NCBI GenBank assembly: GCA_944389185.1
Contig: CALXLL010000001.1
Span: forward strand, 1-64,000
Source: an uncultured Alphaproteobacteria bacterium
GTDB lineage: Bacteria > Pseudomonadota > Alphaproteobacteria > Rs-D84
Length of the DNA stretch: 64,000 nucleotides
Direction of reading: 5' to 3'
Positions 1 to 64,000 of the stretch are shown here, in pieces. Numbering within the stretch: the stretch's first letter is position 1; every line of letters begins with the position of its first letter. The translations under genes and the position numbers were made by a program. The notes beneath the pieces were generated by a model. The model did not search any database and was not told the origin of the DNA. It saw nothing but the letters and a program-made list of their open reading frames with translations.

Positions 1-94
1 ATGGGTTTTGAAAGCCCCCGAACCCATATCCCTATGGATTCATTGGTAATTCTAATATATGAAATTTGTTATTGCAACTTTAAATAGGAAAGAA
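1..94. other. Window edge, downstream flank of KAP gene
   Basis: No coding sequence is visible. Positions 1-7 and 21-27 form a perfect 7-bp inverted repeat (ATGGGTT/AACCCAT), followed by a small ATCC/GGAT hairpin at 29-39. The stretch 21-41 resembles 10440-10460 (18 of 21 bases identical), which may be a shared short element or chance. It could be the terminator region of the minus-strand KAP unit, although no clear T-run is present on that strand. Confidence 0.3.
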
Positions 95-1627
95 TTATTT
101 GTATAAGGATGTTGGGTCTTTAATTGCGTTGTTATATGCGGTTAGTCTTTCATTATCATTGTCGTCTGATCCTGTCAGATATTGAAAATCGTTTATGCTA
201 TTTTCTTGTGTATCTAGAAATAAATTTATTTCATTTACCTTTTTAAGTAGCTCATCTTTTTTTACATAAGAACCGTAAAAATATTCGTATGAATAGTTTT
301 CTATATCAATAAGATTTAGTTCAGAACGTATATTTTTAATTGTTTCTAGCATTTTGTCGTAAGAATATGAGCTCTTTTTCAATTTTTGTATGTTGTTAAT
401 GATACTACTAACTTCAGGAGAAGTTGGACGTCCATAAAAGAACAAATTTGTATGATTATTAAAAGTTTCTGCCTTTAATAATATATCTTTTTCTGTTTCA
501 GTGCGAATATACGAATCATTATTAGCGTAAGCATATTTATCTCCGAATGATAGTTGTTTTTCTCTACTTCTAGAATCAGATAGATTTTTATTGTTTTGCA
601 TATATTTTTGATTACATAAACAGTGTGCTAATAATCTGCATCTTATAGGTTCTTTATATTCTCTGCAGAATATTTTAGCTCTTTTTATTATTTCTATTGT
701 TTCGCGATATGAAAGCTTGGCTTTTTGTGCATACTCGGCAATCCATTTCTGTAATTCTTGTATGCTGTTGTATCTATTTTTATCATTAGATACATTTGTA
801 CCAAATTCTGAAAGTTTTACTCTGTCTGTGCATATTTTTTCATAATTTAATTCTGGTATAGTTATAACTTGATTTATAAATTTTTGTAAATAGTCTTCTT
901 TCCCAGCAAATGTACCAGACGAAACATTGTAGAAACCTTCTACATATGCATTTAGTCTTTCTGAGTTAATTGGTAAAATAAATATAAGTCCTGTAATGTC
1001 AAAAAAATGTTTTATCGTTTCTAAGACTTTTACTGCATAATCTGGACGGCATCTATCCAATTCGTCTACAATGAATACGAGTTTTTTATTTGGTAGCGTT
1101 TTTATAAAGTCTGCTAAAACTAGCTTTAATTCTAAAAATAAATCTGATCGTTGTTTTTCTGGAAATAGATTATTGATCAATTCTTCTCCGGAAAGTTCTG
1201 CTTCTATTTTGAATAATCCCCAAATACCAAATTGTGCTCTAATTTTTGTCGCTTTAGCTACAGATTCTAGAATATTTGATGTTAAGCTTGTCCCTTTTGC
1301 ACATTCTCTAGCAATCCAAATAATTTTTTCTGAAAGTACTACGAAAGGATCAACCATATAATCTTGTTCCCACACACTAAAATAAACAGTTTTAATATGT
1401 TTATTTAATAATATGCTAAATCTGCTTGCAAAATGGGTCTTTCCTGTTCCATAGGCACCATCTAAAGCAAGAACGTAAGGATTTTCTACTTTTTGTATAA
1501 ATTTTGATAGATTTTTTGCGAAATCTTTAATTTGTGGAGCAGTGTCATTCCATAATGATTTAGCAGATTTTAACTTTTTTTCTAGCTCGTTTGGTGGTAG
1601 GTCAAATATGTTTGCAATATCTTTCAT
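95..1627 (-). CDS. KAP-family P-loop NTPase
   Basis: A 510-residue protein if started at the ATG at 1627. An in-frame ATG at 1678 would add 17 residues that look non-coding. Walker A is GAYGTGKT at residues 57-64. Walker B is the KAP signature FIVDELDRCRPD near 185-196, followed by the typical A-x3-LE-x-IK-x2-F stretch. KAP NTPases (PF07693) are AAA-like ATPases often tied to membranes, phage exclusion (PifA) or plasmid functions. This one lacks the transmembrane insertion that many members carry, and the upstream co-directional gene supplies a separate membrane helix. Base composition is more A+T-rich than the neighbouring housekeeping genes, consistent with acquisition. The family call is secure; the role as a defence or membrane-linked ATPase is inference. 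Confidence 0.85.
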   Translation of the reverse strand: MKDIANIFDLPPNELEKKLKSAKSLWNDTAPQIKDFAKNLSKFIQKVENPYVLALDGAYGTGKTHFASRFSILLNKHIKTVYFSVWEQDYMVDPFVVLSEKIIWIARECAKGTSLTSNILESVAKATKIRAQFGIWGLFKIEAELSGEELINNLFPEKQRSDLFLELKLVLADFIKTLPNKKLVFIVDELDRCRPDYAVKVLETIKHFFDITGLIFILPINSERLNAYVEGFYNVSSGTFAGKEDYLQKFINQVITIPELNYEKICTDRVKLSEFGTNVSNDKNRYNSIQELQKWIAEYAQKAKLSYRETIEIIKRAKIFCREYKEPIRCRLLAHCLCNQKYMQNNKNLSDSRSREKQLSFGDKYAYANNDSYIRTETEKDILLKAETFNNHTNLFFYGRPTSPEVSSIINNIQKLKKSSYSYDKMLETIKNIRSELNLIDIENYSYEYFYGSYVKKDELLKKVNEINLFLDTQENSINDFQYLTGSDDNDNERLTAYNNAIKDPTSLYK

Positions 1628-1789
1628 GGTACTATCTTTATAACATGTTGATTTTATTGTATAAAACAAAAAAATCAACTTATCAATTAATATGATGACA
1701 ATATAAAACGCTTTTTAGTGTGTGCATAATTAACAAAAGTTTTAAAGCTATATACAAAAGTATTATTTATTGTAGAGTAACAGCAGTAA

Positions 1790-2719
1790 TTATATTGGTC
1801 GCATAATGTTTAATATTAGAGGACTTTTTTTCCCGTTTTTGATTGAGTAACCAGCTTCAATGTAAAATATTTTCCCTTCATTATCTATAGCTTCTTTAAA
1901 TTGGGCTTTAAAGTTTTCTATTACATTTAGAAGGTCTTCTGCATAATATACACGTTCAATATCATCATCTTTTTTTATATTTATATACTTTTGTTCTAAA
2001 TTGATTGAAACAACCCTATAATTTCCTCTTAATTGTTTTGCTTCAGGTGCTTCGGATGGTTTTCGTGGAAAACGTATTTTTTTTATTTCTCGTATTTCTT
2101 CACTTGTGTATTTTTCTCCTTGATACGTAATGGATGTGTCAATTTCTTCAAGATTATTTAAGTTCTCTTTTTCATATTCTTTTACGATTTCAGCAAGTTT
2201 ACTGTTGGCTAGTGATAGTTTATCTATCGCATTATTAATAAGATTATAGTTGTCTTTGTTTTTTTCATTATCTAATTTTTTCTCACGATATTCCATATAG
2301 CGTTTGAAAACCAACCAACCAAAAAAGCATAAAAGGAACGTAACAATAACACAAATTCTTTGTTGTTCTGGTATCATTTCTATGATCCTTTTAATCTGTT
2401 CTAGTGAATCAGCAGTAATTTCTGTGGAACCTTCTTCGACTTCAAAAGGGATCTCTAACAGTTGTTTTTCTTCTTTTGATAGTCTGCGAAGATCTGTTGT
2501 TTGATATTTTAATAAAGCCCCTATTCGATATACTAATATTTGATTATTAACAATCATTTTTGCGGCAGGAAGATTTACAGATTTTTTATATTTTTCGTAG
2601 TGTAAACTTAATTTGAATAAATCTGTGTTTTCTAAAATATCTTTTATATCTATATTTTTGTTATCTACAAAGTCCTGTAGAATTTTAAAAGGGTCGTTCT
2701 TTGCGATAATAGTTGCCAT
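1790..2719 (-). CDS. Single-helix membrane protein paired with KAP NTPase
   Basis: A 309-residue protein that I do not recognise as a named family. Residues 1-120 are soluble and charged. One hydrophobic helix lies at about 122-138, followed directly by a basic, Lys/Glu-rich stretch to about 205 that looks like a coiled coil. The C-terminal 80 residues look like a small beta-rich domain. It has no cleavable signal peptide. The start is supported by an AAAGGAA ribosome-binding site 8 bases upstream and by a promoter at 2765-2793. It precedes the KAP ATPase on the same strand with a gap of about 160 bases, so the two probably form one module in which this protein anchors or senses at the membrane (inference). 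Confidence 0.6.
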   Translation of the reverse strand: MATIIAKNDPFKILQDFVDNKNIDIKDILENTDLFKLSLHYEKYKKSVNLPAAKMIVNNQILVYRIGALLKYQTTDLRRLSKEEKQLLEIPFEVEEGSTEITADSLEQIKRIIEMIPEQQRICVIVTFLLCFFGWLVFKRYMEYREKKLDNEKNKDNYNLINNAIDKLSLANSKLAEIVKEYEKENLNNLEEIDTSITYQGEKYTSEEIREIKKIRFPRKPSEAPEAKQLRGNYRVVSINLEQKYINIKKDDDIERVYYAEDLLNVIENFKAQFKEAIDNEGKIFYIEAGYSIKNGKKSPLILNIMRPI

Positions 2720-2764
2720 TTAAAATTCCTTTATACTTAATATAATTATATGCAATATGTGCAG

Positions 2765-2793
2765 ATTATCACATATAAATTTTTTGATTTCAA
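2765..2793 (-). promoter_or_regulatory. Promoter of the KAP module
   Basis: On the minus strand, TTGAAA (2793-2788) and GATAAT (2770-2765) are separated by 17 bases, a near-consensus sigma-70 promoter. Transcription would start near 2758, about 40 bases before the start codon at 2719. Confidence 0.6.
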
Positions 2794-2870
2794 CTCGTGT
2801 GTATAGAATTATATTCCTATTCTTTTTTGGCGATGGATATAAAGAAAAACTATTATTTTTTAAATCAACC

Positions 2871-2897
2871 ATTTACGATGCATAATGTGTCGTAAAT
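2871..2897. repeat. Perfect 8-bp inverted repeat between KAP module and aspS
   Basis: ATTTACGA (2871-2878) and TCGTAAAT (2890-2897) flank an 11-base loop. There is no T-run on either side, so it is unlikely to be an intrinsic terminator. It sits about 20 bases upstream of the -35 box of the proposed aspS promoter, so it could be an operator. Confidence 0.4.
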
Positions 2898-2917
2898 ACC
2901 GCTTTCCTTAATAATCC

Positions 2918-2946
2918 TTGCATTTCGCATTATTTCATTATAAAAT
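2918..2946 (+). promoter_or_regulatory. aspS leader promoter
   Basis: TTGCAT (2918-2923), a 17-base spacer and TAAAAT (2941-2946) form a good sigma-70 promoter. It predicts a transcript starting near 2953, immediately before the first pairing segment of the T-box leader. Confidence 0.55.
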
Positions 2947-2952
2947 CTGTTC

Positions 2953-3157
2953 CAGTTGTCCCAACTTTTATGCAGTAGGGGCACCAGTTTATGGGCGCGT
3001 TTGCGGTGATATGACTGACAACCATGGAGTAAACTAAACCCGCGTTAAGTTATAAATCAGGGTGGCACCGCGCAAATTATTTGCGCCCCTGTAATGAATC
3101 TTTTCGGGTGCCGAAATCTTTGCTTTCGTCCCCGAATAAATAATAAAAGGGACTGTT
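2953..3157 (+). promoter_or_regulatory. T-box riboswitch leader of aspS
   Basis: The T-box core AGGGTGGCACCGCG lies at 3059-3072. It folds as a canonical antiterminator: AGGG (3059-3062) pairs with CCCT (3087-3090), a 7-base bulge TGGCACC (3063-3069) follows, and GCGCAAA (3070-3076) pairs with TTTGCGC (3080-3086). The bulge TGGC is complementary to an acceptor end GCCA, that is, discriminator G, which is what tRNA-Asp carries. Upstream, GTTGTC (2955-2960) pairs with GACAAC (3017-3022) as a possible compact Stem I. GAC at 3013-3015, or at 3017-3019, could be the Asp specifier. Downstream, mutually exclusive helices (3083-3088/3106-3111 and 3105-3108/3131-3134) lead to a ribosome-binding site at 3147-3152. 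There is no T-run, suggesting translational control. The antiterminator is clear; Stem I and mechanism are tentative. Confidence 0.85.
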
Positions 3158-4927
3158 ATGTTATCTTTGAAATCTAAATATAGAACGCATACTTGCGGCG
3201 AGCTGAATAAGCAAAATGTCGGCGAAGTTGTTACTTTGTCTGGTTGGGTGCACCGTAAACGAGATCACGGGGCTTTGTTGTTCGTTGATTTGCGCGATAA
3301 TTACGGTATTACTCAATGCGTGTTCGACGGTGGTAATGAAGCTTTAGAAAAAATTCGCCCGGAATCCGTTATTAAAATTACAGGTAAAGTAGTAGCCAGA
3401 GATAGCACCGCAGTTAACGATAAAATACCAACAGGTGAAATAGAAGTCCAAGCTGATTCTTGGGAGGTTTTGACTAATTCCGAAGTCCTTCCTTTTCAAG
3501 TATTCGGTGACGACGACTCTGTCGCAGAAGATTTACGTCTGAAATATCGCTATATAGATTTGCGCCGTGAATCTTTGCATAAAAACATTTTAATGCGTAA
3601 TCGTATGATTAAATTCATTCGCGATAAAATGTGGGAAATGGGTTTTTCAGAGTTTCAAACACCTATACTTACTGTTTCTAGCCCAGAAGGTGCCAGAGAT
3701 TTTATCGTCCCTTCACGCGTTCATCATGGTATGTTTTATGCTTTACCACAGGCTCCGCAACAGTTTAAGCAACTTATTCAAATATCCGGTTTTGATAGAT
3801 ATTTCCAAATCGCACCTTGCTTTCGTGATGAAGACTTGCGCGCAGATAGATTATTAGAGTTTTATCAGTTAGACTTAGAAATGTCTTTCGTTGATTTACC
3901 TGATATTCAAGCCGTTGGTAATACTTTATTACCTCAGATTATTCGCGAGTTCGTTCCGGATGCTAAGATATGTCCGGATATTCCGCATATAGCTTTTGAC
4001 GACGCTATGTTAAAATACGGAAGCGATAAACCTGATTTAAGAAATCCTATCATAATTTCAGATGTGACGGATATATTTAGAGGCTCTGATTTCGGAATCT
4101 TTGCAAATGCAATAGAGCAGGGTGCCGTCGTTCGCGCAATTCCTGCACCGGCATCAGCCGATAAACCTCGTTCTTGGTTTGATAAGCTTGGTGAATACGC
4201 CGTTAAAGAACTCGGTTTGGGCGGTTTGGGGTATATCGTGTTCGCAGATGAAGCAAAAGGACCCGTTGCTAAAAAGCTTGATGCAGAAAGAATTGCAAAA
4301 TTACGTCAAATAGCCGGTGATAATTCTTCTTTGTTCTTCGTTTGCGATAAAGAAGAAGCGGCTGCAAAAGCTGCTGGTAAGCTTCGTAATAAACTTGGTG
4401 ATGATTTAGGGTTAATTGACCCGAAAGAGTTCAGACTTTGTTGGATTGAAGAGTTCCCCTTCTTTGAAGAAGATGAAGAATCTCCAACAGGTATAGCTTT
4501 TACGCATAACCCGTTTTCTTACCCTATGGCAACTTTGGAAGAATTGAAAACTAAGGATCCATTGTCTATTAAAGCGGCTCAGTTTGATATGGTATTAAAC
4601 GGTGCCGAGATATGTAGCGGTGGACTTCGTAACTTTAATCCGGAAGTTATGCTGCGTTGCTTTGATATAACAGGTTATGACGAAGAAACTGTTAAACATA
4701 AGTTTGGCGGTATGTATACTGCTTTCCAGTATGGTGCACCACCGCACGGTGGATGTGCTTTCGGTTTGGATAGACTTGTTCAAATAATGTTGAATGAACC
4801 TAACTTACGCGAAGTAGTTCTGTTCCCGACCAATCAGCGCGGGCAAGATCTTATGATGGGAAGCCCAAGTGAAGTCACAGAACAACAATTACGAGAAGTT
4901 CATATCCAAGTCAGAAAGAAAAACTAA
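3158..4927 (+). CDS. aspS: Aspartate--tRNA ligase
   Basis: A 589-residue class II synthetase that charges tRNA-Asp in the cytoplasm. The N-terminal OB-fold anticodon-binding domain is visible (GWVHRKRDHG). The catalytic core includes FRDEDLRADR (motif 2), the bacterial GAD insertion domain in the middle, and the C-terminal motif 3 with FGLDRL. Length and features match bacterial AspRS. In the motif 2 loop the usual QPEF/SPGEF is LLEF, a small oddity. The ATG is preceded by AAGGGA with 5-base spacing, and a T-box leader ends immediately upstream, so expression is predicted to rise when uncharged tRNA-Asp accumulates. It is monocistronic, with a terminator at 4937-4966. Confidence 0.97.
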   Translation: MLSLKSKYRTHTCGELNKQNVGEVVTLSGWVHRKRDHGALLFVDLRDNYGITQCVFDGGNEALEKIRPESVIKITGKVVARDSTAVNDKIPTGEIEVQADSWEVLTNSEVLPFQVFGDDDSVAEDLRLKYRYIDLRRESLHKNILMRNRMIKFIRDKMWEMGFSEFQTPILTVSSPEGARDFIVPSRVHHGMFYALPQAPQQFKQLIQISGFDRYFQIAPCFRDEDLRADRLLEFYQLDLEMSFVDLPDIQAVGNTLLPQIIREFVPDAKICPDIPHIAFDDAMLKYGSDKPDLRNPIIISDVTDIFRGSDFGIFANAIEQGAVVRAIPAPASADKPRSWFDKLGEYAVKELGLGGLGYIVFADEAKGPVAKKLDAERIAKLRQIAGDNSSLFFVCDKEEAAAKAAGKLRNKLGDDLGLIDPKEFRLCWIEEFPFFEEDEESPTGIAFTHNPFSYPMATLEELKTKDPLSIKAAQFDMVLNGAEICSGGLRNFNPEVMLRCFDITGYDEETVKHKFGGMYTAFQYGAPPHGGCAFGLDRLVQIMLNEPNLREVVLFPTNQRGQDLMMGSPSEVTEQQLREVHIQVRKKN

Positions 4928-4936
4928 ACTGATTAT

Positions 4937-4966
4937 AAAGGTCTGATATTTCAGACCTTTATTTCT
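4937..4966 (+). terminator. Intrinsic terminator after aspS
   Basis: AAAGGTCTGA (4937-4946), loop TATT and TCAGACCTTT (4951-4960) make a 10-bp perfect stem followed by a T-rich tail. Confidence 0.85.
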
Positions 4967-5043
4967 GTTTATGAAATCATACCTATTTAAATATATTTTT
5001 CTCTTAATATAATCAAATAAAGGATTTTTATGGAGAGAAAACA

Positions 5044-5412
5044 ATGAAATACACAGACTTAGATTTATTATCAGAGTTTTTAGGGCTTAGTAATTATCAA
5101 ACTGCTGTCTTAAAAAATAACTATAACAAATATGATATTTCACGACTTGAAAAACGCGGTGGCGTTTTGTGCGTTCCTTATGTATATAAAAGAAATCGCT
5201 TTATAGACGGTATATATAAGTTTTTATTCGGAACGAAAGTAGATTTAATAGGAAAGAAAAAACTTTTGTTAAGAGCGCAAAAAAAAGTAAAGTTTTTTGC
5301 CCAAGGCTATCATTCCGTAAAAGTAGGCGACTTTATATATTATGCAGATAAAAACGGTAAAGATATGTCTCGTGAAGAGTTTATACGCGCCGTAAAAGAA
5401 TCTGTCCGTTAA
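5044..5412 (+). CDS. Hypothetical small basic protein
   Basis: A 122-residue basic protein that I do not recognise. It has no signal peptide or clear membrane helix. The N-terminus is a leucine/tyrosine-rich helix, the middle is Lys/Arg-rich (KFLFGTKVDLIGKKKLLLRAQKK), and the C-terminus is acidic-basic mixed. Residues 36-50 contain a short hydrophobic patch with VCPY-like spacing. The start follows a GGAGAG ribosome-binding site 7 bases upstream. It converges on the AsmA-like gene, and the two stop codons overlap at 5409-5412. Coding is likely; function unknown. Confidence 0.7.
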   Translation: MKYTDLDLLSEFLGLSNYQTAVLKNNYNKYDISRLEKRGGVLCVPYVYKRNRFIDGIYKFLFGTKVDLIGKKKLLLRAQKKVKFFAQGYHSVKVGDFIYYADKNGKDMSREEFIRAVKESVR

Positions 5413-7883
5413 AACTTATTGTGTGTTTTTACAAAATCGCGCATATAACTGGTATCAAACTTCATCATAATATCTGATAAAGAATATTTCCTGACGTTGT
5501 TTGGATATATCTCTAATTCTATCGGGCTTGGTTCCGGAGACGTCCCTCGTAATATTAATGTCATATCTACATACATTTGTTTATCTTTAATTTCTACGTT
5601 TCCAGTGGCTTCTGAATGACGCATCGATAAATTAAAAGGACGTGTCGTTTCAAAATTACCGTCTTGATATTTACCGATTATTCGCATTTTCTTTATCGCA
5701 GTTGAGCCACTTTCAAGCATAGCAGATAAAACATATTCATAGTTAAATGTTGTTATGTTTTCTGCGTAACCATAAAAATCATCTATCCCTATACCTTCTA
5801 AAACGCCACCGTCAAAAGATAAATCAAAATCACCAGATAAGTTGTAGCTTATATCATGCGCGATATTACCATAAGTATTTAATTGTATTTCTGCTGTGAT
5901 AATAGTGTCTTTTATGTTTAATGGCATGTCTTTTGATAACAAATAATCATTTATTACAAACTTATTAGATTGAATAAATATTTCATACTTATTCTTGTCT
6001 TTTGTAACTGTTGCAAGCAGACTGCCTTTATCATTATCTGTTATAGAAAAGGTTTGCTTGTTGTTCTTTAAGGAATATGCAAAGTTATTATATTCAGAAC
6101 CTGAATAAATTACGGTGTCTGCCGATAAAGAAATATTTATCGGTAAATCAAATATTAATAATATTGGATTTTGAGTAGTAAACTCTAATTCTTCATAATT
6201 ATCCAAGTATTGTTGATTTATGAAAGAATCTATATTTAAAACTGACGTTTTTAATGTAAGATTTTTACCGCTTAGTGACCCAGAAAAATCATGACCGTCA
6301 ACTTTTATATTTAACGATGATATAGTATCTTTATTATAAGAGCCTGATATTATATAACTGGAATCGTTTATTGATTGTAAATCTAGGGTTGGAATTAAAT
6401 CTTTTATGTTTGTGCCATTTAGATAAAAATAATTTTCAGATAAATAAAGACTCCAATTACCTGCGTTGGGTATGAATTTTAATGCGCCTTTTTCCCATTC
6501 AAAATTACCTATCTGGTCATACATAAACTTTGGTAAAAAGTTGAAATTGGTCCCTAGCCATTTCAAGCTTTTGTTCTTTGCAAATGTATAACTTGCCGAT
6601 TTAGATTCGGGTTTGATATAAAACGTCCCGCCTATATCAGAAAATTGAAAGTTAACCGTTCCGTTGTCACCAAATCTTGATACAAGAGCTTTTAAGCTGT
6701 CTTGGCTTGGCATAGGTTTGTCTGATTGTATAAATATATTAAAACCATCTTTTGAAACAGATAAACTTCCTGTCATGTTTTCATATGTAAAACTGCTGCA
6801 TTTCCAATTGTCTGGCGTGCCAGAAAAAAAGCACATAAAATTAGAACCTTGATAAGGAAAGTTTATTATTATGCTGTGTGCACCTGTTTCGTCTATATAC
6901 CCACCCGTAAAAGTTATATCGTCGGCTATAACTTTTGTAATGTTTATTTTATTTTTTGTTCCTTTTGCAACAACTTTTAAATGAGAAAAAGTCCTGTTTG
7001 CAAACTTTAATTTACCGTAAAAGTCAATGTTAAAATCAGTTTCATAATATATCCTTGAAGGGTCTAATAGAAACGAAAAATCAAAGTCTATATTCGTTGC
7101 GTATAATTGTATTTCTTTTTTACCGCTGGGTAAGATTTCTATGTTACCAGAAAAGTTTTTAGATTCTATGTCTGTAAACTTAATACCTTTACCACCGTCC
7201 CATTCAAAATTAGCCGTTAAGCTAACTGTTTTGTTTATGCGTGGTGTATTAAAACCGAAAAGTTTGTTTATATTGTCTGTTTCTATGGATAATTTACCAG
7301 ATGTAGAACCGTCGGGGAAAAGTATTCCTTCGGCTTGAAGTTTGTCGTTTTGATTTCTTATATAGAAATCATTTCCTATTAAATCAATTTCATATTTGTG
7401 GTTGTTTGTTCTTATTGTTCCACTGAATTGCCCGTCAGATATGACGCCACTTATCAATTCATAATTCTTACCAAGAAAGTTTATATCTGAATTATTAATT
7501 TTAAGATGAAAGTCAAGTGATTGTGGTGTCAACTTTTCTATTGATATGTTTGCACCATAAAGGCTTATATCACCGCTAAGTTTTGCATTGTCTAAGTTAA
7601 ATATGCTATAAAAAGGTATAGAAAACATTGCTGAATCTATAATACCCTTGGGGATTTCTATATCATGTGCAACAATAGTGGCTTTACCAAGAAGACTGAA
7701 ATTAATGTCACCTTGTATCTTGGCGGGAATGCCGATTTTTTCCGTTAAGGCCTGTTCTATTTTCGGTTTTAGATTATTTAAAGTTATCATTGGTGGCACA
7801 ACAACAATTGATATGCCTATCAAAGCCAAAATAGACAATATAGACCAAAATATTCTACGTTTATATCGAGGTTTCAGTGACAT
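5409..7883 (-). CDS. AsmA-family envelope protein
   Basis: An 824-residue protein with an N-terminal membrane anchor at about 10-32 (IFWSILSILALIGISIVVVPP), followed by the N-terminal AsmA motif around 33-70 (NLKPKIEQALTEKIG...GDINFSLLG). A long beta-rich body follows, and an AsmA-like C-terminal segment around 690-790. AsmA/TamB-like proteins span the periplasm and act in outer-membrane lipid and protein homeostasis, probably as lipid-transfer bridges. It is a single gene facing away from uvrB, and the start codons are only 40 bases apart. The stop overlaps that of the convergent hypothetical gene. The family is confident; which paralogue it is cannot be told. Confidence 0.85.
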   Translation of the reverse strand: MSLKPRYKRRIFWSILSILALIGISIVVVPPMITLNNLKPKIEQALTEKIGIPAKIQGDINFSLLGKATIVAHDIEIPKGIIDSAMFSIPFYSIFNLDNAKLSGDISLYGANISIEKLTPQSLDFHLKINNSDINFLGKNYELISGVISDGQFSGTIRTNNHKYEIDLIGNDFYIRNQNDKLQAEGILFPDGSTSGKLSIETDNINKLFGFNTPRINKTVSLTANFEWDGGKGIKFTDIESKNFSGNIEILPSGKKEIQLYATNIDFDFSFLLDPSRIYYETDFNIDFYGKLKFANRTFSHLKVVAKGTKNKINITKVIADDITFTGGYIDETGAHSIIINFPYQGSNFMCFFSGTPDNWKCSSFTYENMTGSLSVSKDGFNIFIQSDKPMPSQDSLKALVSRFGDNGTVNFQFSDIGGTFYIKPESKSASYTFAKNKSLKWLGTNFNFLPKFMYDQIGNFEWEKGALKFIPNAGNWSLYLSENYFYLNGTNIKDLIPTLDLQSINDSSYIISGSYNKDTISSLNIKVDGHDFSGSLSGKNLTLKTSVLNIDSFINQQYLDNYEELEFTTQNPILLIFDLPINISLSADTVIYSGSEYNNFAYSLKNNKQTFSITDNDKGSLLATVTKDKNKYEIFIQSNKFVINDYLLSKDMPLNIKDTIITAEIQLNTYGNIAHDISYNLSGDFDLSFDGGVLEGIGIDDFYGYAENITTFNYEYVLSAMLESGSTAIKKMRIIGKYQDGNFETTRPFNLSMRHSEATGNVEIKDKQMYVDMTLILRGTSPEPSPIELEIYPNNVRKYSLSDIMMKFDTSYMRDFVKTHNKF

Positions 7884-7906
7884 TCTCTCTTTCCTTGTAT
7901 TTTTAT

Positions 7907-7912
7907 TATAAT
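7907..7912 (+). promoter_or_regulatory. uvrB -10 element
   Basis: A perfect TATAAT with a weak -35 candidate (TTCTCT, 7883-7888). It predicts a start near 7919, only a few bases before the uvrB start codons, so the message would be almost leaderless. Confidence 0.45.
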
Positions 7913-7923
7913 GAATTATATTA

Positions 7924-9918
7924 TTGTTTGTGAATAAAAAAATATTTGATCTTGAAAGTGATTATTTGCCTATGGGTGACCAACCACAGGCCATTTCTGA
8001 ATTGGTAGAAGGAATAAAAGAAGGTAAAAGAAATCAGGTCTTGTTGGGCGTAACGGGGTCTGGTAAGACTTTTACGATGGCTAATATAATTGCAGAACTT
8101 GGAAGACCGGCTTTGATTATGGCTCCGAATAAAATATTGGCTGCCCAGTTATATACGGAAATGAAATCTTTTTTTCCGCGAAATCACGTAGAATATTTCG
8201 TATCTTATTATGATTATTATCAACCAGAAGCTTATTTGCCTACGACAGATACATATATAGATAAAGATGCGTCTATAAACGAGCAACTGGATAGAATGCG
8301 CCACAGCGCTACGCGGGCTATGTTGGAAGAAAAAGACGTAATCGTGGTTTCTTCCGTATCGTCAATTTATGGTATGGGGTCACCTGAGCAATATTCTGGT
8401 ATGAAATTGGTATTGCATACAGGGGATAAAATAAGCATAAGTGATGTTCAGCATGCGCTGGTTGATATTCAATACAAAAGAAACGATATGGCGTTTGAAC
8501 GCGGTAATTTCAGAGTCCGTGGTGATGTTTTGGACGTATTCCCTTCGCATTCGCAAGATAGAGCTTGGAAGCTTTCTTTCTGGGGTGATGAAATAGAAGA
8601 TATTTGGGAATTTGATACCTTAACAGGTGCGAAGCTTCAGAAACTTGATAGAATCGCAGTTTATCCGAATACGCACTATGCAACGCCTATGCCGTCTATA
8701 TTGCAAGCAATTAATCAGATAAGGTCTGATTTAAACGATAGATTAGATTACTTTCATAAAAATATGAAGTACCTGGAAGAACAAAGACTTCGTGAAAGGG
8801 TTAACTTTGATATAGAGATGATGGAGTCTACTGGAACTTGTCGCGGTATTGAAAATTATTCAAGGTATTTATCTGGCAGATTACCAGGTCAACCACCACC
8901 AACGTTGTTTGAATATTTACCGAAAAATGCGGTTCTTTTTATAGATGAAAGTCACGTTACTGTGCCTCAGATTTCCGCAATGTCACGCGGTGACAGGGCA
9001 AGAAAGGAAACTTTGTCTCAATACGGTTTCAGATTACCTGCATGCATAGATAATAGACCGCTTACCTTTGAAGAATGGGATAAGCTTCGTCCGCAAACTA
9101 TATTTGTTTCGGCAACGCCGGCAGATTGGGAAATGCAACAAGCGGGCGGCGTTGTCGCAGAACAAGTTATTAGACCTACAGGATTATTAGACCCAGTATG
9201 CGAAGTCAGACCAACAACAAATCAAGTTGATGATTTGCTGGCAGAAGTTAAAAACGTTAAGGGCAGGGTATTGGTTACAACTTTGACCAAAAAAATGGCA
9301 GAACAGTTAACAGATTACTTTGTTGAAAACGGCGTTAAAGCAAGATATTTACATAGCGATATAGAAACACTTGAACGTATAGAATTGTTAAGAGATTTAA
9401 GACTTGGAAAATACGATGTCTTAGTAGGTATTAATTTGCTGCGTGAAGGTCTGGATGTGCCGGAATGTGAATTAGTCGCAATTATGGACGCTGATAAAGA
9501 AGGTTTTTTGCGTTCTACACGTTCTTTGATTCAGACTATTGGAAGAGCCGCCAGAAACGCAAATGGACGAGTGATTTTATATGCTGATTCTATCACAGAT
9601 TCTATGAAAGCTGCTTTGGACGAAACCGCAAGACGACGCGCAAAGCAACAAGCTTATAATCAAGAGCATAATATAACCCCAAAAACAATTACAAAAGCCG
9701 TCTTTGCAGAAGTAACAGACAAAGAAGAAAAAACTGATAAAAAACGTAAATTCGTTTATACTGATTCAGGTGTTGTAGATGCCGAAGAATTAAGAAAGAA
9801 GATAAAAGATTTAACCAAGAAAATGCGTAAAGCTGCAGAAGACCTTGAATTCGAGCAAGCTGCTGATTTGCGTGATGAAATTCACAAACTTGAAGATGAT
9901 TTACTGGTATTGGAGTAA
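7924..9918 (+). CDS. uvrB: Excinuclease ABC subunit B
   Basis: A 664-residue helicase-like subunit of the nucleotide excision repair complex; it verifies DNA damage after loading by UvrA and recruits UvrC. Walker A is GVTGSGKT near residues 42-49. The beta-hairpin region [10 protein letters not shown] is present, as are the helicase motifs FIDESH and SATPADWE and the motif VI-like TIGRAARN. The C-terminal UVR/UvrC-binding motif with [17 protein letters not shown] sits at the end. The start is TTG at 7924 or GTG at 7930; neither has a Shine-Dalgarno sequence. The stop is followed by tsaE after 4 bases, so the two are cotranscribed. No SOS box was seen upstream. Confidence 0.97.
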
Positions 9919-9922
9919 TAAT

Positions 9923-10333
9923 ATGAAAGAAATTATACTTGATAACGTTGAAGCCACGCGGAACTGGGCAAAAGATTTTGCAAAAAACTTAAAAGCACCG
10001 ATTACGGTCGCTTTGCATGGCGATTTGGGTATGGGAAAATCAGAAATTGCAAGAACTATTATTCAAACGCTTAGCGGTGATGATACTGTCGTGCCAAGCC
10101 CTACATTTACTTTAGTCCAAACTTATGAAAATAAAGACGGTAAAATATCTCACTTTGATTTGTATAGAATTAACGATAAGTCTGAACTGATAGAAATAGG
10201 CTTGCCTTATGCCGTTGATAACGATATCACTTTGATAGAATGGCCTGATATTGCTGATGATATATTACCAGAAAATACAATTAATATTTTTTTGGAATCT
10301 TATAAAGACGGCAGAAAACTTACTGTTAAGTAA
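9923..10333 (+). CDS. tsaE: tRNA t6A biosynthesis ATPase TsaE
   Basis: A 136-residue P-loop ATPase of the TsaBDE complex, which makes N6-threonylcarbamoyladenosine at position 37 of ANN-decoding tRNAs. Walker A is GDLGMGKS. The conserved PSPTF and LYRI elements and the terminal EWP motif are present. Length is typical. I chose the ATG at 9923 because the upstream extension in the same frame overlaps uvrB and looks non-coding. A GGAG site lies just inside the uvrB end. It is translationally coupled to uvrB, and transcription would end at the terminator at 10496-10530. Confidence 0.93.
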   Translation: MKEIILDNVEATRNWAKDFAKNLKAPITVALHGDLGMGKSEIARTIIQTLSGDDTVVPSPTFTLVQTYENKDGKISHFDLYRINDKSELIEIGLPYAVDNDITLIEWPDIADDILPENTINIFLESYKDGRKLTVK

Positions 10334-10495
10334 TCCTAGGAATAGGTGCTTGTTGAATATATTGGCTTATTGGCGTTATATGTTTGGTATAGCAAACAAC
10401 CGCCTAGATATAGTAGCAGGCTTTGATAGGCTCTAATAAAACCCACATCCTTATGGAATCGCTGACGCGGTTACATAAAAAAAATGTTTGCTTGA
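10334..10495 (+). other. Noncoding 3' region with hairpins, possible structured RNA
   Basis: No convincing ORF. Visible structure: CCTA/TAGG (10335-10346), and a longer hairpin with GGCG (10372-10375) and TGTTTG (10381-10386) pairing with CAAACA (10393-10398) and CGCC (10401-10404). Positions 10440-10460 match 21-41 of the window with 3 mismatches. It ends at an intrinsic terminator, so it could be a long 3' UTR of uvrB-tsaE or an independent small RNA. I do not recognise a known RNA family. Confidence 0.3.
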
Positions 10496-10530
10496 ATCCC
10501 GCAATCGCGGGATTTCTTATTGCTTTTTTA
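10496..10530 (+). terminator. Intrinsic terminator after tsaE region
   Basis: ATCCCGC (10496-10502), loop AATC and GCGGGAT (10507-10513) are followed by a T-rich tail reaching TTTTTT. It overlaps the 3' end of the convergent ftsA-rpe gene. Confidence 0.8.
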
Positions 10531-12289
10531 ATAGACTTTGAACCGCTAATGGAAAATCAGAACTGTTTGCAAGATAAGAACCACTTACCAATAAATCGGC
10601 ACCGGCTGACCAGCACTGTTGTGCCGTTTCTGCGTTTATTCCACCATCTACGGATATTAAAAACTTTAAACCATATTTCTTGCGCGTCCCAGCAAGAACG
10701 GATATTTTATGAACACATTCTTCTTTGAACTTCTGACCCGCTGCACCAGGTGATACCGTCATAACCATTACTTCGTCTATTTCTCGTAATACAGATGATA
10801 CTATGGATACGGGGCTTTCAGGGTTTATCGCAATCCCCACACGTCTACCAGATGCTTTGATTTGTTTTATTGCAGCCTTTACACCAGATGTGTTTGTAGA
10901 TAAAATCACAGTGTCTGCACCAGCGTTAATTGCATCTTGTGCCCAAACCAATGGGCTTTCTGTCATTAAGTGAACGTGAAGATGATTCTTGGTATGAGAG
11001 CGTATATATTTTATTTCTTCTATGCTACCTACCATCTTATCAACGTAAAAACCGTCCATTATATCTATATGAATAATTGATATACCACCAGATTTAAAAA
11101 GAGAGTATGTTTCGTTCTTTTTCATATCAAAACACATACTGCTGGGCAATATAGGTATGAAGACTTTTTTCTTCTTTTTTCTCTTTTTAAATAAAGATGT
11201 TATTTTTGATGTCAGCCCTGTCGCTTTTTCTTGCCTATTTAAATAGGCTTGTCTGTGTTTAGATTCTTGCCCCCAGATATATTCCGATAAAGATTTTATG
11301 CTGGCATCATAGTGCATATTATATACGGGTAAACCTAATGCGTTTTCAAAAGTTTCTTTTATACCTTCTATTTCGGCACCCCCACCAGTTAATACTATCC
11401 CGGTTGGTCTTATCTTTAAAACCGTCGATGCGGATATTTTTTTAGTTTTTTCTATGATATCTAAAATACAAGGTAATACTATTTCATTTATATCTGCCCT
11501 GGAAAAGTCATAATTTGTGCTGGCTGGTGTGAATCTGTCCATTTCTTTCGGAATAAGACAAGATACTTGCTTTTTAATTTCTTCCGCTTCGTCAAATGTT
11601 ATATTTAGTTTTTCGCTTATTAAATCAGTAATGTCGTTACCACCATATCTAATTTTTTCGTATAACATAGGACCACGATCTGTCCAGATTGATATCGTAG
11701 TGAATTCGGCACCTAAATCTATAAGTATTAAAGACTGCTTCTTTTGTTTAAATACTTTATATTGTAGATATTCCGGACTATAAAAAGCTTTTGGTTGAAT
11801 ATGGGCACTGCGTAAAAAACTATATATTTCTTTTAGTCTTTCGTTTTCATAAAAAATTATTCCGAAAACGGTTTTGAGACTTTTGTCTGTATACCCAATT
11901 GGTGTTTTTACATCTTTTGCACCGGCAAGACTGTATTGTAGCGGTATGATTTGCATAGCATAAAAACCTTGCGGTGCAGATATTTCACTTATCTGTTTTT
12001 TTATGTCTTGTTCAGTTATTTTATGCTCGCTTCCCCAGTCTTTAAAAGACGGAATCATATCAAAAGAACTTTCGCCAAAGTTTCCGGTTATATAAGCCGA
12101 ATCAAAGTGTAAACCTAATTGTTTTTCTAATTCGTCAATTACAGATTTTAAAGCAAATATCGTATCAAAACTGTTTACTGTGTATATGGCAGATTTATCT
12201 ATGTGCGCGTTTTTTATTCTGTGTGCTATACCACGAACACCGCTTGTGCCTATATCTAAACAAAGAAAAGAAGAATCAAATAAGTTCAT
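10517..12289 (-). CDS. FtsA cell-division protein fused to ribulose-phosphate 3-epimerase
   Basis: One uninterrupted 590-codon frame with two complete domains. Residues 1-345 are FtsA, the actin-like ATPase that tethers FtsZ to the membrane: phosphate-1 motif LDIGTSGVRG (11-20), phosphate-2 LIDLGAEFTT (189-198) and adenosine motif VLTGGGAEIEG (299-309). Residues 355-376 form a short amphipathic helix and a polybasic run, as expected for the FtsA membrane-targeting tail. Residues 376-590 are a full-length epimerase of the pentose phosphate pathway: IHIDIMDG (406-413), VHLM (439-442), TVSPGAAGQKF (511-521), VDGG (547-550) and the phosphate-binding VSGS (568-571). All expected metal ligands and acid/base residues (H407, D409, H440, D548) are present. 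It lies 2 bases after ftsQ; ftsZ is not in the window. Confidence 0.93.
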   Translation of the reverse strand: MNLFDSSFLCLDIGTSGVRGIAHRIKNAHIDKSAIYTVNSFDTIFALKSVIDELEKQLGLHFDSAYITGNFGESSFDMIPSFKDWGSEHKITEQDIKKQISEISAPQGFYAMQIIPLQYSLAGAKDVKTPIGYTDKSLKTVFGIIFYENERLKEIYSFLRSAHIQPKAFYSPEYLQYKVFKQKKQSLILIDLGAEFTTISIWTDRGPMLYEKIRYGGNDITDLISEKLNITFDEAEEIKKQVSCLIPKEMDRFTPASTNYDFSRADINEIVLPCILDIIEKTKKISASTVLKIRPTGIVLTGGGAEIEGIKETFENALGLPVYNMHYDASIKSLSEYIWGQESKHRQAYLNRQEKATGLTSKITSLFKKRKKKKKVFIPILPSSMCFDMKKNETYSLFKSGGISIIHIDIMDGFYVDKMVGSIEEIKYIRSHTKNHLHVHLMTESPLVWAQDAINAGADTVILSTNTSGVKAAIKQIKASGRRVGIAINPESPVSIVSSVLREIDEVMVMTVSPGAAGQKFKEECVHKISVLAGTRKKYGLKFLISVDGGINAETAQQCWSAGADLLVSGSYLANSSDFPLAVQSLLKKQ

Positions 12290-12291
12290 CT

Positions 12292-12972
12292 TTATTTTAC
12301 TAAAATCCTGGAATCATCACGCATGTCTATGATTTCCAAATCTTTTGATAAAATGTTGTAATTTTTATCCATAATTATTAAGTTACCAATAGCAGAATAA
12401 GGGTCTTTTTCTGGTAATAATACAGTTATCCCGTTCTTTGTATGAATGTTCCAACGTCTGTTTTCTATCCATTCAAGATAATCTATGTCACCTATCATGT
12501 TATGAGCGACTTTTGTAATCTGGCTGATGTCTTTTGGAACGGCACCAATGAAAACAATATCGGCTTCGCTTCTTTGTGTGACAGGTTTGTTAACAATAGT
12601 CCCTTCAACAGATAATGGAAAATACTGTTGCCCGTCTGTCCATAAAGCAACCGCACGATATAATTTTACCTTGATTGCAAGATTCCCATCTGGTTTTCTG
12701 CGCACTGCAGATGCTTTTACACCAGGAACTTCATTTACTTTTTCGTTCAGTTCATTTAAATTAATAGAATAAGAATCTACCCCAGGTGGTAATGCCACTG
12801 CAGACGCAATTGCAGATAAGTCTTTGTTCGGTATATCCGCGGTAATATAAATGTTTCTTATAATAGACGTTTTACTGGTTCCAAGACCTGTCATAATTAT
12901 TCTGGTCGCAAAATATATTGCTAGTAATATAGCAACAATAAAATATAACCAAAACCATAATCTTTTTCTCAT
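12292..12972 (-). CDS. ftsQ: Cell division protein FtsQ
   Basis: A 226-residue bitopic inner-membrane protein of the divisome that connects FtsB/FtsL to later proteins. The membrane helix is at about 5-27 (FWLYFIVAILLAIYFATRI). A POTRA domain follows (INLNELNEKVNEVPGVKASAVRRKPDGNL at about 70-100), then the beta domain with LWTDGQQYFPLSVEG. It is slightly short for alphaproteobacterial FtsQ. A perfect TATAAT lies on the minus strand at 12986-12981, only 8 bases from the ATG, so the mRNA may be leaderless. It is cotranscribed with ftsA-rpe. Confidence 0.9.
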   Translation of the reverse strand: MRKRLWFWLYFIVAILLAIYFATRIIMTGLGTSKTSIIRNIYITADIPNKDLSAIASAVALPPGVDSYSINLNELNEKVNEVPGVKASAVRRKPDGNLAIKVKLYRAVALWTDGQQYFPLSVEGTIVNKPVTQRSEADIVFIGAVPKDISQITKVAHNMIGDIDYLEWIENRRWNIHTKNGITVLLPEKDPYSAIGNLIIMDKNYNILSKDLEIIDMRDDSRILVK

Positions 12973-13023
12973 TACCTATAATTATAACATAAAAAAATGT
13001 AATTAAAAGTTTTTGCGAATGAA

Positions 13024-13404
13024 TTAACTTGCGCGTAATAAATAACCGCGTCTAAACATACACTTACGATAAGAACCTACTGATTTAGATGTAGCGTTTC
13101 TTGGAACGGAAAGTAAAGACCTTTGACCCACATCTTTGTATTCGTTTGATTGAAATGTGACCCATAAACCATCCCAATCTGGCATAAGACCACTTTGATT
13201 AGGTGATATTAATTGCGCTATCCTTGAACGAGGCATATAAGAAGGCTTGTCTATGCCAAGGCAAGCTTTGTGGTCACGAACGAATTGTTCCATAGTGACA
13301 GACTCGTTTTCCCAATTAAGAATTGTTGCGTCGTCTATATTACCACGGTTCGGGGTAGAACAAGCGGCTAGTATTAAAAAGATTCCTAGATATTTCATTC
13401 TCAT
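13024..13404 (-). CDS. Hypothetical lipoprotein
   Basis: A 126-residue protein with a lipoprotein signal peptide (MKYLGIFLILAACS); the lipobox LAAC predicts lipidation at Cys15 or so. The rest is soluble, with several aromatic and basic residues and a C-terminal CMFRRGY motif. I do not recognise the family. TATAAT on the minus strand (13417-13412) is 7 bases from the ATG at 13404, so the transcript is probably leaderless from this start. It stands alone upstream of ftsQ on the same strand. Confidence 0.75.
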   Translation of the reverse strand: MRMKYLGIFLILAACSTPNRGNIDDATILNWENESVTMEQFVRDHKACLGIDKPSYMPRSRIAQLISPNQSGLMPDWDGLWVTFQSNEYKDVGQRSLLSVPRNATSKSVGSYRKCMFRRGYLLRAS

Positions 13405-13479
13405 ACTTTTTATTATAATTTAATTGCCTTTACCTGGCAATAGTTTTTATAATATGTAAAAATAGGGTAGGAAAGAGAT

Positions 13480-13809
13480 ATGGCGTTAACAGTTCAAAAC
13501 TTTATTAAATTGGCAAACTTTTACAACCAGTTAGCTATGACTATGTCTGCTATCTGCGTCCAAAAGGGTGGAATCGCAATGGAAAATTACGTAGGTCGAT
13601 TCTTTGCTGCTGATGTTATCCAATTCGTTGCAGAATATGGTAATAGATTGAAAAAAGATAAAAGTCAACCTTTGACACCGGAAATAATCGCTGTTATAAA
13701 TAAGTTTGAAAAGCAATATGGTTTGGTAAAATCTTTATGTACTCCAAGTCAGAAACCTATACATGAAATGACCTTGGAAGAATTTGAAAAAGTAATGAAT
13801 ATCGTATAA
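13480..13809 (+). CDS. Hypothetical small helical protein
   Basis: A 109-residue, largely helical protein without signal peptide or membrane segment; I do not recognise it. Visible features are an N-terminal amphipathic helix, a central Met/Cys-containing stretch and an acidic C-terminus (HEMTLEEFEKVMN). The ATG follows a GGAAAGAG site at good distance. It is 15 bases upstream of the secretin-like lipoprotein gene and probably in its operon. Confidence 0.65.
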   Translation: MALTVQNFIKLANFYNQLAMTMSAICVQKGGIAMENYVGRFFAADVIQFVAEYGNRLKKDKSQPLTPEIIAVINKFEKQYGLVKSLCTPSQKPIHEMTLEEFEKVMNIV

Positions 13810-13824
13810 AGTAAGGTGCGCAAT

Positions 13825-15159
13825 ATGAGTATATTAAAAATTATAAAAACTTTAAGCTTTGTAGCGTTGACGTTTTTAAGTGCTTGCACGCAAACAAATC
13901 AAAATCAGCAGCCTTTATATGATAATATTACTGTCGTTGATAATTTGGTTATAGATGAAAACTCGGTGCCGATTTTTCCTAAGAAAGCAGCTTTAACAAC
14001 AGATACAGCACAACGCTTTTCCATAGAATTACCGAAAAGATGCACTGTTGACTGGAATAATCAAAGTATTGTATCTGTGGTCCCGGAAGAAAAAATAGAA
14101 ATAATTCGTCTTGCAGTTGGTGATAATTTACCAGATTTACAAGTTACAGATTATGAATTTAAAAACCTGAAAGTAAAACAAGCTTTGGATAAACTTTTGG
14201 AAGGGACAGATATTACAGTCATAGAAGACGAAGATTTGTATGAAAAAATATCGGGTTCTATATCTTCGGGAAGCTTGTCAGATGCAGTAGAACTTATGTC
14301 TAAAATGGGACGCGTTTATTATTCTTATGATGAAGACGCCGGTGAAATTCACTTAAAGCACAGGGCAAAATGGTTGATTAAAATGCCAAAGAACGAAGCG
14401 ATTATAATGGCTTTGTTGGACGCTATGCATGGGGCAGACGTTCGTAATTTACTTGTTGATTGGCAAGAAAAAACTTTGGTCTTTGAAGGGAATTATCAAA
14501 CAGAACGTGAAGTCGCAAGAATAATTGCTGATATAGCTTCTAAAAAATATATGATTGCTTGGGATATGGATGTATATCGTGTTTACCCAAGAACGGATAA
14601 TCCTATTATATGGATGAATCTTTTGCCTGCTTTCGGTGAAAATAATATAAGAATGTCTATACCTGGCGTAGTCGGTAGAGCTTTGGTTGTTAGTCCGGAA
14701 ATAAATACTAAGACTTTGCAAGAGTTTTTGGCTCAGCAAGCAAATGTCGTGCTGATATCTCAGGGCAGATTCAGTATACCGAACGGTTGGCAGTCAAGGT
14801 TTGATATCGGACAATGCAGTAAAGAAGATAGACTGGAAACCGACTTAATCGTGGGGGCTACTGCTACTTATGGGGATTATGCGGGAACAAAAAAGATAGA
14901 TGCTAAAATCGTTCTTAGAACAAGTAACGGTGAATTGTCGTCGTTCACAATACCTTCTAATGTCGGTGATAATTATGTAATTATAGGTATACCAACGCAT
15001 TCTTTTGTGACAACACCAGAAACTTTGATAAGTCCTTTCGCAGAACTTGTCGTATTTATGTCGCCAAGAATTATATCAATAGTAGATCCTTCTGTAATGT
15101 CGGATAATGAAACTGTTCCATTGGCAGGTGATGCTTTGCGCGCTTTCTTAACAGAGTAA
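13825..15159 (+). CDS. Secretin-like outer-membrane lipoprotein
   Basis: A 444-residue protein if started at the ATG at 13825, which has an AAGG site 8 bases upstream; a GTG at 13816 is a poorer choice. The lipoprotein signal ends in LSAC (about 18-21). An N-terminal small domain (LKVKQALDKLLEGTDITVIEDEDLY) resembles the secretin/TonB short N domain. The C-terminal part with GDNYVIIGIPTHSF and ELVVFMSPRII matches the end of secretins (PilQ/GspD/MshL type). Secretins form outer-membrane channels for pili or secretion. No pilus ATPase or pilin is in the window, so the system it serves is unknown. It heads a run of co-directional genes to lolD. Confidence 0.65.
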   Translation: MSILKIIKTLSFVALTFLSACTQTNQNQQPLYDNITVVDNLVIDENSVPIFPKKAALTTDTAQRFSIELPKRCTVDWNNQSIVSVVPEEKIEIIRLAVGDNLPDLQVTDYEFKNLKVKQALDKLLEGTDITVIEDEDLYEKISGSISSGSLSDAVELMSKMGRVYYSYDEDAGEIHLKHRAKWLIKMPKNEAIIMALLDAMHGADVRNLLVDWQEKTLVFEGNYQTEREVARIIADIASKKYMIAWDMDVYRVYPRTDNPIIWMNLLPAFGENNIRMSIPGVVGRALVVSPEINTKTLQEFLAQQANVVLISQGRFSIPNGWQSRFDIGQCSKEDRLETDLIVGATATYGDYAGTKKIDAKIVLRTSNGELSSFTIPSNVGDNYVIIGIPTHSFVTTPETLISPFAELVVFMSPRIISIVDPSVMSDNETVPLAGDALRAFLTE

Positions 15160-15169
15160 AGGTTTATAA

Positions 15170-16423
15170 ATGTTTTCAAAACTTGAAAGAAAAATTGCTT
15201 TTAGATATTTAGCCGCAAAAAAAAGAGGCTTTGGTTCCGTCGTTTCTTGGGCGTCTTTGATCGGTATCGCATTGGGGGTGGCTACTTTAATAGTTGTTAT
15301 GTCTGTTATGGGCGGTTTCCACGATACTTTATTATCGCGCATAATAGGTATGAATGGGCATATAGTCGTTTATCATCAAGATGGTGCAATATCAGATTAT
15401 GATTTTTTAATTGATAAAATGAAGCAAAATAAAATCGTTCAAAAATATGCAATCGGGATAGTTCCTATTGCGGAAGGTCAAGTAATGGCTACGGCAAAAG
15501 GAAATAATACCGGGGCAATGGTGCGCGGAATTAAAATGGAAGACTTAATTGCAAAAACAGAAACCGGTACCAAGATTTATGGAAAGCCTTTAAGTGCTAT
15601 TTCTGATGGTGAATTAGTTGCTGGGGCTCAACTTACGCGTGCTTTGAACGTCACGATGGGAGAAAATATCTCGTTGGTTTCGGCAAGCGGTGCAACTCCA
15701 ACACCTTTTGGTTCTATGCCACGAATTATGGCTTATCCTGTTATGGCTTCTTTCTTTATGGGAATGTATGAATATGATTCTGGGTATATTTTTATGCCAT
15801 TGGAAACGGCTCAGAAATACTTAAATATAGGTGATGCAGTTACTCACATAGATTTATTTTTGAAAGACCCGGAAAATACAGAAGATGTATTGAATGCTTT
15901 AAATAACCTTTTACCAGATGGTTTCGTGGTTCGAGATTGGCGCGATTTAAACCGAGGTTTCGTCGGAGCGTTGCAAGTAGAATCAAATGTTATGTTTTTG
16001 ATTCTAATGCTGATAGTCATAGTCGCTGCTTTTAATATAATTTCTTCTTTGGTTATGCTGGTTAAAGATAAATCAAAAGATATAGCCGTTCTTAGAACTT
16101 TCGGCGTATCAAGAAAGTCTATGATGAAAATATTTATTTTATCAGGAACCAGTATAGGCGTAATAGGGGCGTTTTTTGGAACTGTTATAGGAGTTTTAGT
16201 TGCTATTTATATAGAACCTATTCGGCAGTTCTTTCAGTGGGCAACTGGACGAGATTTATTCCCAGCAGATTTGTATTATCTTTCAGAGCTACCTTCAAAG
16301 CTTGAAATAACTAGCGTAATAGGTATCGCCGTTATAGCAATAATTCTGGCTTTCTTAGCAACTTTATATCCTGCGTGGAAAGCCGCAAATACAGATCCCG
16401 TAGAAGTATTAAGAAACGAATAA
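15170..16423 (+). CDS. lolC: Lipoprotein-releasing ABC transporter permease LolC/LolE
   Basis: A 417-residue inner-membrane permease of the LolCDE complex, which extracts lipoproteins from the inner membrane for transfer to LolA. The N-terminal cytoplasmic start (ERKIAFRYLAAKKR), TM1 at about 25-47, a large periplasmic domain and three C-terminal TM segments (about 272-300, 320-345, 375-400) match the family. As in many alphaproteobacteria a single permease gene (LolF-like, probably a homodimer) is present beside lolD; C versus E cannot be told. It is 10 bases after the secretin-like gene and 15 before lolD. Confidence 0.92.
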   Translation: MFSKLERKIAFRYLAAKKRGFGSVVSWASLIGIALGVATLIVVMSVMGGFHDTLLSRIIGMNGHIVVYHQDGAISDYDFLIDKMKQNKIVQKYAIGIVPIAEGQVMATAKGNNTGAMVRGIKMEDLIAKTETGTKIYGKPLSAISDGELVAGAQLTRALNVTMGENISLVSASGATPTPFGSMPRIMAYPVMASFFMGMYEYDSGYIFMPLETAQKYLNIGDAVTHIDLFLKDPENTEDVLNALNNLLPDGFVVRDWRDLNRGFVGALQVESNVMFLILMLIVIVAAFNIISSLVMLVKDKSKDIAVLRTFGVSRKSMMKIFILSGTSIGVIGAFFGTVIGVLVAIYIEPIRQFFQWATGRDLFPADLYYLSELPSKLEITSVIGIAVIAIILAFLATLYPAWKAANTDPVEVLRNE

Positions 16424-16438
16424 AGGAAAAATTATACA

Positions 16439-17158
16439 ATGGCAAATATATTAAAATCTTTATCAAAGATTTCCAGCGATAATATAGTATTATCCGTTCG
16501 TGACTTAAAAAAGACCTTTATGGAAGGTGGGCAACCGTTACACATTTTACGTGGGGGCGGTTTTGATTTGCATCGCGGTGAAATCGTTGCTTTGGTTGGT
16601 CCGTCCGGTTGTGGTAAATCTACTTTTTTGCAGTGCGTAGGTCTTTTGGATAAACCAACTTCCGGCAGTATCCTTTTAAACGGTATACCCGTTCAAAAAA
16701 TGGACGAAGAAACAAGAACAAAGATGAGAAGAAATAAAATCGGATTTGTTTATCAAAGACATAATTTATTATCAGATTTTACAGCTTTGGAAAACGTTGC
16801 TTTGCCAATTATGTCAACAGGGGTTTCGGAAGCGCTTGCAAATGCAAGGGCTTTACAATTGCTGCGTGCGACCAGCGTTTCGCATAGAGTTTCTCATTAT
16901 CCAGGTGAAATGTCTGGCGGAGAACAGCAAAGAACTGCCGTAGCCAGAGCTTTGGCAAATAAACCAGATATTTTATTTGCTGACGAACCTACAGGAAGCT
17001 TGGATCCGGAACACGCTGTAAGCGTTTTTGAAATGCTGTTAGATTTAGTAAAGAAAAATAAAATGGCTATGCTGTTCGTAACGCATGATATGAATCTTGC
17101 TTCGCGTGCAGATAGACGAATCACTATTAAAAATGGTATAATAGAAGAAATTAAATAA
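16439..17158 (+). CDS. lolD: Lipoprotein-releasing ABC transporter ATPase LolD
   Basis: A 239-residue ATPase driving LolC/E. Walker A GPSGCGKST is near residues 54-62, signature MSGGEQQR near 158-165, Walker B ILFADEP near 178-184, and the switch His in FVTHDM. Length is typical. It lies 15 bases after the permease gene in the same operon. Confidence 0.95.
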   Translation: MANILKSLSKISSDNIVLSVRDLKKTFMEGGQPLHILRGGGFDLHRGEIVALVGPSGCGKSTFLQCVGLLDKPTSGSILLNGIPVQKMDEETRTKMRRNKIGFVYQRHNLLSDFTALENVALPIMSTGVSEALANARALQLLRATSVSHRVSHYPGEMSGGEQQRTAVARALANKPDILFADEPTGSLDPEHAVSVFEMLLDLVKKNKMAMLFVTHDMNLASRADRRITIKNGIIEEIK

Positions 17159-17174
17159 AAAAGGGGGGAGAGTA

Positions 17175-17846
17175 ATGAAAAAAACAAAAGCGGTAAAAAA
17201 CGCTAAATTACAATGCGAGTGTAAATCTTCTCATAAAGTATCTGGGGCATTTGCGTTGCTTGGTTTGTTTTTATGCGGTTTGATTTTAGGTTGGACTTTG
17301 AATAATCCAAAAGTTCATTCTTATTTTAATGATAACCAATGCGAAGAAATAGCAGCAGAAGCTATTCAAATATTTAATATTAACGATAAGTCCGAAGATG
17401 ACTTGCAAAGATTAGACGAATTAAATAATTTATATTCAAAAGGTTGTCCTGGTAAATTGCTTGTTATTGAAAAAACTGTTAGTGTGACTCAACCTGAAAT
17501 TGGCTCTACTTGCCAGAGAATTGAAGATTTAGTTTCTAAAAGGTTATATCCTTCAGATTCTACGGAAAGCCAGTATCATTTTTATAATGCCGATACATAC
17601 AGCACACTAGCTGAGTTTGGTTGCCCAGAAAATGCAGAGCGTTATAAAGCTTTGGCATTGCAAGAGTTGGATATAGCAAGTGCTTTGGTCGTTGATTGGG
17701 GAACCGAGCAGGCCGAAATAGTTATAGATACTTATAAAAAACTAGATATGCAGAAAGAAGCTCAGGCTTTTTTGAATAAATTAGAAAGGCTTACAGAACC
17801 TGCGATTGACTTTATATTAAAAATGGAAAGGGTTATAAATGAGTAA
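17175..17846 (+). CDS. Hypothetical membrane-anchored protein
   Basis: A 223-residue protein with one N-terminal helix at about 24-43 (GAFALLGLFLCGLILGWTL) and a periplasmic, Glu-rich helical domain containing spaced Cys residues (C57, C90, C112, C154 approximately). The repetitive helical pattern suggests a TPR-like fold, but I cannot assign a family. It is preceded by a strong GGGGGGAGAG site, lies 16 bases after lolD and overlaps the next gene by 8 bases, so it belongs to the same transcription unit. Confidence 0.7.
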   Translation: MKKTKAVKNAKLQCECKSSHKVSGAFALLGLFLCGLILGWTLNNPKVHSYFNDNQCEEIAAEAIQIFNINDKSEDDLQRLDELNNLYSKGCPGKLLVIEKTVSVTQPEIGSTCQRIEDLVSKRLYPSDSTESQYHFYNADTYSTLAEFGCPENAERYKALALQELDIASALVVDWGTEQAEIVIDTYKKLDMQKEAQAFLNKLERLTEPAIDFILKMERVINE

Positions 17847-18108
17847 AAAAAAGACTGTTGAAAATAAAACCAAAAGAAAGTTTACGGTAATATTTTCATA
17901 TCTGGTTGTTTTGGCTTGCGGAATATTTTTCGGAAGGTTGACTTACGATATAAACTGGAATATTTTTAAAGAGCCGGCTTTATGTATGGATGGAACGCAA
18001 CCCGATAAGCATGGTTGTTGTTCTGGTGAAATATATACGGATATGGGAGAATTAGGTTTTAACTGTTGTCCGGAAACTGGTGGTGATTGTTTTCCGCCGA
18101 TTAGATAG
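17839..18108 (+). CDS. Hypothetical cysteine-rich membrane protein
   Basis: An 89-residue protein with one helix at about 16-34 and a short periplasmic tail rich in Cys (CMDGTQPDKHGCCSGEIY, then CCPETGGDC). The Cys pattern could form disulfides or bind metal. Its start overlaps the preceding gene by 8 bases and uses an AAAGGG site within it. It is the last gene of the secretin-lol run. I do not recognise the family. Confidence 0.6.
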   Translation: MSKKKTVENKTKRKFTVIFSYLVVLACGIFFGRLTYDINWNIFKEPALCMDGTQPDKHGCCSGEIYTDMGELGFNCCPETGGDCFPPIR

Positions 18109-18127
18109 TAAATAATAAAATAAAGTC

Positions 18128-18155
18128 TTGCGTTTATGTAAAAATATAATATAAT
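18128..18155 (+). promoter_or_regulatory. tRNA operon promoter
   Basis: TTGCGT (18128-18133), a 16-base spacer and TATAAT (18150-18155) predict a transcript starting near 18162, 13 bases before tRNA-Gly. Confidence 0.65.
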
Positions 18156-18174
18156 CACAAGGCTTTAATTTGTT

Positions 18175-18249
18175 GCGGGCATAGTACAAAGGCTAGTATG
18201 CAAGCCTTCCAAGCTTGAAATGCGGGTTCGATTCCCGCTGCCCGCACCA
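18175..18249 (+). tRNA. tRNA-Gly (anticodon TCC)
   Basis: A full cloverleaf. Acceptor GCGGGCA (18175-18181) pairs perfectly with TGCCCGC (18239-18245), discriminator A, and CCA is encoded (18247-18249). The anticodon loop CTTCCAA gives TCC, reading GGA/GGG. The T arm is GCGGG-TTCGATT-CCCGC. Confidence 0.97.
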
Positions 18250-18256
18250 AGGGATT

Positions 18257-18343
18257 GGGCGTGCGCCGGAGTTGGAGAGCCGGGGCAGACTGTAAATCTG
18301 TTGGCTTAAGCCTGAGGTGGTTCGAATCCACCCACTCCCACCA
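18257..18343 (+). tRNA. tRNA-Tyr (anticodon GTA), atypical acceptor stem
   Basis: A class II tRNA with anticodon loop CTGTAAA (GTA at 18292-18294), a long variable arm (GGCTTAAGCC), T arm GGTGG-TTCGAAT-CCACC and an encoded CCA (18341-18343). The best 5' strand GGGCGTG (18257-18263) pairs with CACTCCC (18333-18339) except C4 against T69. Position 8 is C (18264) instead of the near-universal T. A 5' end at 18251 (GGGATTG) also leaves one mismatch and a D arm placed too far away. The 3' end is part of a 128-bp direct repeat. Confidence 0.9.
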
Positions 18344-18451
18344 AAACACAAACCGACCGAGTAGGTCGGTTTTTGTTTTGTGCCGGAAGGGTGAGATGAG
18401 AACCACCGGTTCGACAATGAGTAGATTTTGTAAGCGAAGCGAAACGAAATC
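18324..18451. repeat. 128-bp direct repeat, copy 1 (tRNA-Tyr 3' end plus terminator)
   Basis: Identical to 18484-18611, with an offset of exactly 160 bases. It starts in the T loop of tRNA-Tyr, includes the acceptor 3' strand, CCA and terminator, and then a GAACC/GGTTC hairpin and a GCGAAGCGAAACGAAAT microrepeat. Confidence 0.97.
18351..18380 (+). terminator. Terminator of the tRNA unit, copy 1
   Basis: AACCGACC (18351-18358), loop GAGTA and GGTCGGTT (18364-18371), followed by TTTGTTTTG. The arms extend outward to CAAAACA/TGTTTTG with one mismatch. Confidence 0.9.
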
Positions 18452-18483
18452 GTCAGGAATGCCCCGCAGGCTGTATGCCGAGG

Positions 18484-18611
18484 GAATCCACCCACTCCCA
18501 CCAAAACACAAACCGACCGAGTAGGTCGGTTTTTGTTTTGTGCCGGAAGGGTGAGATGAGAACCACCGGTTCGACAATGAGTAGATTTTGTAAGCGAAGC
18601 GAAACGAAATC
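18484..18611. repeat. 128-bp direct repeat, copy 2
   Basis: Perfect second copy of 18324-18451, beginning with the tRNA-Tyr 3' fragment that lacks the 5' half. The two copies are separated by a unique 32-base segment (18452-18483). Confidence 0.97.
18511..18540 (+). terminator. Terminator, copy 2
   Basis: The same 8-bp stem and T-rich tail as at 18351-18380, 160 bases downstream. Confidence 0.85.
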
Positions 18612-18690
18612 AGCGCAAATACCTTTGCATATCAGTTGTATATAGAATATGCTGTTATTTAAGCAAAGAATTTTATATACATGGGGTATA

Positions 18691-19090
18691 TTAGTTTACA
18701 TGCTCTTGAAGACGTTCTTTCCAAAAATTAGAAACCAATTTTTTTGTTCTAAATATTTTTGACGTGCTTGAAAGAAAATCTTGTTTTTTTTTGTTGGTTA
18801 GGGCAGGCTGTTGTTCGTTTGCAGTGCTTTTCCAAATCAAAAAAACAGCAAGTGTATAAACCACAGTTGCCACGTCGCAAACAACTCTTTATGGCGAAAG
18901 GACTATAAATATACTGTGTTATATTTTTTTGTGCTTCGTTCATATTACTATATAAATCGGTTAATTTTTTATTAAGTTGTTTATATTCGTGCTTATCTGC
19001 ATTTCGTGTATCTTTGTCTGTTTTTAGAAAATATTTTAAACGCAATAACGTTTTTATACCTTTGTATTGCAATATAGCACGGAAAGCCAT
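18691..19090 (-). pseudogene. Frameshifted hypothetical membrane protein
   Basis: Two overlapping minus-strand frames make a better protein together than apart. The first (ATG at 19090) encodes a charged helical region ending in YIYSPFAIKS. After that its sequence becomes Cys-rich and unlikely. A +1 shift near 18885-18892 enters a frame giving a hydrophobic helix (VATVVYTLAVFLIW) and a basic tail ending at 18691. The combined product would be about 135 residues with one membrane segment. A sequencing error or a real frameshift is possible. The stretch 18612-18690 holds no other feature that I can support. Confidence 0.4.
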
Positions 19091-19168
19091 AAAATCAAGA
19101 CTGTTCGTTTTTTAGATAAAAAATCATCAAAATATTATAAATACCAATTTTTTTTATTTGTTTTGTGT

Positions 19169-19174
19169 TATAAT
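19169..19174 (+). promoter_or_regulatory. -10 element of the Gly-rich secreted protein gene
   Basis: TATAAT ends 17 bases before the ATG at 19192. The short leader has no obvious Shine-Dalgarno sequence. Confidence 0.4.
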
Positions 19175-19191
19175 TTATAAAAAGACTTTAT

Positions 19192-19839
19192 ATGAAAATA
19201 TCAAATATTTTTGTTCTTTTTTTGTTTATATTATCAGTTTCTGTAACTGGTTCTTTTGCAGCTAAGAAAACAAACGATGGATTTTTAGGCGGGTTTGGTG
19301 GAGGAAGTCTCGGTGGTGCCGGAGCAGGTGGTTCTTGGGGAGACGAAGCTGTCGATAAAGAAGAAAAGGATGAGATTCCGCCAATTCCTATAGTATTAAC
19401 AGATATAGAAATTGATGACGAACTTGCTGATATACCTATTACAGATTTGAGTATAGAACAGGACGATTTGCATATAGAACCAATGGAAATGCCTGAAAAA
19501 TCTGCTAGTCAAGTTGTAAAAATAACTACTAAAAACGTAGCTATTACTAATCAACTGGAAGAAAAAGAAAATAAAATATTAACCATAGTTAATAAGTTAG
19601 ATTCTATATCAAGCAAGTTCCAATCAAGTGACTGGAAAACAGAAACAGGACAATTTAATACGGCTAGATTAATTTCTGATTCAGTTGCAGGTGTTGTGCT
19701 TGGAACCGTTGGAGGTTTAGTAACTAGTAGTATAGTAAAAAAATCTCAAACTAAACAAGGTTTTGAAGACTTAAATTGCGTGATTTCCGGTCAAGTAGTT
19801 GCAGGATACGGAGATGAGTTTGTTATAGAGGTTAAATAG
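19192..19839 (+). CDS. Hypothetical exported Gly-rich protein
   Basis: A 215-residue protein with a signal peptide (about 1-24, cleaved after SFA). It has a Gly-rich segment (about 30-50), an acidic Pro/Ile-rich linker (60-105), a coiled-coil stretch (120-145) and a C-terminal domain with a Gly/Val-rich helix (SDSVAGVVLGTVGGLVTSSIV) that could enter a membrane. One Cys lies near the end. No family is recognised. It stands alone between the tRNA region and argS and ends about 100 bases from the argS stop. Confidence 0.65.
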   Translation: MKISNIFVLFLFILSVSVTGSFAAKKTNDGFLGGFGGGSLGGAGAGGSWGDEAVDKEEKDEIPPIPIVLTDIEIDDELADIPITDLSIEQDDLHIEPMEMPEKSASQVVKITTKNVAITNQLEEKENKILTIVNKLDSISSKFQSSDWKTETGQFNTARLISDSVAGVVLGTVGGLVTSSIVKKSQTKQGFEDLNCVISGQVVAGYGDEFVIEVK

Positions 19840-19841
19840 TA

Positions 19842-19943
19842 TTATATTTTTTCTAGTATTTTTTCCATTATATATTCGTTATACCAGTGACCATCTATAT
19901 ACGCTTCATCATGCAAAATGCCAACAATTTTGTATTCGTTCTT
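19842..19943 (-). pseudogene. Remnant of a GNAT acetyltransferase C-terminus
   Basis: Directly after the argS stop codon, in the same reading frame, 33 sense codons run to a TAA at 19842. The translation contains YKIVGILHDEAYIDGHWYN, the typical C-terminal end of GNAT-family N-acetyltransferases (VG..H.EAYIDG.WYD). No start codon or acetyl-CoA binding motif remains. It looks like the leftover of a gene whose front was deleted up to argS. Confidence 0.6.
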
Positions 19944-21641
19944 TTACATTTCTTCTGGAACTCTAAGACCCATTAAATCTATTGCTGTTGATAAAACTTT
20001 TAATGATTGTTTTACTATGTGCAACCTATGCGCTTTCGTTCCTTCGTCTACATCTTCCCTTAAAATCGGGCAGTTATGGTAAAACGTGTTTATCAGTTTG
20101 CATAAATCATAACTGTAATTCGCTATTAAATACGGCGCTCTGCGTTCAAATGCTGTATCTACAACGCGCTCAAAGTCAAGCAAGAATATCAGCAAATCCC
20201 GTTCTTCTGACGTTAAATCTTGCTTTGATTCCGTTTTCGTTTCACCAACTTTCTTTATTATAGAGTTTAACCGAACCGCCGTATACAAGATATATGGGCC
20301 TGTCCTGCCTTCAAAATTAGTAACAGATTCTACATCAAATATATAATCAGACTTTACGTCGTGCATTAAATCGTTAAACTTTAACGCTGCAAGCGCTATC
20401 ATTTCTATCGTGTCATTTGGTAATTCTTTTCCAGATTCTTTAACCCTTGCATGAACCGAATCTGATACAATATTTAACATTTCTTCAAGACTTGGAACAC
20501 CGCCGTCCCTGGTCTTAAAAGGTTTACCGTCAGCACCTGTTATCGTTCCAAAACCAATATGTTGCAGTTCTATATCTTTTGCAAATCCCGCCAGCCTTGC
20601 TGCGCGGAATATTTGTTTAAAATGTAAAGTTTGACGATTATCTGTAAAATATATTATAGCATTTGGATGGTCTGTTTTTTCACGATAATATATTGCCGTT
20701 AAATCTGCTGCCGCGTATGTTTGGGCACCGGCACTTGAACGCCACATTACAGGTGGCATAGGTTCGGTATCAGAGTCCTCTTTTACCGGTATTATTTCTG
20801 CCCCATCACTATGAACTATAAGATGCTTTTCTTCTAATATTTTTTCTACTTGCGGCACATATTCTGCTATTAACCTTTCTCCCTTGTTTTCGTCAAACCT
20901 TAAAATATTTAATTTTTTTAATATATTATCTACTTGATTTAACGACATCGGTATAAAAGCTTCGTAAATCTTTTTGTATTCTTCGTTACCGTTTTGTAAT
21001 TCAACTGTTATTTTCTGCGCTTTTTCTAACCAAGCTTTATCTTCTTTTGCACGTGCGGATGAAGCAGGATACATGTAATTTAAATCGTCTACGTTTTTCG
21101 GCATACCGTTTTCAAGTATCCATGCAATAGTTAATCCCATAGGTCTTCCCCAGTCCCCCATGTGATTGTATGATTTGGTTTTATAACCTAAAAATTGTGC
21201 TATACGGTTAAAAGTATCGCCTACAACAGTTGTGCGCAAATGACCTATGTGAAGATTTTTTCCAACGTTATATCCCCCATAGTCCAAGTCTATTTTTTCA
21301 CCGCTGACTTTCGTTTCTATTAAACTATCGGTAAATGCCCACTGTTGAATATATTCGTTTTTTATTTTTATATTTATAAATCCAGGCCCAGCAATATTTA
21401 TACTTTCTATAAATGGAATCTCTTTTAAATAAGGAATAAGTATTTCTGCTATGTCACGAGGTTTTTTACCCATAACTTTCGTTAATAACATCGCAACGTT
21501 CGTAGAAAAATCCCCAAAATCACGAACTTTTGGAACTTCAACCGTCATAGAAGATTCGTAATCTTTTATAAAGTCTTTTATTTCAGAAACTTTTTTTAAC
21601 TTTTCTATTATTGTATTTGAAACTTCTTTATAAATATTCAT
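19944..21641 (-). CDS. argS: Arginine--tRNA ligase
   Basis: A 565-residue class I synthetase for tRNA-Arg. The N-terminal ArgRS additional domain is present. The HIGH motif appears as HIGHLRTT around residue 132, and the C-terminal DALR anticodon-binding domain is present; a canonical KMSK is replaced by KPFKTRDGG, as usual for ArgRS. It starts 11 bases after the stop of the LpoA-like gene, so the two are cotranscribed and there is no leader. No T-box is present here, in contrast to aspS. Confidence 0.96.
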   Translation of the reverse strand: MNIYKEVSNTIIEKLKKVSEIKDFIKDYESSMTVEVPKVRDFGDFSTNVAMLLTKVMGKKPRDIAEILIPYLKEIPFIESINIAGPGFINIKIKNEYIQQWAFTDSLIETKVSGEKIDLDYGGYNVGKNLHIGHLRTTVVGDTFNRIAQFLGYKTKSYNHMGDWGRPMGLTIAWILENGMPKNVDDLNYMYPASSARAKEDKAWLEKAQKITVELQNGNEEYKKIYEAFIPMSLNQVDNILKKLNILRFDENKGERLIAEYVPQVEKILEEKHLIVHSDGAEIIPVKEDSDTEPMPPVMWRSSAGAQTYAAADLTAIYYREKTDHPNAIIYFTDNRQTLHFKQIFRAARLAGFAKDIELQHIGFGTITGADGKPFKTRDGGVPSLEEMLNIVSDSVHARVKESGKELPNDTIEMIALAALKFNDLMHDVKSDYIFDVESVTNFEGRTGPYILYTAVRLNSIIKKVGETKTESKQDLTSEERDLLIFLLDFERVVDTAFERRAPYLIANYSYDLCKLINTFYHNCPILREDVDEGTKAHRLHIVKQSLKVLSTAIDLMGLRVPEEM

Positions 21642-21652
21642 AGCTTTTAACC

Positions 21653-23254
21653 TTATTCTTCTATTTCAATTCCATCTAAATACGTTCTGTTTACTTGTTC
21701 TAATAATACTGGTTGAAAATCTTTCAGAATTAAAGATTCTGATTTGTCTTCCGGTATCGTTATTATTTTAGATTCGTATTCTTTTGTAGCTTCGGGATAA
21801 GACATATTTGCACCGTAAGACCTGCTATAATATTTTGTAGTGAATCTTTCCGGTATTCTTATATAAGTTAATGGATTTATACCAGGACTTTCCAATTCCA
21901 TTTCTTTTGCAGGTGATATTTTTGTTTGCTCTATATTATACACCGGTATCAAAAAGCTGTTCGGTGCTTGCTTTACAACTTCGGTTTCACCTTTGCCGTT
22001 TAATCTTACTATATTTAAAGCACGTTCACTTACACCAGATGGCTTTAATCTGAAAAGCCCGTCTATGCCTATATAACCGCTGGGGTCAAGTAAATACGAA
22101 GCAGGGGACTTATTTGAATATATCATACTGATTGCCATATTGGCTGCGTCATAACCAAAAGAGGCAAAGTGACCAGGCTTTTGTCCTGTAGTTAATTCAT
22201 ATATATTTATAAAAGATTCTGCTGTTTCAGGTAATACTGCGTATTTAGCACCAGACATATTAAAATCTTTTATTATATCTGAGCCTTCCCATAAAGCTGT
22301 TCCATAAAACTTTGCATCTGTTTTTCCGACGCCATAATATCTTAAAAATGACGCAAGTGTTTCTGTGTCGTCACCGTTACCTAAAAACAATACCGCATCG
22401 TATGGAACTTTACCCAAAGTATCTTGTTTTGATAAGTCTTCCAGTTGTGCGATTAAATATGATTTTTCAACTGCTGTTATCGTTTCTTTCGTTAGTATGT
22501 CTGATAGTATTTCACGTGCTTTTGTGTTTGCAGCCGTTCTGGCATTATACATAGAAGCGTTATATGTAGTGTTCTTTATTGAATCCGTGTCTTTTTCTTT
22601 ATAGAAAAAAAGACCAGATACAGGTAAATCATAATAAGTTGCAGCGCTTCTGGCTGCCCCAGCCATGAGCTTTCCTGAATCCGTATCAGGTGCAAGTATT
22701 AAAAGATTTCTTGAACCATCAGATATTATTTCTTTAACAATAGCTTCTACGCTGTTCGTAGGCATAAGCGCCATTGTCATAACACCTTGACCAAGGGATG
22801 CTGCGTCAGATGTGAAAGATAAAACTGGTAGGTTTTCCGGTTTACTTGCACGTAATATTTTTGCGTCATTTGAAAATAATGGACCGATAATTACTTCAGG
22901 ATTAGTTGCCAAAGCTTCATTTATGCTTGTGGCCACATCACCGGCAGTATCAAAAAATGATACGGAAAGATTTTTGGGGGCGTTTTGTAATATACCTAAT
23001 TCAATAGCCGAGCGAATTGTTTCACCTGCCTTGGCAGCGTTACCAGACAATGGCAGCAAAACTGCCATTCGATGCGTTTCTGATAAATCTGTCGTTTCTT
23101 TATATTGATATACGTCACCATACATCATTTCAGCAGGTTTTCCGGTTTCCAGTGTCCCGTATATATTATACCAATCATTATCTGTTGTGCTTACACAACC
23201 AGATATCATTATCGCCATTAAAAAAAACTTAAAAAATCTATTTATATAATGCAT
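21653..23254 (-). CDS. LpoA-like penicillin-binding protein activator lipoprotein
   Basis: A 533-residue lipoprotein from the ATG at 23254; upstream in-frame ATGs precede a non-hydrophobic extension. The signal ends in the lipobox MISGC. A periplasmic binding-protein-like fold follows (HRMAVLLPLSGNAAKAGETIRSAIELG, then VIIGPLFSNDAK), as in the C-terminal domain of LpoA, the outer-membrane activator of PBP1A. It is divergent from rsmI, the same arrangement as yraL-yraM (rsmI-lpoA) in enterics, which supports the call. It lacks the enteric N-terminal TPR domain. Confidence 0.8.
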   Translation of the reverse strand: MHYINRFFKFFLMAIMISGCVSTTDNDWYNIYGTLETGKPAEMMYGDVYQYKETTDLSETHRMAVLLPLSGNAAKAGETIRSAIELGILQNAPKNLSVSFFDTAGDVATSINEALATNPEVIIGPLFSNDAKILRASKPENLPVLSFTSDAASLGQGVMTMALMPTNSVEAIVKEIISDGSRNLLILAPDTDSGKLMAGAARSAATYYDLPVSGLFFYKEKDTDSIKNTTYNASMYNARTAANTKAREILSDILTKETITAVEKSYLIAQLEDLSKQDTLGKVPYDAVLFLGNGDDTETLASFLRYYGVGKTDAKFYGTALWEGSDIIKDFNMSGAKYAVLPETAESFINIYELTTGQKPGHFASFGYDAANMAISMIYSNKSPASYLLDPSGYIGIDGLFRLKPSGVSERALNIVRLNGKGETEVVKQAPNSFLIPVYNIEQTKISPAKEMELESPGINPLTYIRIPERFTTKYYSRSYGANMSYPEATKEYESKIITIPEDKSESLILKDFQPVLLEQVNRTYLDGIEIEE

Positions 23255-23302
23255 TGAAAAATCCATTTTATCTTGTATCATTCTACTATAAAAGGATTTT
23301 GA

Positions 23303-24094
23303 ATGCAATTAGGGCTTTATATAGTAGGGACACCTATTGGCAATTTATCAGATTTTTCGCCAAGGGCAATAGAAATCTTAAAATCTGTAGATTTAATCGC
23401 AGCAGAAGATACAAGAGTTTTTGCTAAATTGGCTACACATTTTGATATAAAAACTAAAAAACTGTCTTGCCACGAACACAATGAAAAAAAAGTTATCCCG
23501 GATATTATAGATAAAATAAAATCTGGTTTATCCGTTGCTGCTGTGTCGGATGCTGGTATGCCTGGTATAAGTGATCCAGGATTTAGACTTGTTCGTGCTG
23601 CCAGAGAAGCCGAAATCCCAGTTTTCGTAGTGCCTGGTCCGGTGGCGGCTATTTCTGCGCTGGTATTATCTGGGTTCCCAACCGACAGATTTACTTTTTG
23701 CGGTTTCTTTGATGAAAAAAAATTACGCGAAGATAATAAAATTAGGCATACTATTATTTATTATGAAAGCCCAAATAGAATAATGAATACAATATCTGCT
23801 TTGGCACGCGTTATGCCGGAAAGAAAAATTGCTGTTGTTCGTGAAATTACTAAAATACATGAAGAAACTATTATTGGTTATCCTGCAGAACTGGTGCGCA
23901 TAAATCCACCAAAAGGTGAAATTGTTATAGTGGTTGCCCCCGCACCAGAACATAAAATGTCAGATGCAGAAATTACAGAAATCGTTAACGATGTGGTTGC
24001 AGATTCTACTAAATCTGCTGCATATGATCTGGCCAAAAGGACTGGTTTATCAAAAAAAGAAGCGTATAAGCGACTGATAAAAAATAAGGCGTAA
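23303..24094 (+). CDS. rsmI: 16S rRNA (cytidine1402-2'-O)-methyltransferase RsmI
   Basis: A 263-residue SAM-dependent methylase of the tetrapyrrole-methylase fold, which modifies C1402 of 16S rRNA. It shows YIVGTPIGNLSD (7-18), AAEDTR, SDAGMPGISDPG (80-91) and VVPGPVAAISAL. The segment after CGFFDEKK is about 10 residues shorter than usual, and the C-terminal extension is short. It is followed by engB after 3 bases. Confidence 0.95.
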   Translation: MQLGLYIVGTPIGNLSDFSPRAIEILKSVDLIAAEDTRVFAKLATHFDIKTKKLSCHEHNEKKVIPDIIDKIKSGLSVAAVSDAGMPGISDPGFRLVRAAREAEIPVFVVPGPVAAISALVLSGFPTDRFTFCGFFDEKKLREDNKIRHTIIYYESPNRIMNTISALARVMPERKIAVVREITKIHEETIIGYPAELVRINPPKGEIVIVVAPAPEHKMSDAEITEIVNDVVADSTKSAAYDLAKRTGLSKKEAYKRLIKNKA

Positions 24095-24097
24095 GTA

Positions 24098-24652
24098 ATG
24101 ATAAAGTTTATGGGAAGTTTTGATACAGTTAAAAGTCTACCTAATACAGCTTTTGCCGAATATGCTTTTGTTGGACGTAGTAATGTAGGTAAGTCTTCTT
24201 TGATAAATGCTTTGGTCGGACAAAATGTCGCAAGAACTTCTAATACACCCGGTAGAACACAGGCTTTAAATCTTTTTAATATAGATGATAAAATCATTCT
24301 GGTAGATTTACCGGGGTATGGTTATGCCAAAACAGCCAAGACGAATGCTTTGTCGTGGCTTAAAAGATTAGAGGTATATTTAACAACAAGAAGACAATTG
24401 GTGCGTCTTTTTATTTTAATAGATTCAAGAATCGGACCGAAAGATGCCGATTTAGATTTAATGGATTTTTGTGACGTTCACGCTATACCTTATCAAATAG
24501 TGTATACAAAAAAAGATAAAAAAATTCGTGAAGCCGAACAATTATTATTAAATCATCAAGAACATGGTGCTATGGCAGAAGAAATAATTGAAACTTCGGC
24601 AGAAAAGAAAATAGGACTAGAAGCTTTAAGGAAAATAATTGGCATTAAATAA
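24098..24652 (+). CDS. engB: Ribosome biogenesis GTPase EngB/YsxC
   Basis: A 184-residue GTPase for assembly of the large ribosomal subunit. G1 is GRSNVGKSS (26-34), G2 the TSNTPGRT region, G3 DLPGYG and G4 TKKD; the terminal ETSAE-type G5 is also visible. Length is typical. It overlaps addB by 14 bases. Confidence 0.95.
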   Translation: MIKFMGSFDTVKSLPNTAFAEYAFVGRSNVGKSSLINALVGQNVARTSNTPGRTQALNLFNIDDKIILVDLPGYGYAKTAKTNALSWLKRLEVYLTTRRQLVRLFILIDSRIGPKDADLDLMDFCDVHAIPYQIVYTKKDKKIREAEQLLLNHQEHGAMAEEIIETSAEKKIGLEALRKIIGIK

Positions 24653-27158
24653 TAATATTTTTTATTCGACCAACCCCGCAAAAATGTTGGATGCTTTATG
24701 GCTTTTGTTGCAAAAGTCTTCTGTTCCACTGGAAAAAGTGCTGATATTTCTTCCAAGTAGACGTGCAGTCAGAAGCGTTGAAAAAATGTTGGTTCAAAAA
24801 TCTGGTCACAGTGTATTATTACCAGAATTAGTTGCTTTGGGTGAAGGCTTGGAAGACGAAGAAAAATATAATGATGAATCTTTGCCAGATGTAATTTCTA
24901 ATATGGAAAGGACTGTCATTTTGGCTAAACTTTTATCAGCGGATTCGGGAATAGGGTCTTTATCTGCTGCTTTACCGGTTGCGCGTGATTTAGTTCGTAT
25001 GCATAATTATCTTGAAAACGAAGGCGTTAATATAGCTGATATTGATTGGATGGGCTTGGTAGATGAAAAATATGCAGACCATTTTCAACATAAAGCAAAA
25101 TTATTAAATATACTTTCTTCCGTATTACCAAATTGTGCGAATGGAAGAATTACAGAAACTCAAAAACAAAATAAAGATATTCGTTCTTGGATTGACTTTT
25201 TAAAGTCTGATAAATGTGATAAGGATTTAATAGTCGTTTGTGGTTCTACGGCCAGCGTTCCCGCAACGGCTGATTTAATGGAATATATTGCTGGTTCTGA
25301 TAAAGGTAAAATAATTTTATCTGGTAAAATATCAGGCAGAGAGCAAGATTTTATATTAAATACTAATCCTTATAATGCAGAATATAAGTTTTTACAAAGA
25401 TTGGGAATAAATCAGAAAGATGTATTACCTATTGACGTTGGAAATAGTGCAATAGATTTTTTTAACTCGGCTTTTGGAAACGATACAACGGATATACCCG
25501 AATATAGCTTGGATAATTGTAAGCTGATAGAATGTGCACGTGAAAGTGAAGAAGCTTTAACCGTTGCAGTTATAGCAGAGGAAGCAATTAAACAAAATAA
25601 AAGCGTTCTTGTTATAACACCTGATGCAGCTGCAAATCAAAGAATTGCTAATGTTTTATCTGCACGCAATATATCCGCCGATTTTTCTGCTGGTAGACCC
25701 GGTAATATGACTTATGCGGGCAGGGCCGTTTTGAATATTTTTGACTATTGGATAGATAATGAAAAATCTGAAGATTTTTATAAGTTATACGCACAAGAAA
25801 ATTATGACTTATTTAAAACAATTTCTGTCTTGGTTGATAGTAAACAGGATTTATTAGAACCTTTGTTTGATTTACAAGATGCCGAGTCCTTGCAAATATG
25901 GCAAGCTATTAAAAAATTATCAGACAGCTTGAACGCTGCAGAAGTTAAGTTGTCTTTGTCTGACGCAAGGGCTTTCATTGCTGATGTTATATCAACGGTT
26001 TCTATCAGGGAGGAAATGAAAGATGACGTCGATGTTGTGGTTCTGGGAACGATAGAATCAAGAATGCAAACGGCTGATGTAATTATATTGACCGGACTAA
26101 ATGACGGTATGTTTCCAGCTGTTGGATATGAAAATGCTTGGTTGCCAAGAAGTATAGGCGAAAAGATAGGACTGCCGTCACCAGATAGAAAAGTATCATT
26201 GATGTCTTTGGATTTTATGAACCTGTCTTGCGGAAAAGAAGTTTATTGGTTAAGAAGTAAAGTTTCCGGTGGGGTCCAGACAATAGAATCTCGCTTTATA
26301 TCAAGAGTCATGGTAAAACATGGAAATATATGTTTGGACCAAAGTTTCCTTGGTAAAGCCCGAGATTTTGATAACGTTATATCAATACCATTAGATTATA
26401 GTGCACCAAATCCTCCTGTTGATTGGTCTGATGTATATGTTACAGAGCTTGAAAAATTAATAAACAATCCATATGCTTTTTATGTTTCACATATACTAAG
26501 ATTAAAGGTTTTGGATGATTATTGGGTTATACCAGATGCAAGGAAGTTCGGTAATTTGGTTCATGAATCTATTCAAAAAGTAAAAAATAGAACACCAGAA
26601 AATCTGATTGCTGATATGGATAGGAGAGCTTTGGAAATATTAGGGAAAGATAGTGTATTATTTTATTTCTGGCATAAAAGATTCGTAGAAATGGCGCCAC
26701 TTATTTCTAATGTCATAAATCAGATACCAGAAGGGCTTTTCGAAATACAAGGTCAGGTCAATATTAAAAAAAGAAACGTTAAAGCAAGAGCTGATTTTGT
26801 TTGGAGCGGCGGTGTAATTGATTTTAAGACAGGGGCGGCACCTAAGAAGTCTCAGCTGCAAGACGGAACTATGCCACAATTACCGCTGGAAGCATATATA
26901 TTAAAGCAAGGTGGATTCCCTGTAAAACCGAAAAATCCTGCATATACACCGATAATGATGTTTCTGCAATTAAAAAATAAAAATGTTAAACCTATTGTAT
27001 ATGAAGATACAGAAGCCGAAAATATGATAAACGCAGCAGTGCTTGAAACTGAAAAATTATTTGATTGGTATAGCAGCGGAAAACTTCCGTATGTATATAA
27101 AGAAACCAATGACGCCAAATATAAAAATTATGATGATTTAGCGCGAAGATTTGATTGA
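24639..27158 (+). CDS. addB: AddB-type double-strand break repair nuclease subunit
   Basis: An 839-residue protein starting at a TTG that overlaps engB. The N-terminus (VLIFLPSRRAVRSVEKML...LLPELVALGE) matches alphaproteobacterial AddB, an inactivated helicase-like fold. The C-terminal PD-(D/E)XK nuclease is visible: FGNLVHESIQ, DFVWSGGVIDFKTG and the QLPLEAY motif. With AddA it resects double-strand ends for RecA. It is shorter than the roughly 1000 residues usual for alphaproteobacteria, and addA does not follow; the next gene is on the other strand. Confidence 0.85.
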   Translation: MALNNNIFYSTNPAKMLDALWLLLQKSSVPLEKVLIFLPSRRAVRSVEKMLVQKSGHSVLLPELVALGEGLEDEEKYNDESLPDVISNMERTVILAKLLSADSGIGSLSAALPVARDLVRMHNYLENEGVNIADIDWMGLVDEKYADHFQHKAKLLNILSSVLPNCANGRITETQKQNKDIRSWIDFLKSDKCDKDLIVVCGSTASVPATADLMEYIAGSDKGKIILSGKISGREQDFILNTNPYNAEYKFLQRLGINQKDVLPIDVGNSAIDFFNSAFGNDTTDIPEYSLDNCKLIECARESEEALTVAVIAEEAIKQNKSVLVITPDAAANQRIANVLSARNISADFSAGRPGNMTYAGRAVLNIFDYWIDNEKSEDFYKLYAQENYDLFKTISVLVDSKQDLLEPLFDLQDAESLQIWQAIKKLSDSLNAAEVKLSLSDARAFIADVISTVSIREEMKDDVDVVVLGTIESRMQTADVIILTGLNDGMFPAVGYENAWLPRSIGEKIGLPSPDRKVSLMSLDFMNLSCGKEVYWLRSKVSGGVQTIESRFISRVMVKHGNICLDQSFLGKARDFDNVISIPLDYSAPNPPVDWSDVYVTELEKLINNPYAFYVSHILRLKVLDDYWVIPDARKFGNLVHESIQKVKNRTPENLIADMDRRALEILGKDSVLFYFWHKRFVEMAPLISNVINQIPEGLFEIQGQVNIKKRNVKARADFVWSGGVIDFKTGAAPKKSQLQDGTMPQLPLEAYILKQGGFPVKPKNPAYTPIMMFLQLKNKNVKPIVYEDTEAENMINAAVLETEKLFDWYSSGKLPYVYKETNDAKYKNYDDLARRFD

Positions 27159-27161
27159 TTC

Positions 27162-27932
27162 TTATATTATACTTATCATCAAGCCACAATGGTCTGTAGG
27201 TTTTTCTGCAAGTCTTGGATCTATATCTATTTCTGAACCTCTTATTATGTCCATTGCCTTCTTATTAGCTAAGAAATAATCAAGACGCAAACCTTGACGA
27301 TTACCAACTGTATCACGACCACGATAACCATACCAAGTATAGTCTATGTCTGTCGGATGAAAATGCCGCCATACGTCAACCCATCCCATGTCTAACCATT
27401 CTTGCATTATTTCACGAGCGGCCGGTGCAGATATACTGCTTCCTTCATAGTTTTTAGGTTTCCATATATCTTTATCTTGAAGCGCTACATTAAAGTCACC
27501 GCCGATTATCACAGATTCTTGGGCGTTAATATATTGCGATATATATTTTGTAAAAGCATTCATCCAGTTAAGTTTATAAGGAAACTTTGGTGAATCTATG
27601 GCTTCACCGTTTGGCATGTATACGTTTATAAGTCTTATTCTGCCGTCAATGACACAATTTATAAGTCTTGCGTTTGTGTCCGGAAAATCGGGCATACCGA
27701 AACTGACGTCTTCAATAGAGTTTTTTGAAAAAACGGCAACGCCATTCCAGCTTTTTTGCCCGAATACTTTTATATTATATCCAAACTCGTCAAATAGCAT
27801 ATGTGGAAAATTAGCGTTTTCTACTTTAAGTTCTTGCACAAGAATTGTGTCATATTCGCCGGAACGTAAAATATCCATAAAACTTTCTATGTGCGCGCGG
27901 ATAGAGTTTATATTTAATGTAAGTATTTTCAT
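27162..27932 (-). CDS. xthA: Exodeoxyribonuclease III
   Basis: A 256-residue AP endonuclease/3' exonuclease of base excision repair. The N-terminus KILTLNINSIRA, LVQELKV (catalytic Glu), YMPNGE, GGDFNVA (Asp-Asn pair) and the terminal DYFLAN and TDHCGL (catalytic Asp-His) are all visible. I started at the ATG at 27932; the upstream in-frame extension to 27989 is hydrophobic and overlaps the promoter region. It converges on addB, with only 3 bases between stops. Confidence 0.94.
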   Translation of the reverse strand: MKILTLNINSIRAHIESFMDILRSGEYDTILVQELKVENANFPHMLFDEFGYNIKVFGQKSWNGVAVFSKNSIEDVSFGMPDFPDTNARLINCVIDGRIRLINVYMPNGEAIDSPKFPYKLNWMNAFTKYISQYINAQESVIIGGDFNVALQDKDIWKPKNYEGSSISAPAAREIMQEWLDMGWVDVWRHFHPTDIDYTWYGYRGRDTVGNRQGLRLDYFLANKKAMDIIRGSEIDIDPRLAEKPTDHCGLMISII

Positions 27933-28001
27933 ATTTGCAATCTCTTTTTGTATAAGTATAATAATGGTTGTCCAATATAAAAACAACAAGGAATTTTTAT
28001 T

Positions 28002-29582
28002 ATGAATATGTATCAGTTGCTGGAAAGAGCAGCAAATACATGGCCAGATAATTTATTCTTGGTCCGTGAAAATGTCACTTTTTCCGCTTTCATAGATTTG
28101 GTCAAAGCGCGTGCTGCGTCTTTGCATAAAGCTGGCGTTAAACAAGGTGACGTAGTTGGTATTTTGGCTCATAATATACCGACTTTTCCAATAACTTTGT
28201 TCGCCGTTTGGTATCTTGGTGGTAAAGCTTTATTGCTGGACACTAATCTGACACCTTTTGAATATGATAATATGACAAAAACAACAGATTGCCATATTGT
28301 TTGTGCAGAAAAATCTTTCTTTTATAAAACTAAAAACTTTAAGTTTTATGACATTAATTCAAAAGATAAAGAAATAGATAAAAAACTGCAACCGGCAAAG
28401 GTTGAATCCTTAGATGTTGCAACGTTATCTTTTACGTCAGGTTCTACGGGAACACCTAAGGTTGTGCCTTTAACTCATTTTAATTTGATAGAATGCTCGA
28501 ATTCTTTGGAAGATATGCATGAATGGATAAAACCTGGATTTATTATGTATGGCTTTTTGCCTATGTATCATATCTTTGGTTTCGCTGTTGAACTGCTGGC
28601 AACTTTGCATTACGGGGCAGGCGTTTTATTACAACCAACCGTTAATCCAAAAGAAATATTGGCAGACTTTCAGACTTATCGCCCGCATGTAATACCTGCC
28701 GTTCCAAGACTTTGGGAAGTTTTTCGTAATAAAATAATCGATAATATTAAAGCTCAGAAAAAATGGTGGCTGGCTTCGCTTGTCTTGAAGTATGGTAAGT
28801 TGTTAAAGAAAATAGGTTTAGGTGCACTTGTTCGCAAAGTCCAAGAACCTGTTTTGGCCGTTTTTGGTGGAAGGGCTAAACTTTTAATCGCCGGCGGTGC
28901 TGCAACTAAACCAGAAGTTGAAACTTTTTATGAACGGTTGGGTTTAACTTTTATACAAGGCTATGGTATGACAGAAACTGTCGGACCTATTTGTATATCT
29001 AAACCTACAAAAAAACGTTTTCCATTTGCTTTTGGTGGACCGACTACAAACAATGAATGCGAAATTCGCGATAAAAACGAAGACGGCGTCGGCGTCCTTT
29101 GGTTGCGTGGTCACCAGGTTTTTAGCGGTTATTTAAACAATACGGCTGCTAATGAAGAAGCTTTTGATGAACGTGGGTTCTTTAATACTGGTGATATGGT
29201 AAGTATGGACAAAAATGGTGAGCTGCATTTTGCCGGTCGTAAAAAGCAAGTTATCGTTTTAGATTCAGGAAAGAATGTTTACCCAGACGAATTAGAAGGG
29301 TTGTTCATAACAATACCAGGCGTAAAGAATGTCGCGGTGTTCGAACATAAAGTTAAAAATAAAACCGTTGCTTATGGCGTATTCAGTGTTGAACCAAGTA
29401 TGACTTTGGAAAAATTAAGCGCTGCAATCGCACAAACAAATAAAAAAGTAGCTTCTTATAAGTGGGTAACGCATTTTGCCATGACAACAGATGATTTACC
29501 GATGACAAGTACTCAGAAAGTAAAACATCATGTCGTTCGTCAGAACCTGATAGATGGTAAATATCCAATTAGAAAAGAATAA
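28002..29582 (+). CDS. AMP-dependent acyl-CoA synthetase/ligase
   Basis: A 526-residue enzyme of the ANL superfamily that activates a carboxylate through an acyl-adenylate, then forms the CoA thioester. The P-loop-like motif FTSGSTGTPK is near residue 147. IQGYGMTE (A5) is near 328, FNTGDM near 398 and the A10 lysine is in TSTQKVKHH. The best guess is long-chain fatty-acid CoA ligase; an acyl-ACP or other substrate cannot be excluded. It is a single gene between xthA and a bidirectional terminator. Confidence 0.88.
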   Translation: MNMYQLLERAANTWPDNLFLVRENVTFSAFIDLVKARAASLHKAGVKQGDVVGILAHNIPTFPITLFAVWYLGGKALLLDTNLTPFEYDNMTKTTDCHIVCAEKSFFYKTKNFKFYDINSKDKEIDKKLQPAKVESLDVATLSFTSGSTGTPKVVPLTHFNLIECSNSLEDMHEWIKPGFIMYGFLPMYHIFGFAVELLATLHYGAGVLLQPTVNPKEILADFQTYRPHVIPAVPRLWEVFRNKIIDNIKAQKKWWLASLVLKYGKLLKKIGLGALVRKVQEPVLAVFGGRAKLLIAGGAATKPEVETFYERLGLTFIQGYGMTETVGPICISKPTKKRFPFAFGGPTTNNECEIRDKNEDGVGVLWLRGHQVFSGYLNNTAANEEAFDERGFFNTGDMVSMDKNGELHFAGRKKQVIVLDSGKNVYPDELEGLFITIPGVKNVAVFEHKVKNKTVAYGVFSVEPSMTLEKLSAAIAQTNKKVASYKWVTHFAMTTDDLPMTSTQKVKHHVVRQNLIDGKYPIRKE

Positions 29583-29606
29583 AAAAAAGCCGGTATTACC
29601 GGCTTT
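29583..29606. terminator. Bidirectional intrinsic terminator
   Basis: The 7-bp stem GCCGGTA/TACCGGC (loop TT) has an A-run before and a T-run after, and serves both the acyl-CoA ligase (+) and mnmE (-). Confidence 0.85.
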
Positions 29607-29608
29607 TT

Positions 29609-30913
29609 TTATTTGCCCAGACATAACTGAGAAAAGGTTGCGTCCATTACTTCCGCAGTCGTTATCGTCCCCAGTATTTTACCTATGGCATCAGACGCCA
29701 TTCTTACATGTTCGGATAGAATATCGTAGTTATCATTAAAATTATTAATTGCTGCTTTTAGTTCGTTCTTTGCATCTGTAAGTAAAGATTTCGTTCGCTC
29801 GTTAATAGACAAATACGATTCACAATTGTCCAGATTTTTGTGTATTTGTGATTTTATTGCAAACGTCAATTCTTCTATACCTTTCCCGGTTTTAGCAGAA
29901 ATATAAAAAGCGTCTTTTATATCTCTGTCGTCAGATAAGTCTGACTTATTTATAACAATTAAACTTTTATCTGATTTTAATATTTTTTTTGGAAGTTTAT
30001 CTGCGCTGTATACTTGTAAAATTAAGTCAGCATTTTCCATTTCTGCTTTGGTTCTTTCTATTCCTATTTGTTCAACCGTATTTTTACTTGATCTTATGCC
30101 AGCAGTGTCGGATATGTTTACAAGATAGCCATCTATATCAAGTTGGTGTGATACTACATCGCGGGTTGTGCCTGGTATGTCCGAAACGATAGCGCGTGCC
30201 GAACCAACCAGACGATTAAATAAAGAAGATTTTCCAACGTTAGTTTTCCCAATCAAAGCTATATTAAAACCACTGCGGATAGATCTAACCGCTGCATAGC
30301 GAGATAATGCAGTTTCTATTTCTTTATATAAACGTTTCGTTGCGTTTAATGTTTTTTCGCCTATGTTTGCGGGAAGCTCATCTTCTGCATAGTCAAGCAT
30401 AGCTGCAGCATACGCAGATATTTCTATCATTTTGCTTCGCCAATTTTCATAGACTTTACTGTCTTGACCAATCATAGACTTTAAGGCATTTTTTCGTTGT
30501 GCGTCTGTCTGGGCATCCAGTAATGCTGCTAAGCCATCTATATCTGCAAGGTCCATTTTGTTGTTATAAAAAGCCTTTCTGGAAAACTCGCCAGGTGTTG
30601 CCATGCGAAAACCAAGTTGTTTCAAATAGGAAAATATTTTTTCAATTACAGCGGGTGCACCATGACTGTGAATTTCTATTACGTCTTCACCAGTGAAAGA
30701 GTGGGGCGATTCAAAATAAACTGCGACAACTTGGTCTATTAAATCGTTTTCTGAATCTTTTAAGTTTATAAAGTAAGCATGACGTGGTTTAAGTGTTTTA
30801 TTATTTATAAACTTTAAAAAAGTATCTTTTAGTTTTGCGCCACTTATTCTGATTACTGCAACACCGGATTTTCCATGTCCGCTGGACAGAGCAAATATTG
30901 TTTCTTTATTCAT
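29609..30913 (-). CDS. mnmE: tRNA modification GTPase MnmE
   Basis: A 434-residue dynamin-like GTPase that, with MnmG, installs the cmnm5/mnm5 group on U34 of several tRNAs. The folate-binding N-terminal domain is present. The GTPase insert has G1 GKTNVGKSS near 217-225, DTAG and NKSD, and the essential C-terminal CLGK ends the protein. The start overlaps the ruvA stop by one base, so ruvA-mnmE are translationally coupled. Confidence 0.96.
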   Translation of the reverse strand: MNKETIFALSSGHGKSGVAVIRISGAKLKDTFLKFINNKTLKPRHAYFINLKDSENDLIDQVVAVYFESPHSFTGEDVIEIHSHGAPAVIEKIFSYLKQLGFRMATPGEFSRKAFYNNKMDLADIDGLAALLDAQTDAQRKNALKSMIGQDSKVYENWRSKMIEISAYAAAMLDYAEDELPANIGEKTLNATKRLYKEIETALSRYAAVRSIRSGFNIALIGKTNVGKSSLFNRLVGSARAIVSDIPGTTRDVVSHQLDIDGYLVNISDTAGIRSSKNTVEQIGIERTKAEMENADLILQVYSADKLPKKILKSDKSLIVINKSDLSDDRDIKDAFYISAKTGKGIEELTFAIKSQIHKNLDNCESYLSINERTKSLLTDAKNELKAAINNFNDNYDILSEHVRMASDAIGKILGTITTAEVMDATFSQLCLGK

Positions 30914-31491
30914 TATTTATTTCCACTTATTTCTTTTAATGCAATTGGAACCAGCTTGGCAACGTCTGCTGATGGGTTTTCTGATACCAATTTTTGTGCC
31001 ATGTCAACTATGTCTAATCTTCTGTATCCCAACGATTCAAGCGCAGACAGCAAATCTGATAATACAGAAGTTGCACCATGTGACGTATCAAAATCAAAAG
31101 ACGTGCCACCAACTTTGTTCTTTAATTCTACTATTATTTTTTCAGCCATCTTTTTACCAACACCAGGTGCCGTAGATATAGTTTTAGCGTCACCAGTTGC
31201 AATTGCCGACATAAGAGTGTCAGATTTAATAGATCTTAAAATAGATAAAGCCACTTTTGGTCCAACACCAGATACGCCGGTTAACATATTAAACAGATTT
31301 TGACTGGATGTATTTTGAAAACCGAAAAGCCTTATAGAATCTTCACGCACTATCGTTTCTACCCAAAGTGATACCGTTGATTTAGGTGTCAGATATTCCG
31401 GTGTATAGACTTTGTATCCAACCCCACCACACATTATAATTACAAAATCATCGCTTATATAATCAACTTGCCCTTGCAATTTACCAATCAT
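30913..31491 (-). CDS. ruvA: Holliday junction helicase subunit RuvA
   Basis: A 192-residue subunit that binds four-way junctions and loads RuvB. The N-terminal OB fold (MIGKLQGQVDYI), the helix-hairpin-helix domain (LLTGVSGVGPKVALSIL) and the C-terminal RuvB-contact domain are visible. ruvB and ruvC do not adjoin on this strand; ruvC lies beyond yebC. A ribosome-binding site AAGGAT precedes the ATG. Confidence 0.95.
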   Translation of the reverse strand: MIGKLQGQVDYISDDFVIIMCGGVGYKVYTPEYLTPKSTVSLWVETIVREDSIRLFGFQNTSSQNLFNMLTGVSGVGPKVALSILRSIKSDTLMSAIATGDAKTISTAPGVGKKMAEKIIVELKNKVGGTSFDFDTSHGATSVLSDLLSALESLGYRRLDIVDMAQKLVSENPSADVAKLVPIALKEISGNK

Positions 31492-31542
31492 TTGTTATCC
31501 TTTTGTGGTAATTATAATCAAATAAAATCAAAAGGTCAAAAT

Positions 31543-32259
31543 ATGAGTGGACATAGTAAATGGCATAATATTCAACATAAAAAAGGGGCAGTAGACGCCG
31601 CACGTAGCGGTTTGTTCACTAAACTTGCCCGCGAAATTACAATGGCGGCAAAGCTGGGTGATAAAAACCCTGATAATAACCCAAGATTACGTTTGGCTGT
31701 TTTAACAGCTAGAAAAAACTCTATGCCGAACGACAATATCAAGCGCGCTATTGAAAAAGCTTCTGGTTCTAATACAGAAAATTACGAATCTGTTAGATAT
31801 GAAGGATACGGACCTGGTGCCGTTCCCGTAATTGTAGAGGCTTTGACAGATAATCCACGTAGAACCGTTCCAGAAATTAGAAATATTTTTGCTAAAAACG
31901 GCGGTAATATGGGTGAAGAAGGATCTGTTGTATTTATGTTTACACGTGCCGGACAAATCTTTTACCCGGCTTCTATCGGTAAAACAGAAGATGAAATGAT
32001 GGAAATCGTGATGGATGTTAATGCAGATAATTTGGAAACTTCTGATGAAGGTTTTATTATAACAACAAAACCAGATGATTTCATAAACGTTCAAAAAGCT
32101 TTAAACGATAAGTTAGGTGAACCAGAAAGTGCAGAACTTACGTGGTTACCGAATATGCCTATGGATTTAGATGATGAAACTTATGCTAAACTGGAAAAAT
32201 TAGTGGATGCTTTGGACGATAATGATGATGTTCAGAAAGTGTTTACTGCTGCTGCATAA
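31543..32259 (+). CDS. yebC: YebC/PmpR-family translation/regulatory protein
   Basis: A 238-residue member of the YebC family, best known as a transcription regulator and, more recently, a ribosome-associated factor. The signature GHSKWHNIQHKK sits at the N-terminus, and the YEGYGPGGVA-like YEGYGPGAVP follows. I used the ATG at 31543, which has an AAGG site; the in-frame extension from 31468 overlaps ruvA. It lies between ruvA and ruvC, the usual yebC-ruv neighbourhood in proteobacteria, but divergent from ruvA here. Confidence 0.95.
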   Translation: MSGHSKWHNIQHKKGAVDAARSGLFTKLAREITMAAKLGDKNPDNNPRLRLAVLTARKNSMPNDNIKRAIEKASGSNTENYESVRYEGYGPGAVPVIVEALTDNPRRTVPEIRNIFAKNGGNMGEEGSVVFMFTRAGQIFYPASIGKTEDEMMEIVMDVNADNLETSDEGFIITTKPDDFINVQKALNDKLGEPESAELTWLPNMPMDLDDETYAKLEKLVDALDDNDDVQKVFTAAA

Positions 32260-32278
32260 ATGTATTATAATATATAAA

Positions 32279-32302
32279 AATCCCCTTTGTTTAGGGGATT
32301 TT
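32279..32302. terminator. Bidirectional terminator between yebC and ruvC
   Basis: AATCCCC and GGGGATT around an 8-base loop, with A-rich upstream and TTTTTT downstream, ending at the ruvC stop codon. Confidence 0.85.
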
Positions 32303-32782
32303 TTATATAAACTTTGACATGTTTGTGTGGGCAAGTGCAATTGCTATTGCGTCACTTTCGTCCGCAGTTTTTGGCTTGGCTGCCGGTAATAATATTTTTA
32401 ACATTTTATATATTTGTTCTTTGTCTGCATGACCTGCACCAGTTAGTGCTTTTTTTATCTTATTCGGTTCGTATTCGTATATTGGAATATTATGGGTAGA
32501 TACAGCAACTATGGCTGCAGCGCGTGCATGACCAAGTATTAAAGTCGTTTTCGGATTCATATTTACGAAAGTTATTTCTATACTGCATTCGTCTGGTAAA
32601 AATGTTTCACAGAGTTTGGAAACTTCTTGAAAAATTATTGATAATCTTTCAGGTAAGGGCAGGTTAGTTTTCGGTAAAATTACACCGCTGGCGATATATT
32701 TTCTTTCGCTGCCTAAAGATTCTATTACTGCCCAACCTGTATGTAATAATCCTGGGTCTATACCAAGAACTCTTTTTACCAT
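32303..32782 (-). CDS. ruvC: Crossover junction endodeoxyribonuclease RuvC
   Basis: A 159-residue Holliday-junction resolvase. The RNase H-like acidic residues are visible in GIDPGLLHTGW (D7), SIEITF (Glu) and DESDAIAIALAH (two Asp). Length is typical for alphaproteobacteria. It is followed upstream by the DUF721 gene on the same strand with a 4-base gap. Confidence 0.95.
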   Translation of the reverse strand: MVKRVLGIDPGLLHTGWAVIESLGSERKYIASGVILPKTNLPLPERLSIIFQEVSKLCETFLPDECSIEITFVNMNPKTTLILGHARAAAIVAVSTHNIPIYEYEPNKIKKALTGAGHADKEQIYKMLKILLPAAKPKTADESDAIAIALAHTNMSKFI

Positions 32783-32786
32783 TTGT

Positions 32787-33116
32787 TTATTTCCTGAAAC
32801 TTATTTTTTCTACTGCATCGTAACCAAAGTATTTATTTATTTTTTGTTTAATTTCTTCAGTCATGTATGACAATTCCAACGTTAATGCAGGATTCGTCGG
32901 TCTAAGCGTTATATTGAATTTTTTATTTCGCGTCTTTTTTATTGCTGCTAGTTTTGCAATAGAAGATATATTATTCCCCATAATTTCTTCCCATCTTGCA
33001 CTAAGGTCTGAATCTGAAGCACGAATGCCAAAGATTTTAAGTAACCCACCAACAGCCCCTGCAAGAGTCTGAGGCCTGGAATATCTGTTTGATATTTTAT
33101 TTGCTTGGTTTGACAT
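32787..33116 (-). CDS. DUF721 (DciA-like) protein
   Basis: A 109-residue protein of the DUF721/DciA family. The RWEEIMGNNISSIAKL motif and the C-terminal LSYMTEEIKQKINKYFG match. DciA is the ancestral loader of the replicative helicase in bacteria that lack DnaC; whether this short version does that is inference. It overlaps the 3' end of mltA by 20 bases and precedes ruvC by 4. Confidence 0.8.
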   Translation of the reverse strand: MSNQANKISNRYSRPQTLAGAVGGLLKIFGIRASDSDLSARWEEIMGNNISSIAKLAAIKKTRNKKFNITLRPTNPALTLELSYMTEEIKQKINKYFGYDAVEKISFRK

Positions 33117-34200
33117 AACTGTATTCTTTCGGCATCAATATAAACATTTGACCTTGTGCGTGTTGCCCGTGCGCAAACTTGTATGCTTCGTCACCTTTAC
33201 CAAAGAATATGTCTGCACGTATCCAACCCTTTATAGCGCTGCCCGTATCTTGGGCTATCATAAGTCTGCGGAACCTACGCCCGTCAGATAAGTTAGTGTC
33301 TATATATACAGGTAATCCCAAAGTATATATATCATCGTCCATAGCTATACTACGAATCTTTGATAAAGGCGTTCCCAATTTTCCTATAACATCAGGTGGA
33401 ACAGACTCGTAAAAATATACGTATCTTGGATTCTTATATATAACGTCTTTTGCCAAAGCTGGGTTTTGCTTTAAGTGCTTCCAAACCGCATCCGCAGAAT
33501 ATCCACCAGCAGGTCTTATACCGCGACTTCTTAATTCTTCACCAATTGATTTAAATGGCATATCGTTTACGGCCGCAAAATTAAGCTTAACTAGTTTGCC
33601 GTCTTCCAGTTGCAACATACCACTGCCTTGTATTTGTATGTTCTGAACGTCTACTATGTTTGCCCAGTATAGAACGCGACCAATTCGATTGTTAACAATA
33701 GTTTTTTTGTCTACGCCTTTATAGTTTCGGCCATCTGTCGGAACCCCCATTAATGGTTCGTTACATTCTGCCGTTTGCGTTCTGCATGCCGGAATTATAG
33801 GAGAATAATATCCTGTATAAGTTCCCTTTGTCCCGCCGTTTTCGTTATAAACTTGGTATGGTTGAAAGTTTGATTCAAACCATGCCCGTATCGTTGCAAC
33901 GTCTGCGCTGGCACTGGGCAGCATTCTGCACTTTTCTTCCAATAAAGCCCTGTCTGGTATCACGCGACCTGAATATTGAATCTTTGCTTTACAAGTATTT
34001 CTGAAAGCCTGTAAAGCATAACGAACATCGTCGTCTTTCCAGCCGGGTAAGTCTGAATAAGATACTTTTTTTAAATTTGATGGAATTACTGAATCGTCAC
34101 CACGATGTGTCGGCGTTGATAAATCGCAAGATGACAATATGAATGCACAAAATATAGATATAAATAATTTTATAAATATGTTTTTAGAAAAATATCTCAT
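33097..34200 (-). CDS. mltA: Membrane-bound lytic murein transglycosylase A
   Basis: A 367-residue outer-membrane lipoprotein from the ATG at 34200, with lipobox LSSC. It cleaves glycan strands to anhydromuropeptides. The MltA domain (GTYTGYYSPIIPACR, NIQIQGSGML) and the C-terminal 3D domain (IAQDTGSAIKGWIRADIFFG), with the catalytic Asp there, are complete. It is divergent from secB, a neighbourhood typical of alphaproteobacteria. Confidence 0.94.
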   Translation of the reverse strand: MRYFSKNIFIKLFISIFCAFILSSCDLSTPTHRGDDSVIPSNLKKVSYSDLPGWKDDDVRYALQAFRNTCKAKIQYSGRVIPDRALLEEKCRMLPSASADVATIRAWFESNFQPYQVYNENGGTKGTYTGYYSPIIPACRTQTAECNEPLMGVPTDGRNYKGVDKKTIVNNRIGRVLYWANIVDVQNIQIQGSGMLQLEDGKLVKLNFAAVNDMPFKSIGEELRSRGIRPAGGYSADAVWKHLKQNPALAKDVIYKNPRYVYFYESVPPDVIGKLGTPLSKIRSIAMDDDIYTLGLPVYIDTNLSDGRRFRRLMIAQDTGSAIKGWIRADIFFGKGDEAYKFAHGQHAQGQMFILMPKEYSYVKPSK

Positions 34201-34282
34201 TTTTCTTGGCTCCCCCACTTGTAAAATCTTTTTATAATGCTATATTACCATAAAATGATGCGGAAAAAAAGGAGCAAAAGCA

Positions 34283-34711
34283 ATGGCAAAATTTAACATC
34301 ATTTCTCAATTCTTGAAAGATATATCTTTTGAAAGTCCAAATGTCCCAGAATTGTTCTTTAAAAAAGAAAATACTCAGGCTAAAATTGAAATCAATATAG
34401 ATATTCAAATCAAGGGTGCAGAAAATAATTTGTTTATGGTGGATTTAATCACAAAAGTTCATTCTAAATTGGATGAAGGTGATAAAACTATATTTTTAAT
34501 TGAATCTACTTATTCTGGGCTTGTTCAAATGGAAGAGGAAAAAGACGAAGAAGTTAAAAAACGCACTTTGTTAATTGATGTACCAACCATGTTGTTCCCA
34601 GCCGTTCGTGCTTTGGTTACGCGCTTGACAGCAGAATCTGGTTTCCCAGCATTTACTATGCAGCAAGTAGATTTTGCTCGTTTATATGAACAAAAGAACG
34701 CAAAAAAATAA
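34283..34711 (+). CDS. secB: Protein-export chaperone SecB
   Basis: A 142-residue tetrameric chaperone that holds preproteins unfolded for SecA. The conserved core (FKDISFESPNVPELF; then PFLFPYAR-like TMLFPAVRALV) and the C-terminal FPAFTMQQVDFARLYEQ match. The usual Zn-binding tail is absent, as in many alphaproteobacteria. A strong AAAGGAGC site precedes the ATG. Confidence 0.95.
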   Translation: MAKFNIISQFLKDISFESPNVPELFFKKENTQAKIEINIDIQIKGAENNLFMVDLITKVHSKLDEGDKTIFLIESTYSGLVQMEEEKDEEVKKRTLLIDVPTMLFPAVRALVTRLTAESGFPAFTMQQVDFARLYEQKNAKK

Positions 34712-34728
34712 GTTTTAGTTTTTTTATG

Positions 34729-34757
34729 TTGCCCCGCTTTTTTGCGGGGCTTTTTTA
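34729..34757 (+). terminator. Intrinsic terminator after secB
   Basis: GCCCCGC (34731-34737), a T-rich loop, GCGGGGC (34744-34750) and TTTTTT. Confidence 0.9.
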
Positions 34758-34790
34758 TGATACAATATATATACTTATGTAGGAAAGTAT

Positions 34791-35975
34791 ATGGCAAAAG
34801 ATAAATATTTATCTGTTCGAGATTCTGTTAGTGGGTTTTCTTTCGCAAACCTGGGGCTTTTTACAGGATTTGCAGACGGTATTTATAACGCCGTGTATTC
34901 TTTGGTGTTATTAGAGATTTTTCGTAGTTCTGCAATCGTCGGTATTTACGTTTCTGTATATGCAGCTTTTTGTATGATTGTCGGTTTGTTCGCAAACGAG
35001 CTTTTTCGTCTTTTTTCAAAAGTTAAAGTATTTTATTTTTCTATGCTTTTTCTGGGCTTGTGTTATTTGATGATGAGCTTTTCTATCAAACCAAGCACAT
35101 TTATTATATTAGATTACGTAACAGGAATAGCTGTAACGCTTGTCGGTGTGCTTATTCCGTTGTTTATGTCTGATTTTTCAAATCATATAGGAATGTCAAA
35201 GCTTAATTCCAGGTATCACTTATGGTTAAATGTTGGCGCTTTAATAGCACCTTTGATAGCAGTTAATATCGCAAACGCTTTTGATAATAGGTCTGCATTT
35301 TTTGCCGCTGGAATTATATATATAGCAGGTTGGTTGTTCTTTAAATATTTTAAAATAGTTCAAGAAAACAAACAAATTAAACAAGTAAACCCCAGAAGAA
35401 CTATTAAGTCGTTATGGAGAAATACTTTGGGGTTCTTTTCAAAGTCTGTTTTTGTAAGGGCGTATATTATAAACTTTTCGTATTATGCTTTAAGAGCTAT
35501 GAGGTATCTGTATGTGCCGATTGTCGTCATAGAGGCTGGTTTTTCAAAAGATGTTTTGGGGTGGGTATTGGCTATCGGGATTATTCCTTATTTGATAATG
35601 ACAGAATTGATGAGTAGCTTGGTTAAAAAGTTTGGAAAAAAGTTTTGGTTGGTTGTAGGTTTTTCTTCTTTTGCTATGTTTTCAAGTTTTGCAATATTTA
35701 CTAATGGTTATTTGTTGCTGGCTATTTTTATTGCTTGGCAGTTTTCAGGCGCCGTTATGGAATCTGTTCATGATTTATTATTTTTTGATAATACAAAAAA
35801 AGCAGAACAAACTAAATATTACGGTATATTCAGAACCAGCGTTAATTTGCCAAATGTTTTAGTCTCTATAATGGCGGCTGGTTGTATAACTGCTTTTGGA
35901 ACAACGTCTGCAGTATGGATAACAACCGCTGTAATCGGTTTTATGGCTGTGCTTATTTTAATGATGAAAAAATAG
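34791..35975 (+). CDS. Major facilitator superfamily transporter
   Basis: A 394-residue membrane protein with about 12 hydrophobic helices and a central loop (about 195-215), typical of MFS carriers. No specificity motif can be read. It has its own -10 (ATACAATATAT region) shortly before the ATG and is separated from recA by 66 bases. The substrate is unknown. Confidence 0.75.
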   Translation: MAKDKYLSVRDSVSGFSFANLGLFTGFADGIYNAVYSLVLLEIFRSSAIVGIYVSVYAAFCMIVGLFANELFRLFSKVKVFYFSMLFLGLCYLMMSFSIKPSTFIILDYVTGIAVTLVGVLIPLFMSDFSNHIGMSKLNSRYHLWLNVGALIAPLIAVNIANAFDNRSAFFAAGIIYIAGWLFFKYFKIVQENKQIKQVNPRRTIKSLWRNTLGFFSKSVFVRAYIINFSYYALRAMRYLYVPIVVIEAGFSKDVLGWVLAIGIIPYLIMTELMSSLVKKFGKKFWLVVGFSSFAMFSSFAIFTNGYLLLAIFIAWQFSGAVMESVHDLLFFDNTKKAEQTKYYGIFRTSVNLPNVLVSIMAAGCITAFGTTSAVWITTAVIGFMAVLILMMKK

Positions 35976-35986
35976 TCATATTTTGA

Positions 35987-36015
35987 TTGCACCAATGCGG
36001 TTTTCTTTGTATTAT
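35987..36015 (+). promoter_or_regulatory. recA promoter
   Basis: TTGCAC (35987-35992), a 17-base spacer and TATTAT (36010-36015). No GTTC-N7-GTTC LexA box, the alphaproteobacterial SOS operator, was seen around it. Confidence 0.5.
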
Positions 36016-36041
36016 TTCCTTGATAAGAAAAGGGGATATTT

Positions 36042-37127
36042 ATGGCAAAAAAAGAAGCAGTAAAAGAAACAAACGCACCAGCAAAAAATCCAGCTTTGGA
36101 ATCAGCTTTGGCACAAATTCAAAAGCAATTTGGTAAAGAAGCTATTATGAAAATGGGGGACGGCAGTCAGCAACAAATAGAAGCTATATCATCAGGTTCT
36201 TTGGGACTTGATATTGCTTTGGGTGTTGGCGGTTACCCACGTGGTAGAATAGTTGAAATATATGGACCTGAAAGTTCCGGTAAAACAACTCTGGCGTTGC
36301 ACGCGGTTGCGGAAGCTCAGAAAAAAGGTGGAACTTGCGCTTATATTGATGCAGAAAATGCTTTGGACCCTCATTATGCTAAAAAATTAGGCGTGGATGT
36401 TGCTAATTTGATTATATCTCAGCCTGATTCCGGTGAACAAGCGTTGGAAATCGCAGATACTTTAATAAAATCTGGGGCTGTTGATGTTGTTGTAATCGAT
36501 TCGGTTGCGGCGTTGGTCCCAAAGGCTGAATTGGAAGGTAATATCGGTGATTCTTTTGTTGGAACTACAGCAAGATTGATGTCACAATCTTTGAAAAAAT
36601 TGGCGGGCAGCGTTTCCAGAAGTAATACTTTATTGATATTTATAAATCAGATTCGTATGAAAATTGGCGTTATGTTCGGTAACCCTGAAACTACGTCTGG
36701 CGGTAATGCTTTGAAGTTCTATGCGTCAGTCCGCTTGGATATTCGCAGAACAGGTCAGATAAAAGATAAAGAAACTATTGTTGGTAATGAAACAAGAGTA
36801 AAAATCGTAAAGAATAAAGTTGCACCGCCTTTTAAAACCGTTGATTTTAAGATTATGTATGGTGAAGGTATATCAAGAATAAGCGAGATTCTGGATATGG
36901 GTGTAAAATGTGATTTAATAGAAAAAGCCGGAAGTTTTTATTCTTATAATAACGAACGTATGGGGCAGGGCGAAGCGAATGCAAGAGCTTGGTTGAAAGA
37001 CCACCCAGAAGTTCAAAAAGAATTACAAGATAAAATTATGGCTAAATCTTCGGGAATAGCAGAAGAAATGACAACGGGTCCTGTCAATGAAGAAGAGGAA
37101 GACGATATTTTACCGATTGAAGAATAA
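36042..37127 (+). CDS. recA: Recombinase RecA
   Basis: A 361-residue recombinase that forms filaments on single-stranded DNA and drives strand exchange and SOS signalling. Walker [10 protein letters not shown] is at about 69-77, the Walker B region [13 protein letters not shown] at about 149-161, and the MSQSLRKL-like MSQSLKKL and [14 protein letters not shown] are visible. The C-terminus is acidic as usual. An AAGGGG site precedes the ATG, and the gene is followed 14 bases later by a glycosyltransferase gene. Confidence 0.97.
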
Positions 37128-37141
37128 GAAAAGGAGTTCTT

Positions 37142-38038
37142 ATGGCAGCTGCAAGATTTTATGCAACTTTAAATATAATCTTTCGCGGGCACATATTTAA
37201 TTGGTTTTGGCGCCCAAAAGAAAAAAGAAGGGCCGTTAGATATAAAGTAATTTCAGATGTAATACCGAAATATTTAGAAAGATATTTACCTGCGGCTGCC
37301 AAAATAAAAGAAAGAAAAGTAGTTAAAAACGATAAAAACGAAAAAATATTCTCGATTTGGTTGCAGGGTGAAGAAAATGCACCAGCTTTAGTAAAAGCTT
37401 GTTTTAGAAATATTCGTAAATACTGTAAGCAAGAATTGGTTGTTTTGGACGAAAAAACTTTATTTAAGTATATAACTTTACCAGATTATATCCTAGAAAA
37501 ACGTAAAAATGGTTTGATAAAAAATGCTCATTTCGCCGATATTTGCAGGGTAGAACTGTTGTATGAATATGGTGGTATATGGCTGGATGCTACGGATTTT
37601 GTCACTTCTGATATACCACAATGGATTATAGACGAAGATTTTTTCGTATATTTGGTAGGTAAGAAAGGGTCGTTTTCGTATAGTTTTATGCAGAATTGTT
37701 TTATAAGGTCAAGAAAAGGTGCTTATTTACTTGACGCGTGGCGCGCAATGATTCTTGATTATTGGAAATATGAAAATCATACTTTTGATTATTTTGTTCA
37801 TCAGCTATTATTTAAAACTTTGGTCACAAACGATGAAAGAGCAAAAAAATATTTTGACAAAATGCCACATGTGGACCAAGATCCAACTCATACGGTTTGG
37901 TGGCAGTATCGTAATAAACCCTTTAATAAAGAACTTTTTAGTAAACTAACATCCGGTGCGTTTTTTCAGAAAACTAATTATAAAAATATAAAAGAACCAA
38001 TCCCGGGAAGTTTTGCCGAAGTAATGATGGATATGTAA
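37142..38038 (+). CDS. Capsular-type glycosyltransferase (GT32-like, DXD)
   Basis: A 298-residue glycosyltransferase. The region KNAHFADICRVELLYEYGGIWLDATDF is characteristic of the capsular synthesis/Gly_transf_sug group, with the metal-binding DATD acting as DXD near 151-154. FSIWLQGEENAPALVKACF near 65-83 is also typical. It transfers a sugar from a nucleotide donor to a surface polysaccharide. It is the first of the sugar-transfer cluster, 14 bases after recA, with an AAAGGAG site. Confidence 0.8.
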   Translation: MAAARFYATLNIIFRGHIFNWFWRPKEKRRAVRYKVISDVIPKYLERYLPAAAKIKERKVVKNDKNEKIFSIWLQGEENAPALVKACFRNIRKYCKQELVVLDEKTLFKYITLPDYILEKRKNGLIKNAHFADICRVELLYEYGGIWLDATDFVTSDIPQWIIDEDFFVYLVGKKGSFSYSFMQNCFIRSRKGAYLLDAWRAMILDYWKYENHTFDYFVHQLLFKTLVTNDERAKKYFDKMPHVDQDPTHTVWWQYRNKPFNKELFSKLTSGAFFQKTNYKNIKEPIPGSFAEVMMDM

Positions 38039-38054
38039 TTTTAAGGAGTCTTTA

Positions 38055-39077
38055 ATGCCAGCTGTTTCCGTAATAATACCTGTTTATAATGTAGAAAAGT
38101 ATTTGCGTAGGTGTTTGGATAGTGTATTAAATCAGACCTTTACAGATTGGGAAGCAATATGCGTAAATGATGGCAGCCCAGATAATAGTTTAGACATCCT
38201 TAAAGAATATGCTAAAAAAGATTCAAGATTTAAAATCGTTGATAAAAAAAATGGTGGTTTATCGGATGCTAGAAACGCGGGTATGAAAATAGCAACTGGT
38301 GATTATATTTTATATTTAGATAGCGATGATTTTATCCATCCACAGACTGTGGAGATAACACATTATTTGGCTAAGAAAGATGGGGCAGATATCGTTTCTT
38401 TTACTTATGATAGAATATATAGACCGCAGTTAATGGTGCGCTATAAGCTTGGTTTAGATACGGATAACGTAATACCGACAAGAATAAAAAAGAAATACAA
38501 TTTATCAAAAATCAAAACGTTGGTTACGGAAGACGTTTTTGAGTATGCAACAGAGAAAACTCATAATATGTTTAACCCGAAAAGAAAATGGTTAATAAAA
38601 CATTGTCAGGTTTGGAAAAATCTTTATAAGAAAGACTTGATTAAAGACATACCTTTTATAAAAGGAATCTTGTTTGAAGACTTTCCTTGGTGGAGTGAAG
38701 TTATGTTGCGTAATCCGAAAGTAACTATAGCTCCGTTACCGTTATATTTTTATATACCTAATTTTAAGGGAATTGTTTTATCTGCTAAACAGTTAAAGAT
38801 TATGCAAAGCTTGGTTGAAGGTATTAAATATTCTTATAACTTATATAAAAATAATGCAAACGAATATCAAATGAAAAAATGGTCAGAAAACTTTCGTTGG
38901 TTTTTCGTTTATTGGGCATTTCGCAAGCTTAAATATTTAGATAATAATACAGATATTGAAATAGCTCGAAAGCTTTTGTTGGATTTAGAAAAAAATGGCG
39001 TTTTAGACAACCCACCAACAAAACAAGCAAAAAAGCTTCGTTGCAATATTTGCAAGTTTATAAAAACTTGCAAATAA
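38055..39077 (+). CDS. Family 2 glycosyltransferase
   Basis: A 340-residue GT2 enzyme. The GT-A fold motifs are intact: VSVIIPVYNVEKYLRRCLDS at the start, NDGSPDNS, the second ADxxN-like GGLSDARNAG, and LDSDDF (DXD) near 89-94. The C-terminal half is variable and basic. It follows the previous gene by 16 bases with a TAAGGAG site and is probably cotranscribed. The acceptor is unknown. Confidence 0.88.
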   Translation: MPAVSVIIPVYNVEKYLRRCLDSVLNQTFTDWEAICVNDGSPDNSLDILKEYAKKDSRFKIVDKKNGGLSDARNAGMKIATGDYILYLDSDDFIHPQTVEITHYLAKKDGADIVSFTYDRIYRPQLMVRYKLGLDTDNVIPTRIKKKYNLSKIKTLVTEDVFEYATEKTHNMFNPKRKWLIKHCQVWKNLYKKDLIKDIPFIKGILFEDFPWWSEVMLRNPKVTIAPLPLYFYIPNFKGIVLSAKQLKIMQSLVEGIKYSYNLYKNNANEYQMKKWSENFRWFFVYWAFRKLKYLDNNTDIEIARKLLLDLEKNGVLDNPPTKQAKKLRCNICKFIKTCK

Positions 39078-39082
39078 TAAAA

Positions 39083-40084
39083 TTATTTTTCAAACGGTGA
39101 TTTTTCTGGAAAACGCTTTTCCATATAGTTTGCATTGTTTTTTAAGATTTGTTCATCGGTATCTATCGAATCGTTTATGCAAAATATCGGTGCACGTTTA
39201 AGTGCTTTTGCAGCCGTTTTGGTGTCAGTGCAATATACGGGTGATTTTTTCGTTTGAAAGTAAAACATCGTATTGTATAAAAACGAAAGAATAGGGAACT
39301 TGGAATGTTTCATTGCTCGGGCATGATAAAACTTTGCTTTCCCATGCACAAAATCATATAAGTTAAACATCCAACGCTGAATTTCATTATTTGTTCTGAA
39401 TTTATTTCTTATTTGTTCGTCTATTTGCTTGTTAAATAAAGGATGGTTTCGACAGACTTCCCAAGATGATTTTATATAAGGGTCAATTCCATGCGAAGGA
39501 CGGTATTTATAAACGTTCTTTTTATATATGTCGCTTATCTTTTTTGCAGATAATATAAGCGTTTGAGTGTAAGCGTCTTCTTTTTCTAGCCAACGTCCGA
39601 CATTTTTACTTTTCTGCTTCATGGAAGCATATAAAACTTTTGCACGACCTTTCTTATCATAAAAGAAATCTGGACTTAAAGGTCTGTTGAAAAAGAAATC
39701 ATCATTCATAAGTAAAAAATGTTCTGAAAGTCCTTTTATATTAGGTATGCACATTTCTATAGCATTAGAATTAAAAGTTGGTAAAGCATCAGCTGGAAAA
39801 ATATCTTCGTGCGGAATGATAGTAATTTTTGGGTGCTTGGCGTTTAACCATTTGGGAACCTGATTAAAACCAGTAATTATATAAATATGGTTTACCCAAG
39901 GTGCATATTTGGCAACACTTCGCAAAGAGTGTTTAAATTCTCCGTTGTCGCGCCAACGTGATTCGTCATACGCATATTCTGGGACGTTTTCAGCACCTTT
40001 AATTATCTTTTCCCATTTATTTTTTGTTGCCCGCCATTTTTTATCTGCGCTATCCACCCATAAATATACAATATCTATTTTCAT
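39083..40084 (-). CDS. Stealth-family sugar-phosphate transferase
   Basis: A 333-residue Stealth protein. Conserved region 1 (IDIVYLWVDSADKKW) begins at residue 3. Region 2 runs RWRDNGEFKHSLRSVAKYAPW, HIYIITGFNQVPKWL, LPTFNSNAIE and LLMNDDFFF. Later segments with PSHGIDPY match region 3. Family members transfer hexose-1-phosphate to build phosphodiester-linked capsules; homologues occur from bacteria to animal GlcNAc-phosphotransferase. It is the last gene of the minus-strand part of the cluster and its stop faces the GT2 gene at 6 bases. Confidence 0.88.
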   Translation of the reverse strand: MKIDIVYLWVDSADKKWRATKNKWEKIIKGAENVPEYAYDESRWRDNGEFKHSLRSVAKYAPWVNHIYIITGFNQVPKWLNAKHPKITIIPHEDIFPADALPTFNSNAIEMCIPNIKGLSEHFLLMNDDFFFNRPLSPDFFYDKKGRAKVLYASMKQKSKNVGRWLEKEDAYTQTLILSAKKISDIYKKNVYKYRPSHGIDPYIKSSWEVCRNHPLFNKQIDEQIRNKFRTNNEIQRWMFNLYDFVHGKAKFYHARAMKHSKFPILSFLYNTMFYFQTKKSPVYCTDTKTAAKALKRAPIFCINDSIDTDEQILKNNANYMEKRFPEKSPFEK

Positions 40085-40095
40085 ATTTTTCGCCT

Positions 40096-40539
40096 TTATA
40101 TCATTCTTATTCCAAGTAAATAATATTTCTTTTTATTATCTAATTCAGAAACTTTTATTTTAAATAAAGATAAAACTTTTAATAATAAAAAGTCGTGCTT
40201 AATACCGTCATTATATTCATATATTAAGCCACCAAGTATTTTTTTATATGTCATAAATTGTCTATATAAAATATTTTTTATTATTTTATTGGTTCTTTTA
40301 TCTGTGTTGTTAAAATTATAATTTTCTGATATAAAAGGTTGACATAAATCAAATATTTCTTGTTTGTATTTATCTTTTTTTGCATAACTTTTTGCTATTT
40401 TTAACGAAGCGTCTGTGCTGCAATCATCAACACATATTATTTCTATGTCTTTATATGTTTGATCTATTAAAGATTTTAAGCATTTGTCTAAATATTGTTC
40501 TAAATTATATATTGGAACAATTATTGATATCTCTGCCAT
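40096..40539 (-). pseudogene. Internally deleted family 2 glycosyltransferase
   Basis: A 147-residue reading frame. Residues 1-58 are a normal GT2 start (SIIVPIYNLEQYLDKCLKSL, VDDCSTDAS, SYAKKDK). After that the expected catalytic core (GGLS.ARN.G and the DSDD motif) is missing, and the sequence resumes with a C-terminal-type helical region. An in-frame deletion of the core is the simplest reading, so it is probably inactive, though still translated. A ribosome-binding site is weak, and it is sandwiched between glycosyltransferase-type genes. Confidence 0.65.
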
Positions 40540-40542
40540 TTA

Positions 40543-41376
40543 TTATATTCCTGTTTTAATAAAACTTTCTGGTATTTCTGTTACCCATTTTAACCCAAAC
40601 ATTGCAGGTTTGTTTAAGTCGTATATAGGACGCACAAAGGTCTGCAAGATTCTTGCCAGCGTTTTAGACTTATTTTTTTTCTTTGATTCGCTGATTAAGT
40701 AGATTGTTTTGGCACGCTTTTTTAAGTGCTTTTCCCAAGAAGGATTTCTATCCCCGATTTTGTTCTTTATCATTTCTAAATCTACGCTGCCAAAGTGTAA
40801 TAAATAAAGGTTCTTGTCTATATGAAAGTTGTGACCTTTGACGCTATGAAAACCGCTGCCCCAAATTGCCGGTTTAAATAAAACAACAGGCTTTGTATAC
40901 CTGGTTGATAATAAAGCATGCTTTCGTTGCTCTAAAAAAGGTTTGTTTGTGTCTAAACTTTTTTCTGTTTGTAAATCTTGCCCTATGTCCAGACCTAAAC
41001 CAGATACAGATGTCCTATTTTTTATTCCAGATAGGTATTCTGGTAAACTTATGTTTAAAGCAGGGTCAATAACCAAAAATTCGTCACAATCACAACCTAT
41101 GACGATATCATAGCCTTCGTTGAACAGTTTCTTTGCTAAATCTGATAAAAGCAGTATTCTTGTTTTGTCCCCTTTTTGAACTTGTTCTTCTTTATGCGGA
41201 AGTTTCGTTATATTTGATTTACCGGCTTTTGATGGATTTTTTTGGTCTAATCCATCTAAATATATATACAGGTTTTCTTCACCAAGTAAACTACCATAAT
41301 ATTTTATCCAACGGTTTAAAAAAAACTCGTCATTTCTTGCCATTGTTATGGCTGCTATTTTTTTTTCTTTTTTCAT
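40543..41376 (-). CDS. Glycosyltransferase (family 2/92-like)
   Basis: A 277-residue protein with AAITMARNDEFFLNRWIKYYGSLLG at the start, a pattern of the Glyco_tranf_2_4/GT92-like group, and the acidic CDCDEFLVID (DXD-like) near 96-105. The C-terminal half has an HFGSVDLEMIKNK segment. The start overlaps the RgpF-like gene stop by 4 bases (ATGA), implying coupled translation. The sugar and acceptor are unknown. Confidence 0.78.
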   Translation of the reverse strand: MKKEKKIAAITMARNDEFFLNRWIKYYGSLLGEENLYIYLDGLDQKNPSKAGKSNITKLPHKEEQVQKGDKTRILLLSDLAKKLFNEGYDIVIGCDCDEFLVIDPALNISLPEYLSGIKNRTSVSGLGLDIGQDLQTEKSLDTNKPFLEQRKHALLSTRYTKPVVLFKPAIWGSGFHSVKGHNFHIDKNLYLLHFGSVDLEMIKNKIGDRNPSWEKHLKKRAKTIYLISESKKKNKSKTLARILQTFVRPIYDLNKPAMFGLKWVTEIPESFIKTGI

Positions 41377-42221
41377 ATTCCCTCTATAAAAAGCTTTATA
41401 AATAAACGGCGTATACTTCTATATGCTATTTTAATAGGATTTTTTGTTAAAAGCCAGTATATATATTTTTCCCCATAAACACGTTTCGCATTTTGTAAAA
41501 TAGCATACCTTATTTCAGGTGATATACTTTTCATAACGTATAATACCTGTGTGCCAAGCGTCCCTTGCTTTGCATAAAAAGCGGTCTTTTTCATAAACGG
41601 TAACTTCTTTTTATATAAGTATTTTATTCTATTATATATACCTCGGCCCTTAATAGTATATAAACAATAAAAGCTTAATTTATTTTTTATCAATTTGTCC
41701 GTAAAACCGTTTTCATATAATATACATATATAAGCTTTGTTTTCTTGTTTTGTTACAGATTTTATAAAATCGTCAAACCAATTAGATAAAAATACTTTCT
41801 GGGTCATTCCGATAAACCATGATTGTATGTGCGGATGTTTTTTATGCGGATTATAAACCAGACCAAAAGCATCTTTTTTACTATTTTCCATCTTTTCTAA
41901 ATATGGTTGTAAGTCGTATAACGGACCATATACAGAGTCGTTAACTAGATATAAATAATCGTAATTTTTTAATAAATCATGCTCTTTGGCATATAAATAA
42001 GCTCTTTTATAAGAACCGAAATCATATTCTTTATGACGATTTCCACTTGCAAATATAACGAAAGGTTTTACTTTATCCAGTTGCGTTTCGTCGCAATCGC
42101 TATCCATTACTAAAATAGCATCACCAAGCTTAGATAAAGACGATACCTGATGAATTAACGATTCGTCTATTATACCGTCCTTATCATAACCTGCTATTAG
42201 AAATAAGCGTTTAGGCTTCAA
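41373..42221 (-). CDS. Rhamnan-synthesis-F (RgpF)-like protein
   Basis: A 282-residue protein matching the RgpF family (PF05045): NRHKEYDFGSYKRAYLYAKE, YDYLYLVNDSVYGPLYDLQPYLEKME, then HIQSWFIGMTQKVF. RgpF-like proteins add or initiate rhamnose/glucose side chains in cell-wall polysaccharides. The C-terminus is strongly basic. The start overlaps typA by 11 bases, so it is read from the typA transcript on the minus strand. Confidence 0.8.
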   Translation of the reverse strand: MKPKRLFLIAGYDKDGIIDESLIHQVSSLSKLGDAILVMDSDCDETQLDKVKPFVIFASGNRHKEYDFGSYKRAYLYAKEHDLLKNYDYLYLVNDSVYGPLYDLQPYLEKMENSKKDAFGLVYNPHKKHPHIQSWFIGMTQKVFLSNWFDDFIKSVTKQENKAYICILYENGFTDKLIKNKLSFYCLYTIKGRGIYNRIKYLYKKKLPFMKKTAFYAKQGTLGTQVLYVMKSISPEIRYAILQNAKRVYGEKYIYWLLTKNPIKIAYRSIRRLFIKLFIEGI

Positions 42222-44043
42222 CGTTTTTCCTTGTCTTTTTTCTTATGTTACTATCAAGTTCCTTTTTGCGCAAACGAATCGTAGCAGGGGTGACTTCTAC
42301 TAATTCATCGTCTTGAATATAAGATAAAGCTTCTTCCAAAGACATTTTACGTGGTGGTGCAAGGAATAGTTTTTCATCTGCCGTAACTGATCTGATATTT
42401 GTCAGCTCTTTACCTTTTACAGGGTTTACTTCTAAGTCGTTTTCTTTGCTGTGTTCACCTATAATCATGCCAGAGTAAACTTCTGTTTGTGGACCTACAA
42501 ACAGCGTTCCACGTGGTTGTAAGTTAAATAAAGCGTATGTTGCCGTAACCCCGTTTTCCATAGATACTAAAACACCTGGTCTATACTGTGATATAGGACC
42601 ACGATACGCTTCATAACCAGAAAATACTCGGTTCATAATACCAGTTCCGCGTGTGTCTGTTCTGAATTCAGATAAATAACCGATTAAACCGCGCGATGGT
42701 GCAGAAAATACGATTCGCGTTTTCCCAGCACCGGAAGATTTCATCTCGGTTATAGTTGCTTTACGTTTTGTCATTTTTTCAATAACAACACCGCTATATT
42801 CATCGTCTACATCAATGACAACTTCTTCAATTGGTTCAAGCTTTTCACCGTTTGGACCTTCTTTCATTACAACGCGTGGGCGGCTGACGCTGAGTTCAAA
42901 GCCTTCGCGGCGCATGGTTTCTATTAATATCCCAAGTTGTAATTCACCGCGCCCAGATACTTCGAATGCTTCGTTGTTTTCACTTTGCGTAACTTTCAAA
43001 GCAATGTTTGTTTCTGCTTCTTTGAATAATCTTTCACCAATCATTCTGGAAGTTAATTTCTTGCCGGATTTTCCTGCCAAAGGTGAAGTGTTAACAAAGA
43101 ACGTCATCGTTAAAGTTGGTGGGTCAATAGGCATAGCTGGGATAGGTTCGATGACTTCAGGTGCACAAAGCGTATCTGCAACGGTTGCCTTTGAAAATCC
43201 CGCTATAACAACAATGTCACCAGCAGAAGCAGAATCCAGTGATACTTTTTCAACACCACGGTGTTCTATGATTTTGGTTATTTTAGCGTTTTCAATAAAT
43301 TCACCTTTCATATTTATTGCTTTCACTGCTTGACCAACTTTTACGGTCCCTGATTCTATTTTACCCGTTAATATTCTGCCAACATAAGGGTCGGCTTCCA
43401 ACGTAGTGGCAAGCATTTTAAATGGTGCGTCTATTTGGCATCTTGTCCCGTTACAATCCGGTGCAGGAACGTGATCGATGATTAATTGAAATAAAGGCGT
43501 TAAGTCTTTGTGTTCGTCTTTTAAATCACGGACTGCCCAACCGTCACGACCGACAGAATATAAATATGGAAAATCAAGTTGAGAATCTGTTGCACCAAGC
43601 TTATCAAATAAATCAAAAGTTTCGTTTAAAACTTCTTCTGGACGGGCGTCAGCTCTATCTACCTTGTTTATGCATACGATGGGACGAAGCCCAAGTTTAA
43701 GTGCTTTTGATAGCACGAACTTCGTTTGTGGTAACGGACCTTCTGCTGCGTCAACCAGCAAAACAACACCGTCAACCATAGATAAAATACGTTCAACTTC
43801 ACCGCCAAAATCTGCGTGCCCAGGTGTGTCTACTATGTTTATTTTATAACCGTTCCATAATATAGAAGTTGGTTTTGCGGAAATTGTGATGCCGCGTTCG
43901 CGTTCTATATCACCGCTGTCCATAACCCTATCTTCAACTTTTTCATTTGCACGAAATGTTCCTGCTTGCTTTAACATATTATCAACCAAAGTCGTCTTAC
44001 CGTGGTCAACATGAGCAATAATTGCAATATTGCGAATTTTCAT
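42211..44043 (-). CDS. typA: Ribosome-associated GTPase TypA/BipA
   Basis: A 610-residue translational GTPase related to EF-G, involved in 50S assembly and stress or cold growth. G1 is AHVDHGKTT (10-18), G3 DTPGHADFGGEVER and G4 NKVD. The C-terminal domain unique to BipA is complete (RGTLFVGPQTEVYSGMIIGEH). It heads a minus-strand unit that continues into the RgpF-like gene and the other glycosyltransferase-type genes. Confidence 0.97.
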   Translation of the reverse strand: MKIRNIAIIAHVDHGKTTLVDNMLKQAGTFRANEKVEDRVMDSGDIERERGITISAKPTSILWNGYKINIVDTPGHADFGGEVERILSMVDGVVLLVDAAEGPLPQTKFVLSKALKLGLRPIVCINKVDRADARPEEVLNETFDLFDKLGATDSQLDFPYLYSVGRDGWAVRDLKDEHKDLTPLFQLIIDHVPAPDCNGTRCQIDAPFKMLATTLEADPYVGRILTGKIESGTVKVGQAVKAINMKGEFIENAKITKIIEHRGVEKVSLDSASAGDIVVIAGFSKATVADTLCAPEVIEPIPAMPIDPPTLTMTFFVNTSPLAGKSGKKLTSRMIGERLFKEAETNIALKVTQSENNEAFEVSGRGELQLGILIETMRREGFELSVSRPRVVMKEGPNGEKLEPIEEVVIDVDDEYSGVVIEKMTKRKATITEMKSSGAGKTRIVFSAPSRGLIGYLSEFRTDTRGTGIMNRVFSGYEAYRGPISQYRPGVLVSMENGVTATYALFNLQPRGTLFVGPQTEVYSGMIIGEHSKENDLEVNPVKGKELTNIRSVTADEKLFLAPPRKMSLEEALSYIQDDELVEVTPATIRLRKKELDSNIRKKTRKNVEA

Positions 44044-44197
44044 ATTTTTTTACCCTTTACATTATATTTTTCACACATATAGGATATATCTTTTTTCTTG
44101 TTTTTCAACTTATTAAGAAAAAAAGTTTACAAAAAACTTGATTTTTGTCAACTTTGGTTTATATTATATGTGTCATACTTATTAAAAGGATTAAAAT

Positions 44198-44611
44198 ATG
44201 GCTATAGATTATGATTTAACTATTAAGAAAGCTTTTTCTGATTGCTTGGAATATTTGAACGCCTGTAAGCAAAAAACAAAAAGCTCTTATAGTTATAGTT
44301 GCTTGAACTGTAATATACAGTCTTTAAAAAAGATTTCTTCTAACCCAAAGCAGTTCGTTAATATTCATAAAAGAGTTAAATATGCTCCGATTGTTTCTAT
44401 TAATGAAATAAACCCAAAATTTGACCAAACTTTAAATAACTTTTTGGATAAAATAGATTCTTATTATTCTGCCGAAGCAACCAAGCCAGAAGCAACAAAG
44501 GCTTTGGTAGATTCAATAGAATCTTTACACGTTGTTATAGATAAATGTAATTTAAAGACCTTATGGTTAGATTTAGTAAAGCCAAAAAGATTTCTTGTAA
44601 AAACAAGATAA
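44198..44611 (+). CDS. Hypothetical helical protein
   Basis: A 137-residue protein, mostly helical, with four Cys residues in the first third (C16, C23, C35, C38 approximately) in a CLNC pattern and a basic C-terminus. There is no signal peptide. It is monocistronic between its own promoter-like TTGATT/TATATT pair (44138-44165) and a bidirectional terminator. I do not recognise the family. Confidence 0.65.
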   Translation: MAIDYDLTIKKAFSDCLEYLNACKQKTKSSYSYSCLNCNIQSLKKISSNPKQFVNIHKRVKYAPIVSINEINPKFDQTLNNFLDKIDSYYSAEATKPEATKALVDSIESLHVVIDKCNLKTLWLDLVKPKRFLVKTR

Positions 44612-44637
44612 AAAAACGGGGATTACCCCGTTTTTTT
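44611..44637. terminator. Bidirectional terminator between hypothetical gene and serS
   Basis: A-run, CGGGG, loop ATTA, CCCCG and a T-run, overlapping the serS stop codon. Confidence 0.88.
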
Positions 44638-45916
44638 AATGTTTACCACCAATTTTAGTTCTGCCGCCCATCAATGCTTGCAGCTTTTTTGGAATATTTA
44701 TAGAACCATCTGCATTTTGATGATTTTCTATTATTGGGACCAAAGCACGCGGAACCGCTATGCCTGTATTATTAAGCGTTGCAACGTATTTTACTTCACC
44801 TGTTGCGTTTTCACGATATCTGGTGTTTGTGCGTCTTGCTTGGAATTGACCTATGGACGAGCAACTGCCAAGTTCTTTATAGGCGTTTTCGCTTGGAACC
44901 CATGCTTCTACGTCATTCATCTTTATTTTGTTAAAGCCCATATCACCAGTAGAATTGGCAATAACCCTGTAAGGTAATTCAAAATCTTCCATTACTTCAC
45001 ACAAATTATTCAAAATTAATTCGTGCATAGCGTCAGAGTCTTCAGGTTTACAATATACATATTGTTCTACTTTATTAAATTGATGAAAACGTGCAAGACC
45101 ACGAGTATCCCGACCAGCCGCACCGGCTTCTTTGCGGAAACACGGTGAAAAACCGGCGTATTTAATAGGCAGGACATTTTCAGGTAATATTTCACCGCTA
45201 TGAAGACTGTTTAATATTATTTCCGCTGTTCCTGCAAGGCATCTGTCTGTTCCTTGTAAAATAAATACATCATTGTCCATTACAGATAAGTCAGACCCCA
45301 TAAAGTGACCGGCGTTAAATATGGTTTGCGGTTTCGTTATTGCAGGGCATTCTATAAATGTAAAACCTTTGGATATAAGCTTTTGGATAACATAAGTTTC
45401 TATAGCTAGCTGTAATTCCGCGGCTTCACCGACCAAGCAATATGTTCTTGTCCCACATATTTGTGCTATCTTTTCAGGCATCCACCAATTATTCATATCC
45501 AATAAGTCCCACTGTGCACGTGGGGTAAAATCAAACTTTGGTGGTTTGCCAACTCTGCGAACTTCAACGTTTGCGCTGTCATCAGGACCAATTGGGGCTT
45601 CTGGGCTTGGTATCTGAGGAACGCGATGTAACAAGTCATTTAATTTATCTTCTTTTTCTGCTAATTCGGCAAGCTCTTCTGCTATCTCTTCACCGATTTC
45701 TTTTGATTTTGCAATAAGCGGTGCTTTGTCTGTCGCAGTAGGTATTTCTTTTGTTATTCTGTTCTTTTCTGCCGTTTTCGTTTGTGTAAGCGTTTTTAAT
45801 TCGCGAACACGCATATCAAGTGCAAGTATTTCATCAGTAAAATCTTCAAACCCCTTTACTTTACATGCGTTTTTTACAATTTCTGGGTTTTCACGAATAA
45901 ATCTTATATCCAACAT
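44636..45916 (-). CDS. serS: Serine--tRNA ligase
   Basis: A 426-residue class II synthetase charging tRNA-Ser. The N-terminal coiled-coil arm (RVRELKTLTQTKTAEKNRI) is seen at 25-105. The core has the class II motifs: motif 2 PCFRKEAGAAGRDTRGLARFHQF and motif 3 NNTGIAVPRALVPIIENHQ. I used the ATG at 45916, preceded by AAAGGA; the upstream in-frame ATG at 45988 adds a non-homologous stretch. The leader has hairpins at 45983-45994 and 46020-46039 but no T-box. Confidence 0.96.
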   Translation of the reverse strand: MLDIRFIRENPEIVKNACKVKGFEDFTDEILALDMRVRELKTLTQTKTAEKNRITKEIPTATDKAPLIAKSKEIGEEIAEELAELAEKEDKLNDLLHRVPQIPSPEAPIGPDDSANVEVRRVGKPPKFDFTPRAQWDLLDMNNWWMPEKIAQICGTRTYCLVGEAAELQLAIETYVIQKLISKGFTFIECPAITKPQTIFNAGHFMGSDLSVMDNDVFILQGTDRCLAGTAEIILNSLHSGEILPENVLPIKYAGFSPCFRKEAGAAGRDTRGLARFHQFNKVEQYVYCKPEDSDAMHELILNNLCEVMEDFELPYRVIANSTGDMGFNKIKMNDVEAWVPSENAYKELGSCSSIGQFQARRTNTRYRENATGEVKYVATLNNTGIAVPRALVPIIENHQNADGSINIPKKLQALMGGRTKIGGKH

Positions 45917-46019
45917 TTTTGTTTCCTTTGGAAGTATAGTTATATTTAAAGTTATTTTGTTTTTGTGACAACGAAAATTATTCCCCAAAAGGGGATGATG
46001 ATTTATTAAAAAAACTTGT

Positions 46020-46039
46020 TTTTAACCACATGGTTAAAA
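46020..46039. repeat. 20-bp palindrome between serS and trxB
   Basis: TTTTAACCA (46020-46028) and TGGTTAAAA (46031-46039) are perfect 9-bp arms separated by CA, in the divergent promoter region. It could be an operator or, on the minus strand, a terminator-like hairpin followed by ACAAGTTTTTTT in the serS leader. Confidence 0.5.
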
Positions 46040-46091
46040 TTATATATAAATTATATATAAAAATCAAATATTTTACTGCTTATAAAAAGAT

Positions 46092-46120
46092 TTGCGAAGC
46101 TTTGCTTATTATGTTATGCT
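46092..46120 (+). promoter_or_regulatory. trxB promoter
   Basis: TTGCGA (46092-46097), a 17-base spacer and TATGCT (46115-46120), 30 bases before the start codon. Confidence 0.4.
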
Positions 46121-46149
46121 GACCCAGAAAGGCATTTAGGAGATTTTAT

Positions 46150-47061
46150 ATGAACGACATTATTATGCATGATGTTATAATTTTAGGTTCTGGGCCTGCT
46201 GGTTTAACTGCTGCGCTTTATTGTGCACGTGCCGGAAAAAAAACATTAGTCCTTGGGGGGGATAGGTTAGGTGGGCAGACTGCTGGTATCGCGGTGCTGG
46301 AAAATTATCCGGGTTGGCAGGGAAGTGGTCAAGAGTTAGCCGAGTTCATGAAAAAACAAGCAGAAACTTTTGGTGCAGAAATTATTTTTACTTCTGCAAA
46401 AAACGTTTCCGGAGATGCAGAAAGCGCTTTCAATATTTTGGCAACAGACGGGAAAAGATATGTTGGTAAAACACTTATCATAGCAACAGGTGCTTCCCCG
46501 CGTAAGCTGGAAATAGAAGGTGCTCGCGAATTATTCGGTAAAGGCGTTTCTTATTGTGCAACTTGTGACGGATTCTTTTATGCATATAAAGACGTTATTG
46601 TTTTAGGTGGGGGTAATTCAGCTTTGAACGATGCTTTGTATTTAGCCGATATTGCAAAAAGCGTAAAAATCGTTTATAGGAAAGCTGCTTTTACGCGCGC
46701 CGAAGCCGTATTGCGTAATCGCGTTGCAGAACGAGAAAATATAGAATGCTTGTTTAATACAGACTTGAAAAAGATTTCTACGTTACCAGATTCTGATAGG
46801 CTTGTTGTGACGACAACCGATGATACGGAAATAATATGTGATGGTTTGTTCGTTGCTATAGGGCATGAAGCTAATACCGATTATTTACCAGAAGATATTT
46901 TACGTGATAATATGGGGCGCTTAATACCATCAGAATTACCAGAAGGTATGTTCGTTGCCGGTGACGTTCAATCCGAATTAAAAATGCAAATTGCAACCGC
47001 TGTTGGGACAGGGTGCAGTTCTGCCATGGATGCAATCGCATATTTAAATTCGCGTGGTTAA
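46150..47061 (+). CDS. trxB: Thioredoxin reductase
   Basis: A 303-residue FAD/NADPH flavoenzyme that keeps thioredoxin reduced. The FAD site GSGPAGLTAALYCARAG (17-33) and active-site disulfide CATCDG (near 138-143) are intact. The NADPH-binding GGGNSALNDALYLADI differs slightly from the usual GGGDSA, with Asn for Asp. Start 46150 is favoured by an AGGAGA site 8 bases upstream over the next ATG at 46165. Confidence 0.95.
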   Translation: MNDIIMHDVIILGSGPAGLTAALYCARAGKKTLVLGGDRLGGQTAGIAVLENYPGWQGSGQELAEFMKKQAETFGAEIIFTSAKNVSGDAESAFNILATDGKRYVGKTLIIATGASPRKLEIEGARELFGKGVSYCATCDGFFYAYKDVIVLGGGNSALNDALYLADIAKSVKIVYRKAAFTRAEAVLRNRVAERENIECLFNTDLKKISTLPDSDRLVVTTTDDTEIICDGLFVAIGHEANTDYLPEDILRDNMGRLIPSELPEGMFVAGDVQSELKMQIATAVGTGCSSAMDAIAYLNSRG

Positions 47062-47063
47062 AA

Positions 47064-47096
47064 AATAAAGCTCTGTTTTATCAGAGCCTTATTTTT
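47064..47096. terminator. Bidirectional terminator between trxB and J-domain gene
   Basis: GCTCTG (47070-47075), loop TTTTAT, CAGAGC (47082-47087), with A-rich 5' and ATTTTTT 3' flanks. Confidence 0.85.
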
Positions 47097-47592
47097 TACC
47101 AAAGTGTTTTTTTAATGTTTCATATGCTTCCGATATTTTTGTGAATTGCTTGGCAGCTGTTGATTTTTCTTGTGCTGTATCGGGGTGATATTTTTTTGCT
47201 AACGTGCGATACTTTGTGCTTATTTCACGCCACGAAGCACTGATTGGTAACCCAAAAACCGTTAAAGCTGATATTATTTTAGATGGTAGTTTTGATGGGG
47301 TAGGTGACTTGTCAAAAGAACTTCGCCCCATTATAAAATCGTTTAAAAACTTTATATAATCTGCCGATTCAGCTTCTGACTTTGCTTTATCCTTTAATGG
47401 AGCACCAAAAGTTTGTCTTTCCCAATCTTCTTCTATTTCTTCAGGGCTCATGTTTTCATAATAATTCCAGTTTTTATTGTATTCTGCTGCGTGTTCTTGG
47501 CAGAAAAACCAATAATCTTTTAAGTCTCTATTTTTTGGCGCACGACAAGTCCCAGCCTTGGTGCAACCAGGGTGATCACATTTTTTTATCAT
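47089..47592 (-). CDS. DnaJ-type J-domain protein
   Basis: A 167-residue protein with an N-terminal Cys/His pattern (CDHPGC, C17, CQEH) that could bind zinc and a C-terminal J domain: ISASWREISTKYRTLAKKYHPDTAQEKS. The HPD tripeptide, essential for stimulating DnaK, is present. This layout matches a small alphaproteobacterial J-protein and not the main DnaJ. Its start overlaps the xerD stop by 4 bases. Confidence 0.88.
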   Translation of the reverse strand: MIKKCDHPGCTKAGTCRAPKNRDLKDYWFFCQEHAAEYNKNWNYYENMSPEEIEEDWERQTFGAPLKDKAKSEAESADYIKFLNDFIMGRSSFDKSPTPSKLPSKIISALTVFGLPISASWREISTKYRTLAKKYHPDTAQEKSTAAKQFTKISEAYETLKKHFGKK

Positions 47593-48455
47593 TTATCTGC
47601 TGCCTTTATTTCCCCAAGCGGATGATGTTTTAAAACTGTTTCTTTTAATTTGTCTGGCAATACATGCGTATATATCTGAGTAGTAGAAATGTCTTCGTGA
47701 CCAAGCATCGTCTGTATAATACGTAAATTAGCACCGCCTGCTAGTAAATGTGAGGCAAAAGAATGCCTTAATACGTGTGGACTGACCCTGTGTGGATCTA
47801 TGCCAGCAAGAATTGCACACTGTTTCAGTATCTTAAAAAAACCGTCCCTTGTGATATGACCTGTTTTACTGTTGCTGGGGAAAACGTATTTTGATTTATC
47901 GTCTTCACGTAATGCCAGCCATTTTTGTAAAGCGTGCATAGCCGTTTCATGTATTGGAACGATTCGTTCTTTCGCACCTTTGCCGTGTATTAGCAACTTG
48001 TCACCAAGAATCGCAGATGTTGGAAGTTCACACAATTCCGATACGCGCAACCCAGATGCGTATAGTAATTCTATCATGGCGCGTAATCGGACGCTGTGTC
48101 TGGTATCGCCGGCTGATGATATTAATAGTTCTATCTCGTCAACAGATAAAAACTTTGGTAAAGCTCTGTTTCTTTTCGGCAATTCTAAATTAGCAGCAGG
48201 ATTTTCTGTAATTATTTTTTCTAGCATTAAAAACTTATAAAAACCGCGCAAAGCACTTGCTTTCCTGGCAATAGAAGAGGGTCTGTCAGGTAGCGAAGAC
48301 AAATATGCCTGGACTTGATTTTGGCTTGCTTTTAATAAACCACCAGAAATGCTTTCGTCTGCATGATTCAAGTCACTTGCATAGCTTTCAAGCGTTTTTT
48401 GACTTCTTCCTTTCTCGGCTGACAAAGCTTCTAAAAATATATCTATATAGTTCAT
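47589..48455 (-). CDS. xerD: Tyrosine recombinase XerD
   Basis: A 288-residue tyrosine recombinase that resolves chromosome dimers at dif with XerC and FtsK. The SAM-like N domain and the catalytic set are visible: R in LYASGLRVSEL, K in HGKGAKERIVP, HVLRH near 235-239, GH in MLGHEDISTT and the nucleophile in IYTHVLP. Length and single copy in a housekeeping operon argue for XerC/D, not an integrase; XerD over XerC is a guess. It overlaps the sORF upstream by 4 bases. Confidence 0.88.
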   Translation of the reverse strand: MNYIDIFLEALSAEKGRSQKTLESYASDLNHADESISGGLLKASQNQVQAYLSSLPDRPSSIARKASALRGFYKFLMLEKIITENPAANLELPKRNRALPKFLSVDEIELLISSAGDTRHSVRLRAMIELLYASGLRVSELCELPTSAILGDKLLIHGKGAKERIVPIHETAMHALQKWLALREDDKSKYVFPSNSKTGHITRDGFFKILKQCAILAGIDPHRVSPHVLRHSFASHLLAGGANLRIIQTMLGHEDISTTQIYTHVLPDKLKETVLKHHPLGEIKAADK

Positions 48456-48580
48456 GGATATAAAACTATTTCTGTCATATTTTGAACAGGGTCAAAAGAT
48501 ATTATCATTAATATTATTAATATAATAATAACCCCAAGTATTAAATATTTTTTATAAGATTTGTTTTTCTTTATAGGCAT
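48452..48580 (-). CDS. 42-residue membrane protein
   Basis: An ORF of 42 codons starting at the ATG at 48580. It has a good GAGGA ribosome-binding site 7 bases upstream and its TGA overlaps the xerD ATG (ATGA). The product has a basic N-terminus, one hydrophobic helix (YLILGVIIILIILMIISF at about 12-29) and a short tail FDPVQNMTEIVLYP. It lies 15 bases after lptG, so it is in the lptG-xerD-J-domain operon. I recognise no family; coding is supported by the signals and not by homology. Confidence 0.65.
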   Translation of the reverse strand: MPIKKNKSYKKYLILGVIIILIILMIISFDPVQNMTEIVLYP

Positions 48581-48595
48581 ATTTTGTCCTCGTTT

Positions 48596-49657
48596 TTATA
48601 TTGTATCAAAACTAGCAATAAACGCACCTGCGCCAGCTATTATTATAAGTGGGGGCGCTATTATAGCAAGCAGTGGCGGTAAAGCACCTGTGGCACCAAG
48701 TGCGTTAAACATGTTCGTTAAAAAATATACGGCAAAGCAGGTTAATATACCTAAACCAAACTTTAACCCAAAACTGTAATTTCTGCGTTGCCTTGTCTGA
48801 GAAAAAGCAATGCCTAATGTAGCCATTGCTATCATGGTTAAAGGTAGAAATAACAGTGTCCAAAATTGAACCAAGTGACCTCGAACAGGGGCCCCTATAG
48901 ATTCCATTTTTTTTATAAAACCCGCTAAATCCCAAAATGAAATCTGATCGGGCTGTAAGTATCTATCTAAGACTGTTTGTGGCGTAATTAACGTTTGTAT
49001 ATGCCAATCTTGCCTTTTATGCGTGCCGTTGTTATCCCATATATCGGCATTCGTGGCTGATAAACCTTTATCAGATAAAATAACCGATTCAGATTCTATC
49101 CTGTTTGTTAATTTAAAGTTTTTATCTTGTGTATATATATTAGTAGTGTAAAACACAAGATTATCGCCTTGCTTTTGCATACCTTTTGCATTCAAGGTTA
49201 TATATCCAATATCGGACGATTCTCTTAACCATATAGAGTTATCTACTAGCTGTAAATGATCAGGAGTTATGTTTTTTGAATTAAGACCAACAGAATACGG
49301 ATTTATTACCGTGGTGGCAAATATACCTATTAAAGCAGCACCAATTAAAAACGGTTTTGATGATTGATATGGTGATAAACCTGCGCTGGACACAATGATA
49401 CTTTCGCTGGATTTTATAAGATTATAAGAAGCAAACAACGTTCCCATGAAAACTGCCAAAGGTAAAAAAAGCGGAACGTATTCCATTAGTCTTACCCAAG
49501 ATTCTATTAACGCGTCTATAGCCGTAGGATTATCCGGCAGTCTTTCGACAAAGGTTACTGCTAATATTATACCGCAAACTATCAGCATAATAAGACCAAA
49601 GCCAGAAAAAAATCTGCGCATCAGAAATCTTGTTAATATTTTAGGTTTCAATACCAT
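48596..49657 (-). CDS. lptG: LPS export permease LptG
   Basis: A 353-residue permease of the LptB2FG transporter that extracts lipopolysaccharide from the inner membrane. It has six helices (three at 12-110, three at 270-350) around a large beta-jellyroll periplasmic domain, as YjgP/YjgQ proteins do; LptF versus LptG is chosen from the single copy and the SNSFWLRD-like region. The last helices are Pro/Gly-rich. It heads the minus-strand operon to the J-domain gene. Confidence 0.85.
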   Translation of the reverse strand: MVLKPKILTRFLMRRFFSGFGLIMLIVCGIILAVTFVERLPDNPTAIDALIESWVRLMEYVPLFLPLAVFMGTLFASYNLIKSSESIIVSSAGLSPYQSSKPFLIGAALIGIFATTVINPYSVGLNSKNITPDHLQLVDNSIWLRESSDIGYITLNAKGMQKQGDNLVFYTTNIYTQDKNFKLTNRIESESVILSDKGLSATNADIWDNNGTHKRQDWHIQTLITPQTVLDRYLQPDQISFWDLAGFIKKMESIGAPVRGHLVQFWTLLFLPLTMIAMATLGIAFSQTRQRRNYSFGLKFGLGILTCFAVYFLTNMFNALGATGALPPLLAIIAPPLIIIAGAGAFIASFDTI

Positions 49658-49759
49658 ATCCTTTATATTTATAGATATAAAAGTATAACTTGTTCAATTG
49701 ACAATTGCAAAATTAAAATGAATGCTTATAATTTCATAATAAAAATAGGATTGAATAAA

Positions 49760-50230
49760 ATGGAAAAAAAGCCGGTTTCGCGCGAAGGTTTTGATGCGCT
49801 TGTTAAAGAACTTAAAGATTTAAAAGAAGTTCAAAGACCTGAAATATTAAAAACTGTTCAATGGGCAAGGTCTTTGGGCGATTTGTCAGAAAATGCAGAT
49901 TATAGCGCTGCAAAGGAAAAACAAAGACAGATTGATAAAAGAATTCAATTTATAGAATCTTTTATAGATAATGCCGTTGTAATAGATATAGACAGTCTGT
50001 CCGGGGATAGGGTCGTTTTTGGGGCAAAAGTTATTGCAGAAGATGAAAACGGTAATAAAATGCAATGTCGTATATTGTCCGATATAGAATCTGACGGTAA
50101 GCAAGTTATATCTTGCACTTCTCCGGTTGGTAGGGCTTTGATAGGTAAATGCGTAGGCGATACGTGCATTGTGAAATTGCCAAGCGGCGAAAAAGAATAC
50201 GAGATTCTAGAAATAAAATTCAAGGAATAG
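49760..50230 (+). CDS. greA: Transcription elongation factor GreA
   Basis: A 156-residue factor that rescues backtracked RNA polymerase by stimulating transcript cleavage. The N-terminal coiled coil with the acidic tip is visible (GDLSENADYSAAKEKQ, the tip with D and E), and the C-terminal FKBP-like domain follows (VGRALIGKCVGDTCIVKLPSG). I used the ATG at 49760; an upstream in-frame ATG at 49718 adds 14 non-homologous residues. It lies 4 bases before mutL and forms a unit with it. Confidence 0.94.
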   Translation: MEKKPVSREGFDALVKELKDLKEVQRPEILKTVQWARSLGDLSENADYSAAKEKQRQIDKRIQFIESFIDNAVVIDIDSLSGDRVVFGAKVIAEDENGNKMQCRILSDIESDGKQVISCTSPVGRALIGKCVGDTCIVKLPSGEKEYEILEIKFKE

Positions 50231-50234
50231 TTTG

Positions 50235-51959
50235 ATGCCTATAAGGGTGCTACCTGATTTTTTAATAAATCAAATTGCTGCGGGTGAAGTAGTTGAAAGA
50301 CCTGCCAGCGTTGTTAAAGAGCTGGTTGAAAACGCTTTGGATGCAGGTGCAGACGAAATCGTAATAGATGTAACAGATGGTGGCAGAACCCTTATAAGTG
50401 TTATGGATAATGGTTGTGGAATGTCAAAAGAAGACTTGCAGAACAGTATTCAAAGACACGCCACTTCTAAATTACCTGATGATGATTTATTAAATATTTC
50501 TTATATGGGGTTTCGTGGGGAAGCTTTACCTTCTATCGCTTCAGTATCAGATATGACGATAGATACGTGTAATGGTATCGATGATAACGGATGGTCTTTA
50601 AATTGTAATACAGGCGAAATAAGACCTTGTGATTGGGAAAGTGGGACAAGAATACGTGTTAAAAACTTATTCGCAAGAACTCCTGCCAGATTAAAGTTTT
50701 TACGAACCGATAAGGCAGAAATGATGTCCGTTCTGGAAGTTGTTAAGCGTTTAGCTATGGCTTGTAATGACGTAGGTTTTACTTTAAATAATAAATGGCG
50801 ATTCCCGAAAAAACAAGATTTTCAAGAACGTATAGTTGCCATTATGGGTGAAGACGTTAGAGGTAGAATGCTGGAAGTCCAAGCACAGTCTTTATCTAAT
50901 TCTAGGTTAAAATTAAAAGGCGTTATTTCAGAACCTACGTTAAGAAGGGCTTCTTCTGTTGACCAATATTTATTTGTAAACGGTAGACCTGTTAAAGATA
51001 AGGTTTTGGTGGGTGCGTTAAGGGCCGCATATATGGATGTAATGCATGCACGTGAGTTCCCGCTATGTGCACTGTATCTTGACATAGATCCACGTCATGT
51101 TGATGTAAATGTTTCCCCCGCGAAAACAGAAGTCCATTTCTTGGAACCTTCACACGTTCGGGGGTTTATTATAAAAAACCTTCGCGAAGTTTTATCCAAG
51201 ACTTTGTCTGAAAGACAATCAAGTAAAACTAGTTTCGACTTTGTATCAGCTTCTATACCTGTGTATAAACCAAAACAAGATTTTTCTGTAAATGTTGATT
51301 TGTTCAGATTGCATTCTCCGGATAAACCAACAGATGTTGGCGAGTTTATGCAAGCGTTTGTCGATAAAAAAAATCAAGACTTTTCATCTAATCTTTTACC
51401 CTTGGGAAAGGCAATAGGACAAATTGGCAATAAATATATTCTGGCCGAAAAAGAAAATGCTTTGGTAATAATAGATCAGCATGCTGCACACGAAAGAATA
51501 ACTTATGAAAAAATAAGAAATCATACAGTTAAAACTCAACCTTTGTTAACGCCGATCGTTGTCGGTTTAAAAACAGAAGATGTAGATGCTGTGTTAACTA
51601 TTGAATCAGAACTTAGAGCGTCTGGGCTGGTAATAGAAGCTTTCGGAGAAGATGCCATAGCCATTTTTGAAAAACCTGCTGATTGGGATTTAAATTGGAA
51701 AGAAGTTTTTCAGGCTATTGCAGATGAAGTTCGTGCAAACGGTCATTCGTCTGTCCTTAACGAAAAGCTGCATTTGAAATTGGCTAATTACGCTTGCCAT
51801 CATTCTGTCAGGGCAGGTCAAAAATTAGACTTAAATCAAATGAATGCGTTGCTGCGTGATATAGAAAATACTGAACGCGGGTCTGAATGTAATCATGGTA
51901 GACCAGTTTATAAAATTATACCTTTTTCAGAGTTGGATTCTTGGTTTGAAAGAATATAA
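50235..51959 (+). CDS. mutL: DNA mismatch repair protein MutL
   Basis: A 574-residue GHKL ATPase coordinating mismatch repair. The N-terminus shows NQIAAGEVVERPASVVKELVEN, DNGCGM and GFRGEALPSIASV. The C-terminal endonuclease motif DQHAAHERITYE (DQHAxxExxxxE) and the CNHGRP and ACHHSVRAG zinc-site motifs are present, so it is an endonuclease-active MutL, as expected without MutH. I used the ATG at 50235 and not the TTG before it. Confidence 0.96.
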   Translation: MPIRVLPDFLINQIAAGEVVERPASVVKELVENALDAGADEIVIDVTDGGRTLISVMDNGCGMSKEDLQNSIQRHATSKLPDDDLLNISYMGFRGEALPSIASVSDMTIDTCNGIDDNGWSLNCNTGEIRPCDWESGTRIRVKNLFARTPARLKFLRTDKAEMMSVLEVVKRLAMACNDVGFTLNNKWRFPKKQDFQERIVAIMGEDVRGRMLEVQAQSLSNSRLKLKGVISEPTLRRASSVDQYLFVNGRPVKDKVLVGALRAAYMDVMHAREFPLCALYLDIDPRHVDVNVSPAKTEVHFLEPSHVRGFIIKNLREVLSKTLSERQSSKTSFDFVSASIPVYKPKQDFSVNVDLFRLHSPDKPTDVGEFMQAFVDKKNQDFSSNLLPLGKAIGQIGNKYILAEKENALVIIDQHAAHERITYEKIRNHTVKTQPLLTPIVVGLKTEDVDAVLTIESELRASGLVIEAFGEDAIAIFEKPADWDLNWKEVFQAIADEVRANGHSSVLNEKLHLKLANYACHHSVRAGQKLDLNQMNALLRDIENTERGSECNHGRPVYKIIPFSELDSWFERI

Positions 51960-52002
51960 TTTTTCCCTTTGATAATACAAAAGTTTTATTGAAAGTATTT
52001 AC

Positions 52003-52031
52003 TTTACAGACTGTGCATTTTTTACTATTCT
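52003..52031 (+). promoter_or_regulatory. yajC-secDF promoter
   Basis: TTTACA (52003-52008), a 17-base spacer and TATTCT (52026-52031). Confidence 0.55.
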
Positions 52032-52056
52032 AGAACAATAATATAAGGAGAAATCT

Positions 52057-52371
52057 ATGGAAAATACAGCAGAAGTTATAAATACTGCAAATCAAGCGAT
52101 TAACCAAACCGCACCACAAACAGATTGGTGGGGAATGATTTTGTATTGCATAATCGTTTTCGGAATTATTTATTTTTTAATGGTTCGTCCAAATAAAAAA
52201 CGTATGGCAGAATATCAGAAAATGTTAGATTCTTTACAAATAGGTAATCGTGTTATTGCTGCTGGTATTTATGGAACGATAAAAAAAATAAATGAAAAAA
52301 CAATAGAAATGGAAATAGCCAAAGGCGTTGTTATAGAAGTTAGTAAAAACGCTGTCGCAAGTGTTGAATAA
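52057..52371 (+). CDS. yajC: Preprotein translocase subunit YajC
   Basis: A 104-residue single-helix protein of the SecDF-YajC complex. The helix is at about 25-44 (WWGMILYCIIVFGIIYFLMV) and is followed by the family motif RPNKKRMAEYQKMLDSLQIGNRVI. It heads the yajC-secD-secF run with AAGGAG at proper distance. Confidence 0.94.
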   Translation: MENTAEVINTANQAINQTAPQTDWWGMILYCIIVFGIIYFLMVRPNKKRMAEYQKMLDSLQIGNRVIAAGIYGTIKKINEKTIEMEIAKGVVIEVSKNAVASVE

Positions 52372-52382
52372 AGGACAGGATT

Positions 52383-53942
52383 ATGTTTAAAAAATTAGCT
52401 ATTATTTTTGTTGCTGTTTTTGGTGTGTTGCTGGCGGTTCCTACGTTGACGCCAAGTTTAGCACCTTATTTCCCTTCTTGGATACAACCAATTCCTTTGG
52501 GATTGGACTTAAAGGGGGGCGCACAACTGTTGCTGGAAGTTGATACGCAAACTATGTTTAAGGAAAAAGCTACTCAGTTATATGACGATGTGCGTAGTTG
52601 CTTGATAGATAGAAGTAAAGGCGTTATACGTTTTTCTGGGCTTCGTAATAATGACGGTGTAGTATCGTTGGTGGTGCGTAATGAAGACGAGGTTTCAAAA
52701 GCAAAAGGACGACTTAGAAGTGAATTAGGAACCGGTGTTGATATTTCTTCTGACGGAAAAACAATTACTGTTTCTTACACCGATAAGCAAAAAGAAGAAA
52801 TGGTTCAAGATGCTTTGACGCGTAGTATTGAAATTGTGCGTCGTCGTATTGATGCGCTGGGAACAAAAGAACCTTCTATTCAAAGCCAAGGCGGTAAATA
52901 TATTTTGGTTCAGTTACCCGGTGTAAGTAATCCAGAACACATAAAAGAACTTATAGGGCAAACTGCAAAAATGACTTTTCATTTAGTTAATGAGAATGTT
53001 ACAGCAGAACAAATTGCTTCTGGTAGGGCACCAAATGGAACGGCTTTCTTGCCTTTAATGGATGCGCCCGATCAAAAAATCCCGGTTTATACAAGGGTAG
53101 AAGTTTCTGGCGAGTCTTTAAAAGATTCTCAAGCGGATTTTGATCAGAATAATATGCCTGTTGTTACAACTGTTTTTGATACGACTGGTGCGCGAAAGTT
53201 TGCGAAACTTACAACTGAACATGTTAATGAAAGATTTGCGATTGTATTAGATGATAAAGTATTATCTGCGCCGACTATTCGTGAACCTATACCTGGTGGA
53301 CGCGGTCAGATATCAGGTGGTTTTACTTTACAGGGGGCAAAAGACTTAGCTGTTTTATTGCGAAGCGGTGCTTTGCCTGCGCCATTACAAGTAATAGAAG
53401 AAAGAACTGTTGGGGCAGGTTTGGGGGCTGATACTATCGAAGCCGGTAAAATAGCTTCTTTGGCAGGATTGGTATTCATAATTATATTTATGATATTCTG
53501 TTATCGTGAATTCGGGGTAATAGCAAGTTTTATGCTTATTATTAATCTTGCTATGATTATAGGTATTTCAGCTTTGTTAGGTGCAACGCTGACTTTGCCT
53601 GGTATCGCGGGTATTGTATTAACGCTGGGAATGGCGGTTGACGCTAATATTTTACCGTTCGAAAGAATTCGTGATGAAATAAGAGAAGGTGCCACACCTT
53701 TACGAGCCGTTGATGCGGGATTTCATCGTTCTATGAAGGCGGTTTTGGACGGTAATTTAACTAATTTAATTTGTTCTTTGATTTTGTTCCAATTCGGTGC
53801 CGGTCCAATACGAGGCTTTGCCGTAACATTATCTGTAGGTGTTATAACAACTTTGTTTACTTGCGTGTCTTTGTCAAAAGTCGTTATAGACTGGTATATG
53901 AACGGTAAAAATAAAAAAATAAGTTACGTAAAAAATAAGTAA
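52383..53942 (+). CDS. secD: Protein translocase subunit SecD
   Basis: A 519-residue inner-membrane protein that uses the proton gradient to pull proteins from the SecYEG exit. TM1 is N-terminal, followed by LGLDLKGGAQLLLEVD (D1 motif), the P1 head (RRRIDALGTKEPSIQSQGG, VQLPGV) and the five C-terminal TM helices with D5 motif GMAVDANILPFERI. Length is somewhat shorter than in E. coli but typical of alphaproteobacteria. It is followed by secF after 11 bases. Confidence 0.95.
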   Translation: MFKKLAIIFVAVFGVLLAVPTLTPSLAPYFPSWIQPIPLGLDLKGGAQLLLEVDTQTMFKEKATQLYDDVRSCLIDRSKGVIRFSGLRNNDGVVSLVVRNEDEVSKAKGRLRSELGTGVDISSDGKTITVSYTDKQKEEMVQDALTRSIEIVRRRIDALGTKEPSIQSQGGKYILVQLPGVSNPEHIKELIGQTAKMTFHLVNENVTAEQIASGRAPNGTAFLPLMDAPDQKIPVYTRVEVSGESLKDSQADFDQNNMPVVTTVFDTTGARKFAKLTTEHVNERFAIVLDDKVLSAPTIREPIPGGRGQISGGFTLQGAKDLAVLLRSGALPAPLQVIEERTVGAGLGADTIEAGKIASLAGLVFIIIFMIFCYREFGVIASFMLIINLAMIIGISALLGATLTLPGIAGIVLTLGMAVDANILPFERIRDEIREGATPLRAVDAGFHRSMKAVLDGNLTNLICSLILFQFGAGPIRGFAVTLSVGVITTLFTCVSLSKVVIDWYMNGKNKKISYVKNK

Positions 53943-53953
53943 GAGGATTTCTA

Positions 53954-54817
53954 ATGAAGTTAAAGTTTATGAAATATCGTAAATTATCATACTGGATTTC
54001 CGGTGTTTTAATTGCGTTGTCAGTCTTGTCTTTGTCGATAAAAGGCTTAAATTACGGAATTGATTTCGCTGGTGGTATTTCTATGGAGGTAAAACCAATA
54101 GAACAAAGTTATACCATTGATAAAATGAGAGCTGACTTAGAAGCTTTTAACCCAGAATTGCAGACCGTTGACGGTAATGCAATATTAATTCGTGTCGGGT
54201 TACCAAAAGGTGCTGATGACGCTCAACAAAATCAGAGAGTAAGCGAAATAAAGGCTATACTGGGTGATAAAGTAGAATATTCACAAGTGCAAATAGTCGG
54301 ACCAAAAATTGGCGGTGAGTTAGTTCGTGGCGGTATATTGGCTATATTATTTTCTTTCGTTATGATGTCCATATACGTTTGGATTAGGTATCGCGGCGGT
54401 TATGCTGTGGGCTCTTTTATTTCTTTGATATTAGATTTTATAATAATTTTCGGGTTCTTTTCTATTACAGGACTTGAGTTCACTCAGACAGCAATTGCCG
54501 TTATATTAATGGGCGTCGGTTATTCTATTAATGATAAAGTTGTTAATTATGATAGAATAGAAGAAAATATTAAAAAATATCATAAAATGCCTATGGATGA
54601 TTTGATAGATTTATCAGTTAATGAAATGTTGCGCAGAACTATTATGACTGGCGTTTCTACAATATTGGCCATGGTCGGTTTATATTTATTCGGTGGCGAT
54701 ATGCTGAAAGAGTTCGCTATTGCTATGACTTTTTCTATTGTTATGGGAACTCTTACAAGTATTTATATATCTAACGTTATCTTGTATCACTTTAATTTAA
54801 GAGATACTGATAATTAA
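53954..54817 (+). CDS. secF: Protein translocase subunit SecF
   Basis: A 287-residue partner of SecD. TM1 is followed by GLNYGIDFAGGISMEV; the C-terminal half carries five helices and the conserved GVGYSINDKVVNYDRIEEN (usual GYSINDTVVVYDRIREN). Lys occurs at the usual Thr/Val position, a small deviation. It ends the translocase operon. Confidence 0.95.
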   Translation: MKLKFMKYRKLSYWISGVLIALSVLSLSIKGLNYGIDFAGGISMEVKPIEQSYTIDKMRADLEAFNPELQTVDGNAILIRVGLPKGADDAQQNQRVSEIKAILGDKVEYSQVQIVGPKIGGELVRGGILAILFSFVMMSIYVWIRYRGGYAVGSFISLILDFIIIFGFFSITGLEFTQTAIAVILMGVGYSINDKVVNYDRIEENIKKYHKMPMDDLIDLSVNEMLRRTIMTGVSTILAMVGLYLFGGDMLKEFAIAMTFSIVMGTLTSIYISNVILYHFNLRDTDN

Positions 54818-54850
54818 AATGATATAAGCAAGGAATAAAAGGGGGAGATT

Positions 54851-56356
54851 ATGAAATTATTTAATTTGATTTTCTTATCGTTTTTTTCCTTGCTTGTTTT
54901 GCCGGTTCGTGCAGAAAGTTTGTTCTTTGAAGACGAACCTGTGCAATTGGGGTTAAACGTTTTTGATGTATCTGATACTTTTTCAGACATTTATGAAAAA
55001 CTGGATGCTGTAAATTGGGCAGGAAAAAATATAAATGTTGCAATTGAAAGCTTGGAAAAACTTAATTCAAATGCTCATATAGCCGCCACAGACGAAAGGG
55101 TAGTCTTGGTTTGGAAAGATTCTATAATTGCAAACTATCCGCGCCCAACACCAAAAGATTGGAATGGGTTCGGTGAAATTACTACGGCCATTGTTCTTAA
55201 AATTAGGGAAAACGATCCTGCGTTTAGAAAAAAAACAGAAAGTGAAATGTATCAAGCCGTTGTTGATAGCTTGATGAAAGGTATTGACGAAAATGGTCGA
55301 TATATTTTTTCTAGGCAAGCAGAAATAAACGAAGATAATCGTATATTGACCAGTGTAGGATTGCAGGGAAATCGCGATAATCGCGGTAATTTTCGTATAT
55401 TTGGGGTTTTTAAGGGCTCGCCTGCAGATAATGCTGGAATAAAACCAGGTGATTTGATTTCTGAAATAAACGGCGTTTCAATTAAAAATATATCCGATTC
55501 TGAATTAAATGATGTTTTGTCTGGGTATAATTCTTCTACTTCAAAAATAAAACTTTTAACTCCTGCCGGTAATCAAGACGTGGTATTAAGAAAAGCAAGC
55601 GTTATATTAGCTGATTCTGATATCGTGTATAGAAATGCTGACGATGAAAATGCAGTGCTTGAAATCATTGTTCATAAAATATCTGATGGGGCAGTTGATA
55701 TTATAAAAGAAGCTTTAAATAAATACCCAAATGCAACTGGTATTATTCTTGATTTACGCTCTGCAACCGGTGACGATGAAAAAGCAGCAGCAAAATTGGC
55801 AGGGTTGTTTATCGGTAAAAATCCTGTAATGAGAATCGTAGAAACTGCAAAAGATGAAGTAGAGGTTGTCCCAGGGGGCGATGCCGTCACAGATGCACCT
55901 GTTGTTGTATTAATGTCTAATATGACGCGTGGAACGGCAGAAGCCGTTGTTGCTAGCTTTTATGAAAATCAGCGCGGCGTTTTGGTCGGAACACCTACGG
56001 CAGGTCAGGCAAGAATTGCTTCAAGAATAAATCTTGATAATGGCGGCGCTTTGGAATTGCTTAATAAAGCTATTAAAACAGGTTCCGGAAAAATAATTGA
56101 TGGCAGAGGCGTTTTTCCAATAGTCTGCTTGTCTAATATAAGAACTGCAAGCCAACAAAATGCTTTCTTTTTAAACGTTGTAAATAATGATTTTAATTTT
56201 CAAGATTTTAATAAAGACGATTCTATTAACCCAGAAAGTATAAGAAAGGGTTGCCCCGTCATAACTAGTGGAAAAGACGAAGATGCCGTGTCTATGGCGG
56301 TTTCTGCAAAAATATTAACTGATAAGAAACTTTATAATAAACTAATAGCTGAATAG
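54851..56356 (+). CDS. S41 (C-terminal processing) peptidase homologue, catalytic residues missing
   Basis: A 501-residue exported protein with a signal peptide cleaved near VRA-ES (21-22). A PDZ domain (FGVFKGSPADNAGIKPGDLISEINGVSI, about 184-211) and the S41 fold (ATGIILDLRSATG at 295-307, VVVLMSNMTRGTAEAV at 351-366, GVLVGTPTAGQAR at 376-388) are clear. In active Ctp enzymes a Ser-x-Ser-Glu region and a Lys 25 residues later form the catalytic dyad. Here the aligned positions are Gly361 and Gln386, so both are lost. It is probably a non-proteolytic scaffold or regulator (inference). It is 33 bases after secF and 10 before the PAP2 gene. Confidence 0.85.
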   Translation: MKLFNLIFLSFFSLLVLPVRAESLFFEDEPVQLGLNVFDVSDTFSDIYEKLDAVNWAGKNINVAIESLEKLNSNAHIAATDERVVLVWKDSIIANYPRPTPKDWNGFGEITTAIVLKIRENDPAFRKKTESEMYQAVVDSLMKGIDENGRYIFSRQAEINEDNRILTSVGLQGNRDNRGNFRIFGVFKGSPADNAGIKPGDLISEINGVSIKNISDSELNDVLSGYNSSTSKIKLLTPAGNQDVVLRKASVILADSDIVYRNADDENAVLEIIVHKISDGAVDIIKEALNKYPNATGIILDLRSATGDDEKAAAKLAGLFIGKNPVMRIVETAKDEVEVVPGGDAVTDAPVVVLMSNMTRGTAEAVVASFYENQRGVLVGTPTAGQARIASRINLDNGGALELLNKAIKTGSGKIIDGRGVFPIVCLSNIRTASQQNAFFLNVVNNDFNFQDFNKDDSINPESIRKGCPVITSGKDEDAVSMAVSAKILTDKKLYNKLIAE

Positions 56357-56366
56357 GGTGAATAAT

Positions 56367-57062
56367 ATGTTTTTAACCAAAGAAAATAATATTAAATGGA
56401 ACTGGCTTGCTTATGGAAGTTTTGTGACTTTATTCCTTGTCTTTACTGGTGTTTTTTTGTTTGACAAACCTTTGTATTTACTGTTAAGAAACTATGATTG
56501 CAGATTATGGCATATCTTTGACGCCCTTTTTCAAGCAGAAATATGGATTGCTGCTTCTTTAATAGTTCTTGTGATTTTTTATATAAAGAAAATCTTGGTT
56601 GAAAATGTTAAATATAGAAATAATAAGGGACATATTTGTTTAAAAACTTTTATAATAGATGCTGTAAATAAGACTAAAAATAGCTATGCTTTTTATGTTT
56701 TCGTTTCGGTTGTGTCTGCAAGCTTGATTGCACAAGTATTAAAAGTAATTATAGGTAGGGCCAGACCGATATTTTACGAAGCTTTAAATATGACTGGTTT
56801 TTTCCCGTTTACTGTTGATTGGGCTTTTAATTCTATGCCATCGGGGCATACAACTGCGTCTTTTGCTGGTTTGGTTATGTTGGGGTTACTTGCACCAAAA
56901 ATTAAATGGTTTACTTGGACTTTAGCGGTTATAATAGGGGTTTCAAGGGTTTGTTGCGGCGCACATTGGCCAACAGATGTTATTTTAGGGGCTTTTATAG
57001 GAATGGTGGTCGCAGATTTTGTAAAGCATATATTAAAGAAACATTTTCATGTCCAATTGTAA
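56367..57062 (+). CDS. PAP2-family membrane phosphatase
   Basis: A 231-residue membrane phosphatase with about five helices. The three PAP2 motifs are present: KVIIGRARP, SMPSGHTTAS and SRVCCGAHWPTD. Family members dephosphorylate undecaprenyl pyrophosphate, lipid A or phosphatidylglycerol phosphate; the substrate is not readable here. I prefer the ATG at 56367, which has an AGGGTG site, over the GTG at 56358. It follows the S41-like gene closely. Confidence 0.86.
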   Translation: MFLTKENNIKWNWLAYGSFVTLFLVFTGVFLFDKPLYLLLRNYDCRLWHIFDALFQAEIWIAASLIVLVIFYIKKILVENVKYRNNKGHICLKTFIIDAVNKTKNSYAFYVFVSVVSASLIAQVLKVIIGRARPIFYEALNMTGFFPFTVDWAFNSMPSGHTTASFAGLVMLGLLAPKIKWFTWTLAVIIGVSRVCCGAHWPTDVILGAFIGMVVADFVKHILKKHFHVQL

Positions 57063-57082
57063 CATTTTTGCTTTTTTTATGA

Positions 57083-57088
57083 TATAAT
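57083..57088 (+). promoter_or_regulatory. ftsK -10 element
   Basis: A perfect TATAAT 7 bases before the ATG at 57096, so transcription would begin at or next to the start codon. The -35 is not clear. Confidence 0.45.
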
Positions 57089-57095
57089 TGTGAAT

Positions 57096-59327
57096 ATGAA
57101 AAAAAACTCTAAGCTTTTACCGGAAAGAATATCGGACGCGTTAAAGTCATTAATAAAGCGTTTCGTTGGTTTGGTTTTACTGGTTTTGGGCGTATGGGCC
57201 GTTTTCGCAATATTGTTTTTTGACCCTTATTTAGAAGGTTTTTCCGTTGCTAGCACTTTTGGAACTCAAAATGTAATGGGATGGTTTGTAGGCGGGGCTA
57301 TTTTTTTAATCGGGACTTTGCCAAGTTTGTTCTTGGCTTTGTGGATTTCAAGGTTGGGGTTATCTTGGTTGGCTGGTTGGGAATCTAACGATTCGCCGGA
57401 ATATAACTTATTACGCGGTTTTATTGCGTTATGCGTGGGGGCGGCTGGTTTTGGATTGATTCTACCATCTTATAATTTAGGCGGAATGATGGGGGCAATA
57501 GTAAATGCCGATTTAAACAGCATATTGGGTAATTGGACATTATTAATAGGAATTATTTTAATATTAGAGTTTTTCGTGCTTGTTGCAAGCTTGTTGCGTA
57601 TTAAATGGAAGCATATAAAATCAGTCGGTGCTTACTTATATAAAGGATTTATGTGGTTGCTGTCTGTGTTCCATTTGTCTTCTTATAGGGTAGACCAGAT
57701 ATCAGAAGAAGAAAACGAAGAAGTTGTTGATTCGGAAGAAGTAACTCAAGAAAAAAAGAAATTAAAAAAGACTGTGACCGCAAAGAAAAAAGCGCTTAAA
57801 AAAAGCGAATATCAGGAATCTGATATTAAAGATCATAAATATGAACTTCCTGATCCTATGTTCTTGGAAAAATCTAATTTTGGAAAAAACGTAGTTACGC
57901 CAGAATTAAAAAGAAATGCTGCCGCTATGGAAGAGCATTTCGCAGAATACGGGGTTCACGGTAAAGTTGTTGGTATTCGTCCAGGGCCAATCGTAACGTT
58001 ATACGAGTTTATGCCAGCAACAGGCGTCCGTATGGTGGATATAAATAAAACCGTAAAAGATATGACGCGTGCCATGGCAACAGAAAATATTCGTATCGCA
58101 CATATCCCCAGCACCCAATTAATAGGCGTGGAAATGGTAAACCTGAATAGGCAGACTGTGCGTTTTCAATCTTTGGTGGATAATGAAACATTTATTAATT
58201 CTAAGTATCGAATACCATTGGCTTTAGGGGTAGATATCGGTGGAAATCCAATGTATTTCGATTTAGCTAAAATGCCACACGTTTTGATAGCTGGAAGAAC
58301 CGGGTCTGGTAAATCTGTATTCGTTCAATCTATTATAATGTCTATTTTATATCATTTTACGCCGGATAAATGTAAATTGATGATAGTTGACCCAAAAGGT
58401 GTTGATTTTACTTTATGGAAAGATATACCACATTTAATTACACCAGTATTAACAGACGCAAATGATTCTGTAAATGCTTTGAAGTGGTCTGTGCGTGAAA
58501 TGGAAGAAAGATATAAAAAACTGCAATTAATGGGCGTTCAGAATATAGAAGGCTATAACCAGGTAGTTGCTGCTAAACGAGAATCTGGTGAAGTTATGAC
58601 AAGACAAGTTGCGGTTGGAACAAATGAAGAAACAGGAGAACTAGAATTTGAAACCCAGGAAGTTGATTTATCTGATATGCCTTACTTGGTTATCATAATA
58701 GACGAAGTAGCAGATTTGATGTCTGTTGCAAGAAAAGACGTAGAAGCTTGTGTCCAAAGATTGGCACAAAAAGCTCGTGCTGCAGGAATTCATTTGGTTG
58801 CGGCTACTCAAAGACCTGATACTTCCGTTATAACGGGGGTTATAAAAGCGAACTTCCCAACGCGTATATCTTTCCAAGCAAGAAGCACAATAGATTCTAT
58901 GACTACATTAGGCGAAAAAGGTGCAGAGCAATTGCTGTCTTGTGGCGATATGTTATTTAGTGAAGCAGGGCGCGTGCCTGTGCGTATTCATGGTGCTTTC
59001 ATAGAAAACACAGAAATTAATCGTGTCGCAGATTTCTTAAGAGCAGAAGGTGAACCAGAATATGTTTCTGGTATATCGGATGCAGAAGATTCAGCAGGCG
59101 GCGTAAGTGCTGACATTCCAGGTATGCCGGTTTCAAAAGAAGATAAAGACGCAGATTTGTATACGCAAGCAAAAGAATATGTCATAAGAGATAAAAAACC
59201 TACAATTTCTTATATACAAAGAAGATTACGTATAGGATACAATAAAGCTGCTGGTTTTATAGAAAGAATGGAACAAGAAGGCATAATTAGTCAGCCAGAC
59301 GGTAATAATAAACGTCATATCTTGTAA
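57096..59327 (+). CDS. ftsK: DNA translocase FtsK
   Basis: A 743-residue divisome protein that pumps DNA through the closing septum and activates Xer recombination. Four N-terminal helices lie within 1-185, a charged linker at 200-245, and the RecA-like motor has Walker A AGRTGSGKS near residue 411 and Walker B LVIIIDEVADLM. The gamma DNA-reading winged helix is at the end (SYIQRRLRIGYNKAAGFIERMEQEGI). The start is ATG 57096 (or GTG 57090) without a Shine-Dalgarno sequence. Its partner xerD is in this window. Confidence 0.95.
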   Translation: MKKNSKLLPERISDALKSLIKRFVGLVLLVLGVWAVFAILFFDPYLEGFSVASTFGTQNVMGWFVGGAIFLIGTLPSLFLALWISRLGLSWLAGWESNDSPEYNLLRGFIALCVGAAGFGLILPSYNLGGMMGAIVNADLNSILGNWTLLIGIILILEFFVLVASLLRIKWKHIKSVGAYLYKGFMWLLSVFHLSSYRVDQISEEENEEVVDSEEVTQEKKKLKKTVTAKKKALKKSEYQESDIKDHKYELPDPMFLEKSNFGKNVVTPELKRNAAAMEEHFAEYGVHGKVVGIRPGPIVTLYEFMPATGVRMVDINKTVKDMTRAMATENIRIAHIPSTQLIGVEMVNLNRQTVRFQSLVDNETFINSKYRIPLALGVDIGGNPMYFDLAKMPHVLIAGRTGSGKSVFVQSIIMSILYHFTPDKCKLMIVDPKGVDFTLWKDIPHLITPVLTDANDSVNALKWSVREMEERYKKLQLMGVQNIEGYNQVVAAKRESGEVMTRQVAVGTNEETGELEFETQEVDLSDMPYLVIIIDEVADLMSVARKDVEACVQRLAQKARAAGIHLVAATQRPDTSVITGVIKANFPTRISFQARSTIDSMTTLGEKGAEQLLSCGDMLFSEAGRVPVRIHGAFIENTEINRVADFLRAEGEPEYVSGISDAEDSAGGVSADIPGMPVSKEDKDADLYTQAKEYVIRDKKPTISYIQRRLRIGYNKAAGFIERMEQEGIISQPDGNNKRHIL

Positions 59328-59379
59328 TTAATCCTAGATTATATAGAAATATTAAAACTTTTTTATAAAGGCTTTTTAT

Positions 59380-59394
59380 GGTATAATTTATACC
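59380..59394. promoter_or_regulatory. Palindromic -10 region
   Basis: GGTATAATTTATACC is a perfect 15-bp palindrome whose left arm contains the -10 box TATAAT (59382-59387) of the following outer-membrane gene. It could be a repressor site, though AT-rich palindromes of this size also arise by chance. Confidence 0.4.
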
Positions 59395-59409
59395 AAAAGG
59401 AGATTTTAT

Positions 59410-60642
59410 ATGAAAGCAAAAATATCGTTGTTAGTGTTATTAATGGCTTGTATCGGGGGTGAACCGGCTTTCGCTGCGACCAATTCCGGTACCAGGGCCG
59501 CTTCAAGCGCAGATTTAACAAGCGCTCCAGCCGTTAGAACAAGAACAAATGTTAATTATGAAAAATACGAAACAAAAACTTCAACTAAAACGTATGACGT
59601 AAATAACAATAACTCTAATTTATATTATACGCAACCAGAGAATAGAAGTGCTTTATATAGACAATATGATTCGTCAAATGCTTCACAAAATATCCGCACA
59701 AGCAGATCTGAAACTGTCAGAGAACAGTTAAAAAGAAAATATTATTTGGCCCATCCTTTCTTTCAACCTTTGAAAGGTAAATTCGGTTCCGTTACTGATC
59801 TGTCTTATGCTATGAATTCTTATGACGTCGGTTTGTCTATAAGTCAAGACTTTACAGATTCTACTGGTGTTTCTCTTAGCGATTTAAATGCTAAATGGAA
59901 TACTAACCAATTTACTATAAAAGAAGATTTTAGTTATGGTATTACAGATACAATCGCCGTATTGGCTATGCTGCAATATAATATGTCCGATTACAAATTA
60001 GATTGGTCGGCTTCACCCGATGACAGCATGGATGATTCTGGTATAAACTTGTTCGGTGTTGGTGCACAGTGGCGCTTTGTAGATAATACAGATTGGATTG
60101 CAACGTTGTCTGGTTATTATCAGCACCAAAAAGATATTTCTAATAACTTTATATTAGATTTAAAAGCTGGATATAAAATTTCTTCTTCTACTATTTATGG
60201 TTTGGCCAGAGGCTGGTTGTTAGATTTTGAAGGAAATACCTATGGTAATGGTATGTCAGGAACAACAACAGATGGCACAGTATCTTCTATATTCATTGCT
60301 TATGATACAAACGTAAGTTCTGTATTTTATGCAGAAGGCGGATTAGGTGTATTTTCCGTATTAGATGAAGACTGGACTTTGAATCTTGAAGCTGTATTTG
60401 GGTATTATGATTGGCACAATCAAGCAACTTTAAAAGCTGCTGTTGGATGGCAACCAAATGACTGGGTTGCTTTGAATCTTTATGCAAAAACAGCAATATA
60501 TGACAGTGCAGACGGTAAAAATCTTAGCTTCTGGTGGCTGGAACCAGGAAAAGGTTTGGATCAATGGACCGTTGCAGGGACTGCTAATATAGATAATTAT
60601 TCAGAAACATCTATTGGATTGCAGGCTGTATTTCTATTTTAA
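59410..60642 (+). CDS. Outer-membrane beta-barrel protein
   Basis: A 410-residue exported protein with signal peptide (cleaved after AFA, about 22). A low-complexity Ser/Thr/Asn-rich linker (30-100) follows, with a Lys/Arg cluster (REQLKRKYYLAHPFFQP), then a beta barrel with alternating aromatic strands and a C-terminal Phe (SIGLQAVFLF), the BAM recognition signal. It has a strong AAAAGGAG site. The function is unknown; a porin or adhesin-like surface protein is possible. Confidence 0.75.
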   Translation: MKAKISLLVLLMACIGGEPAFAATNSGTRAASSADLTSAPAVRTRTNVNYEKYETKTSTKTYDVNNNNSNLYYTQPENRSALYRQYDSSNASQNIRTSRSETVREQLKRKYYLAHPFFQPLKGKFGSVTDLSYAMNSYDVGLSISQDFTDSTGVSLSDLNAKWNTNQFTIKEDFSYGITDTIAVLAMLQYNMSDYKLDWSASPDDSMDDSGINLFGVGAQWRFVDNTDWIATLSGYYQHQKDISNNFILDLKAGYKISSSTIYGLARGWLLDFEGNTYGNGMSGTTTDGTVSSIFIAYDTNVSSVFYAEGGLGVFSVLDEDWTLNLEAVFGYYDWHNQATLKAAVGWQPNDWVALNLYAKTAIYDSADGKNLSFWWLEPGKGLDQWTVAGTANIDNYSETSIGLQAVFLF

Positions 60643-60650
60643 TTAAGTGC

Positions 60651-60687
60651 GTTTTGCCCCGGTATGTCTTGGGGCAAAACTTTTTTA
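60651..60687 (+). terminator. Terminator between the two outer-membrane genes
   Basis: GTTTTGCCCC (60651-60660) and GGGGCAAAAC (60671-60680) form a perfect 10-bp stem, followed by TTTTTT. Confidence 0.9.
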
Positions 60688-60718
60688 TATTATTTATAAA
60701 AATAACATGGTGTGGGGA

Positions 60719-61438
60719 ATGTTAAAAAAATTAATTTGTTTTTCTTTCTTAATAAGTGCTTTTATTGTTTTTCCTGTAAAAGCTAATACCTTAAATAATG
60801 ATACTTCGGATCCTTTGTTTATGTTGTATCAGGAAGGCGTATTATCTAAAACAACCTTAACTTATTGGGATAATATATTAAGAGCCGGACAATATGTTTC
60901 TTACGGTTTGAATAATAGGCTTACTATCGGTGCAAATATTCATTTTCAACAAGATTTTGACGGACCAGAAGATGGTTTTTCCGCCATAGATTTAGGGGCT
61001 GTCTATCGTCTTGCAGGTGCAGAAAGTAATAGCGCAAGAATAATATATGACTTGTTATTAGGTTTTAAATTCGGTGGCAGTGAAAAAGTAAGAACTCCAT
61101 TCTTTGCAGATTCTACTTATTATGCAGGGTTGCGTTTCGGAAGACAATGGGCGGGGGTAACTTTGGCCGCAACTATTCAATCTAGTTGGATTTTTGATGA
61201 AACGCGTGGAATGTCGTATATAGATTTTATACCAGAAGCTTATTTCAGAGTTTCCCAAGATTGGCGTCTAGGCGGAGGTTTAACTTTAAGAAAATCTACT
61301 AATCCAGCTTTTAATCAAGAATGGGTTAACTTTAAGTTTTTACGTCAATACGGCAGAACACAGTATATAGGTCATGTAGATTACGAGTTCGAAAGCGATG
61401 AATTTCAATTGGGTATGCAGGTAAATATTTTATTTTAA
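60719..61438 (+). CDS. Outer-membrane beta-barrel protein, second paralogue-like gene
   Basis: A 239-residue exported protein from the ATG at 60719, which gives a clean signal peptide (LKKLICFSFLISAFIVFPVKA). Repeating short beta strands with Tyr/Phe/Trp and the terminal QLGMQVNILF indicate a small outer-membrane barrel. Upstream in-frame starts (60647, 60707) would overlap the terminator hairpin. A GGGG tract sits unusually close to the ATG. The function is unknown. Confidence 0.68.
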   Translation: MLKKLICFSFLISAFIVFPVKANTLNNDTSDPLFMLYQEGVLSKTTLTYWDNILRAGQYVSYGLNNRLTIGANIHFQQDFDGPEDGFSAIDLGAVYRLAGAESNSARIIYDLLLGFKFGGSEKVRTPFFADSTYYAGLRFGRQWAGVTLAATIQSSWIFDETRGMSYIDFIPEAYFRVSQDWRLGGGLTLRKSTNPAFNQEWVNFKFLRQYGRTQYIGHVDYEFESDEFQLGMQVNILF

Positions 61439-61458
61439 CCGTAATATCTTGAATGTAT

Positions 61459-61485
61459 AAAAGCGCTGTATTCAGCGCTTTTATT
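61459..61485. terminator. Bidirectional terminator, barrel gene and rarA
   Basis: AAAAGCGCTG (61459-61468), loop TATT and CAGCGCTTTT (61473-61482), with T-rich and A-rich flanks; the tail overlaps the rarA stop. Confidence 0.88.
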
Positions 61486-62758
61486 TTTTATTTAGTTTTT
61501 CTCTTAAACCATCCCAATAATCAAGACGTTTTTTTATTTCTCGTTCAAATCCGCGCTCAATAGGTATATAAAACTTTTGTCTTGGCATTGTTTCTGGAAA
61601 ACAGTTTTGACCGCTGAAACCAAGCTCGGTATCAGGTTCGTAAATATAGTTTGCACCGTAACCAAGTTTTTTCATCATTTTTGTCGGTGCGTTTAATATA
61701 TTTTTTGGCGGCATTAAACTGCCTGTTGTTTTTGCAACTGCGTATGCAGATGTCTGGGCTTTATAATTACTGGTGCTTTTGGGGCATGTTCCAAGATATA
61801 TAACAAGTTCTGTTAAAGCAAGATCGCCTTCTGGACTGCCCATTCTTTCATATATTTGCCATGCACTTAAGGCAATTTGCATGGCATTCGGATCTGCAAG
61901 ACCTATGTCTTCCATAGCAAAACGTGTAAGCCTGCGGAATAAATACATTGGGTCTTGACCAGATGTCATCATTCGGGCAGTCCAATACAATGCTGCATCA
62001 GTATCACTTGCACGCAAAGATTTATGCACAGCAGAAATTAAATTATAATGCTCGTCACCGGATTTGTCGGATAAAGGAGCCCGCTTTTGTATAGCGTTGT
62101 CTAATCCGTCGCTATCTAATTTTTTCTTAAAATTTGCTGATACAAGGTATTCAATAGTATTTAATAAAAATCTGGCATCTCCATCTGCCATTTGGGCAAG
62201 ATGAATTTTGGCGTTTTCGTCTAATGGGACTTTCTTGTTTAGGTATTTTTCTGCCCGTTCAAGTAATGTTAATAGGTCTTTTTCATTTAATGGTTCTAAC
62301 ACACCTATGTGACATCTTGATAACAACGCGTTATTTAAGTTAAAACTGGGGTTTTCTGTCGTGGCACCTATAAACACAACTGTCCCATCTTCTAAGTATG
62401 GTAACAATGTATCTTGCTGGGTTTTATTAAATCTATGAATTTCATCTATGAAAAGTAAGGTTGATCGCCCCATTTGCTGATTAAGTTTTGCTGCTTCCAT
62501 TGCTTTCTTTATATCTGCAGTTCCTGAAAATACGGCGGACATAGGAACAAAATCCATATCAACGGAATTAGCAAGCGCTTTCGCAATAGTCGTTTTTCCA
62601 CATCCTGGGGGACCCCATAAAATTAAATTTGATAGTTTACGATTTTCTACCATGCGACGCACCAAGCCATTGTCACCAAGTAATTGCTGTTGACCGACTA
62701 TTTCATCTATCGTTTCGGGACGCATTAAATCTGCAAGTGGTCTGGTTGAGTCTTTCAT
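61481..62758 (-). CDS. rarA: Replication-associated recombination protein RarA (MgsA)
   Basis: A 425-residue AAA+ ATPase related to clamp loaders, active at stalled replication forks. Walker A GPPGCGKTT is near residues 49-57, Walker B LLFIDEIHRFNK near 95-106, sensor 1 GATTENPSF near 124-132, and the C-terminal MgsA domain has MMTSGQDPMYLFRRL, EDIGLADPNA and KTTGSLMPP. It is divergent from the MucR-like gene. Confidence 0.95.
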   Translation of the reverse strand: MKDSTRPLADLMRPETIDEIVGQQQLLGDNGLVRRMVENRKLSNLILWGPPGCGKTTIAKALANSVDMDFVPMSAVFSGTADIKKAMEAAKLNQQMGRSTLLFIDEIHRFNKTQQDTLLPYLEDGTVVFIGATTENPSFNLNNALLSRCHIGVLEPLNEKDLLTLLERAEKYLNKKVPLDENAKIHLAQMADGDARFLLNTIEYLVSANFKKKLDSDGLDNAIQKRAPLSDKSGDEHYNLISAVHKSLRASDTDAALYWTARMMTSGQDPMYLFRRLTRFAMEDIGLADPNAMQIALSAWQIYERMGSPEGDLALTELVIYLGTCPKSTSNYKAQTSAYAVAKTTGSLMPPKNILNAPTKMMKKLGYGANYIYEPDTELGFSGQNCFPETMPRQKFYIPIERGFEREIKKRLDYWDGLREKLNKK

Positions 62759-62838
62759 GGTTTTATTTATTACCTAAGTTTTATTTACATTTTATTTGTG
62801 GTATAATTAATTGTATTAAATAACACAAGGATTATCAA

Positions 62839-63201
62839 TTGGTAAATAATAATAAAAATTCAGAGTTTGCTTTGGCGGTCGCTAATTTAGCAGCAGCAGC
62901 TATGACGTCTAATCCTTCCTTGTCTATGAAAGAAGCAGTAGCTATGGCAAGAAATAATTTATTGGGAACGTCTTTAACGGAAAAGCAAATACAAGAATCT
63001 GTGTTGCCAGAAAAGATAAAGTGCTTTGAAGATGGAACTTGGCACATAATGTTGCGAAGGTATTTAAAAAGAAAGTTTAATATGACACCTTCACAATATA
63101 AACAAAAATGGGGTTTACCAGACGATTATCCTTTGGTCGCACCTAATTATACTAAAAAGCGCTCTAAGATAGCGAAAAAAACGGGGCTGGGCAAAAAATG
63201 A
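62839..63201 (+). CDS. MucR/Ros-family regulator lacking zinc ligands
   Basis: A 120-residue protein from a TTG start with an AAGGAT site. The C-terminal MucR signature is intact: MTPSQYKQKWGLPDDYPLVAPNY and a basic tail. The zinc finger is degenerate: the first Cys (C62) remains, but the second Cys is D65, the first His is Y75 and the last His position is K79/F80. MucR/Ros proteins are global DNA-binding regulators almost restricted to alphaproteobacteria, and natural zinc-free members are described in Mesorhizobium. It overlaps the next gene by ATGA. Confidence 0.88.
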   Translation: MVNNNKNSEFALAVANLAAAAMTSNPSLSMKEAVAMARNNLLGTSLTEKQIQESVLPEKIKCFEDGTWHIMLRRYLKRKFNMTPSQYKQKWGLPDDYPLVAPNYTKKRSKIAKKTGLGKK

Positions 63202-64000
63202 ATAAATCTAAAACGGTTACAGAAAAACTTGGGGTAGCACCCGATAGGGTAATAGAAACTCTTAAAAACGCACGTATCGGTTTACAAGCGAAAACTAAGC
63301 AAACAAAACTAGGTAAAGCAGGAAAATTAACCGGCGTATCTTTCTTATGGTTGTCTGAATATCTAATAAGATTCATTGATACAACTTTTATAAATAATTA
63401 CGTTCTTAGAAAATCTGAAAGTTTTATAAAGAATAATCCTTGGGTGGTTTCTTATCTTGCTTATTTCGCCGTTTTGTTTGGGGCAGGGGTTACTATAAAA
63501 GGCGCATTAAATAAAATATTTGATAAAAATGTAAATGATAAAGAAACAGAAACAGAAAATATCGCTGTTGCGTCTCCAAAGATTTCTTATATTTCACCAG
63601 AAAGACCAGATTTTATCAATAAAGCTTTTGAAGAATATTGGTTCGAAATAGCCGTCGGTTTGACGGAATTAGAAACTTATAGAGCAACACCAGCTAAACA
63701 CTGGGGTGAAAAACGATATACAAATGGTTTGGGGTTGACTTGGTATTATTTTATTAATTCAGCAGGAAACTTGATTCAAACTCCGAATAATAAAAATACT
63801 GCTGCAAGATCAAAAGAAGATAATTATGATCAAGTAAAGCGCCATTTACAGTATGAGACTTTAAAATATTTAAAAAATGCCACAATCGGTAAAAAAAATA
63901 TGAATGAAAGATATGCCATAGCTTTGGTCCTGGCAGGATATCAAATACCTTCGGATATGAAGCATATAGCCGCCGGTATAGAAAGCGCAAAAACAAAGCA
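63198..64000 (+). CDS. Lysozyme-like protein (partial, runs off window)
   Basis: An open frame of at least 267 codons from the ATG at 63198, overlapping the MucR-like stop as ATGA and continuing to the window end. One membrane helix lies at about 94-114 (WVVSYLAYFAVLFGAGVTIKG). Beyond it, EEYWFEIAVGLTELETYRATPAKHWGEKRYTNGLGLTW resembles the lysozyme-like fold (Glu, then YTNGLGLT-type turn). Peptidoglycan hydrolysis is plausible but inferred. The pairing with a regulator suggests control of the gene by the MucR homologue. Confidence 0.6.
   Translation, partial: MNKSKTVTEKLGVAPDRVIETLKNARIGLQAKTKQTKLGKAGKLTGVSFLWLSEYLIRFIDTTFINNYVLRKSESFIKNNPWVVSYLAYFAVLFGAGVTIKGALNKIFDKNVNDKETETENIAVASPKISYISPERPDFINKAFEEYWFEIAVGLTELETYRATPAKHWGEKRYTNGLGLTWYYFINSAGNLIQTPNNKNTAARSKEDNYDQVKRHLQYETLKYLKNATIGKKNMNERYAIALVLAGYQIPSDMKHIAAGIESAKTK

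What the first reader, a model, noticed from the sequence alone, without database searches (positions are those of the whole stretch)
2953..3157. T-box riboswitch in front of aspS of an alphaproteobacterium
The core AGGGTGGCACCGCG (3059-3072) and its complementary CCCT (3087-3090) form the canonical T-box antiterminator with the exact 7-base bulge TGGCACC. The bulge base C is complementary to discriminator G, the tRNA-Asp identity base, which matches the aspS gene it precedes. T-box leaders are typical of Firmicutes and Actinobacteria and are very rare in proteobacteria. The serS leader and the argS 5' end in this window show none, so this is specific to aspS. Acquisition from gut Firmicutes is possible (inference).
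Basis: partly seen in the sequence, partly recalled or inferred. Interest (0 to 1): 0.9.

Follow-up and report, generated by a model that had tools for sequence, protein, structure and literature searches.

The report
Minimal T-box riboswitch controlling alphaproteobacterial aspS
The messenger RNA for the aspartyl-tRNA synthetase of a genome-reduced gut alphaproteobacterium begins with an unusually small T-box riboswitch, an RNA switch that appears to read uncharged tRNA-Asp (in some relatives tRNA-Asn) without either of the two tRNA-gripping parts that the described T-box classes rely on.

Summary
The finding is real. Window 2993-3091 is a T-box sensor in front of aspS (3158-4927) of a 'Ca. 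Enterousia'-type alphaproteobacterium (GTDB order Rs-D84). RF00230 gives 29 bits, far below its 93-bit cut-off, so standard annotation misses it. All 80 fetched aspS relatives carry the core, and a model built from them finds it in most genomes of the genus. Covariation supports a kink-turn Stem I with a 9-nt apical specifier loop (GAC = Asp, in some relatives AAC = Asn) and an antisequestrator with the UGGCACC bulge. Between the two lies only a 15-21 nt conserved linker: no Stem II and no Stem III. The own tRNA-Asp and tRNA-Asn both end in GCCA, matching the bulge. No U-tract terminator follows; a covarying hairpin and anti-Shine-Dalgarno strand point to translational control (inferred). Sister lineages carry Stem II-containing T-boxes before aspS, a second AspRS (tRNA-Asn type) and an archaeal-type TyrRS; two further alphaproteobacterial families have T-box-aspS. 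The Stem II-less form is one clade within the family. A short Stem I without Stem II fits none of the four described T-box classes: a new variant of a known kind.

The parts
2917..2944 (+). promoter-like site: CTTGCA (2917-2922), 16 nt, TATAAA (2939-2944)
   Evidence: sequence; similar hexamers stand at a similar distance before Stem I in many relatives without an upstream tRNA gene; inferred
2993..3041 (+). Stem I: base helix GGG 2993-2995/CCC 3039-3041; C-helix GTTTGC 2999-3004/GTAAAC 3029-3034; kink-turn (3-nt bulge 3005-3007, tandem GA 3008-3009 with GA 3027-3028); upper helix TATG 3010-3013/CATG 3023-3026
   Evidence: covariation in 70 leaders: C-helix 91% of cells paired, all 6 pairs changed on both sides; of the four GA/GA bases three are invariant and one is G in 68 of 70
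3014..3022 (+). 9-nt apical specifier loop ACTGACAAC; specifier codon GAC (Asp) 3017-3019 followed by purine A3020
   Evidence: loop positions: A and C of the codon invariant, first codon base G 58 / A 12, next base purine in 70 of 70
3042..3057 (+). conserved linker in place of Stem II and Stem III, with AAGTTATAAAT
   Evidence: 15-21 nt (median 16) in 70 leaders; AAGU.A.AA nearly invariant, not paired
3058..3091 (+). antisequestrator: CAGGG 3058-3062/CCCTG 3087-3091, bulge TGGCACC 3063-3069, GCGCAAA 3070-3076/TTTGCGC 3080-3086
   Evidence: outer pairs change on both sides (A-U to C-G and G-C; C-G to U-A), 100% of cells of the outer helix paired
3066..3066 (+). C of UGGC, predicted to pair with discriminator G73
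   Evidence: own tRNA-Asp(GUC) and tRNA-Asn(GUU) both end ...GCCA
3106..3133 (+). expression-platform hairpin: GGGTGCC (3106-3112, strand 3) with the strand around GTCCCC (3128-3133, strand 4)
   Evidence: strand 3-strand 4 duplex energy own -15.7 vs swapped -13.2 +- 0.27, 0 of 10000 permutations
3149..3153 (+). Shine-Dalgarno GGGAC, complementary to GTCCC 3128-3132
   Evidence: strand 4-SD energy own -6.44 vs swapped -5.61 +- 0.16, 0 of 10000
3158..4927 (+). aspS, aspartate--tRNA ligase, 589 aa
   Evidence: NF001750 749 bits, TIGR00459 594 bits, both over cut-off

Best explanation
The leader of aspS is a translational T-box riboswitch of minimal architecture. A short kink-turned Stem I shows the codon GAC in its hairpin loop and pairs with the anticodon of tRNA-Asp. 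If that tRNA is uncharged, its GCCA end pairs with UGGC in the bulge and stabilises the antisequestrator. The 3' strand of that helix (GCGCCCC) is then not free to take GGGUGCC, which instead pairs with the anti-Shine-Dalgarno strand, so the ribosome site is open and AspRS is made. When tRNA-Asp is charged, GCGCCCC pairs with GGGUGCC, the anti-SD strand is released onto the Shine-Dalgarno, and translation falls. Shown here: family, anatomy, covariation, specifier and discriminator match, absence of Stem II and of a U-tract. Inferred: tRNA binding, direction of control, and the strand relay.
For: RF00230 match at E 6.9e-5 over the full model despite missing domains. Present before all 80 aspS relatives; the 70-leader model finds it in 82 of 86 same-genus genomes. 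Covariation score 0.503 against 0.198 shuffled and at most 0.133 slid; 90.9% of cells paired. Specifier is only GAC or AAC, followed by a purine. Own tRNA-Asp(GUC) and tRNA-Asn(GUU) carry G73. No asnS over cut-off in the own genome (best match is lysS) but gatB present, so AspRS probably charges tRNA-Asn too and both specifiers fit the gene. Expression-platform strands covary with the Shine-Dalgarno; no U-tract follows the platform hairpin in the leaders read. In seven leaders the relay hairpin is absent and GCGCCCC(C) lies shortly before the SD.
Against: No binding or expression data. Published short Stem I T-boxes need Stem II for tRNA binding (PMC7583486, PMC10482949), so a sensor without it may bind weakly or use an unknown contact. 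Minimum-energy folding does not show two clean states: Stem I plus antisequestrator -41.2, Stem I plus 2-3 and 4-SD -37.9, unconstrained -48.1 kcal/mol. Strand 2 (GCGCCCC) is invariant, so strand 2-3 pairing has no covariation support. The permutation tests do not correct for relatedness.
Confidence: 0.85

Rival explanations
1. Same sensor, but the switch acts on transcription (an intrinsic or Rho-dependent terminator) rather than on the ribosome site.
For: A weak terminator-like hairpin, TTTCGGGTGCCGAAA, at 3102-3116 (1 found, 0.6 expected). T-boxes before TyrRS (L114, L116) and aroF (L117) in other alphaproteobacteria have clear terminators.
Against: Sequence after the platform hairpin is A-rich, not U-rich, in the leaders read; the SD covaries with the upstream strand; aspS leaders in f94 and f95 run directly from antisequestrator to SD without a terminator.
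Confidence: 0.12
2. The sensor still works like class III T-boxes, with a tRNA-contacting element in place of Stem II that was not recognised here, such as the conserved linker AAGUnAUAAA, or a protein. (This is a sub-case of the best explanation: it concerns how the tRNA is held, not whether this is a T-box.)
For: The linker is nearly invariant although unpaired. Stem II is required in class III (PMC10482949).
Against: No S-turn or pseudoknot-like pairing is possible in 15-21 nt, so any such element would be of another kind.
Confidence: 0.4
3. A decaying T-box: Stem II was lost and the leader no longer senses tRNA.
For: Genome reduction; Stem II present in basal relatives and lost in one clade.
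Against: Strong covariation, invariant bulge and kink-turn, specifier confined to GAC or AAC over many species indicate ongoing selection.
Confidence: 0.05
4. Chance resemblance or assembly contamination.
For: RF00230 score is below the curated cut-off.
Against: Present in many independent assemblies from several hosts, including a single-contig 1.0 Mb chromosome (L047, OX097180.1), always before aspS.
Confidence: 0.005

Closest known systems
Class III T-box (Nocardia farcinica and Mycobacterium tuberculosis ileS; translational, ultrashort Stem I)
   Same: Short kink-turned Stem I, specifier in an apical loop, no IDTM, 7-nt bulge, probable SD sequestration
   Different: No Stem II S-turn and no IIA/B pseudoknot, which class III is reported to require; no Stem III; Asp/Asn instead of Ile; 9-nt loop instead of 5-6 nt; extra relay hairpin before the SD; Alphaproteobacteria
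Class II T-box (Bacillus subtilis glyQS)
   Same: Stem II replaced by a single-stranded linker
   Different: glyQS has a long Stem I with the elbow-binding IDTM and controls transcription; here Stem I is ultrashort
Rfam RF00230 T-box leader (mostly class I)
   Same: Antiterminator AGGGUGGNACCGCG...CCCU, kink-turn GA motif
   Different: 29 bits against a 93-bit cut-off; model positions of distal Stem I, Stem II and Stem III have no counterpart
leuA T-boxes of Geobacter and Pelobacter
   Same: T-box in a proteobacterium in the broad sense (PMC2494555)
   Different: Described there as typical T-box elements; other gene, other bacterial class

Membership tests
T-box riboswitch (general) | Antiterminator/antisequestrator with 7-nt bulge UGGN-ACC between two helices | tested here: met
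T-box riboswitch (general) | Specifier codon in Stem I matching the regulated gene, followed by a purine | tested here: met
   GAC or AAC only, then A/G
T-box riboswitch (general) | UGGN complementary to the discriminator and CCA of the cognate tRNA | tested here: met
   own tRNA-Asp and tRNA-Asn end GCCA
T-box riboswitch (general) | Kink-turn (GA motif) at the base of Stem I | tested here: met
   3-nt bulge and tandem GA/GA between covarying helices
T-box riboswitch (general) | Lies before an amino-acid-related gene | tested here: met
   aspS in all 80 relatives
T-box riboswitch (general) | Binds uncharged tRNA and discriminates against charged tRNA | not testable with these tools
   needs in vitro binding
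RF00230 | Score over the curated gathering threshold (93 bits) | tested here: not met
   29.3 bits; none of 201 order genomes reaches it
Class III T-box | Short Stem I, specifier in an apical loop, no IDTM | tested here: met
Class III T-box | Stem II with S-turn and IIA/B pseudoknot | tested here: not met
   linker of 15-21 nt only
Class II T-box (glyQS) | Long Stem I with distal IDTM | tested here: not met
   Stem I is 49 nt with a 9-nt apical loop
Translational T-box | Alternative structure that masks the Shine-Dalgarno | tested here: inconclusive
   strand-SD covariation supports it, folding energies do not separate two states

The most novel reading that the evidence does not exclude
A fifth T-box architecture: a natural tRNA sensor of about 100 nt (96-109 nt from Stem I base to the end of the antisequestrator) that works with neither the elbow-binding IDTM nor Stem II, derived by loss of Stem II within an alphaproteobacterial lineage where T-boxes on aaRS genes are order-wide, and whose specifier has moved between Asp and Asn because one AspRS serves both tRNAs.
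Probability: 0.72. Interest if true: 0.85.

Novelty: new variant of a known kind. Interest (0 to 1): 0.76.

Why it matters
Published work says T-box tRNA binding is strengthened by the IDTM, by the Stem II S-turn, or by both, and that short Stem I T-boxes need Stem II (PMC10482949, PMC7583486). This element has neither, yet is conserved across a genus, so it makes the minimum needed for tRNA decoding by an RNA directly testable in about 100 nt. It also extends T-boxes into Alphaproteobacteria (surveys read here list Firmicutes, Actinobacteria, Chloroflexi, Deinococcus-Thermus and deltaproteobacterial leuA: PMC2494555, PMC3766115), and shows that the standard Rfam cut-off hides those of the whole order. 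The Asp/Asn specifier switch on one gene is a natural experiment on sensing by an AspRS that probably charges two tRNAs.

Tried and rejected
1) Idea that an AAC (Asn) specifier on aspS occurs where the second AspRS is absent: not supported (second AspRS present: 9 GAC, 5 AAC; absent: 68 GAC, 9 AAC). 2) Two-state folding by minimum energy: inconclusive; the shuffle z-score of the leader is near zero. 3) First SD test against the whole platform was blurred because GGGTGCC itself resembles an anti-SD; repeated with the proximal strand only. 4) A second weak RF00230 match in the own genome at window 55215-55399 (13.8 bits, E 0.35): taken as chance, not supported by the leader model. 5) The T-box as an intrinsic terminator switch: no U-tract. 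7) Key papers on T-box distribution (PMC2271356, PMC2650889, PMC4313828) are not held, so absence of earlier reports is limited to the papers found.

Full report
Observation. The own genome (796 kb, 15 contigs, 96.85% complete) has one such match plus one of E 0.35 that I take as chance.

Conservation. A scan of genome contigs with the AspRS protein brought 80 loci, nearly all labelled uncultured alphaproteobacteria or proteobacteria, many from animal guts, several named Candidatus Enterousia; the literature places this genus in order Rs-D84 with genomes near 1 Mb (PMC12306168). Every one carries GGGTGGCACCGCGC shortly before aspS. With RF00230, 160 of 201 genomes of the order have a match at E <= 0.05, none over the cut-off. 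A model of 70 leaders (R1) is found in 82 of 86 genomes of the genus (my count from the table), weakly in three other genomes of the order, and in none of the class genomes outside the order in that sample. In the window it scores 105 bits, next best 12.5.

Anatomy. The leaders share (window coordinates) a Stem I whose base GGG/CCC and C-helix GTTTGC/GTAAAC (2999-3004, 3029-3034) covary freely; a textbook kink-turn with a 3-nt bulge and tandem GA/GA; an upper helix of four pairs; and a 9-nt hairpin loop ACTGACAAC. The position just above the GA pairs changes in step between U-G, C-C and A-A. Then comes a linker of 15-21 nt with the nearly invariant AAGU.A.AA, then the antisequestrator, whose outer pairs change on both sides while bulge and inner pairs are invariant. 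Whole-structure covariation score is 0.503; shuffles give 0.198 +- 0.010 and slid structures at most 0.133. Relatedness inflates the shuffle comparison, but not the slid one. No Stem II, no S-turn, no pseudoknot and no Stem III fit in the linker.

Specifier and tRNA. In 70 aligned leaders the loop reads N-Y-Y-R-A-C-R-M-N with R-A-C = GAC in 58 and AAC in 12, always followed by a purine; in 91 counted sequences from genomes it is GAC 77, AAC 14. The only codons seen are those of Asp and Asn. The alternative frame (positions 7-9) would include Thr (ACC) and is less coherent. The own genome has tRNA-Asp(GUC) and tRNA-Asn(GUU), both ending GCCA, complementary to UGGC of the bulge. It has no asnS over cut-off (best hit is lysS), no second AspRS, and has gatB (482 bits). 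From established knowledge, AspRS plus GatCAB makes Asn-tRNA in such genomes, so both specifiers make sense before aspS; the non-discriminating nature of this AspRS was not tested.

Expression platform. After the antisequestrator a hairpin GGGTGCC...GGCGCCC-like lies before the Shine-Dalgarno. Hairpin strands covary (own duplex -15.7, swapped -13.2 +- 0.27), and the 3' strand covaries with the SD (own -6.44, swapped -5.61 +- 0.16; 0 of 10000 permutations each): for example SD GGCGA with TCGCC, GGTGT with ACACC, GGGCG with CGCCC, and GGGAC with GTCCC in the window. Seven leaders lack this hairpin and have GCGCCCC(C) shortly before the SD, the arrangement I recall from actinobacterial translational T-boxes. 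There is no U-tract. I infer a relay: antisequestrator 3' strand, then GGGTGCC, then anti-SD, then SD. Energies alone do not show it.

Evolution. Class-wide (385 genomes) RF00230 also rings in three families outside the order: f94 and f95 before aspS and f120 before a DAHP synthase-like gene. The f94 and f95 leaders, and those of Rs-D84 genomes G200, G107, G001 and G014 before aspS, have an ultrashort Stem I but retain Stem II with S-turn-like and pseudoknot-like elements. In Enterousia and relatives a second AspRS (NF003483, aspartate--tRNA(Asn) ligase; 423 bits over a cut-off of 353 for L015) has its own Stem II T-box with AAC; in L015 the two T-boxes stand head to head. Rs-D84 families f5 and f6 have T-boxes before an archaeal-type TyrRS (NF006330), with a long Stem I in L112 (90.4 bits) and terminators in L114 and L116. 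An AspRS tree puts all sampled Stem II-less aspS leaders in one supported group (97/97) inside the Rs-D84 AspRS, with Stem II forms basal: one loss of Stem II is the simplest reading.

Known and new. Four T-box classes are described by Stem I and Stem II architecture: I long Stem I plus Stem II, II long Stem I without Stem II, III short Stem I requiring Stem II, IV intermediate (PMC10482949). Truncated Stem I without Stem II barely bound tRNA in vitro (PMC7583486). The element here is the missing combination, short Stem I without Stem II. Surveys read here report T-boxes in Proteobacteria only for leuA of Geobacter and Pelobacter (PMC2494555, PMC3766115); searches for T-box with alphaproteobacteria gave no report, within an open-access library that lacks several key papers.

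Limits. Everything is sequence evidence. tRNA binding, aminoacylation sensing, and the direction of control are inferred from the family.

Noticed in passing
L032, L036, L038 and 21 other aspS loci, directly upstream of Stem I: In 24 of 81 aspS leaders (window included in the count) a tRNA-Thr(GGU) 3' end (TTCTTGCTTAGGGCACCA) lies directly upstream of the T-box, so the leader may be released by tRNA processing; the own genome has tRNA-Thr(GGU) elsewhere.
   Followed up: partly
window 2950-2985: In the window and seven relatives the tRNA-Thr place is taken by a promoter-like site and a short hairpin-like stretch TGTCCC...GGGGCACCAG that ends like the tRNA; origin unknown.
   Followed up: partly
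L112, L114, L116 (order relatives f5, f6): T-boxes, one nearly canonical at 90.4 bits, with intrinsic terminators in L114 and L116, before an archaeal-type tyrosyl-tRNA synthetase in alphaproteobacterial genomes.
   Followed up: partly
L117 (class genome G417, f120): A T-box above the Rfam cut-off (110 bits) with terminator before a DAHP synthase-like gene in another alphaproteobacterial family.
   Followed up: no
L119, L120, L121 (f95): The aspS T-boxes of this family carry the bulge TGGCACA instead of TGGCACC in all three genomes, a change at a normally invariant position.
   Followed up: no
L317 (G103, f2): The T-box before the second AspRS there also seems to lack Stem II (short Stem I with GAC, a small GC hairpin, then the bulge), possibly an independent loss.
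   Followed up: no
L073, L077, L090, L105 between antisequestrator and SD: Palindromic inserts such as TCCCACTTCGCCAAGGCTTTGTGGGA sit between the platform and the Shine-Dalgarno in some species; none in this window.
   Followed up: partly

What the first reader, a model, noticed from the sequence alone, without database searches (positions are those of the whole stretch)
3079..3152. Leader helices that could switch ribosome-binding-site access
Three mutually exclusive pairings can be drawn. ON: the antiterminator uses 3087-3090, so GGG at 3106-3108 is free and pairs with CCC at 3131-3133 (CGGG/CCCG plus CGAAA/TTTCG). OFF: GCGCCC (3083-3088) pairs with GGGTGC (3106-3111), leaving TCCC (3129-3132) to pair with the Shine-Dalgarno GGGA (3149-3152). 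No T-run follows, so control would be translational, known for some actinobacterial T-boxes. The candidate Asp specifier GAC lies at 3013-3015 or 3017-3019, with GTTGTC/GACAAC closing a compact Stem I.
Basis: inference. Interest (0 to 1): 0.75.

Follow-up and report, generated by a model that had tools for sequence, protein, structure and literature searches.

The report
Minimal T-box switch on alphaproteobacterial aspS
The stretch before this gut bacterium's aspartyl-tRNA synthetase gene is an unusually small T-box, an RNA switch that reads whether tRNA is charged; it is conserved across a group of alphaproteobacteria in which I found no earlier report of T-boxes, and it lacks several parts thought to be needed to grip the tRNA.

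Summary
The leader (about 2993-3157) upstream of aspS (3158-4927) is a real T-box riboswitch. It lies in a 0.8 Mb gut alphaproteobacterium close to Candidatus Enterousia. All 80 aspS leaders compared (window plus 79 relatives) share a kink-turn hairpin with a nine-base loop holding specifier GAC (64) or AAC (16), an AAGUNAUAAAU-like linker, and an antiterminator with bulge UGGCACC (80/80). The bulge fits the G73 of this genome's tRNA-Asp and tRNA-Asn. The helices covary strongly (0 of 500 shuffles). Compared with known T-boxes it lacks Stem II, the IIA/B pseudoknot and Stem III. Fuller T-boxes sit before aspS or a second AspRS gene in relatives.

Its OFF helix GCGCCC:GGGTGC scores poorly. I favour GGTGCC (3107-3112), invariant in 71 of 73 leaders, pairing with the bulge GGCACC (3064-3069), which would release GUCCC (3128-3132) to cover the Shine-Dalgarno GGGAC. 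Direct pairing of the antiterminator strand with the Shine-Dalgarno is a close rival. The proposed GTTGTC/GACAAC Stem I is wrong: GACAAC is the specifier loop. Everything is computational; tRNA binding and switching are untested.

The parts
2918..2946 (+). weak promoter-like TTGCAT-N17-TAAAAT
   Evidence: read by eye; below the threshold of the scan
2955..2986 (+). small hairpin ending GGGGCACCA (tRNA acceptor-stem mimic); not part of the switch, occupies the place where many relatives have tRNA-Thr(GGT)
2993..3041 (+). outer base of Stem I, GGG 2993-2995 with CCC 3039-3041
   Evidence: longer outer stems in relatives such as L049, L054, L083
2999..3034 (+). Stem I C-stem (2999-3004 with 3029-3034) and kink-turn (bulge 3005-3007, GA 3008-3009, GA 3027-3028)
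   Evidence: all 6 C-stem pairs change on both sides, 91% of cells paired
3011..3025 (+). apical hairpin: helix 3011-3013 with 3023-3025, nine-base loop 3014-3022
   Evidence: 2 of 3 pairs covary; loop pattern in 80 leaders
3017..3020 (+). specifier GAC (3017-3019) plus following purine A3020
   Evidence: GAC 64, AAC 16 of 80; next base A 77, G 3; tRNA-Asp anticodon GTC in own genome
3047..3057 (+). linker AAGUUAUAAAU, resembling the RRRxG...AA purine strings that flank Stem III, with Stem III missing
   Evidence: motif definition in PMC7583486
3058..3091 (+). antiterminator / anti-sequestrator: A1 3058-3062 with 3087-3091, A2 3070-3076 with 3080-3086
   Evidence: Rfam T-box alignment; A1 100% paired with 2 double-change pairs
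3063..3069 (+). T-box bulge UGGCACC; UGGC complementary to GCCA 3' end of tRNA-Asp and tRNA-Asn
   Evidence: 80 of 80 leaders; G73 read
3106..3112 (+). GGGTGCC: 5' strand of hairpin P4; GGTGCC (3107-3112) is the perfect complement of bulge GGCACC (3064-3069)
   Evidence: GGTGCC in 71 of 73, near-zero entropy while its P4 partner varies
3128..3134 (+). P4 3' strand / anti-SD (GUCCC 3128-3132)
   Evidence: complementarity to own SD exceeds all 2000 shuffles
3148..3153 (+). Shine-Dalgarno AGGGAC
3158..4927 (+). aspS, bacterial aspartyl-tRNA synthetase (589 aa)
   Evidence: NF001750 and TIGR00459 above cut-off; Pfam

Best explanation
A compact translational T-box riboswitch that senses uncharged tRNA-Asp (tRNA-Asn in a sub-clade) and raises AspRS synthesis. 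Shown by comparison: a kink-turn hairpin presents GAC in its apical loop, and a standard antiterminator with bulge UGGCACC follows after a short linker with no Stem II, IIA/B or III. Inferred: uncharged tRNA pairs its anticodon with GAC and its GCCA end with UGGC, stabilising the antiterminator; hairpin P4 then forms and the Shine-Dalgarno is open. When tRNA is charged, the bulge GGCACC is taken by GGTGCC (3107-3112), P4 opens, and its 3' strand GUCCC covers GGGAC, shutting translation. Because AspRS in these GatCAB-bearing genomes probably charges both tRNA-Asp and tRNA-Asn, either tRNA is a sensible signal.
For: Rfam T-box match with full antiterminator alignment. Bulge TGGCACC in 80 of 80 leaders, specifier GAC 64 / AAC 16. 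Covariation: 95.2% paired, 12 double-change pairs, score 0.489 against 0.195 shuffled, 0 of 500. Custom model: own-genome hit E 1.8e-25; 166 of 201 genomes of the order match. Sister leaders with Stem II-like and IIA/B-like parts before aspS or AspRS2 in the same order and before aspS in two other families of the class. G73 on tRNA-Asp and tRNA-Asn, A73 on most others read. SD accessibility 0.70 with the antiterminator formed, 0.18 with its 3' strand free. GGTGCC invariant while its P4 partner varies; in leaders without P4 the SD itself reads GGTGCC, GGTGCT, GGTGTC or GGTGTT, against 0 of 47 other window genes. P4-3':SD co-variation 0 of 2000. ON and bulge-OFF almost equal in the window, -27.8 and -27.6 kcal/mol. 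gatB present; no AspRS2/AsnRS-like gene found in own genome.
Against: Rfam score 29.3 bits is far below the curated 93, and weak Rfam T-box hits also occur in control genomes not expected to have T-boxes, archaea included. The bulge helix is invariant on both sides, so covariation cannot test it. Direct pairing of the antiterminator strand with the SD is as good or better energetically in 44 of 73 leaders. Seven short leaders lack P4 and have SD GGGACC or GGGTCC, not a bulge complement. The terminal pair of A2 is G-C in 80 of 80, not the G-U wobble named as aminoacylation sensor. No experiment.
Confidence: 0.72

Rival explanations
1. Same T-box, but OFF is direct: the 3' strand of the antiterminator (CCCU 3087-3090) pairs with the Shine-Dalgarno AGGG (3148-3151) while P4 stays folded as a spacer hairpin.
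For: It is the unconstrained minimum-energy fold and within 4 kcal/mol of ON or lower in 51 of 73 leaders. It can also serve the 7 short leaders without P4, whose SD accessibility falls when the antiterminator strand is free. AspRS2 leaders of the family use an obvious direct sequestrator, CCTTGTGTT with AACACAAAGG.
Against: SD variants co-vary with the P4 3' strand; complementarity to the antiterminator strand is no better than shuffled, though that strand is nearly constant, so the test is weak. It does not explain why GGTGCC is invariant.
Confidence: 0.35
2. One reading: GCGCCC (3083-3088) pairs with GGGTGC (3106-3111), freeing TCCC to pair with the SD.
For: Both strands are conserved; the SD:P4-3' helix co-varies.
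Against: Mean -20.5 kcal/mol against -29.6 for ON and -26.1 for the bulge version; never below ON.
Confidence: 0.1
3. Transcriptional T-box: a terminator forms before aspS in the OFF state.
For: Terminator-like hairpin 3102-3116 with TCTTTGCTTT; a true terminator T-box exists before tyrS in the same order (L125).
Against: The hairpin plus U-tract recurs in 8 of 73 leaders only; no long T-run before the start codon in most.
Confidence: 0.1
4. A decayed T-box remnant or chance T-box-like sequence without function.
For: Low Rfam score; Stems II and III absent.
Against: Kept in 80 of 80 relatives sampled with double compensatory changes and a specifier that fits the gene.
Confidence: 0.03

Closest known systems
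Actinobacterial ileS translational T-boxes with short Stem I (class II; Mycobacterium, Nocardia)
   Same: Kink-turn Stem I, specifier in an apical loop in the shortest forms, 7-nt UGGN-ACC bulge, control of SD access (PMC7583486, PMC10651847)
   Different: Here no Stem II, no IIA/B pseudoknot, no Stem III; [quoted passage not shown] Different gene, tRNA and phylum; A2 ends in G-C, not G-U.
B. subtilis glyQS-type transcriptional T-box
   Same: Stem I plus discriminator, no Stem II
   Different: glyQS type needs a long Stem I with the elbow-binding double T-loop motif and has Stem III and a terminator (partly from general knowledge); none is present here.
Fuller T-boxes in this bacterial order and in other alphaproteobacterial families (aspS, AspRS2, tyrS)
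   Same: Short kink-turn Stem I with GAC or AAC specifier in the aspS and AspRS2 leaders (TAC in the tyrS leader), UGGN bulge
   Different: They keep Stem II-like and CCCGUUA (IIA/B-like) parts and, for AspRS2, mostly a direct SD sequestrator; the window's leader has lost these parts.

Membership tests
T-box riboswitch (RF00230) | Antiterminator with helices A1, A2 and 7-nt bulge 5'-UGGN-ACC | tested here: met
   UGGCACC in 80 of 80, A1 fully paired with double changes
T-box riboswitch (RF00230) | Stem I with kink-turn | tested here: met
   N3 plus GA/GA flanked by covarying helices; as motif only, no 3D test
T-box riboswitch (RF00230) | Specifier codon matching the regulated amino acid, followed by a purine | tested here: met
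   GAC or AAC then A/G; AspRS gene; tRNA-Asp GTC and tRNA-Asn GTT in genome
T-box riboswitch (RF00230) | UGGN complementary to discriminator base of the cognate tRNA | tested here: met
   G73
T-box riboswitch (RF00230) | Rfam gathering score 93 bits | tested here: not met
   29.3 bits; none of 183 family genomes passes. A recognition threshold, not a structural feature
T-box riboswitch (RF00230) | Stem III with purine string | tested here: inconclusive
   purine-string-like linker kept, stem absent
T-box riboswitch (RF00230) | G-U wobble at the end of A2 (aminoacylation sensor) | tested here: not met
   G-C in 80 of 80; described as sensor in PMC7583486, whether universal among T-boxes was not checked, so I do not treat it as excluding membership
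T-box riboswitch (RF00230) | Binding of uncharged but not charged tRNA | not testable with these tools
   needs experiment
Class II (translational, short Stem I) T-box | Stem II with S-turn and IIA/B pseudoknot | tested here: not met
   only 27-34 nt between Stem I and antiterminator; present in sister leaders
Class II (translational, short Stem I) T-box | Switch controls access to the Shine-Dalgarno | tested here: inconclusive
   supported by folding and co-variation; not measured

The most novel reading that the evidence does not exclude
The smallest natural T-box known: it captures tRNA with only a kink-turn hairpin and an antiterminator, no Stem II, IIA/B or III, and uses the acceptor-binding bulge itself as switching strand, the mRNA carrying GGUGCC as an internal competitor of the tRNA 3' end; within one group the sensor has changed between tRNA-Asp and tRNA-Asn because one AspRS charges both.
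Probability: 0.4. Interest if true: 0.82.

Novelty: new variant of a known kind. Interest (0 to 1): 0.7.

Why it matters
T-boxes are described as largely Gram-positive; the survey read here lists Proteobacteria only through two Geobacter/Pelobacter leuA cases (PMC2494555), and I found no paper on alphaproteobacterial ones. A conserved T-box across an alphaproteobacterial order widens their range. The leader is also a natural deletion experiment: it shows which T-box parts can be dropped, and makes testable how a bare nine-base loop and a bulge can select and check a tRNA. The GAC/AAC alternation on an AspRS gene in GatCAB-bearing genomes suggests that such a synthetase can be regulated by either of its two tRNAs.

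Tried and rejected
Rfam at gathering threshold gave nothing here. Stem I as GTTGTC/GACAAC: not conserved. The AGTA hairpin 2961-2980 as a T-box S-turn (Rfam places it there): rejected, it is an upstream element that most relatives replace with tRNA-Thr or other sequence. Transcriptional terminator: 8 of 73 only. Complementarity of the SD to the antiterminator strand as a special feature of aspS: 9 other window genes match as well. Minimum-energy folding of 2953-3170 alone was uninformative, z -0.79. The upstream mini-hairpin was searched in viral contigs, no match. A model call failed on structure length and was repeated. Sherwood 2015 was not held.

Full report
Setting. The window is the start of contig C1 of a 796 kb genome, 96.9% complete. 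Its AspRS is 93% identical to uncultured gut Alphaproteobacteria, with named Candidatus Enterousia genomes among the near ones. A recent paper describes order Rs-D84 gut alphaproteobacteria with genomes under 1 Mb (PMC12306168); that the window belongs to that order is my reading. aspS runs 3158-4927 and passes the bacterial aspartate-tRNA ligase cut-offs. A gatB gene is present in the same genome (C1:91599-93089) and no AspRS2/AsnRS-like gene was found at E 1e-60. From known biology, such an AspRS would also charge tRNA-Asn; this is inference.

The observation. Rfam does not reach its threshold, but the permissive search aligns 2941-3093 to the T-box model at 29.3 bits with a perfect antiterminator. 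Because weak Rfam T-box hits also occur in control genomes, archaea included, I did not rely on that score.

Comparison. Eighty aspS leaders (the window and 79 relatives; L074 was cut off) all carry GGGTGGCACCGCG and a matching 3' strand. Read structurally, each has a C-stem, three bulged bases, GA, a short helix, a nine-base loop, the helix's other strand, GA (TA in a few), and the C-stem's other strand: a kink-turn hairpin. The base pair next to the tandem GA changes among U-G, C-C and A-A. In the alignment of 60 distinct leaders 95.2% of cells pair, 12 of 20 pairs show changes on both sides, and no shuffle or slide comes near. Bases 4-6 of the loop are GAC in 64 and AAC in 16, followed by A (77) or G (3). 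The bulge is UGGCACC in all 80. The genome's tRNA-Asp (anticodon GTC) and tRNA-Asn (GTT) both end in GCCA, while most other tRNAs read have A73. So both ends of the expected tRNA contact are present.

What is missing. Only 27-34 nt separate Stem I from the antiterminator. They end in AAGUNAUAAAU or similar, close to the RRRxG and AA strings that flank Stem III in known T-boxes (consensus), but no Stem III, Stem II or IIA/B is there. Nor can these parts lie upstream: in several relatives (for example L033, L037, L039) the CCA end of a tRNA-Thr gene lies a few bases before Stem I. In contrast, leaders of aspS in G176 and G177 (L003, L008) and of the second AspRS gene in other family members hold Stem II-like and CCCGUUA-containing parts. 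For that second gene 23 of 30 loci show the T-box core; those without it include truncated loci. Its specifier reads AAC in the Stem I sequences printed, and a direct sequestrator CCTTGTGTT/AACACAAAGG covers the SD in most of the printed leaders. The gene fits 'aspartate--tRNA(Asn) ligase', consistent with an Asn specifier. T-box leaders before aspS also occur in other families of the class (L122, L123, L124, L126), and one before tyrS in the order has TAC, UGGU and a terminator (L125). So the window's element is a reduced member of a wider alphaproteobacterial group. The compact form was seen only in family f1: a class-wide sample of 385 genomes gave strong hits only there, plus one weak hit to a fuller leader.

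How it switches. Downstream, 73 leaders have hairpin P4 (5' strand GGGTGCC or TGGTGCC) and 7 have none. If the antiterminator is formed, the SD is open (mean 0.70); if its 3' strand is free, the SD closes (0.18); 70 of 73 long leaders drop, and all 7 short ones. Three OFF designs were compared by forced folding. Direct pairing of the antiterminator strand with the SD averages -27.7. Pairing of GGTGCC with the bulge GGCACC plus P4-3':SD averages -26.1, and -27.6 against -27.8 for ON in the window. When only the bulge helix is imposed, a helix between the P4 3' region and the SD appears by itself in the five leaders printed.

Why I favour the bulge version. The P4 5' strand is almost invariant while its partner varies widely, as expected if it must also meet an invariant partner. 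In related leaders without P4 the SD itself reads GGTGCC, GGTGCT, GGTGTC or GGTGTT (L003, L190, L189, L031, L193), while 0 of 47 other window genes have such a motif. And P4-3' strands match their own SD better than shuffled ones (0 of 2000; relatedness is not removed). Against it: energies do not separate it from direct pairing, both strands are invariant, and the 7 short leaders do not fit. I hold T-box identity at about 0.95, translational control at about 0.8, and the bulge-competition route at about 0.5 with direct pairing at about 0.35.

Known or new. PMC2494555 lists Proteobacteria only through Geobacter and Pelobacter leuA; TBDB searched for translational T-boxes in Actinobacteria (PMC7778990); text searches found no alphaproteobacterial T-box paper, though most subscription journals are not held. 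The review PMC7583486 states that truncated Stem I barely binds tRNA without Stem II and names the terminal G-U of A2 as the aminoacylation sensor; here that pair is G-C in 80 of 80. These are the two sharpest departures and the reason for rating it a new variant of a known kind.

Noticed in passing
window 2955-2986: A 32-nt hairpin ending in GGGGCACCA, like a bare tRNA acceptor stem with CCA, sits just before the riboswitch. It recurs, with its promoter region, before aspS in six relatives (L038, L042, L045, L048, L072, L094) and once in this genome.
   Followed up: partly
L033, L037, L039 and others (46 of 80 aspS loci): A tRNA-Thr(GGT) gene lies upstream of aspS on the same strand, often ending a few bases before Stem I, suggesting co-transcription and release of the leader by tRNA processing; in this genome that tRNA is elsewhere (C3).
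   Followed up: partly
L159-L184: A second, archaeal-type aspartate--tRNA(Asn) ligase gene occurs in 30 of 173 family genomes, usually with a fuller Asn-specifier T-box and often a clear SD sequestrator.
   Followed up: yes
L125 (G199): tyrS in the same order has a T-box with TAC, UGGU and a strong terminator followed by a T-run: a transcriptional T-box in an alphaproteobacterium.
   Followed up: partly
L121 (G417): A T-box above the Rfam cut-off (110 bits) precedes a DAHP-synthase-like gene in another alphaproteobacterial family; possible transfer from Gram-positives or contamination.
   Followed up: no
window 95-1678 (-): Protein with P-loop GTGKTHF and VDELDRCRPDYAVKVLE, resembling KAP-type NTPases (from memory, not searched); next to it 1790-2719 (-) has no Pfam match.
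   Followed up: no

Follow-up and report, generated by a model that had tools for sequence, protein, structure and literature searches.

The actin-like division protein FtsA and a complete ribulose-phosphate 3-epimerase (Rpe) are encoded in a single open frame throughout a family of uncultured gut Alphaproteobacteria with tiny genomes, here called f1. The fusion is fixed across the family, the active site of its epimerase half is conserved, and it provides the only rpe in the genome from which it was described. The 88 family members tested have no recognisable FtsZ GTPase domain, and the family carries a conserved gene for an FtsZ homologue that lacks this domain ("headless" FtsZ). We see about an even chance that the fusion is a membrane-anchored, catalytically active protein that works in cell division free of FtsZ polymer, probably together with headless FtsZ.

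The ftsA-rpe fusion and its origin

The fusion gene is intact. We analysed a window (the whole stretch of 64,000 nucleotides) from a 796-kb genome assembled in 15 contigs (completeness 97%). An earlier, sequence-only reading of this DNA had described one 590-codon frame joining FtsA to Rpe without giving its strand. The gene lies on the minus strand at 10517..12289, begins with ATG, has no internal stop, and encodes 590 amino acids in which both domains were found by Pfam and NCBIfam profiles and by structure matches. Pfam FtsA (PF14450) matched residues 188-322 (E=7e-14) and Ribul_P_3_epim (PF00834) matched residues 392-573 (E=8e-44); Pfam and NCBIfam together place Rpe at residues ~380-586. 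An AlphaFold2 model built from 24 family sequences had two confident domains (mean pLDDT of 90.6, with a weak point at 368-370), and its pTM of 0.60 means that the placement of the two domains relative to each other is uncertain. Directly upstream, 2 nt away and on the same strand, is ftsQ (12292..12972, minus strand; PF03799 FtsQ_DivIB_C, E=1e-9), giving the order ftsQ-ftsA-rpe, as in sister families.

The fusion was present in all 13 genera of f1. We scanned 201 genomes of the order, including 183 of f1. The fusion query matched 177 of the f1 genomes, and 175 were retained after removal of G005 and G203, in which the match was MreB-like only. Among the matches listed, query residues 1 to ~588 were covered in one open frame. 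In genera g38 and g42, identity was ~30-47% over the matched parts, again with both halves in one frame; in one genome (G200) the FtsA and Rpe halves were on two contigs. A search across the lineage, as the sequence-only reading had suggested, thus recovered the same fusion from 175/183 genomes, and this rules out an assembly error joining two genes. That reading had also considered an accident kept by a small genome. This is too weak a description for a fusion fixed over 13 genera, in proteins that have diverged to ~30% identity, although an accidental origin from an ftsQ-ftsA-rpe operon is possible.

The arrangement of ftsA and rpe in other families of the order indicates that such an operon is the most likely source of the fusion. 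In f2, f3, f4, and f6, the two genes are neighbours and remain separate. The ftsA gene precedes rpe in f2, f3, and f6; in f3 the ftsA stop and the rpe start overlap as TAATG, and in f4 an ABC-transporter-like gene lies between them. The N-terminus of Rpe in f2 (MFKKRKQK) resembles, by eye, the fusion junction FKKRKKKK. Separate rpe and ftsA genes in close relatives, which had been named as a finding that would count against the fusion, therefore occur in other families of the order, and no separate pair was seen within f1. The ftsQ-ftsA-rpe operon is probably older than f1. In a UvrB tree, the sampled f1 members were grouped with a support of 1.000 and the sister of f1 was not resolved; UvrB was not found in f5. 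By similarity of AccC, f5 was nearest to f1 (610-674 bits, compared to ≤593 for f2-f6), which is a ranking of scores and not a tree.

We consider it highly improbable that the gene gives rise to two separate products through a change of frame at the A-rich junction, an internal start, or cleavage. There are runs of A at the junction in the window's genome, and ftsA and rpe overlap or nearly touch in sister families. However, the frame was open in every fusion read, and the length of the linker was narrow in most genera. A start codon with a Shine-Dalgarno-like motif was present in 1/85 linkers, compared to 2.9% in the control; with no excess of start signals, we rejected an internal start for a free Rpe. 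We favour one membrane-anchored bifunctional protein as the probable product of the fusion gene.

Properties of the two halves

The Rpe half (residues 377-590 plus the stop; 10517..11161, minus strand) is a TIM barrel with a full active site, as judged from its match to a solved Rpe and the conservation of its residues. Residues 377-590 matched 2fli (2fli_L) with a VIA Z of 32.2 (1.5 A over 214 residues, 35% identity). The sequence-only reading had assigned the active site to H407, D409, H440, and D548, and the positions are right (codons at 11069-11071, 11063-11065, 10970-10972, and 10646-10648, respectively, all on the minus strand). These metal and acid-base residues are essentially invariant over 93 distinct fusions: H407, H440, and D548 were each found in 93/93, and D409 in 92/93, with Glu in the remaining one. 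The score for the Rpe subfamily NF004076 (NCBIfam) was 183.2 bits, above the cut-off of 165, and that for the strict rpe equivalog TIGR01163 was 152.3 bits, below the cut-off of 212.6. The second PDB sequence match of the Rpe half was D-allulose-6-phosphate 3-epimerase. Mean pairwise identity was 65.8% in the Rpe half versus 47.5% in the FtsA half, indicating that Rpe is the better conserved of the two.

The metabolic context points to ribulose-5-phosphate as the substrate. There was a single PF00834 match, and hence one rpe, in the window's genome. Neither a second rpe nor a second ftsA, which the sequence-only reading had proposed looking for, was present there, and the other FtsA-family match was MreB. 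Using E. coli queries, we found tkt and rpiB in this genome and in a single-contig relative (G100); rpiA, tal, zwf, and gnd were not found in either with such queries. Non-oxidative pentose-phosphate steps without transaldolase have been described in what is probably the same lineage (PMC12306168). With transketolase and RpiB present, the fused Rpe probably supplies the pentose phosphates of the cell. Rpe is needed to reach ribose-5-phosphate when transaldolase and the oxidative branch are missing, and the fused Rpe would be essential for this supply. Based on its residues, its single copy, and the tkt/rpiB context, we infer that the Rpe half acts on ribulose-5-phosphate as the only ribulose-5-phosphate/xylulose-5-phosphate epimerase of the cell, and that together with transketolase and RpiB it would supply ribose-5-phosphate by a route that needs neither transaldolase nor the oxidative branch.

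It is improbable, in our judgment, that the barrel serves a structural purpose, with an oligomeric Rpe fused to FtsA forming a multivalent membrane scaffold in place of the FtsZ polymer. Rpe enzymes are often oligomers, those of plants and streptococci being hexamers, and the entries for the nearest Rpe structures (2fli and 1rpx) hold several chains each. The fusion and the loss of FtsZ (see below) are also distributed alike over f1, but two changes that coincide at one node of a tree amount to a single event, which does not prove a link. A purely structural role would not require the invariant catalytic residues.

The FtsA half (residues 1-341; 11267..12289, minus strand) has an actin fold with an FtsA-like arrangement. 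Residues 4-344 matched the solved FtsA 7q6f with a VIA Z of 32.9 over 333 residues, in preference to PilM (25.4) and MreB (21), and the Z was 31.6 against 4a2a, the solved structure of FtsA bound to the FtsZ tail. The ftsA profile TIGR01174 (NCBIfam) matched residues 43-337 with 95.9 bits, below its cut-off of 175.85. The ATP motifs DIGTS (12-16), DLGAE (191-195), and GGGAE (302-306) are kept. The positions of the P1, P2, and adenosine motifs were retained in 89-93 of the 93 distinct fusions (D12 and D191 in 89/93, G302 in 93/93); in the fusions of g42, D12 and D191 are replaced by Y and N.

The linker (residues 342-376; 11162..11266, minus strand) is a candidate membrane-targeting sequence. 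It contains a terminal helix, whose amphipathic part is ATGLTSKITSLFKK, and the polybasic KKRKKKKK. The helix and polybasic stretch that had been read from the letters at the junction are borne out by the sequence, which is amphipathic and basic there, and by a modelled helix (343-367). The median hydrophobic moment of the linker helix was 0.65 in the 93 fusions, compared to 0.46-0.74 in the C-termini of sister FtsA proteins. A basic tail follows the helix. Most genera retain the amphipathic helix, and none is obvious in g38. The amphipathic helix that precedes the barrel is the most likely membrane anchor, and we picture the FtsA half as a diverged actin-like scaffold that would be held at the inner membrane by this helix.

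The FtsA half has either changed its duty or come under relaxed constraint. In almost every pair it has diverged more quickly than Rpe, and FtsA profile scores were 243-280 bits in sister families, 95.9 in the fusion of the window, 57.4 in g42, and 30.7 in g38. This drift, the loss of the aspartates in g42, and the loss of the helix in g38 indicate that ATP-dependent scaffolding or membrane binding may be dispensable in some members. The same observations, including profile scores that drop from 280 bits to 31 over the order, are what would be expected if an accidental operon fusion had tied Rpe to the start of ftsA, already adjacent to rpe in sister families, and if FtsA were now mostly an N-terminal passenger after the decay of FtsZ. 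We find this account doubtful. The aspartates of the ATP site are kept in 89/93 distinct fusions, a complete FtsA fold is predicted, most genera retain the amphipathic helix, and headless FtsZ has a conserved tail of the putative FtsA-binding type. Moreover, ~340 useless residues should shrink in genomes of 0.8 Mb over the age of the family. We therefore prefer the reading in which the FtsA half is still a membrane-bound scaffold.

Loss of recognisable FtsZ and a headless homologue

Members of f1 have no recognisable FtsZ GTPase domain. Using TIGR00065 at E 1e-3, we found FtsZ in 0/88 f1 genomes (59 of the window's genus and 29 further family members) versus 39/40 genomes outside f1; the lone non-f1 genome without a match (G095) is an assembly of 390 contigs. 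In the window's genome, an unfiltered FtsZ profile search gave nothing significant, and the FtsZ signature motif (GGGTGTG) was in no ORF of at least 50 aa. A sensitive local search found no FtsZ in G100, in which one motif match fell in a 400-aa ORF unlisted by the FtsZ profile. Without an FtsZ GTPase domain, cells would have no ordinary Z-ring to which the epimerase could be recruited, and the proposal of the sequence-only reading that the epimerase is brought to the division ring is unsupported in its usual sense.

The decay of FtsZ may have been stepwise. The only f5 genome (G062) has a weak FtsZ match (31 bits) to an ORF (L138:10522-11787, minus strand) that is without the GTPase signature motif. 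A profile from other FtsZ sequences recognised this ORF (E=1e-14, single-sequence search). The position of f5 as nearest to f1 by AccC agrees with stepwise decay but does not prove it. In sister families, ftsZ is gone from the ftsQ-ftsA cluster (L139, L143) and adjoins a gene matching a cluster of the window's genome (C2:158-168 kb) that is phage-like by eye.

A headless FtsZ homologue is conserved in f1. The best sub-threshold FtsZ match in the window's genome led to a protein of 291 aa from its ATG (C2:135660-136550, minus strand; loci L114, L195). Homologues were found in 174/183 f1 genomes and nowhere else in the order. The profile also finds the gene in g38 and g42, leaving g39 (one genome) as the only genus without a copy. 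In an alignment of 30 copies, the N-terminus is conserved (MKTKIIYISG...FGVPVD) and the C-terminus hardly varies (GLMGDLFGWAGxAANDEDFSIPGFF). The acidic region between them is variable, with short motifs that are conserved. The tail peptide is EDISIPGFFSNGTQKK.

Both ends of the headless protein resemble FtsZ. The N-terminal block (~45 residues) matched the C-terminal domain of FtsZ in hhalign with a score of 37.8 (P=7.9e-6), compared to 20.8 for the best of 200 column permutations. The first profile had given P=2.8e-4, and the match became stronger once diverged genera were added. The top match of this block among 1221 ORFs of sister genomes was the FtsZ of G059 (E=2.8e-5). Homology of the start to FtsZ is thus well supported by sequence comparison. 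The tail (~15 residues) scored 18.2 against the FtsZ tail, a short match with a narrow margin over the permutation maximum of 17.0, and homology to the FtsA-binding tail of FtsZ is suggested by these scores. Because it has neither the GTPase domain nor the signature motif, headless FtsZ is not expected to form a tubulin-type filament.

The headless gene adjoins a divergent zapA (PF05164, 45 bits). Directly downstream is a gene for a small membrane protein (C2:135186-135656, minus strand) that has no Pfam match and is related to the neighbour of the FtsZ-like ORF of f5. Genes related to this membrane-protein gene hold the same place in other f1 members. We also considered whether FtsZ might be encoded in two pieces. 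A further fragment was not found, and <60 nt separate the headless gene from the divergent small gene and zapA that lie upstream, too little for a GTPase domain.

It is quite improbable, though a little less so than two products from the fusion, that an FtsZ too diverged to be recognised is encoded at another place in the genome, or that the headless gene is not a remnant of FtsZ. The headless match covers only ~45 N-terminal and ~15 tail residues, and the f5 ORF without a GTPase signature indicates that strong divergence of FtsZ does happen. However, the signature motif was absent from ORFs of at least 50 aa in the window's genome, and the one 400-aa ORF with the motif in G100 was unlisted by the profile. 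The statistics of the headless profile are well above the permutation controls, the position beside zapA is conserved, and the related membrane-protein neighbour is shared with f5.

Other division and shape genes remain. Those found are FtsQ, MreB, and FtsK, the last an ftsK-like DNA translocase in the window (57090..59327, plus strand) that was named by eye from its sequence; G100 also has FtsW and FtsI homologues. G100 keeps mraY-ftsW-murG, ftsI, and rodA/pbp2 homologues, and since it does, the absence of mraY-ftsW-murG from the assembly of the window's genome may be an assembly gap. The Mur ligase domain (PF08245) was found in 15/183 f1 genomes versus 17/17 genomes of f2, f3, f4, and f6, and there were no Mur ligases in the window's genome, in G100, or in nearly all of genus g1. 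The fusion and headless FtsZ occur together with four Mur ligase matches in three genomes of other f1 genera (G218, G216, and G202). The fusion and the change in FtsZ probably preceded the loss of the Mur ligases, and we do not favour prior loss of the Mur pathway as the cause of FtsZ loss.

In a separate search with E. coli FtsY (phmmer, E 10), no homologue was found in the window's genome or G100, and even Ffh, which shares the GTPase domain with FtsY, was not picked up. These two genomes may have lost the signal recognition particle.

We believe that the division apparatus of f1 probably runs without an FtsZ polymer, and that the tail of headless FtsZ probably docks on the FtsA half, linking FtsA to ZapA and to FtsQ, FtsK, FtsW, and FtsI. 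More tentatively, f1 might divide by means of an FtsA scaffold that carries the sole epimerase, with FtsZ reduced to a tail-bearing adaptor and the epimerase coupling pentose supply or oligomerisation to division. Tethering the enzyme in this way might also bring a metabolic advantage.

Comparison with known systems

The two halves of the fusion and headless FtsZ each have a known counterpart. The fusion is like FtsA (Thermotoga maritima 1e4g/4a2a, Vibrio maritimus 7q6f, and E. coli 7q6d) in the predicted fold of residues 4-344, the ATP motifs, the C-terminal amphipathic helix, and its place after ftsQ. It differs in its identity of ~18-19%, its score below the NCBIfam cut-off, its C-terminal enzyme, and the lack of an FtsZ GTPase domain in the family. 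The barrel is like Rpe (Streptococcus pyogenes 2fli) throughout, including the metal and acid/base residues and the phosphate-binding motifs. Unlike that enzyme, it is fused to FtsA throughout f1, falls below the strict rpe cut-off, and has a substrate that we infer. Headless FtsZ shares with FtsZ 45 residues of the C-terminal domain and an acidic linker, its IPxFF tail is a candidate FtsA-binding peptide, and it differs in having neither the GTPase domain nor the signature motif.

To our knowledge, nearly all bacteria have FtsZ, and we know of no other organisms with the combination of FtsA-Rpe and headless FtsZ. We found no report in the open-licence literature of an FtsA-epimerase fusion or of FtsZ loss in the f1 lineage. 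More than 180 sequenced species in which the FtsZ GTPase has seemingly been lost, and FtsA and a tail protein kept, constitute a natural experiment on the purpose of FtsZ and on the ability of FtsA to organise division in its absence. With sister families that have a normal FtsZ and one in which the GTPase signature is gone, the path of the loss should be traceable. The fusion may also connect division physically to central carbon metabolism, a connection testable by expression of single genes in E. coli.

We rate the f1 system as a probable form of FtsZ-independent division with a new architecture. Work on antiparallel double filaments of FtsA and FtsN shows that FtsA can make membrane filaments of its own with an MreB-like preference for curvature (PMC7613929). 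Because FtsA alone can form membrane filaments, a role for FtsA as the basis of division in f1 is possible; those filaments are proposed to act together with FtsZ (PMC7613929). Chlamydia, Planctomycetes, and Wolbachia supergroup J divide without FtsZ, and MreB or unknown factors are described as taking over (PMC10591338, PMC5147048). Like Chlamydia and Wolbachia J, f1 is without FtsZ and keeps MreB, RodA, and PBP2 homologues. Unlike Chlamydia, Planctomycetes, and Wolbachia J, it retains an FtsA joined to a metabolic enzyme and has conserved a remnant of FtsZ with a tail.
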